A DNA stretch of 64,000 bases. Origin: Hyperoplus lanceolatus. Its lineage: Eukaryota > Chordata > Actinopteri > Uranoscopiformes > Ammodytidae. The notes beneath the pieces were generated by a model that made no database searches, was not told where the DNA came from, and saw nothing but the letters and a program-made list of their open reading frames with translations. The DNA is taken from NCBI GenBank assembly GCA_026929865.2, contig CM049418.1, positions 11,481,001 to 11,545,000 of the forward strand, read 5' to 3'. This document shows, piece by piece, positions 1 through 64,000 of the stretch (within the stretch, counting starts at the first letter, position 1; every line of letters begins with the position of its first letter). A program made the position numbers and the translations under genes.

Positions 1-118
1 ATTGATAAATATGCATAACTATGTTCAGATGCTTTACTATCATGCAACTAACTCCCCAAATTACACAGTTGGAAAGATTTTGTCGATTTGGGTTTACAGG
101 GGCTTTGATATAATACAT
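1..118 (-). mobile_element. Dispersed intronic repeat, family R, copy 1 (inverted fragment)
   Basis: The reverse complement of this intron segment matches 25185-25300 closely. Shared features are 'atccacaaaatcctt', 'ggggagttagttgcatga' and 'gcatatttatcaat'. The same family recurs at 975-1367 and 20216-20520. No ends with clear inverted repeats were identified. Confidence 0.7.
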
Positions 119-195
119 CCATCACAATGTGGACATCATAACACTTCTTCTCTTTGTCTCTCCCTTTCCCTTTCCCTCTCCCTCTCCCTCCATAG

Positions 196-3827
<3,632 letters not shown>

Positions 3828-4016
3828 GTCCCACCACACACACACAGACACGGAGGGCGAAAGTCAGTGTTTCATCGTTATTTTACTGCCATGTTACATA
3901 TTTGTCTAAAAAAATGTTAAAGACAGAACCCAAAACAACACAAAAACATGGATTAAATTAAAAATGTCTTGATGTATATGTCACTCGCAAATAAAACATT
4001 TCCGTACCATTGTACA
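3828..4016 (+). promoter_or_regulatory. 3' UTR and polyadenylation signal of paralog 1
   Basis: An AATAAA lies at 3990-3995, about 165 bases after the stop, followed within 50 bases by a GT/T-rich stretch (4028-4052) that fits a downstream element. The cleavage site itself is inferred. Confidence 0.7.
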
Positions 4017-5096
4017 TCGAGGCTGCTTTGATTGTTTGTTTCTTTGAGTTTTTGCTCTGACAAGGTGAAGGGTTTTAGAACAGGATGTTGTTCAGATAGG
4101 TATGTGCCAGTAAGTCAAATCCGTTGACCCATGCAGCGGGATTATCCACCTCAACAGTTCCTAAACTTCTGTTGAGCTGCAGAGCCTGACACAAAGAGTA
4201 TAGCGAGGGGACAATTATTTGAAATAAACCAATGAATAACCTACATTTCGCTAGGCAAATTGGATGTTTTGGGTTGGTTTTAATGTGTTAAAGTAGCATA
4301 TCAAGCAGCGTATCTAACAGCCACATACAATACCTGCTACATAGCAAAACAACACGTCTCTTTGCGATGTAGTTGGATTTGCAGTAGGACTAACGTAGCT
4401 GAACATCCCATTCGAACCAGTTAATATTCTGCTGATTGACTAATCAATTAATGCACTAATTATGTCAGTGTTATCTGCTACTGGGCTATGTGTGTGTTTG
4501 CATTTGTATGCGTGTGTGTGTGTGTGTGCATTTTGTGTAGCCATTATCTCAAGGACTAGACAGCCACAATGGATGTTTGCGAGGGATTGACGCTCTGTTG
4601 AACGCTAATGCAAAGAGAGAACCTCAGTGAAAATTAACCCAGGCCACTCTATTGCTATCTTCTATGTGTTTACCCCGGTCATTATGAAGGGCCCCTTTCT
4701 CCTTTGAGTGTCTTTGTGTGTGTGTAAACAATCGTAAGCAATCATCATACCAACCTGGTCACAGATGGTCTCATTCACATACATACTTGCAAGGCACTTG
4801 AGCTCGCAGGCAAGAAATGATGGACTTGTCATTAGCGAAACCTGTACCAATTCAGCTCCAATCATTTGAACCTTCCAATCAGGTTTTCTTTAAGTTCTTT
4901 GTTTTTTTTTCACAGCAGAGGATGCTATGTGTGAGAGAGGCAGCAATATTGTGCAGACAAAAAGATGGAGGGATGTGAGAGAATGACTTGAAATGATAGA
5001 GAGGAAAAAAGGCAGCGTCAAAGCAAACATTGGCGTTTTGTTGGGCACACTTTCAAGACATGCAATTGATCATCTTGATATCATTTGAAAGCTGTT

Positions 5097-5208
<112 letters not shown>

Positions 5209-6317
5209 GTCTCTCTTTGCTGCATTGTTAATATTCTTTCTGATGAATTGTCAGCCAGATAAAGCCATTCAATTGAGACGGATTGAGCGTTGAGGAAGAG
5301 AGAGAGATACAGAGAGATACAGAGAGAGAGAGAGAGAGAGAGAGAGGCAGCAGAGAGACACTAACAGTATCATGGCTTCATCCTTCGTTCACAAGCAGGG
5401 CCCCCCATGAACGTGCCTGTTGCTATGGCGACTCATTTGAGAGCACACTCTTTCTTTCCAACATCTAAATAAAATCTCTGCTATTTTTAGAGCAACACGT
5501 GAGCTCACACCGATCGCACATGCACGGATGTGAACACACTCGACAAAAAAATTAAAATATAACATCCGATACTCCAACATGTACGCACTGACACAAGAAC
5601 TCCTCTGAGCATATAATGCACACACACACACACACACACACATACTCCAGCACAGCTTCCAGGGCTTGCCGCTGTGTGTCCATCTGTGAATTGAAGTCCA
5701 CTTGTTCTTTTTATGTTGACTTTGTTTTTGTTGACTCTTGAATTGTGTTTATTCTATGGATATGTTGTGCTTTAGAATCTTGCTCAGGAGAAGAGATTGT
5801 AGACTCAAGCAGATACAAGAGAGGACGGCTTGGTGGTGAAGCAAGGTGTGTGTGTGTGTGTGCGTGCGTGCGTGCGCTTGGTGAGAACCCCTTTCATGAA
5901 GCACTGAAACCTTTCCTGTCTGTGTTTGACCTGTCTGATGTTTTATCTTGTCAGTTTGATGTAGAAGAAGTGCTCTCCAGGTTCACTGATAAGGTCTATT
6001 AGAATTCACAGGCAGCCAGACAGTGAGTGCCACGCTCTTACACCTCGCAGGATACAATGGCGCTCCAATGGCAGCCTCCTCCTGCCCGGGTCTACTTTAT
6101 GTCTGAAAAGGGCAGCGCACAAGACGTAATCTGTCACAGCCCGTTAGTTAAAGCTGTAGGGAGTGTGTTGCCTTAAAGATATAGCCTATATATATATAAC
6201 GTACTTGATGCTCTGGTAAGGCTTTGCATAATGCAGGTGAGGCTGAAACACACAGACTAAATGCTCGTGCTTCAGACATAAATCAAGGGATGAATTACTG
6301 AATCTCTCATTTGTGTT

Positions 6318-6564
6318 GTGGGATGAGATTTTTCCCTGGGAGAATGCTTGTTGTAAATTTTGTCCGTACTGTGTGTGCGCTGAAAAGAAAATTGGGTGTT
6401 AATACTCAACCTAGGCTCTGTAAACTAAACAGGTTTTTAAACAAAGGTTATGTATAACAAACGCCAGATTTTCGCACAGGCAGGTAGCAAAATCGGGAGG
6501 AGATATTCACAAATGATTTTGACAAAGTGATCTTGAGAACAAGTGTCTCTGACTCCACCTTTAA
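6318..6564 (+). mobile_element. MITE, family G (TTAAAGGTGGAGTCAG ends), degraded copy
   Basis: The right end reads 'gactccacctttaa', the inverse of the family terminus. Internal blocks 'cctaggctctgtaaa', 'aggagatattcac' and 'ggagaatgcttgttgt' match the copies near 19.25, 44.95, 48.9 and 58.75 kb. The left terminus is decayed, so that edge is approximate. Confidence 0.65.
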
Positions 6565-7423
6565 TGGCCTCCTGGAGCAGATGCAAATAGGCCACAATGA
6601 TGCTGCTGCTGCTATGGGTTACAGTACAGCTAAGCAGCTAGCAGGTGATTCAGTTTGCAAGATATCTTGCAAGACAAGTCTTGAAGACAGAGAAGTGTGT
6701 TAGAGGAAACAATTGGCATGGGGTTCAAATTGTTAGGGGGGGTAAGAGGGGGAAACTTTCAGGGGGCCCCACAGCCAAAAGAGGGGCCCACCACATGTGC
6801 TGTGGAATCTCAAGGAAGCACTATTGACTTTTCAGTATCATAAAATAACACTTGAACGCTCTATGTTTTAACAGATTCACTGCTGGACATGGAAACGCAC
6901 TGCTGTTGCTGCTGCGCGTCTAGGTCTAGATGAATCAGAAGTTTAAAAACAATCCCTCATAGTGGGTTTTGTGCCAAACTATATCTTGGCCAGGAGCAGT
7001 TGCCAGGCAACCACACTCTAGAGAATTGTCTGCAAAATGCAATTTTTTTTAATTTTTTGTTTTTGCCCGAGATATCATATGAAAACATGTCTGACCATGA
7101 GTTTTAGTGGTGCTGGTCGGTCTATTCTCCCCTTTCATTTCAAGTCTTTGTGCTAAGCTAAAGTTAAGCAGCTTTTTTTTTTTTTTTACAAAATGTAAAA
7201 ACTGATACTTTAAGAAATGTGTAGTCTAATCATATCACAGACAGGCATGCAATACATTCTGGTGTTTTTGATGGTGTGTGCATGCATTTATGCCTACATG
7301 TGTGTATTGTGGTGTAGGGCAGGCCTTTTAACCATCTCAAACTTTTTTTTTTACATGCTGTCATTGTTTTAATGTTATATAATAATATGCATTAATACTT
7401 ATCACTGTCTATCCGTGGTGAAT

Positions 7424-7424
<1 letters not shown>

Positions 7425-7484
<60 letters not shown>
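7425..7484. repeat. (GT)30 microsatellite upstream of the atp1a1 promoter
   Basis: Uninterrupted GT tract ending about 120 bases before the TATA-like element of paralog 2. Confidence 0.98.
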
Positions 7485-7485
<1 letters not shown>

Positions 7486-7524
7486 TGTCTGCATGGCAAG
7501 CTTGAAAAAAAGAGAAAGAAACGC

Positions 7525-7680
7525 CCAATAATGGAGGTTGCCCCGCCTCCATCCGTGGCGTTACCATGGCAAACGGCGTCGACGTCACAGTGGAAGGAAC
7601 GCCGTCTATAAGTATTGGAGGGTCTGACCGCGGAGGATCGCGAGCTCAGATGTGTGTTCAGGAGGAGTGACACGTGCTGA
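7525..7680 (+). promoter_or_regulatory. atp1a1: Core promoter and 5' leader of atp1a1 paralog 2
   Basis: In order: CCAAT at 7525-7529, a GC box (CCCCGCCTCC) at 7541-7550, an RFX-type X-box palindrome GTTACCATGGCAAA at 7560-7573 (13 of 14 consensus positions), a CRE/ATF core ACGTCA at 7582-7587, and TATAAG at 7607-7612. A start site about 30 bases downstream, near 7637, is inferred. An ATF/CREB site is known from mammalian ATP1A1 promoters, so the ACGTCA fits. A CACGTG E-box lies in the leader at 7671-7676. Spacing and composition make this the most promoter-like stretch in the window, but no transcript start can be seen directly. Confidence 0.75.
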
Positions 7681-7867
7681 AGAAGAAGATAAAAAATACA
7701 AAAATAACACAAAAAATTAAAGAATATAACGGGCACATTCAAGGAGTTTGGTTTGGTTTTAGAGTTTTTTTTTAAAGTTGATGTTATTGTAAATATATTT
7801 TTAAGGTGGATTTTTTTCTCAATTTTTACTTGAACTGGGGAAGAGTTAAGTTGACGTCTTAGCAACC

Positions 7868-28923
<21,056 letters not shown>

Positions 28924-29280
28924 AGACCCACATCAGCCTGTCCAGTCCAGTCCAGTCCAGTCAGAATCGCATCTTCTCCTCCACTCCCATCTTTGCATGA
29001 ATTATTGTCTTGCTGCTCGGAAAATAAAATGTTAACGTTTACGGGGGGGAAGGAATATGAAATTGGATCACGTTTTTATATTAGGGAATGCTTGATACTA
29101 CTATTAGACACAAATACTGAGATGGAACGTGCCGATGATGATGATAGTAATGCTAATAATGACATGAACACTGAACATTGACATGACTATGCGTGCCTTG
29201 TTTCTGAAACAGGACCAATTTTATACATGTTTTTAACAGTCATAAACGATCAATAAAAATGCGCTCGAGTCAGGTCCAAC
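28924..29280 (+). promoter_or_regulatory. 3' UTR and polyadenylation signals of paralog 2
   Basis: AATAAA occurs at 29023-29028 and 29252-29257. The second is followed by a GT-rich stretch near 29305, so it is the likelier main site. Two signals allow a short and a longer 3' UTR. Confidence 0.65.
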
Positions 29281-29396
29281 AAACGTTTACTGTGTTTCAT
29301 TTATTGTGTGTGTGTATTCTGTAATTATAATAATATGACAACATAATGTAGGCTTTAAACTACCAATCTGTTTATATGCAGCAGTTTATTTATTTT

Positions 29397-29685
29397 GGGG
29401 CGACTGTGGCTCAGTTGGTAGAGCGGGTCGGCTGATGATCAAAGGGTTGGAGGTTCGATCCCCGTCCTGCCACTTGTGTCATGGTTGTTGTGTCCTTGGG
29501 CAAGACACTTCACCCACCTTCCCTTGTGTGAATGTTCGATGTTTGATAGTTAGCCTGCTATCGGTATATGAATGTGTGTGTAATGAATGTGTGGGTAACG
29601 TGGGAATGGGAACGGATCTCCCTTGCAAAAGAGTCTTCGGTCTCAATGGGATTTACCTGTATAAATAAAGGTTAAAAAAAATTAC
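29397..29685 (+). mobile_element. tRNA-derived SINE
   Basis: Head with TGGCTCAGTTGGTAGAGCGG (A box) and GGTTCGATCCC (B box), a body with 'ccttgggcaagacacttcac' typical of fish SINEs, and an A-rich end after 'taaataaaggtt'. It lies 120 bases past the second polyadenylation signal of atp1a1. Confidence 0.85.
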
Positions 29686-30662
29686 AAATGGGGGAAAAAG
29701 GACTGTTAGTAAAAAGCAGCCTCCTGAGATCCATTTTCCAGTGTTTCTTTACTGCTAACCTGTAACACTATGATAAGTTGTGGACCAACTTGTATCAGCA
29801 GTACAAGAGGAAGGCCTTATCAGTGAGCTGACCGTTGATAGCATTCAGGCTGTGTGCGCTCACTCCACCTCTATAAACGGCTTTCGAGCCGTGGAGAACA
29901 CATGGGATGGAGTCACCAATGCAAAAAAGTACGTACGGATGGATAGGTAGATCACTTCTGACCTCAAAACCATTCCGGATCTTTTGAGTGGTTGAAATAA
30001 TGGTGGGTCTATTTTTTAAATTTTACCAAGAGACACTGGGATGCCTTATCCTATATCCATTATGCTTGAAGCTAGGGGTTTCAAGCAGCGCCTTTATGTG
30101 GTCCCTGTCCTCCCACGCACTGCCTATGGGTCTTGACATGCAATCACACACATACGAGCAGCTCCGCATCCTCCCACCTTAAAAGAATGCATGTTGGTTC
30201 AATACAAAAGACAGATAAGTAGCCTATAATTCAACTTAAAATAAAGTGCAAGGGATATTTATGTTTAGGCTTTTTATTAATGCATTCGAGTTACATTTTT
30301 TCTTCTCCTTTTCTTATAAACCACATAGCCTAAGACTAATGCTGGCAACGCTTTGCCACTGCATATTTCTCAATAAAAACAGGCAATTAAAAATACATAA
30401 ACATGTCTTTGTGTTTCCTCCTGTTATTTAGAACAAATATATATAATTGTATGCAGCTCATATCAGTAGATTAAATTAGCTCAAATAAGTAATTTTTATT
30501 ATTTCAGTGGTCAAAAGTTCCGCTCTTATATAATGTTGTATTGTATGACGTATGCACGCTAGCAAAGATCTTTTGGACAGCAGTTGCGGGTGTTGTAAAA
30601 ACACTACCACTTTTGTTCAAAGGGGCTGCTATAATCAACTCAAAGTTCCTTGCAGCCACCTT

Positions 30663-30663
<1 letters not shown>

Positions 30664-30734
<71 letters not shown>
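30664..30734. repeat. (GT)35 microsatellite
   Basis: GT tract ending in GTGGTGTGT. Confidence 0.97.
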
Positions 30735-30741
<7 letters not shown>

Positions 30742-30825
30742 AGAATATTTAGAATATGTGTGTGTGTGTATTTTCTACTTGAAGTTAAGTGTGCCTTTAT
30801 TACAACATTTGGTAATACTTTAGAT

Positions 30826-30963
30826 CAGGGGTGTCCAAACTTTTTTCACTGAGGGCCACATACAGAAAAATCTATTTTTTTTTTTTTTTTTTTTCAAAGG
30901 GCCATATTACATTGTATCTTAAAAATCGGCCGCGAGCCAATAAAAAGCGGGCGGACACCCCTG
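30826..30963 (+). mobile_element. hAT-type MITE with perfect 8-bp target duplication
   Basis: 138 bases. Terminal inverted repeats CAGGGGTGTCC and GGACACCCCTG match perfectly, flanked by the direct duplication CTTTAGAT at 30818-30825 and 30964-30971. The 8-bp duplication and CAGGGGTGTCC terminus are diagnostic of hAT superfamily non-autonomous elements. The interior has a T run and 'agggccacat'. Confidence 0.92.
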
Positions 30964-32087
30964 CTTTAGATAGACTGTACAGTCTTTTTAACACACACAC
31001 ACACACACACACATTAATTGTTGGTCACTCAAAGGGACAGGGACAGACTGTGAGGCTCCGCTGTGTGCTGCATGTGTTTCTGTGTCAGTGAACACTTCGG
31101 CTCTGTCAAGATATTGCACGTCTCCCGACTGACCCTAGTGACAGCTCCGCAACTCTGATCTCCAGCGTTTGTGTATGTGGGTGTGTCTGTGTGTCTGTGT
31201 GTGTGCGCTGACAATGCCATGTTAACCCGGCTGACATTTCTCCTCTGTGTCTCTGAGGATAGGCTTTGTATGGATGCCATATGAGTGTATGAAAGATACA
31301 GAAGAATTGGCATTGCAAGCATATCATCCCATTTTCTCTGTTTGTGACTGGATAAAAAACTAGTGATCAACACCAAATTCAACCTAGTATTTTCTTAAGT
31401 AAATCATTAGCTCTGTTGTCCATAGTAGGTTTGTCTACAAAGGCCTCGTAGTGTAACACAGGTAAACACAACCAGAAGAGTCATTTTCGACTTCTAGGTG
31501 TGTCCCTTTCAGACATGAGCTCTCTCGTTAATGGGCTAACTTGGCCTATGAACATAATCATTTTGTAATCCATACAGCTGTCTACTCCAATTATACTAAC
31601 GCAGTTTAGTAACACAATACTATCCAAGTAGTGAAAACTTGGCCATGGACACTGAACAGTTATTTTAACAGAAATTATATGTATGACAGACAATGAGAGG
31701 TTTAATCAAATATGCCACCGATATGCTTTATGGGACTTTAATCTAGACAATACAATTCAGGGTTTCTCTGGACTCTGCTCGATCAATTTTTACCATTTAT
31801 TTTGAATCTGGCCCATGTTTCTCTTTTTCTTCTAAATGCAGTACTAAATCACTGAAGTATCCCCTTTCATAAATTCAAATATTCCTCTACTAGGACAGTT
31901 AGAGCTCACACTTACTTACCACACTTTATTATCTTTGTTTAATCTGTGCTAAATAACTCACTGTGAAACAAAGACTGTAGGAAGCCTAGCACAGACTGTC
32001 TAGCTCCTCTGCTGCTTGGTCTGTTCTCTGTACCGACTGAGATAATACTGTCTCCTCTCCTTATAAAGCCATGATGTCGCATAGCCA

Positions 32088-32088
<1 letters not shown>

Positions 32089-32164
<76 letters not shown>
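32089..32164. repeat. (AC)38 microsatellite
   Basis: Uninterrupted AC tract. Confidence 0.98.
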
Positions 32165-32166
<2 letters not shown>

Positions 32167-32654
32167 CCTCAGTAGCATATCAAAGTGTTGTCTGTCTCTG
32201 CTTTTCCTTAGGGAAAATGCTCAAACAGGATATAAGTAAATGTATTTGACCTCAAATGCACATATTGAAAAAGTGCTTGAGTTACAGCGACCCAATTGGC
32301 AGGTTATTATATGAAACGTTAATGGACATGAACCAGAGAAATAGGACAAGACTTTTATGACTTTATAGACTCTGTGTCGTTGTTGCTACAGGCAGAGCCT
32401 TGTAACTGCTGCTGCCTGCCCATTTCTAAAAGGGAGCAATGGGCCAGAAAATGTGCCCCATGAGCAAAGAAGGAGGCACTTGTCCCTGTGTGAGCATTTG
32501 TATAGCATATTGTGTGTGTGGTGGGTTTGAGAGCGAATGGTTTTCTGAGTTGCATAGTTCAGTCTCCTGAGCGCTAAACCAAGCCGTAGAAGCATTTTTT
32601 CCTCTATCCATCCTTCCTCCATCCTCTGTTCTCTCCATCTCTCTCTTTCTCTCT

Positions 32655-32689
<35 letters not shown>

Positions 32690-33536
32690 CCTCAATATCT
32701 CTCTCTCCATCCCTCTCTCTTTCTCAGTAAGCAGCAGCCCTAGGGCACAAGTTACTTCTTAGGCTACACCACAGCTGTGTACTCTCAGTGCAGCACACAA
32801 ACTCACACACACATGCTGGAACTTCACACAGGGATAAACCATGTCCCCGCTAGTCATAATAACAGGGACTGCAGTGGCATGACATATCTCTCTAATGACC
32901 AAACTGTCGGCTATGGGAATGTAACGCTGAATTTATGACTGAATTAGCGCACAATGAGGGCAAAGATCTGTGGTTTGGTTTATTGAATTGGTACTGCTAC
33001 GTTGTGTTGGCGCATTGCCAGTGGCATTTGTCGTTATTTCTTCTGATGTAAGTCTGATGTAAGTCTCAGATGTACAACATTGGATACACACCTCTGTGAT
33101 TTTATGGCAGATGGAGATTGTTTGTGCTTTAATCGTCTACACTAAAACTCTTCTGTTTTGCGTGACATTTCTCACAATTTTTTTTTTAAATTTATTATGA
33201 AAATGCCCTGCAGGCGATCATCAAATATGCTCCTAAAGCCTATAAATAGATGATCACATTATTGATTTTTTTGAAGGAACAGGTGTGTGTGTGTGTGTTG
33301 AATCACACATGTGAATTGGTGTTAGGGATGAATGAAAAGAGGAGAGGAGGATGAAGAGCAGTGATAGGAGATATTAAAGGAATAGTGTGCGTAAAATGAT
33401 GTGCAAACCCACGGGGGAAATAGTGGCTGGTTTGATTAGATTAAAGCCAGCTAGATCTACAGACTGTTAATTACATGACCCTTTGTGTGGTTTGAGAAGT
33501 GTGTGTGATTACAGCAGCATGCAACTGCAATAAAAT

Positions 33537-33537
33537 G

Positions 33538-33588
<51 letters not shown>

Positions 33589-33590
33589 GG

Positions 33591-33630
<40 letters not shown>
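33537..33630. repeat. (TG)n-G8-(TG)n-(AG)n compound microsatellite
   Basis: TG tract interrupted by eight G and finishing with GA repeats. It resembles the interrupted tract at 28091-28304. Confidence 0.95.
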
Positions 33631-33632
<2 letters not shown>

Positions 33633-33868
33633 TAATATGATATATTTCAAAGAGTCTGTTGGGCCTTAAATATGAGAGAGAGAGAGAGAGAGAGAGCTAT
33701 GGAATTGTATTACAGAACGACTGTGTTTCCCCAAAAGTTGTTGAAGAGAGTGTTTAGTCAAAGTGTTGAATAGATTTCACAGGAAGTAGTTTGTTCTTCT
33801 CCACTCTGCCAGCGTCATCGTCTCTGGCTCGCACATTTTCCACTGCTTCGGCCAACTCTGTCTCTACC

Positions 33869-33871
<3 letters not shown>

Positions 33872-33954
<83 letters not shown>
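33872..33954. repeat. (CA)41 microsatellite
   Basis: Uninterrupted CA tract. A GT tract follows at 34091-34131. Confidence 0.98.
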
Positions 33955-33956
<2 letters not shown>

Positions 33957-34085
33957 CCGTTCAACAAGGCACAGGAAGACAGGCTACAGTAACACATGTG
34001 GACACACACACAGCAGACATGCAGGTTTTCCAAATGAGCTAACTAGTTCTGGTAAATACTGTCTGACCTCTCTTCCACACACACA

Positions 34086-34132
<47 letters not shown>

Positions 34133-35058
34133 TGAGCATTTAGCCACTAGTGATGCCGGTGGCACCAAAACAATGTGGTCATTATTGGACTGGACACAAA
34201 GCCAGGAGTAGAAGAAGAGCAGGAAAGAACATAGAAACAGAACTGGCAGAATATACACAGTGTGGATGTACCTGATATATTCAAACATCTCTCAATTCAA
34301 AAATGGTCCTGAATTAAGCTTCACCCTCACTGATGCAGTTTGTGTCAGATCAACCATGTGAGGAGGTGGCTATAGAGTTGGACTAGATATGTAAATATTG
34401 GATTTCTGTAATTTAAAAGTTCTTTTTTTCGTATTGGATATGCTGCTGACAAAAAACATTAGTCTCTTTGACCAGTACATTGTGTGTCAAATCATTTTCC
34501 AGCACAGTTGTCACACTATAGCACCCTATGATAAAAGTAATAAGTTCCCTTTCACCTAAGTAACATTTAGGATGCAGGGCTTGGGATGCTTAATTAAATG
34601 TTTTTTTTTTCATTGTGATATTGCTCCTTTTTCAAACTGCTAGTAATGTGGTCTATTCTAACGGGTGTATTTCTATGAAGGTGATGGGGTTCAGCAGCAA
34701 CAGGAAAACACTTTGTCATCCTGGCTACACTCTGTCTCTCTCTCTCATTCTCTGAGCTCTTTGTACTTTGGGGGTCCCCTCACTAATTACTATGCAGAGC
34801 GGCCCCAACAGCAACTACAACAGGCCACTGTGGCTGGATGGCAATGCAGGAAACCAATGCACAGACAAAGACAGCCCTGTTTAATCAACCCTTTACTTAT
34901 CCAAACGCATTATTGTCAGTGTTTACTCAGTCAAATGTGGTAAAAAAGTGCAACTGGCTGGTATTTTCTATGCTGTGTTAATGGCGGATGTTTACCCTCT
35001 AAAGCACTGTCAAAGGTTACAGTGATGTGGAAAAAAAAAACCCTGTTGTCTTTTCCAG

Positions 35059-35176
35059 GAACTCCACAGCGTTCCCTGGAAGGAGCAAACCTAGTTATCA
35101 TCAACCGACGCAGGGCAAACTAGATTTAAGGAGCATTTCTAAATATGGCCGAGGGGGCAACATCCACCCATCGGAT
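35059..35176 (+). other. Candidate orphan exon (118 bases)
   Basis: A strong acceptor (TGTCTTTTCCAG) and a consensus donor (GAT/GTAAGT) bracket 118 bases. One frame is fully open for 39 codons, beginning NSTAFPGRSKPSYHQPTQGK and ending GGNIHPSD, entered in phase 1. The other two frames have stops. I recognise no family and cannot link it to neighbouring exons. It could be chance, an lncRNA exon, or part of an unseen gene. Confidence 0.2.
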
Positions 35177-36064
35177 GTAAGTGAAAACACAGCACCATGC
35201 ATCTTCATTTGCTCCCTTTATACTAATACAGGGAGATTCCTGCATTGAAAAATTACACATTTCCCTCTTTTTATTGCAATCTATGGTATTGATTCATATG
35301 ATAGAAAAACATATGTAGGCCTATACTGTCCAACATTTAGAATTTAGGGAAAACAGGTTGTTTTTTATGTTGCCTTAATTTTTAGGATTTTACCGTTCCA
35401 GTCACTTTATTTAAGCAGCAATATACAGTGGTTTAAAGGCCATGCTAAATAGTTAACAATACCAAAGTGTTATCCCATGTTACCAATGAGGTCCATGAAG
35501 TACCTTTCACTCTGTTTTCAGTATCGTGTTTGCAGTTGTTGTGCAGCTGGCTTTAAGGGTTAAGGTTTTGGGAAACCCTTTGCTCTTCCTGGTAGTAGGC
35601 TGGCAAACCCAGTTAGAGGCCACTGGGGGCTGAGTAATTAGGATTTAATGGCCATTTGAGCCGGGGGAGCGCAGGTAAAACAAGATTTGAGTGTCATCTT
35701 TCCATATCAACCCCAGGGCCGAAGCAGATAACAGATTAAAGATCACGAGCAACAGGAAACACACATTCAGTGAGAGGATGATGGAGAGGACAGTGAGCAG
35801 AGGCAGAGATGGGATCAATGAGGGATAGACTCTGGCTCTAGGGGAATCAAGTCCAGATACAGTACGTGAAGATTGGAGCTGTAAGGTGTGACACATTTCT
35901 GTCTAGTTTCCTTTTCCCCTGCTTGGGTTGCAAAGTGCATCTTGGGAAGGTTTTTTTTTTTGCTTCAATCTTCCCTTTTCAAGTATAATATAATCTTTAA
36001 TACATACTGTATGCCAGTTGTTTATAGAAAGTTTAAGTGTTGTTGTTTTGGTTCAGAAGCCTAG

Positions 36065-37014
36065 TAGGGGAGAACGGGGTAAGTAGGCACACTTTTTTAC
36101 TCTAGTGAGAATTGCTCATCACCAAAACATCTGTCAATAGCCATTCCTACATTAAATTGAAGCTTAAGGTGTTGGCTAGAAATGTGTGTCTCTCTTTTTT
36201 TCCAACTTATTGTAATGAAGAAGTAATTTACCATCAAAGACACTCTGACACATTGTGACAACCAACCCCATCAAGGGGTCGGTTGTCACACACTATGGGG
36301 TTGTTTGTCACAATGTTATCTTAATGGGAAAAATCTTAAAAAGAAGGCAAGGAGGCAGAACCAAATTTGAATGTTTAATTGCATTGTCAAGTTGACAAAT
36401 AGGCCTACATAACGTTCTGTAGCCTTGGCAGCTGGTCTAGTTTGGGATGCACTGGGTTGTTTTGATTTTGTTGCCCTTTTTCTTTTGCTTGCTAGCTGCC
36501 TTTTCCTGCTCTATTCTTTCCTTCTCTGGGGTGTCAGTGAGGATACAGCTTGACAATTTCTTTCGTTATTGGGTTCCTTTTCTGGCTGAAGCCTTGAGAT
36601 AACATGTGACAACCAACCCCCCAAAAAATTTGACGACCAACCCCAACTTGAATTTCTTGCTAGCATCAAGGCCAACAACCATCTGACAACTAATTAGCTT
36701 GCTAACCACAATCTAAACTATAGTTTACCCTTCACACTTTCTGAGGGTAACAAGTGTTTTGTTATAAACCCATTGTGTAAAAGCCTAGAAGAAAAATACT
36801 GAGAAGCAAAATATTTTGAATTTGACATGAAAAACACAAAACATCCTCTCACCTGAAATGCAGCAGTCTAACTCCAAGGAAGTCTATGTATGTGACCTCT
36901 GATCCCAATTCTGGACCTTTTTTATATCAACATTTCAGAGCTAGCGCGCTCTGGTGGCGAGATATAACGAATGTGACATCCAACCCATGTGACAAATTAC
37001 CCCGTTCTCCCCTA
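36065..37014 (-). mobile_element. pogo-like non-autonomous DNA transposon, copy A
   Basis: 950 bases bounded by TA and perfect 16-base inverted termini GGGGAGAACGGGGTAA / TTACCCCGTTCTCCCC. On the minus strand it retains a short coding-like remnant containing LTDTPEKERIEQEK, resembling the C-terminal part of pogo/Tigger-family proteins. The rest of a transposase is absent. A second copy in opposite orientation lies at 41594-42525. Confidence 0.75.
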
Positions 37015-39130
37015 TCACATAGCACACAGAGACAAACATTAATACACCTCAAGAATATATGTCAAAAAAGAAAATCAGTAGAGATCAACAATTGTGAAGC
37101 TGAAAGTAGTGAATCTTTGTCATTTTTGCTTGAAAAAGGAATTGCATAGTTAATCGTTTATGGAAATAGTTTACGATTTCGACAAAGCCATTCAATTCTC
37201 TGCCACAAAAAAGAGAGAAGAACAGAAGATATGAGCGGGTGAAGTTCGGAATTTGTGCATGAAAATATAACCTACCGCATATAAGAATAGAGACTACCGT
37301 TTTACCAACTCGCTCAAGCTCTGAGTCTCATTCATCATACGAATTTTCATGAACACGTTATGAATGGAAGTTAAGGGGAAGGATGGTGAATTATGCATAT
37401 GCACTGAGAAAACATATTTTTTTGTTATAGGTTATTGATTTTTTTCCTGCTTGTGTGGGTGTGAATAGCTGTTCATTGCCACGGTGGTAATAGATATTTC
37501 CCTTGTTCTTTTGTGCTTCTCGGGTGGCTCTCATGTCAGCCCACATATAGGTTTGTGCGTGTGTGCGGCAAGATAGATGTGTGTTTATGAACAGAACCCA
37601 TTATAGCAATATATTATAATAGGCCAGGCACCCAGGGACCACACACACCCCACATCCCAAACAATACCATGTCTCCTCTTTACTGAAACGTGTGGCCTTC
37701 AAAGGTGTGATCCCACCTCAGGAGTGACACAAGTAACATCATTAGTTCTGCTTTAATGCTGAACTGTAGCCTTACAGCCTTAGGAGAGGATGCAGGCCAT
37801 ATAGGAGTGGGTGAAAGGTAGAAGTGCAACTGATTTGGAAAGGAATAAAGAAGTAAGCATGCAACGGAGGCACATGTTAAGAGAGAGAACAACCATATGA
37901 CCTTTACCTTTTGCTGCCCCTGTGACACAAAGCTCCCGCGCATGGTACTGTGAGGGACGAGTCTGCTCAACCAAAGCCACAAGTGTCCCCTGGCAGATAG
38001 TTCCACGTAGAAGCAATCTAGATTAGACCATCATTTCTCCTCTCAGATGGCGTGCTACACCTCATGAGGGCTTCATTATCATTTCAGAGCAGATTAAATG
38101 GCGGAGGAGACACGGCTTTTGCCTTAATTGTGCCAAAAATATTGCCTTGTTATTTGTCCTCAAGAGAAAATGAAATGGGTAGAATGAAGCAGGGGAGGAG
38201 GCCATTTTGGATAGATATAGAGACTGGCAATGGAGAGACTAGAAGAGGTAAAGAAGAAGGGGAAGAGAGGAGCAGGTGTGAATGATGTCATTGGGGGCAG
38301 ATTATCACCTGGAGGCTCACAGGAGCCATTCTCTATGTTACAATGATGGCATGGAGTGTCTCCCATCGTTAGTGTGCTGACAGGTTCACACTGCTACAGC
38401 TGAGGCAGGGCTGCGACAGCTGGAACACAGCTTCTTTCATCCACACCAATGCTTAAAAAATAATTTACTCAAGATTAGTTTGTGTGTGGAAAAGTCGTCC
38501 TAAATCTCTCTTCTCTGCTACTACACAGTTTGAATTAAAGGTTTAGCAGTGGTGTCCTTTCCAATACAGTCAGCGCTTCAAACCTTCTGTATAAATGGTC
38601 ATGATTTGTGAAGGATTCATGAGCTATTCTAATAAGATTCAGCCAACCATAGTGCAATATGTATGATCCTATTAGGCCTGCTTTAATGGGATCTAACTAG
38701 GGCTCATGGTGCTTTTAAGTATGGATTAATATGCTGATACATTTGAAGTGATAATATTTTAAAATTCCCATCACATGTCCCTTTTGTAATTCTGTCAATT
38801 CGTTAATGCATGTTTGTTGCCTTAACCTCTTCCTATAAGAAAGGCAAATGTCAGAGGTTGCAAAAGCATACGTGAGAGAGAGTAAGACAGTGAGGGGCTC
38901 CCAGTTAGCTTACTGTTTGGTGTGTTTGGTAGTGTTCATATCCACCATCTGTTACAGAGCATATGATCAGTAGGAGAAAGAACAGGGCTGCCAAGAGGGG
39001 ATGGAGAAAGCACAATGGAGAGCCATGCACAGGAGGGAGGGAGGGAGCATGTCAGTGTGTCTACCTATCTTTATCAATGTTTGAGTGGCTGCTTGTATAT
39101 GCATGTATCACTGCATACATTCATGCATGA

Positions 39131-39167
<37 letters not shown>

Positions 39168-39199
39168 TGTGTAGCATGGTGGGTGGGCGTGGTGTGTCC

Positions 39200-39334
39200 A
39201 GCTAGAGCTATTTATAGCCGCTGCCTCACCTTGCTATTAGCTGTTAGTTTACGAGGAACCAAGAGGCATGTATGGGAGTCCCAGTGGACTACGCTCGGCC
39301 TCACTACTACTCAGTCCAAACATGTCCTTTAATA
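39200..39334 (+). promoter_or_regulatory. Candidate promoter with MEF2-type TATA and short first exon
   Basis: CTATTTATAG at 39208-39217 is both a perfect MEF2 site and a TATA-like box. Two ATGs follow at 39268 and 39272, each open to a consensus GTAAGT donor at 39335. The second would begin MGVPVDYARP. No following exon was identified, so this remains a candidate. Confidence 0.25.
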
Positions 39335-40818
39335 GTAAGTCTCTCTGCACTCCGTAGCTCTAGTGTCTATTTCCAAGCAACATGCCACCATTTTGGAAAG
39401 CAGATTATCAGTGTTACCATGGTGTAAAACAGTCAATTATATGTTGTTTCTCTCCCAAAAAGGATAAATGTCTACCAAGCACCTTTTCTTAAACAGAAGT
39501 CCTTTAGAAAAAAGGAGATGAGATGAAGAAATCAAGTCTATATGCTGTATAAAACAAAACGAATGAGTTGCAAAATGAATGTTTAAAATGAGTCTGAATA
39601 AAGAATAAAACCACCTAAATGTGGCTCCTCCTGGTGATTGAAAAAATAAAAAACTCCACATAAACAACAACATGTCCATGTCTGCCTTCTCCAATGCTGC
39701 CATCTGCTTTCACTAGAGTTATCACAGGGACAGCAGGAAAACTTGGCTGGCTGGTAAAAACAGCTAACAGCTCCTGGCTAAAACGTAGGGCAGGTTCAGC
39801 ATTAAAAGCACATAGGTCAGTGATGTTTACCAATGATCTCTGGAGTGTTTTGAATGTTGTAGAAATAGTTGTATGAACATTTCCTTTGTGGTGATTTGGT
39901 TCTGTTTTCACATTAAAGATACCGCTGTATTATTTCTGTTGCATTTACTTCCTTTTATTATCTTGCTGAAAAAAAAACTAAATGACTTTATATTGGTTGA
40001 AGAGGAATTGGTTTGTGTGTGGAAACTGATTGAGAAGGCCGACTATTTTGAGCCAATGAATAGCAGTTTCACGTGTGGCACTTTGAGTGGATTGAATACT
40101 GAGTGAGGTCCCTGTTTGAAGCTGCTTCAAACAGCCTCAACAGTCGAGACACAGTACTTAAAGGCTGTGATGAAGCCGGCCCTGTAAACCTGTTGACAGA
40201 TGCACAGCTGGACCAATTGATCAACCGAGCAACACTATTGTATAGATATCAAAACCATATTAGCCCAAAAAAGACTTGAAAGTGTCTCGATCAGTGTCGC
40301 TGATGTTGTTATAAAACTGAATGTAGACAGTTTGGAAGGGAGAGTTCCTGCTAGATGAAGTATTCCTCTGTCACATTGATAAATCAGGCCCATTAGCAAA
40401 GGGTTTATAATAAATAATCAACAGAGTGAGTGCATTTAAATGGTTGGACCGTGTGTGTGTATGTGTGAGTGGGTGTTAGTTTGTATTACAATGAATAAGA
40501 GCAGCATCGGGTACAAAAGAATGTAAACATGGGGCAGGTGTGGTGTTTATTTAAAGGTATATACTGTATGTGGTATTATTGAATATTGTCTCTTAATAAT
40601 CAAAGGCCCCTTTTTAGTTGATTTACCATGATTGAATAATGACAGCGGTGTGTTACCAAGTACATGATGAGTATTTTCATTGTATGCAAACCTTTATCTT
40701 CATTGCACCACCATGTTTTAGACCGCTGCTTTTCCCCAATGAGTATTCAGGTTTCTCGCTGTGTAAAACCTTCCCAAATAATCTTAGCACCAATCAGTTT
40801 CTATATGTCAATGCAGCT

Positions 40819-40826
40819 CACACACA

Positions 40827-40920
<94 letters not shown>
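40819..40920. repeat. (CA)n microsatellite with one TA interruption
   Basis: About 50 CA units with a single 'cata' near the start. Confidence 0.98.
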
Positions 40921-40923
<3 letters not shown>

Positions 40924-41048
40924 GCAAATGAGTCCTCTTGAAGCTACAGATGCATCTTTTTTCTCTCTGAACCAGATTGATGAATAATAAATAACAACTG
41001 ATGGAGAGAATACGAGCGGGAGAGCGATGGGATGAAAGAGGTGGATCA

Positions 41049-41091
<43 letters not shown>

Positions 41092-41593
41092 GCTGGAGTA
41101 TCATTAAGAACACAGCTGAAACTATGGAGCAGTGGACCACTGGGGAAAGGAGACGATTAAGCTGAATAGATAGGGTTTAGGGGAAGAGGGAGCCAGGCGG
41201 GAAGACAAGAGCAATACTATCAATATGTGGTAGTGAGATAGAAATGAGAGGGGGATGGGGTGAGAGAGATGGAGGGGAAATAGAGGAGAGAGGGAAGAGA
41301 GGAGACCAATCAGTGGAAGATGAGATCCACTTGTTATTTTGTTTTTCGTTTTTTTCCTCCTGCTTTCTCAGTCCTCGTCTGATGTTGTGACAAACGGGTT
41401 TCAGTTTCCATGATTGCCTTGACATTGAGAAAAAACAACTGCTTCTTAATAATTCAAATCCTTTTCCCCACATTTTGCAGACAACACTATTTCTCTCTGG
41501 CACCTCATTTGTTTGTGCCTCTATCTTTTTCAGATTCCTACCTCTGCTTATATACATCACAGGAGGAAGCAGATACATTGAGCGCCCGCCAAA

Positions 41594-42525
41594 TAGGGTA
41601 GGGGTAATTGCACGGGGTAATTTGTCACAATCGATATGTCTCGGAACCAGAAGGCACTGCCTGTGAAATGTTGGTATGTTAATATCCAGAATTGGGATCA
41701 GAGGTCACCTACATAGTCTTCCTTTTAGTTAGACTGCTGAATTTGAGGTGAGACGACTGTTTGTGTTTTTCATGTCAAATTGAAAATATTTAGCTCCTCA
41801 GTATTTTTCTTCTAGGCTTTTACACAATGGGTTTATAACAAAACACTTGTTACCCATAGAAAGTGTGAAGGGTAAACTATTGTTTAGATTGTGGTTAGCA
41901 AGCAAATTAGTTGTCAGATGGTTGTTGGCCTTGATGCTAGCAAGAAATTCAAGTTGGGGTTGGTCGTCACATTTTTTGGGGGGTTGTTATCTCAAGGCTT
42001 CAGCCAGAAAAGGAACCCAATAACGAAAGAAATTGTCAAGCTGTGTCCTCACTGACACCCCAGAGAAGGAAAGAATAGAGCAGGAAAAGGCAGCTAGCAT
42101 GCAAAAGAAAAAAGGGCAACAAAATCAAAACAACCCAGTGCATCCCAAACTAGACCAGCTGCCAAGGCTACAGTAAGTTATGTAGGCCTATTTGTCAACT
42201 TGACAATGCAATTAAACTTTCAAATTTAGTTCTACTTGCTTGCCTTCTTTTTAAGATTATTCCCATTAAGATAACATTGTGACAAACAACCCCATAGTGT
42301 TTGACAAACGACCCCTTAATGGGGTTGGTTTTCACAATGTGTAAGGGTGTCTTTGATGATTAATTTCTTCTTTATTACAATACGATAGAACAAGTGAGGG
42401 GTACACATTTCAAGCCAACACCTTAAGCTTCAATTTAATGTAGGAATGACTATTGAAAGATGTTTAGGTGATGAGCAATTCTCATTAGAGTAAAACAGTG
42501 TGCCTACTTACCCTGTTCTCCCCTA
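41594..42525 (+). mobile_element. pogo-like non-autonomous DNA transposon, copy B (inverted relative to A)
   Basis: The reverse complement aligns with 36065-37014 along almost its whole length. The right terminus TTACCCTGTTCTCCCC is preserved and the left is partly decayed. The LTDTPEKERIEQEK-like remnant lies on the + strand near 42050-42090. Confidence 0.75.
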
Positions 42526-42650
42526 TTTAGCACTCACTCTTACAGAGCTATCTCACATAAACAATGGGCTCTCAACCCCAATTAGTCTTTTTACACCACA
42601 AATAAAATGTGTCTTCTCAATGCTTTTCTCAGTTAAATGATCATATCACC

Positions 42651-42898
<248 letters not shown>

Positions 42899-43418
42899 GT
42901 GTTGGAGAACCATGAAAGGGTTCCAGTCTGATTAAAATGAATGAATTCCCTCGTGGTGTGGACATGAGGCCGACAGACAGATCAAACCACTGACACACAC
43001 ACACATTCTTAACCTGCTCTATTTTTACTTTCCTTTGTCCCAAGTCACAAAGTGAAGTTGGTGACCCAATCCTGTGTTCCAACTGCAGAAATCATGTACA
43101 AGAGGAAAAATGATCTTCTCCCTCCTCTCTTCTAAGTACACTCTCTCCTGTGTCTGTTATTTTGTTTCATTAGAAATCACAAAAAGATATACAAAACGCC
43201 AACATTGTACAAGCAATTCATAATTTACAACTTGAGAACAGAGTGCATATTGGAATCTAGAGAGAGATGAGAAAAGTGAGGCGCCCCAGATGGAGTTGAA
43301 AGTGTTTTTCACAGCCTCAAGGTTGCACTCAGCTTTTTGGAAATGGTTCCGCTTGTATTATAATGTGTTATGCTTTTGGCAAATGGGCATCGCGTCCCTA
43401 AAGTCTCCCAAGGATCGT

Positions 43419-43422
<4 letters not shown>

Positions 43423-43472
<50 letters not shown>
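43423..43472. repeat. (GA)25 microsatellite
   Basis: Uninterrupted GA tract. A similar GA run lies at 41051-41086. Confidence 0.97.
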
Positions 43473-43475
<3 letters not shown>

Positions 43476-44934
43476 TAGATGTGATCATTGCATAATGGAT
43501 GCTTCTTGGGAACTTTGAGAGCTAGTGGCATTTTAAGAAGTCTACAACCTTTAGGGGTAACTACAAACCAAACGCAATGTTAGTTGGCTTTTTATACCTT
43601 CATTCTCTTTTTATACCTTCATTTTATTCCATTTTAAAAAACTACCCGACACAAATGATAATCAATTCTGCTTGTATTTTGATTGAATCTCAGGATGCAA
43701 ATTAGGAGCTATCACTTAACAGAAAGGGGTCATCTGTAGATTTGACCGCAGCGTGTTCTGTGTGCATTCATCTCCCAGTTAACATCTTCTAGATTCAGAC
43801 TGCATGTTGATAGTGTCAATGAGGTTATATGCACACCACTGTACATTTTGACTTGTCAGACTCAAATGTAACCAATGCTGTTGGCAACCCTAACATAGTA
43901 ACCTGTCCCCTTTTGATAATAACAGGACATTCACTTTAGCTGTTATCATTTGTACTTCTCAGCCTGGGAAAACAGTTGTATGATGTGTTTTCGTTATTGG
44001 AACTTCTTTTTTAACTGCCTTTTGGGAGTCCTGCTGTACTCGATTGCCGGAGTTCTGCTTTAATGTTACACTTGTGGCAACTTTGAGAAGGGAGAATTGT
44101 TTTTACCATCAGTTGCGTGATAACTAAAATTGTTCCTAAGAGGGTCACTATTGCTGACAACAATCTTTACTACACAGAGTTCTATTCTAGTTTTCAGAGG
44201 CAGTCGGATTGTTTATGTTTCACCAGCTGTGTTGCTGTTTACAGAACGAGACCATAGTTTTAGTTAGTTTTTTCATGTCTAACTCGGGTAAAGGAAACAA
44301 CAGAATGTCTATTGTGTAAAAACAAATGCTTGAACCCATTTGTTTTAGTAGCTCCACTCTCCATGGGAGAATGCAGAAAGAAGCAATGGTGGCCCGCTCT
44401 GAACAGGTTTGTTTGAGTTGCTGTGAAACTACCACATTAATGAGCGCTTAACACCAAGTCTATGCCTCAATTAAGATATAAAACTAAACCTCATTGACTC
44501 CCACTTTAACTTCCACATTAATCCCTCCTGTGTCAACTTTAGCTACATTGTTGAAAATGAGCTGAGCCGGCAGTAGCAGCTCATGGACTACAGCTATTAA
44601 TTGTTGGAGAGGCAATAACATTACTGCATCCTTCAAGTCATGGGCTGCTAAACTGCAGTATTCAGCAGTTTTCTTTGGTTTTTATCTTTCAGTTGTTGGG
44701 TCCCATTCCCTCCTCTTTACTGCAGCTAGGGTGTCGCGTAGTGTGGGTGTGTCTTCCCCCGCGTCTGTCTGCAGTGGTGAAACTGACTTGGGAACAGTGC
44801 ATTATCTGTAAGACAAGATAGACAGATGCACTCGGTAATAGGCAGTGAGTGTGCTGAGAGCACATCAAAAATCTGTTTACGTCTAGAGATTATAGTTGAG
44901 TTGCCGCACCTTTTAAATAAAGAGCGTGTCTACT

Positions 44935-45218
44935 GTTGCAGGATAAATTATTTTATCTGACCTCTAGTCAAAATCAGTGTTTATCTACTCACGATCCGCT
45001 ACCTGTATGTGCAATGAAAAAAAATCAGCAAAGGGTATGTAAACAAAAGGGCCAACCATAGCTATCAACATGCCAGTTCACAGAGCCTAGCCTGTGTATT
45101 AACACTGGATTTATTTTCACTGCACACACACACAGTACGGACAGGTAGCGGATGGTGAGGAGATATTCACTGATTTTGACAACAAGCATTCTCCAGAATC
45201 ACTGACTCCACCTTTTAA
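44935..45218 (+). mobile_element. MITE, family G
   Basis: The right end is 'gaatcactgactccacctt' plus TTAA. Internal 'gtgtattaacactgga' and 'cagtacggacaggtagcgga' align base for base with the sequence leading into the minisatellite at 58.8 kb. Confidence 0.75.
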
Positions 45219-45684
45219 GCTTCAGAGAAAGCAAGCAGCAAAGCTACATCACACTGCAAAGACGTAAAGAAGTATTTATTGAGGCGATTGTTGAACCAGT
45301 CATTTAGTAACTTCACTGACCAATTTGATGAAATGTATTAAACTCTGTCAGATTCAGCTCTGCAGGTGATTCATCAAATGGTACATCCGCTTTGTGCTAA
45401 TTAATAAGAGCAGCACTGCACTGTTTTGGGGAATTGGAAACAGATGGTAAAATCAATTGGTCACAATCAGGGTCTGATGTGTGACCAAATGACTACCAAA
45501 CTACCTGGTGTGTGTATACTGTACAGACTGTGCTTTGAATTAGGGAAATGTCGTACAGTACTGTATATGCATGGGTGTGTTTCTGAGGCCAGACTGTTGT
45601 GACAGCACAGAGCGCTGAAGGGAAGGAGTGCTTCATTAGAAATGAACCAAAAGTCCATCATCAGCAGGAAAACGTACTATGTTG

Positions 45685-45737
<53 letters not shown>

Positions 45738-46465
45738 CCCACCATTAGAAAAGCATTCACTTCTTTATAACTTTTGCCGACTCGAATGCAACAAACATTG
45801 CAGGCTGTCATTAACGTTAGGAGACTCACTACATAATTATCTGTGTAAAAATGACTATTTATTTTCTCCTTACACTTTCCTTAGAGAGCTGCTAAAGTCT
45901 GAATGCCAACCAAGAGAGATCTGCAGAGAAATGTTTTGCTTTCTGCTTAGAAGGTGTGAATGGGTTTGTATTAATTATTCACAAGAAGTGGTGGTCTGCA
46001 CTGCCAAACGTGTTTCTTCCAGTCTCATTTATGCAACACACACACACACAAGTCCTCTCTTTAAGGGGCCATAGCAGGGGGAGTGCTAGCCTGGCTGACT
46101 GTATCATTCAGCGTCACTGTTTGTTCTCTAACCAGGAGATGTGTAAGGCTGAGTGAAAGCAGAGATAGTGAGATGAAAATGCCGCTTTGCTTCAAGGGAT
46201 GTTTCCGTCCCTCCTGCTGTTTTTAGCTTTAGATTAATGAAATCATAAATGTGTGGCCGTGCCTTGCCCTGTCTGCCTTAATAGCTGCAGTTAAACACAA
46301 AGCAGGCCCTGCTGTGGGGCACTGGGGAAAGCCAGTCAATCTTTACCAACATTAAGTCACATCAAACAAAAGCAGCAGCAACGAATAAAATGCAAATGAA
46401 TTACCTCCGTGTGTATAATGAACGGCATTTATGCGTCACAGTAAGCAGTAGTATTTTCTCACACA

Positions 46466-46502
46466 TTAAAGGTGGATTCTGAAAAAAACGCTTGGTGTCA
46501 AA
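46466..46502 (+). mobile_element. Terminal fragment of MITE family G
   Basis: TTAAAGGTGGATTCTG and 'cgcttggtgtcaaaat' match the left terminus of the family. It lies directly before the duplicated unit at 46509. Confidence 0.55.
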
Positions 46503-46508
46503 ATCACG

Positions 46509-46783
<275 letters not shown>

Positions 46784-47083
46784 TTAGAAGAAACCATTAT
46801 ACCCCAACCCATAGGGAAGTTATTGATAGCACTGTTCTTTTGTCGGTTATTGTAGAGACTTGAACACATAGAGCAGGGCCTTAGATCTACATCCTGGTAT
46901 GATATATTTCAGTCTGATGTCGAGGGATCTGTAGATATTACAAAGATTAGACTTGACATGCCTTCTGCAGATGAAGACGGCTTCTCTGGCACCTTTGTCA
47001 ATTGGTCAATATTCTCTCAGAGAGAATGGAGAAAGAAAGAAAGAAAGAGAGAGACAGGTCGGATAATTGATGATGATGCTCCG

Positions 47084-47116
<33 letters not shown>

Positions 47117-47187
47117 TCCCTCCCGCACATGGCTGTGAACAATAGGACTTCTTTCTCAGATTCCTGAAGTTTAATCGCGTTATGCAA

Positions 47188-47188
<1 letters not shown>

Positions 47189-47256
<68 letters not shown>
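47189..47256. repeat. (CA)34 microsatellite
   Basis: Uninterrupted CA tract. Confidence 0.98.
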
Positions 47257-47258
<2 letters not shown>

Positions 47259-47277
47259 CTCTCTCCTTTTCACGTTT

Positions 47278-47393
47278 TCTCTTTCTCACACTCTCTCTAA
47301 AACAGACTAGGGAAACGTGAGGGAGATACAAAGTGTGTTTGTGTGTTCTCACTCTCTCTCTAAAACAGTCTAAGGAAACGTGAGGGAGATACA

Positions 47394-47405
<12 letters not shown>
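47278..47405. repeat. Two-copy tandem duplication of about 62 bases
   Basis: 'gaaacgtgagggagatacaa' occurs at the same place in two adjacent units, each preceded by 'ctctctctaaaacag'. The second unit runs into a GT tract. Confidence 0.9.
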
Positions 47406-47426
<21 letters not shown>

Positions 47427-48859
47427 GGGGGTCTTTAGTGCCAATATAAAAATAAAAGGCCTTGTATTTTAGAAGCTGTTTAGAGAAGCATAAACTTGAA
47501 TATAGTTGGTAGATTTTGATTGATGAAAGCGGAATGTATTGTGTTTATTATGACGATCACCTGAACATTTAAATATTTGTCACGTCACAAAGGTTAATTT
47601 TCCTTGGACTACAACTAACTATTTTCACTTATCTATGGATTTATCTGGCAATTTTATCTTGGTAATCATTTAGTTGTACAATAGTTGAACAGGGGGCGCT
47701 CTTTGCGTAGTGGTTAGAGCTTTGGCCTCTCTGTTTTGACTGTCTCACTGATTCATTGATTAATAATCGCAGCATTCATTTCCATTCTAGTGCAAACTGT
47801 CAGCAAGCTTCCACTTAAGTGTGACACCGTACATCACTGTTAACAGCATCTGAAGTCATCGCTGCTGCCTCTTGATTTATCATCTGTCCATTCTGGTGCC
47901 AGTGTGTGAGAGTACAGACAGACGCCCTCTGCCCCTCATAATCGCCACAGAATAGAAATACACTCAATTGTTATGGTACTTACTGCATACATGGTAACAC
48001 CTTCTGATTACATTATCATGCATTTTATTTGATATATCTGCTGCCTGAAAATATGCAATAATATCAATAATCTATAAATCATTTGAGTTATTTTCCAAGA
48101 AAATTTGCCAAACATGTCATGCTTCTAGCTTCTCAAATGTCGATTTCTATTGGATTTTACACTAACTTCATTAGATTTATTAAGCATCAGATCATCACAG
48201 ACATGATCTCATGACACGTTTCTCTATGGAGCAGGTCTAGACCAGAGAAGCAACATTACCTCATGTGTTGGCTGTTCTTTTAACATGGAGAGACTGTGGG
48301 CAGAACCTGGCTCTAGTGTGCGGCCATCTGCCCTCACCCCTTGATCTGAGTTAAGTGTACTTGATCTCTGTTTGTCTGTCAAAAACATAAAAAAAATATT
48401 ATTTAATGTATTTAATAAACTATTCGATTAATCAAGATTTCATCAGATTAATCACTAAAGTCATTCCTAGTCAAGTATAATGAATACAGTAAGTAGAATT
48501 AAGATGTCTAGAACTTTTTTAATTATTAAGATATATTACGATGTTTCTCTAAGAAGGACTTCAATTGAAGTGAGCTGCAATTACTGTCACTTTTTCAACC
48601 AGATCTCAACTAAACAGCATTGTTATGCTGTGTAATACATTATGTATCTGTACGTTCATCATGTTTATATCTCAGTCTATCTCCCATACGCTCATGCAAC
48701 TCAAAGCATAATTCATTAATTCATTAATCCGGCGTTGCATTTGCACGCCCTGCAGGGGAGGAATCATTGAAACGCTCTTCACAAAGCAAACAGTAATAGA
48801 TCAGGGAGAGGAGCATGCTATTGTTCATAGAAAAGCAGCAATATAAAGAAGCAAACTAG

Positions 48860-49074
48860 ATCATCGTGTGTGCAAACGAAGGTATATAAACAAAGGGGTC
48901 CCACCGAAGCTAGCATATGCCCGTTTACAGAGCCTAGGCTGTGTATAAACTCTGATTGTAGTTATCACACACACAGTATGGACGGGTTAGTAGATCGTGA
49001 GGAGATATTCCCTGATTTTGACAACGTGATTTTTGACAACAAGCGTTCTCCAGAATCACTGACTCCACCTTTAA
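48860..49074 (+). mobile_element. MITE, family G
   Basis: The right end is 'ctccagaatcactgactcca' plus CCTTTAA. The interior includes 'cagagcctaggctgtgtat' and 'cagtatggacgggttagtag'. The left edge is approximate. Confidence 0.72.
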
Positions 49075-50406
49075 TGTTGTAGTTTGGTCTTTTGCCTTTT
49101 CCCACATGTCAGTTTGAATGTAGAGTCCAAGGATTGTCACACTTTTTCTAACACTTTTTTGTTGTTGTCTTTTGCATGAATGAACGCAACAATGAATGAA
49201 CGGGATGGATGGAAAAAGTGGGACAACAGTGGAAATCGCCCAATCACGCACAGACTGTGGTGTTTGGGGCTGTCATGCTTGATTAAATGCAACAACATCA
49301 TTTTTATCTTTCATTTCCCTGTCACTCAATAATGCTCATTAATCAGATGGTGATGGTTTTAGCAGACTCTAACAGCCAGTCAACATAGCTGCTGCTGCTG
49401 ACATTGCGTGACTAAATACAGAAATAGCTTTTGGCATCCGGCTCACTGCTGATAGTGAATAAGAGGACTGAGCCACTACTAGAGGCTGATAGTTGATAGA
49501 TCACTAAGGGCCCATGCTGGTTACATTTAATCCTCTCATCAATACTAGATACAGCACTATGAGATTACAAACAACAGTCACTCCTATCCGAATAGCTCCT
49601 ACGAATACATTAATCACAAAAAAAAGATAGTAAAAAGTGAGACCTGTCAGTGGAGAGAGTGAGTGATAAAGTGATAATTTCACCTGTCACAGAAATAGAT
49701 CTAAATTCTCTACAGGCCCGTGGGATAATTACGTTAAAAGCTAAAGCAGCAATTACGTGATACACTGACATATGAAAGTAAAAGAGGAATTGTAACTAAC
49801 ACTGCACTGAGCTGTGATTGTCAGAGAAATAAAAATGAGTCTGTGAGGACACCTGGTGGAAACTACAAGGTAGTGCATACAGACGTTAAAGGTGGAGCTA
49901 CACATTAAAAATATTAATAAATATAAAAAAAACAAGAGAACAAATACACCATGGGAGAAAATATGGAATTAAAATAAAGCACAGGTTACAAAATCGATTG
50001 TTCACCTTCTGCCTAGAGGCTGTGGCGATTGTAAGTTCCCCAGCTGAGTTCAAGCGTTATGAATCTGGATGAAGAACATTTTTTATTTGAAAGTCTTTCG
50101 AATGGTAGGAGATTTAGCATTCCAAAAAAATATGTCTGCACATTTCTAATAAACATGGTTAAAAATGCTACAATGCAGGGTAAGAACATTTCACTGAACC
50201 ACAAACGATATTACATGTTATGCTGCACAATGACGGGCAAAGCGAGTGATGCCTGTTTAACTTTCTCAGTGTTAACATGCAGTGGTATTTTCTTATTATA
50301 TTCAAAGGAAAGCTTTAATATGTCAGGATGTATAGTGTCATCTTATGGCAATATGATCATCAGTGGCCTCACAATTACAAAAACATCTAGATTGTGAAAT
50401 ATTTAG

Positions 50407-50931
50407 TTAAAGCTCCCATATTATACACTTTTCGGTTCTATTATACACCATATTATATGGTCTTAGTGGTCCCTAATACGTTTTTCTTTAATTGTTTGCT
50501 GAAAAAAACTTTCAGATAATTTATTGTACTTTGCTGATGTTCAGCTAATCTCACAATGGCCTATTTTTTAAAAAGAGCTGCAGCTCCCCTCGTAAATATA
50601 CAATCTTTGAGCCCCCCCCCCCGCCCCCTGTCCGGAAGCGAAGCCAGATACGCCTCGCCCTCTGTCTGTCAGGGCCGTGGACCAATAAGAAATAGGGGTG
50701 TGGGCTACACAGTGGAAGCTTCTGGCTTTCCAGTTTTTGAGGTCAGAAACGAGGAGAATTCTGACTGGAGTATATTGGGGGGAGGGGTGGGGGTTTCAGA
50801 AAGGGGGAGAGTGAGAAAAGGAGAGATTGTTATTTTTTCAAATATTTTGGCAGTCTCTAGGCACACCGTGGACCCATGGATATGTTAGAACACATTTAAA
50901 AAGTGCATTTAGCATAATATGTGACCTTTAA
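50407..50931 (+). mobile_element. TTAA-flanked MITE (piggyBac-type target)
   Basis: 525 bases between TTAA at 50407-50410 and 50928-50931. Inverted termini AGCTCCCATATTAT and (inverted) AGGTCACATATTAT match at 12 of 14 positions. The interior has a C run and 'gaccaataagaaataggggt'. No coding sequence remains. Confidence 0.8.
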
Positions 50932-51499
50932 TATGACTATACTATTTACTCTAAGTAAATACTTAGGGTAATTATGAATAATTGTAACAACAAAGAATTG
51001 ACCATAAAAGTCAGACATGTAATGTAATGTGTCAGGTTCAGTGTTATACCTGAAGAGGGCGCTGTTGTGTTTCAAACAGCAGGTGCTTTAAAGCAGCAGG
51101 ACATATGAGGTAAGGGATAAGGGCGGCTCTTTCTCATCTTTGTTTTTTTAATTTAATTCAAAATTTTGAAGGCCAATTCCCACATATTAAGTGGTGTTTC
51201 ACTTAAGTTCTCTATGGTGTAGACTATATATTTGGGTAAAGTTATGGGTGACACGTTAACCATTGCTTTACAAGACACTAATACATTTAGCTAGATAGTT
51301 TCATACAGAGCCACTTCCATTCATTCAACCATGAGATGCAACAAAGCCAGAACAGCAAGAATCATTCTGGTACATTAAGTTCAAATAGGCCATTCTACAA
51401 GGTGCTACAATACATTTGATTCTAGTTGTAATTCCAGGTAAAGTGCTGCTGTAAAACATTGATAACTGATATTCGTAAAATGTAACGTCTTTGTATGTA

Positions 51500-51960
51500 A
51501 GGGTTAAAGGCCTATTTAATTTCTCATCTTTCTCCCCCCCCTCTCCCTTACTGCTCCGTCCCAGATGAAGATGTGCCTATCCACTCCGCCCCCTGTGCAA
51601 CCGCCGTAATTCAATTTTTCCAATCTTTCTAATCTAAAGATTTCGTTTTCATTTCTCTAATACTATTAAGGCTAAAGGGGGCGGAGGGGGGGTGGGGGGG
51701 TGCCCACGGCCCGGGCACCATTTGTGAATATTACAACCTCTTTTTATTCCTTTTCTTGATTAATCAGAGACTTATTTACCTCCCTCCCTCCTCCCCCTCT
51801 GCTCCTCTCTTTCTCTTTGTCATTTGTTTGCTCTTCCCTCACTCTCTCACTATTTTCGCTTTCTTTCTCATCCCTCTCTCCCTCCTATCCCCCTTGAGTC
51901 AGGCCCCCGGTCCTGAATCATTAGGATTATTTGGCTCTGGGAGGGGGGGCGGGGGGGAGC
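51500..51960. other. Low-complexity pyrimidine- and G-rich stretch
   Basis: Contains G-rich runs at 51677-51700 and 51937-51959 and a CT-rich stretch at about 51778-51896. No exon is visible. Confidence 0.7.
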
Positions 51961-54597
51961 AGATGCGTGTATGGGGAACTGCTAAATCCATGATGGATTA
52001 CCACGTCCAGATTGTCCTTTTGAATCAAAGAAAAAGTTAAGGAATGTTATGAAAAAGAAAGATAAAAACAATCCTAAGTAGATTTAGTTCTGAAGGAGAA
52101 GCTGTGTTCTAATGACAAGAGGGTGGGAGTGGGGGTTAGTGGGTGATGTTACTGTATTCAATCAGTGGACACGGGCTCGCTGTGTCTTCCCCTTGGTAGA
52201 ATTCAGCCACGCTTAACCGGGACCCGCGTCCACTCAATTCAGCCTCTCACCAGGAAAGCACTCGGCAGCCATCTTCTTTGTCAGTTTGTGTTATTACTCT
52301 CCTCCTTCAACCATCTGAAGGGCAGAGAGAAGCATTCTTAATAGATTCAGCTCTTTGCGTGTGTGTGTGTGTGTGTGTGTTTGAAGATACTTTATCTTCA
52401 GTACGTCCACTTTCTTGTATTAGCTCCAATTTTGTGGTATCATCTTCCATATTTTATTGGCACAATTTCTTGCTTTGCTACCTCAGTTCCCAAAATCATT
52501 TGTTCAAATGTATTCTTGTCTCAATGTGACGCTAGCCAGAATTTCCCTCCAAATGGAGCACAACGCATGTCTCACCTTTTGCTGCTACGTACATTTTAAA
52601 AGTTAGATCTCTGATTCTTATGGTAAGGTGCGATCAAACCACTGCTGAAGAATTCTAAAAATCAATCTTTGTGATCAATAATATCTCATTTTAATGTGTT
52701 ACTACTCCAGGCAATCACTTAGAAGACCAACAGTCACTTGGCGTATCTGATTGTGCTTTATGTGGGCAAAGAGAGTAATGTTCTTTTTAAAAAAACACAA
52801 GCACTTCTTTTGATTGTGTGTGTCTATGTGTGTGTGTGTGTGGGGGGGGGGGGGTCTGAAGATGGAGGGGGAAGAGGGGTTGAGGAAGAGTGGGATTAGT
52901 AAAAAATAAAGACTGTGTGTCCTTTGGGAGCTTACGTACTCAGGTCACCGAATGCTTAAAGTCAGATTATCTTTATGAAACATTTTGATTTTTCTGTAAT
53001 TCCTGGCATGTGTTCTTACTTTAAGTGCAGTGCTGGTCTTAACCATGGAAATTAGACCTTGGCCTAGAAAGGATGTTCCCATTTGTATATCACCATCATA
53101 TACTGTAGTTGTGTCGTATGAAAAAGACCTTGTTGCACTGATGTTGAGTAAACGTAAATATAATTTTTGATACATTTTCTCAGATTGTCAAAGCCTCATA
53201 ATCACTTAGGAATATGTTTTATTTGAACACAAAACCAGGTCTGTGGGTCTCATCCACACCACTGACATTGAAAGCATGTCGCTAAGGCATCTTTGACTGT
53301 GAGGGATATGGCACATGTATTATTTTAATTGCAAACATTAGTTCATTCAATAATTTAACATGATCTATATGTTTAATCGGTTTGGACAGGTTAACTATAT
53401 ACCAGCAGTGGATGAAATCATTTTGTTGTCAGTCAGACACGGCTGTAGCTATCTCTAGGACATTTTGAGTCATTGTTTTGGAACTTGTGGAACCCCAGCT
53501 GTCGCCTACTTGATCCAATGATCTAGTGTCCATTTAATTTCACTCTCCTTTCTTCTGGGCTATAATCTGTAGCGACCCTTAAAGCCAGGGCGCTTTTAAT
53601 CTTTCAAACATCTTTGGGACATTTTCATTATCGTTAACATCATATGTTTTGCATGTAGTATCCTAATTCACAGGCTGGAGCAGCAGTGTCTGTCAAAAGG
53701 CAGGGGGCAGTAAAAGAGCATTGGTATGTAGCACCGTGCCCTGCTGTATTATACTGTCTGCTGTCCTGGCAATGTAAGAGGCTTTGAAGAGAAACGCAGA
53801 GGCTTATTGTTATGGATAAAACATACCTAATTGATTAGTGTGTGTTTTTGTCTCAACAGGCAGTGTTCTGTATGTTCTGCCCTTATGATTCATAACTTTA
53901 TGCTATGTATTAAGCAATTTTGTCACACAATCTCCAAACAAGACGTAGATATTTCTTTTATTATAATCAAAGGATAATTGTGAAAACGAAATGTGGTTAA
54001 AAAGGATTATGATTATTAAATTAAAGTCAAACCAGGAGTCCAGATGTCAGTCCATGGTGTTCCAGACAGGTCAGAAGAAAGATGCTAATATAGAAGGTTA
54101 TTGGGTAAATAGTAAAAGCAAACATTTACTTGTGTGGTTAGAAAATACTTAATGTTAAACTGACATTTAATACTTTATTGGACGTATTTGCGGTAGTGGT
54201 GTTGCAGAAAGTGTGTGTGTGTGTGTGTCTGTGTGCGTGTGCGTGTGTGAGTGTGTGTTAGGAAGGTAGAGTGTTTTACATTTTAGAGACCAAACAACTA
54301 CTTTGCTTCCCTATCGTCATACCGATGTTGCCTTTGGTGTCTGGTCCACAAAGCTCCAGACATGGAATTCCCGTGTCTCATAATGTTCACAGTAACAGTA
54401 GAGAGAATGGCTGCCTGTTCTAAAACACACACCGGCTGGTTGGAGTGTCTCGGTTTGATTTACCACGGCACATACCAATCTGAGAGCTTAACCTTCTCTT
54501 AACCCCCATCAAACTCTTTGCTCTTCTCCTGCCTCGGCCCCATTGTTTCACCTCGGACCTGCTTAGCTGCCAACTGACAGCTGTCCACGAGTGTCTT

Positions 54598-54653
<56 letters not shown>

Positions 54654-55156
54654 TGCGCTCACGTTTTATTTTTCATGTTCTGTTCACCCAGTCCCTCGGC
54701 TGACCTGCCAGTGAACCTTGACCGCTGCATGTTCAAAGGAACCGCTCACGCTTATTCATAGTGTGTGTGTGTGTGTGTGTGTGTGGACAGACGAGAGTGT
54801 GGACAGACGAGAGTGTGGCCGGCCGGAGATTCTTCACTTTCATGCCACTCATCAAGCTCTTGTTCATATTTCTCACTTTTATTTTTTCTGTGTGTGTGTG
54901 TGTGTGAATTCCATGCCTTTCCTCCTCCATGCATATGTATTTCTTATTCTACCAACAGTAACTCTACGCTCCCTCAGTTTCCATCTACTTGTAAGCAGTT
55001 CCTGTCTGACAAGGCCAAGTGTGTTGTCACTTAGTTATTTATAGTGTTTGTGTGCGTGTGTGTGTGTGTGTTTCTGAAGAGGGCTCTTCTAGGAGCCCTA
55101 TCCATTTCTTGATAAATGGAATTCCTTGGCCCACTCTGGGGTCTTAACAAAAGGAC

Positions 55157-55297
<141 letters not shown>

Positions 55298-56324
55298 CTT
55301 AAGATACTCTGAACATTTATACTCATGCACCTGCTCCCCATGTCAAGTTATTGTCTTTTTTTGTCACATACATATTTTATCCCGAGTAGCATATAGATTT
55401 CCTCCATTTTAAAGGTTGCTTTCAGTCAAAATGACGAGATGCATAGATATAAACTACTGTAATATCAAAGATTAGTAATAAAAACTGTCAAACCATGGAC
55501 GCAAACAGACACAAAAGACACTTCCTTTGAGCCCTGACTAGAAAAATAATTATATAAAAAGACTCCTTAGATTATGTATTGCTAGTTATAGTAATTTGAG
55601 TTTCCAATCAGTCTGTTCAAATAAATCAATTATGCATCGAAACTTTTCATTATGAAGCAAAATGCCAATAATCCGCTGGTTCCAGATCTGCTCTTTCTCT
55701 CTGTCTTTGTCAATGAGTTATGTTGAAGTAATGGACTTTTTTCGCTCAGACAAAACATCGAAGACATTTTTTTTGATTAATTAAAATAAATTGAATTTAA
55801 AAAAAAAATGAATAAAAATAATCAGGAGTTGCTGCCCCACAGTCAAATGGGAAGTTAAGGGGGTGATTGGATTTTTCTTCTCCTTTTGTGATATTGTTTT
55901 ATCATCCTGAAAACATTAACTTCTTCTTGCCCCTTGTTTTGTTTCTGTCGGGACCATTAGGGGAAAGTAGCCTCAAACGAGACATGGTGACTTGCTCAAG
56001 GACACTTCACTTTTAGTTATTTTATCAAAAGCATTTAGAATTTTTCAACAAAATAAAATAAAAATAAAACTGTCATTATTACCAAGTTAAAACTAAACCC
56101 GCATCTCATTAAGGTGCTCGTGTCTCTCTTGAAGTCCTTGAAGCAATGTAAAAGTTGAACTGGTATCCAGACTTATTGCACTCTATTGCTTTTTAGACAT
56201 GTATGGTTCAAACAGGGTTACAATAAACACATACAACACATGCATTAAAAAGATAAGATCTCATAACCAGGTACACAATACTTACAAGAGGTAAAAAGGA
56301 AAGAAAGATGAGACAAAGAGTGTG

Positions 56325-56328
<4 letters not shown>

Positions 56329-56384
<56 letters not shown>
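56329..56384. repeat. (TG)28 microsatellite
   Basis: TG tract followed by GGGGTGGG. Further TG tracts lie at 56711-56779, 57655-57693 and 57821-57872. Confidence 0.97.
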
Positions 56385-56386
<2 letters not shown>

Positions 56387-56707
56387 GTGGGTCAGGAGAG
56401 GTGGATTAAAATGGAACGGCCCCAGGCTTCACTATTCCGGTTAAAGGACAAAGTGAGAGGGGAACGTTAGTCTGTGTGTGTGTCTGTGTGTGTGTGTGTG
56501 TCTGTGTGTGTGTATATGTGTGTGTGTGTCTGTGTGTATTATCTGTCCTTGCACGCGTGTGTGTGTGTGTGTCCATTGATAGAACCCCTGGTATTCTTGA
56601 AAGGCTCTTATTGACTGGACTTGATGCACGGGACACGTGGCGGACACACTCCCCTCAAGTGTATGTGTGTTCCAAAGCAAATGCCAAAAGTGTGTATTAT
56701 CTATAAG

Positions 56708-56710
<3 letters not shown>

Positions 56711-56779
<69 letters not shown>
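56711..56779. repeat. (GT)34 microsatellite
   Basis: Uninterrupted GT tract. Confidence 0.98.
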
Positions 56780-56780
<1 letters not shown>

Positions 56781-57652
56781 TGTGCGTGCGTGCACCCCCT
56801 GTATCTGCCCTGTGTGAGGCTGTATTGATGTCCAGGCCAGACGTCTCCTCTCTCTGCTGGTTGGATTTTTCAGTATGGCGGGGCTTCCCAGCCGCTGCCC
56901 TCAGGATGTCTGCTAACATGCTACTGAAAAAAATAACATCCCTTTTAACCAATAGAAGTGTAAAAGCTTTGATTTTTAGCTGCTAATGCACTGGGCAAGC
57001 CAACTTTTACAAATGTCAAATAATCTCTCAAATCTACATGAGGGCCTGTCATGGGATCTTTGTAGTGGTCTCCCGCTAGAATATCTTTAACTGACAAGTC
57101 TTTCCCCTCCCCCCCACACTGCTTTGGTGTCGTCTTTGACATAATGACATTGTTTTAATGACTTTACACACGTCCCCCATTGAATAAAGCTTATCAGCTA
57201 GCATCCATTGGAAAGCATTGACTGAGACAAAAGACGCAGGTGTCCTCGAAACATCATTTCCAATAAACGGATTCCTTTTTATTCTTTTAGAGCAAACAGA
57301 ATGGGGAAGCTTTGAATACATCCACTTCTTGTTGCCATTGTTGGTTAGATGAAATCAGTAAGAGGAAAGAAGGGCATGCAACACATCAAAACGTGTATTA
57401 ATGGTCACCTTGCTTCAGCCAACTCTCCTCAACAGACGATGAACTTGTCATTACAACAGTTAACAACGTCTCTTGGTCGTTGTCTCTCCTCTCCTCTTTT
57501 CCTTATCTCCTCTAGTTCTTCCTCCCATCTGCAATCCCCCTTTCCTTCCCCTCTGTGTGATGAAAAAGTGCAGTCTTGGCGTTTCGGTCTCATATCAAAT
57601 GTTCATATGCGTAAAGGGAGAGAGAGACAAAAAAGATGCCAGCCAGTGTTAG

Positions 57653-57694
<42 letters not shown>

Positions 57695-57818
57695 TGCCAG
57701 GAGAACATTACATTGAAGCACCAGCGAACATCTGGCCTATGTGCCAATGATTGGTTGGGGAAGTTCCTCAGCATATAACACTTGAAAATGTCTTGGCATG
57801 TTCACGACAACAGCAGTT

Positions 57819-57874
<56 letters not shown>

Positions 57875-58749
57875 CAACTGTATTTTGTGTGTGTGAACAT
57901 GCATTGGTAAGTGATTATATTTGCAATGTGTGTCTGAAAGGGTTGATTGTATTCAATAAGTGACTAAACTATTCCGTACGAGTGAGTTTAAGATGATAGT
58001 GTGTGTGTGTGTGTGTGTGAAAGAGAGCGGTGATTGAACAGTACTTGTGTGTGTGAAATTGCAATCTTGTGTGTATGTGTCGGGGAGCTTTTACATCCCA
58101 AACCATTAGCTCAAAACCCTTTTTTGAGCTGGCGGCTGATTCTTCCCTTGATTACTATTTAGACTTCCACTCGTTTACAGAGCGCAATCTCTCCTTTGTT
58201 TTATCTCTCCGTTTATACCTTCTGCTAGATCATTATTCCTCTTTCTCTGGAATAATTTTATTTACTCTGCGCGCGGTTCTCACCGGTGCTACTTAGGTTC
58301 AACCGGAGGCCAGTACAACTTTTCTACTTTTCTTTTCTTGCCCTATCCCTTCTTCCTTTTTCTTCTCCTCTAAATGGTCATCCTTCTTTATCTCACCCTC
58401 TCTCCCGGTGATCACCTAATACACTGTAACAGGCTATACACACATGTGTTGTTTTGTATGCCACTGATGGCCCATGTGTGTGTTGTGTTGGTAAAGGAGT
58501 ATACTGTAGTGGTGATAGCGGTGGCCCTCATCGGCCCGTGGAAGATGCGTTCAGGGTTGTTAAAAGAGTTGTTAAGAGCGGCGCTGGCAGCTGTTCCTGA
58601 CAGGTTGGGGATGGAAGGACAGATGGTGTTTGATTAGCCAACAGACCGCTGATGGAAGGAAGGAAGGATGGAGGGAGGGAGGGAGGGAGGCAGGGAGGAG
58701 GAAATGGATATCACTTAGGAGAGAGGGAGGGGAAAGAGAATTCTTTGAC

Positions 58750-58840
58750 TTAAAGGTAGAGTCAGCGATTCTGGAGAAAGCCTGTTGTCAAACTCAGCCT
58801 AGGTTGCATGTGTATTGACACCAGTTTTTTTTTCAGCACA
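58750..58840 (+). mobile_element. MITE, family G, left part interrupted by the minisatellite
   Basis: Starts TTAAAGGTAGAGTCAGCGA and continues 'ttctggagaaagcctgttgt', then 'gtgtattgacaccag' and a T run. This aligns with 45095-45155 of the better preserved copy up to the exact point where the 27-base units begin. The right half of the MITE is not in the window. Confidence 0.8.
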
Positions 58841-61800
58841 TACTCAGTAGAGACAGGTAGCGTGTCATACGCAGTAGGGACAGGTAGCGTGTCATACTCA
58901 GTAGAGACAGGTAGCGTGTCATACTCAGTAGAGACAGGTAGCGTGTCATACTCAGTAGGGACAGGTAGCGTGTCATACTCAGTAGAGACAGGTAGCGTGT
59001 CATACTCAGTAGGGACAGGTAGCGTGTCATACTCAGTAGAGACAGGTAGCGTGTCATACTCAGTAGAGACAGGTAGCGCGTCATACTCAGTAGAGACAGG
59101 TAGCGTGTCATACTCAGTAGAGACAGGTAGCGTGTCATACTCAGTAGGGACAGGTAGCGTGTCATACTCAGTAGAGACAGGTAGCGTGTCATACTCAGTA
59201 GAGACAGGTAGCGTGTCATACTCAGTAGAGACAGGTAGGGGGTCAACTCCGTAGAGACAGGGGGGGTCCGGACGGGCGGGACTCAGTAGAGACAGGTAGC
59301 GTGTCATACTCAGTAGAGACAGGTAGCGTGTCATACTCAGTAGAGACAGGTAGCGTGTCATACTCAGTAGAGACAGGTAGCGTGTCATACTCAGTAGAGA
59401 CAGGTAGCGTGTCATACTCAGTAGAGACAGGTAGCGTGTCATACTCAGTAGAGACAGGTAGCGTGTCATACTCAGTAGAGACAGGTAGCGTGTCATACTC
59501 AGTAGAGACAGGTAGCGTGTCATACTCAGTAGAGACAGGTAGCGTGTCATACTCAGTAGAGACAGGTAGCGTGTCATACTCAGTAGAGACAGGTAGCGTG
59601 TCATACTCAGTAGAGACAGGTAGCGTGTCATACTCAGTAGAGACAGGTAGAGACAGGTAGCGTGTCATACTCAGTAGAGACAGGTAGCGTGTCATACTCA
59701 GTAGAGACAGGTAGCGTGTCATACTCAGTAGAGACAGGTAGCGTGTCATACTCAGTAGAGACAGGTAGCGTGTCATACTCAGTAGAGACAGGTAGCGTGT
59801 CATACTCAGTAGAGACAGGTAGCGTGTCATACTCAGTAGAGACAGGTAGCGTGTCATACTCAGTAGAGAAGTAGCGTGTCATACTCAGTAGAGACAGGTA
59901 GCGTGTCATACTCAGTAGAGACAGGTAGGGCATACTCAGTAGAGACAGGTAGCGTGTCATACTCAGTAGAGACAGGTAGCGTGTCATACTCAGTAGAGAC
60001 AGGTAGCGTGTCATACTCAGTAGAGACAGGTAGCGTGTCATACTCAGTAGAGACAGGTAGCGTGTCATACTCAGTAGAGACAGGTAGCGTGTCATACTCA
60101 GTAGAGACAGGTAGCGTGTCATACTCAGTAGAGACAGGTAGCGTGTCATACTCAGTAGAGACAGGTAGCGTGTCATACTCAGTAGAGACAGGTAGCGTGG
60201 CATACTCAGTAGAGACAGGTAGCGTGTCATACTCAGTAGAGACAGGTAGCGTGTCATACTCAGTAGAGACAGGTAGCGTGTCATACTCAGTAGAGACAGG
60301 TAGCGTGTCATACTCAGTAGAGACAGGTAGCGTGTCATACTCAGTAGAGACAGGTAGCGTGTCATACTCAGTAGAGACAGGTAGCGTGTCATACTCAGTA
60401 GAGACAGGTAGCGTGTCATACTCAGTAGAGACAGGTAGCGTGTCATACTCAGTAGAGACAGGTAGCGTGTCATACTCAGTAGAGACAGGTAGCGTGTCAT
60501 ACTCAGTAGAGACAGGTAGCGTGTCATACTCAGTAGAGACAGGTAGCGTGTCATACTCAGTAGAGACAGGTAGCGTGTCATACTCAGTAGAGACAGGTAG
60601 CGTGTCATACTCAGTAGAGACAGGTAGCGTGTCATACTCAGTAGAGACAGGTAGCGTGTCATACTCAGTAGAGACAGGTAGCGTGTCATACTCAGTAGAG
60701 ACAGGTAGCGTGTCATACTCAGTAGAGACAGGTAGCGTGTCATACTCAGTAGAGACAGGTAGCGTGTCATACTCAGTAGAGACAGGTAGCGTGTCATACT
60801 CAGTAGAGACAGGTAGCGTGTCATACTCAGTAGAGACAGGTAGCGTAGTCATACTCAGTAGAGACAGGTAGCGTGTCATACTCAGTAGAGACAGGTAGCG
60901 TGTCATACTCAGTAGAGACAGGTAGCGTGTCATACTCAGTAGAGACAGGTAGCGTGTCATACTCAGTAGAGACAGGTAGCGTGTCATACTCAGTAGAGAC
61001 AGGTAGCGTGTCATACTCAGTAGAGACAGGTAGCGTGTCATACTCAGTAGAGACAGGTAGCGTGTCATACTCAGTAGAGACAGGTAGCGTGTCATACTCA
61101 GTAGAGACAGGTAGCGTGTCATACTCAGTAGAGACAGGTAGCGTGTCATACTCAGTAGAGACAGGTAGCAGTGTCATACTCAGTAGAGACAGGTAGCGTG
61201 TCATACTCAGTAGAGACAGGTAGCGTGTCATACTCAGTAGAGACAGGTAGCGTGTCATACTCAGTAGAGACAGGTAGCGTGTCATACTCAGTAGAGACAG
61301 GTAGCGTGTCATACTCAGTAGAGACAGGTAGCGTGTCATACTCAGTAGAGACAGGTAGCGTGTCATACTCAGTAGAGACAGGTAGCGTGTCATACTCAGT
61401 AGAGACAGGTAGCGTGTCATACTCAGTAGAGACAGGTAGCGTGTCATACTCAGTAGAGACAGGTAGCGTGTCATACTCAGTAGAGACAGGTAGCGTGTCA
61501 TACTCAGTAGAGACAGGTAGCGTGTCATACTCAGTAGAGACAGGTAGCGTGTCATACTCAGTAGAGACAGGTAGCGTGTCATACTCAGTAGAGACAGGTA
61601 GCGTGTCATACTCAGTAGAGACAGGTAGCGTGTCATACTCAGTAGAGACAGGTAGCGTGTCATACTCAGTAGAGACAGGTAGCGTGTCATACTCAGTAGA
61701 GACAGGTAGCGTGTCATACTCAGTAGAGACAGGTAGCGTGTCATACTCAGTAGAGACAGGTAGCGTCTCTGTAGGGGTCATACTCAGTAGAGACAGGTAG

Positions 61801-64000
61801 CGTGTCATACTCAGTAGAGACAGGTAGCGTGTCATACTCAGTAGAGACAGGTAGCGTGTCATACTCAGTAGAGACAGGTAGCGTGTCATACTCAGTAGAG
61901 ACAGGTAGCGTGTATACTCAGTAGAGACAGGTAGCGTCACAAACGTAGAGACAGGTAGCGTGTCATACTCAGTAGAGACAGGTAGCGTGTCATACTCAGT
62001 AGAGACAGGTAGCGTGTCATACTCAGTAGAGACAGGTAGCGTGTCATACTCAGTAGAGACAGGTAGCGTGTCATACTCAGTAGAGACAGGTAGCGTGTCA
62101 TACTCAGTAGAGACAGGTAGCGTGTCATACTCAGTAGAGACAGGTAGCGTGTCATACTCAGTAGAGACAGGTAGCGTGTCATACTCAGTAGAGACAGGTA
62201 GCGTGTCATACTCAGTAGAGACAGGTAGCGTGTCATACTCAGTAGAGACAGGTAGCGTGTCATACTCAGTAGAGACAGGTAGCGTGTCATACTCAGTAGA
62301 GACAGGTAGCGTGTCATACTCAGTAGAGACAGGTAGCGTGTCATACTCAGTAGAGACAGGTAGCGTGTCATACTCAGTAGAGACAGGTAGTGTGTTATAC
62401 TCAGTAGAGACAGGTAGCGTGTCATACTCAGTAGAGACAGGTAGCGTGTCATACTCAGTAGAGACAGGTACGGTCATACTCAGTAGAGACAGTAGTGTCA
62501 TACTCAGTAGAGACAGGTAGCGTGTCATACTCAGTAGAGACAGGTAGCGTGTCATACTCAGTAGAGACAGGTAGTCATACTCAGTAGAGACAGGTCGGTA
62601 GCGTGTCATACTCAGTAGAGACAGGTAGCGTGTCATACTCAGTAGAGACAGGTAGCGTGTCATACTCAGTAGAGACAGGTAGCGTGTCATACTCAGTAGA
62701 GACAGGTAGCGTGTCATACTCAGTAGAGACAGGTAGCGTGTCATACTCAGTAGAGACAGGTAGCGTGTCATACTCAGTAGAGACAGGTAGCGTGTCATAC
62801 TCAGTAGAGACAGGTAGCGTGTCATACTCAGTAGAGACAGGTAGCGTGTCATACTCAGTAGAGACAGGTAGCGTGTCATACCAAGTAGAGACAGGTAGCG
62901 TGTCATACTCAGTAGAGACAGGTAGCGTGTCATACTCAGTAGAGACAGGTAGCGTGTCATACTCAGTAGAGACAGGTAGCGTGTCATACTCAGTAGAGAC
63001 AGGTAGCGTGTCATACTCAGTAGAGACAGGTAGCGTGTCATACTCAGTAGAGACAGGTAGCGAATCAGTAGAGACAGGTAGCGTGTCATACTCAGTAGAG
63101 ACAGGTAGCGTGTCATACTCAGTAGAGACAGGTAGCGTGTCATACTCAGTAGAGACAGGTAGGCGTCATACTCAGTAGAGACAGGTAGCGTGTCATACTC
63201 AGTAGAGACAGGTAGCGTGTCATACTCAGTAGAGACAGGTAGCGTGTCATACTCAGTAGAGACAGGTAGCGTGTCATACTCAGTAGAGACAGGTAGCGTG
63301 TCATACTCAGTAGAGACAGGTAGCGTGTCATACTCAGTAGAGACAGGTAGCGTGTCATACTCAGTAGAGACAGGTAGCGTGTCATACTCAGTAGAGACAG
63401 GTAGCGTGTCATACTCAGTAGAGACAGGTAGCGTGTCATACTCAGTAGAGACAGGTAGCGTGTCATACTCAGTAGAGACAGGTAGCGCGTCATACTCAGT
63501 AGAGACAGGTAGCGTGTCATACTCAGTAGAGACAGGTAGCGTGTCATACTCAGTAGAGACAGGTAGCGTGTCATACTCAGTAGAGACAGGTAGCGTGTCA
63601 TACTCAGTAGAGACAGGTAGCGTGTCATACTCAGTAGAGACAGGTAGCGCGTCATACTCAGTAGAGACAGGTAGCGTGTCATACTCAGTAGAGACAGGTA
63701 GCGTGTCATACTCAGTAGAGACAGGTAGCGTGTCATACTCAGTAGAGACAGGTAGCGCGTGTCATACTCAGTAGAGACAGGTAGCGTGTCATACTCAGTA
63801 GAGACAGGTAGCGTGTCATACTCAGTAGAGACAGGTAGCGTGTCATACTCAGTAGAGACAGGTAGCGTGTCATACTCAGTAGAGACAGGTAGCGTGTCAT
63901 ACTCAGTAGAGACAGGTAGCGTGTCATACTCAGTAGAGACAGGTAGCGTCATACTCAGTAGAGATAGGTAGGGGGGCATACTCAGTAGAGACAGGTAGCG
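58841..64000. repeat. 27-bp minisatellite array, about 190 units, open at the window edge
   Basis: Direct head-to-tail units of 27 bases containing CAGTAGAGACAGGTAGCG. Nearly all central units are identical. The first 400 bases carry a variant with CAGTAGGGACAGGTAGCG (near 58876, 58957, 59011 and 59146). About fifteen units have small indels, for example at 59238-59285, 59648, 59867, 59928, 60846, 61170, 61766, 61913, 61935, 62471, 62570, 63061 and 63161. Because 27 is divisible by three, long open frames appear on both strands (SVETGSVSY and MTRYLSLLS repeats). I do not call these genes. The true array length is unknown. Confidence 0.97.

Follow-up and report, generated by a model that had tools for sequence, protein, structure and literature searches.

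A minisatellite of 27-bp units in Hyperoplus lanceolatus has very probably arisen inside one arm of a foldback MITE. The array occupies the right end of the analysed stretch of 64,000 nucleotides (hereafter the window, C24:11481001-11545000, in a searched genome of 807 Mb and 527 contigs), where it is bounded on its left by, and stands in register with, the left half of a MITE copy, while the right side of the array, and with it presumably the right half of the element, falls in N. This copy has lost the inner part of its left arm, and it is the core next after the MITE centre that recurs every 27 bp. That the array had grown inside a MITE was the claim of an earlier, sequence-only reading of the window, and it is supported both by the left half of the element at the window and by arrays elsewhere in the family that carry terminal repeats on both sides.

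The 27-bp array and its left edge

One array of period 27 begins at 58839, extends for about 5 kb up to the window end at 64000 and runs past it. TRF counted 190.9 copies with 95% matches, and cutting at CAGTA produced 190 pieces, 158 of which are identical, which confirms the 27-bp minisatellite of about 190 units that had been described from the letters. One-off odd forms account for 22 of the 190 pieces, mostly with indels or G-rich garble (for example at 59236-59281), and the unit number and homogeneity of the array therefore carry assembly uncertainty. The first 5000 bases to the right of the window (11545001-11550000) are N, and neither an array nor a MITE end was found in what can be read of the 9 kb that follow (locus L010, which holds more N). 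The array thus seems to end inside the N stretch, with a true size of at least about 190 units and a right end within the next 5 kb.

As far as found by the pattern GGTAGYGNNTCATNCNCAGTANNGACAGG, the 27-bp unit is private to the window locus. All 169 genome-wide matches of this pattern lie in the window, in a search that has N stretches outside its scope and misses units altered at the fixed pattern positions; the 27-bp unit as a common sequence elsewhere, free of MITE flanks, had been named as evidence against a MITE origin, and it was looked for in this way and not found. Within the array, the edge variant CAGTAGGGAC occurs four times, always among the first 13 of the 190 pieces, and such clustering at the left edge would have a probability of about 1.4e-5 if the units were randomly placed. 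The age gradient proposed earlier is borne out only in part, in the confinement of this variant to the edge and not in its 'ancestral' status, since the outermost unit carries CAGTAGAGAC; the MITE family at large holds both CAGTACGGAC and CAGTACAGAC.

At the left edge, the order of parts is TTAA (58750-58753), AGGTAGAGTCAGCGATTCTGGAGAAAGCCTGTTGTCAAACTCA, matching the ends of other genome copies, CCTAGG..TTTTTTTTTCAGCA and the first unit (Table 1). The inner left arm is absent from this copy, and comparable internal deletions with both ends present were seen in L022 and L091. Local alignments agree, placing the left end against L015 and L022 and the centre with the entry against L036. The alignment that had been suggested with two further copies in the window (44935-45218 and 48860-49074) holds for the centre and entry and breaks down at the left end, as a left terminal repeat was not found in either of them; the match at the left end is provided by copies elsewhere in the genome. 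A genome search with 58745-58865, in which 40 of 1022 candidates were scored, returned 44 matches, the best non-self match covering 45 bases at 98% (E 3.5e-13) and the longest non-self matches showing 76% over 6-118 and 6-102 of the 121 bases. The entry word CAGCNCATACTCAGTANNGACAGG of the window copy has one genome match, namely itself, and neither of these two genome searches found a close single-unit sister of the window element. CATACT, the linker of the 27-bp units, is likewise present in the flank through which the array of the window copy is entered, where it aligns with the MITE entry.

Table 1. Features of the 27-bp array, its MITE flank and array-free MITE copies (positions in the window)
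Feature	Position	Strand	Basis
TTAA, target site flanking the left MITE end	58750..58753	+	TTAAA before the GGTGGAG anchor is common in family ends
Left terminal inverted repeat AGGTAGAGTCAGCGATTCTGGAGAA and inner arm	58754..58797	+	Genome matches; alignment with L015 and L022
Approximate junction, inner left arm deleted and terminal repeat fused to MITE centre	58794..58800	+	Comparison with full copies
MITE centre and array entry, CCTAGG...TTTTTTTTTCAGCA	58798..58838	+	L036 alignment; fuzzy match, 8 errors in 28
27-bp minisatellite, unit CATACTCAGTAGAGACAGGTAGCGTGT, about 191 units to window end	58839..64000	+	TRF, CAGTA cutting, genome pattern search
MITE copy without array; two inward-facing unit cores and right terminal repeat	44935..45218	+	
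MITE copy without array; one core and right terminal repeat found	48860..49074	+	
MITE copy without array; two cores, damaged ends (ends seen by eye)	19248..19512	-	

The MITE family and its 39-bp arrays

The MITE starts with AGGTGGAGTCAG, is flanked by TTAA and has long inverted arms, each of which contains the core CAGTACRGACAGGTAGYGGATCRTGAGGAGATATTCAC. It has the hallmarks of a MITE, namely a short length (about 290-371 bp between matched inverted ends in the 12 copies read), inverted terminal repeats and many copies (784 exact genome matches of one arm pattern, in which the two arms of one element can count twice). Of 97 distinct MITE ends drawn from the window and the retrieved loci, 69 have TTAAA immediately ahead of the GGTGGAG anchor, and 82 have TTAA within the last 7 bases. 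The transposon piggyBac also uses TTAA. A TTAA beside a terminus with two purines (AG), as found here with the target site deduced from occupied sites and not by comparison with empty ones, is described for Kolobok elements and T2-MITEs in the available part of the source, together with the T2 motif AGGRR (PMC6004289). This motif was not found here, the terminus being AGGTG in most of the ends shown and AGGTA in the window.

Other MITE copies carry tandem repeats of the same arm core with a period of 39 bp, either in a single arm or in both (both in L051, L087 and L089), and the usual array edges are an entry between ..GCACACA and CAGTA and an exit between ..ATATTCAC and TGATTTTGAC. The pattern of two successive cores has 248 matches, 164 of them in the window, and the other 84 all show the 39-bp period. 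The pattern of the last linker plus exit has 138 genome matches, among them 100 listed, from which 14 chosen as divergent or far inside a chromosome were all single-unit copies with a TTCAC entry and 6 chosen as neither were all real arrays; as 14 of 14 proved to be single-unit, the 138 matches are an upper bound on the number of arrays. Eight of the remaining 86 listed exits were read as real arrays (those six together with L046 and L050), and 78 are assigned by pattern. In total, 23 arrays were read at 20 loci (13 distinct loci among the 30 returned by the two-core pattern, L007 and six exit-pattern loci), and their unit number varies between MITE copies from 2 to 35, these values being minima because some arrays are cut by the end of a piece or by N. 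Single-unit, few-unit and many-unit copies of the family are thus all present in the genome.

The surroundings of the 39-bp arrays are mostly those of the MITE. Its centre precedes 19 of the 22 assessable entries at no more than 8 errors in 28 (L045, L052 and L085 fail), its inner arm follows 19 of the 21 assessable exits (L041 and L070 fail), and the terminal repeat is reached after 13 of these 21. The six exit-pattern loci were found by the exit itself and L007 by MITE sequence; among the 14 arrays from the two-core pattern, which requires no exit, the inner arm follows 11 of 13 assessable exits and the terminal repeat 6 of 13. Terminal repeats on both sides of 2 to 18 units were observed in L007, L047, L049, L051, L086, L089 and L091, with a damaged right end in L049 and L091. 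The last of these, which stands outside the 23-array count, consists of a left terminal repeat, a shortened left arm, four units and then arm and damaged terminal repeat, and is a scaled-down likeness of the window copy.

The 39-bp linker is mostly ATATTCAC plus one base, and this base provides a marker able to tell birth in place from spread by transposition. In L052 the private entry base C recurs as the linker base in 5 of 5 linkers, which is a mark of duplication in place; in L059 the entry base is G and the adjoining linker has G, as do 3 of the 34 linkers. L046 and L060 have the entry base T and the linker base A, and the arrays there thus did not simply originate at their present sites. 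In many further arrays T, A and ACAGACACA linkers occur together, and among the 86 listed exits the last linker base, counted by eye, is T in 58, A in 27 and G in 1. Comparison of 14 exit flanks from 13 array-bearing loci (one of them, that of L049, mostly N) revealed no similarity, and these loci therefore look like separate insertions; since insertions with unrelated flanks have linkers in common, arrays have also moved or undergone conversion. Array birth seems to have happened repeatedly, and one shared lineage seems in addition to have been spread by the element or by conversion between copies.

A separate and unexpected observation was the clustering of young MITE copies near chromosome ends. 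All 86 listed exits (the 100 minus the 14 single-unit copies) lie within 4.3 Mb of a chromosome end; for single-unit copies on C1 and C2 the corresponding count, within 4.5 Mb, is 24 of 68 (p 2e-21). A search for single-unit copies of the young sequence gave 59 matches, of which all 53 on chromosomes of known length are within 4.3 Mb of an end, the other 6 being on chromosomes without known length, and on the 15 chromosomes that hold both kinds they stand at the same end as the listed arrays. A preference of arrays for chromosome ends was dropped, as young single-unit copies cluster alike (53/53), and the clustering thus belongs to the young subfamily and not to arrays as such. Exceptions are the array at C16:24.12 Mb, which is 6.5 Mb away from the end, the array at C4:35.12 Mb, at the opposite end from the four listed C4 arrays, and C19, where young copies occur at 2.7-3.8 Mb and also at 26.9 Mb. 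The young copies of C24 are found at 0.85-4.25 Mb, which leaves the window array, at 11.5 Mb, outside young-copy territory. The clustering of the young copies presents a second, testable question.

Origin of the 27-bp array and alternative explanations

In the proposed course of events, the first 39-bp duplication would have joined CAC at the entry with CAC at the exit, and the first 27-bp duplication would have joined the CAT that ends CACAT before ACTCAGTA at the entry with the CAT that ends GTGTCAT before GAGG, with replication slippage or microhomology-mediated repair bringing the short matching words together. An increase to about 190 copies of the 27-bp unit could have followed through unequal exchange or continued slippage, and this expansion would be recent if the near-identity of the units is a guide. 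At the entry, the starts of the 27-bp and 39-bp units are no more than 2 bp apart, and we infer that both unit starts lie at microhomologies, which at only 3 bp are a weak sign. The exit word required by the 27-bp model, GTGTCATGAGG, is present in two family members, L091 and the single-unit copy L092, and birth inside the MITE would predict a right edge at which the last unit continues as ..GTGTCATGAGGAGATATTCACTGATTTTGACAAC...CTCCACCTTTAA. The uniqueness of the entry word CAGCNCATACTCAGTANNGACAGG and the CATACT linker were likened to the entry-base pattern of L052 and were counted for birth in place; the CATACT of the window entry could also be a mere partial first unit.

A possible, although doubtful, alternative is that the 27-bp unit is the 39-bp unit minus 12 bp (GAGGAGATATTC), the short form of which then took over. 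Compared by eye, the two units differ by three substitutions and a single gap of 12 bp, L091 contains a 39-bp unit with GCGTGTCATGAGG, and 39-bp units do shorten: in L088, 5 of the spacings measure 26 bp and 26 measure 39 bp. However, the linker CATACT recurs in the window entry flank at the position aligned with the MITE entry, which is what direct duplication predicts; the words GAGGAG and ATATTC, which shortening would have removed, are absent from the readable window array; and the window copy, at 11.5 Mb of C24, is outside the 0.85-4.25 Mb in which the C24 matches to 39-bp arrays and young copies are located.

It is very unlikely that the array length is an assembly artefact in which noisy long reads inflated a short real array: the 22 one-off odd pieces among the 190, mostly indels or G-rich garble, are in keeping with it, but the array has an internal order, with four GGG-type units at one edge, and arrays of 2 to 35 units exist at other loci. 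Insertion of the MITE into a pre-existing minisatellite, or capture of one, as the miDNA4 model assumes in the available part of its source (PMC12628747), is largely refuted and extremely improbable, because single-unit MITE copies hold the unit core as part of their own arm (784 arm matches), the 27-bp unit was not found elsewhere in the genome by its pattern, and entry and exit are the same two arm points in most arrays read.

Two properties of the repeat itself were also considered. Three 27-bp units fold slightly better than shuffles on one strand (z -2.7) and scarcely so on the other (z -1.1), whereas three 39-bp units fold no better (z +1.4 and +1.5), and a hairpin as the driver of expansion was set aside. 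A coding repeat was rejected: a period of 27 keeps reading frames open, but these are interrupted by indels, and no support for a protein was found.

Extra arm units are candidate extra transposase binding sites, by which array-bearing copies might spread better, an idea that is unlikely to hold but is comparable to one proposed for Galileo and Tetris in the part of the source available (PMC4079207). If it were true, the sharing of linker types between insertions with unrelated flanks would point to a mobile array lineage under selection, with long arrays as its runaway by-product.

Known systems and significance

MITE-born tandem repeats are already known as a kind, and the available parts of reviews list Xstir, miDNA4 and others (PMC9659126, PMC12628747); the comparisons below likewise draw on the available parts of the papers cited. 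The Xmix MITE/Xstir system of Xenopus (T2-MITE, Kolobok superfamily) resembles the present family as a TTAA-targeting MITE with a tandemly amplified internal segment, described in MITE, array and composite forms (PMC6004289, PMC12628747), whereas the terminus here is AGGTG and not AGGRR, the repeat is in foldback arms and a second unit length is seen. In Xenopus tropicalis, miDNA4 is similarly a MITE with one unit or a variable-copy array, for which short direct repeats are proposed as the cause, but it is a Tc1/mariner MITE with a repeat thought to have been captured, in contrast to the MITE's own arm here (PMC12628747). Tetris/TIR-220 of Drosophila virilis shares a foldback-like structure with tandem repeats in the terminal repeats and longer arrays born inside, and differs in its 220-bp unit, amplified in heterochromatin, compared with the 39- and 27-bp units here (PMC4079207). 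A minisatellite inside a MITE is also described from Porphyromonas gingivalis, in that case in a bacterial element (PMC4596501). Among the papers listed in searches on tandem repeats in fish MITEs, as judged by titles and the beginnings of abstracts, no description of this MITE family was found, and the family and its two unit lengths appear to be undescribed in the literature searched.

The 27-bp array is a clear new example of a known route from mobile DNA to repeat arrays. One genome holds the single-, few- and many-unit states of one MITE arm together with a second unit length at one locus, and the birth of a minisatellite from a transposon is thereby readable step by step.

ATPase-like segments and tandem repeats of the window

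A P-type cation ATPase, probably a Na,K-ATPase alpha subunit, was matched by two of the three frames tested (Pfam Cation_ATPase_N and E1-E2_ATPase). The second matching segment is followed, some 38 kb downstream, by the 27-bp array. At 59236-59281 and at about 20 further sites, this otherwise uniform array is disturbed by one-off indels and garbled G-rich sequence, which look like uncorrected long-read errors.

Features by position
Feature	Location	Description	Source
Tandem repeat	window 47283-47409	63-bp unit, two copies, 93% matches, TG run at its end	TRF
P-type cation ATPase match region	window 17647-18162 and 20519-20977		Pfam
Young MITE copies, example regions	C1:39.6-42.3 Mb; C5:34.7-37.6 Mb; C13:0.8-1.6 Mb

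Variation among the 39-bp arrays

Local dialects exist among the 39-bp arrays formed from the same MITE arm segment at other genome loci: unit types, some of 26 bp, are mixed in a recurring order in L088:1-1280, and a GAGGAC unit is private to the array at L070:817-1557. At a third locus (L042:1120-1440), the array is broken up by (GACA)n-like linkers, which are a microsatellite growing within a minisatellite.

Chromosomal distribution of young MITE copies

Young copies of the MITE were defined by one identical 47-mer, which gave 59 matches genome-wide. All 53 copies on chromosomes of known length lie at most 4.3 Mb from a chromosome end and are confined to one end of each such chromosome; on C19, young copies occur in two places far apart. 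Single-unit copies overall, unlike the young copies, are scattered along C1-C3 among the matches listed. The end clustering of young copies could result from recombination-rich ends, conversion or local hopping.
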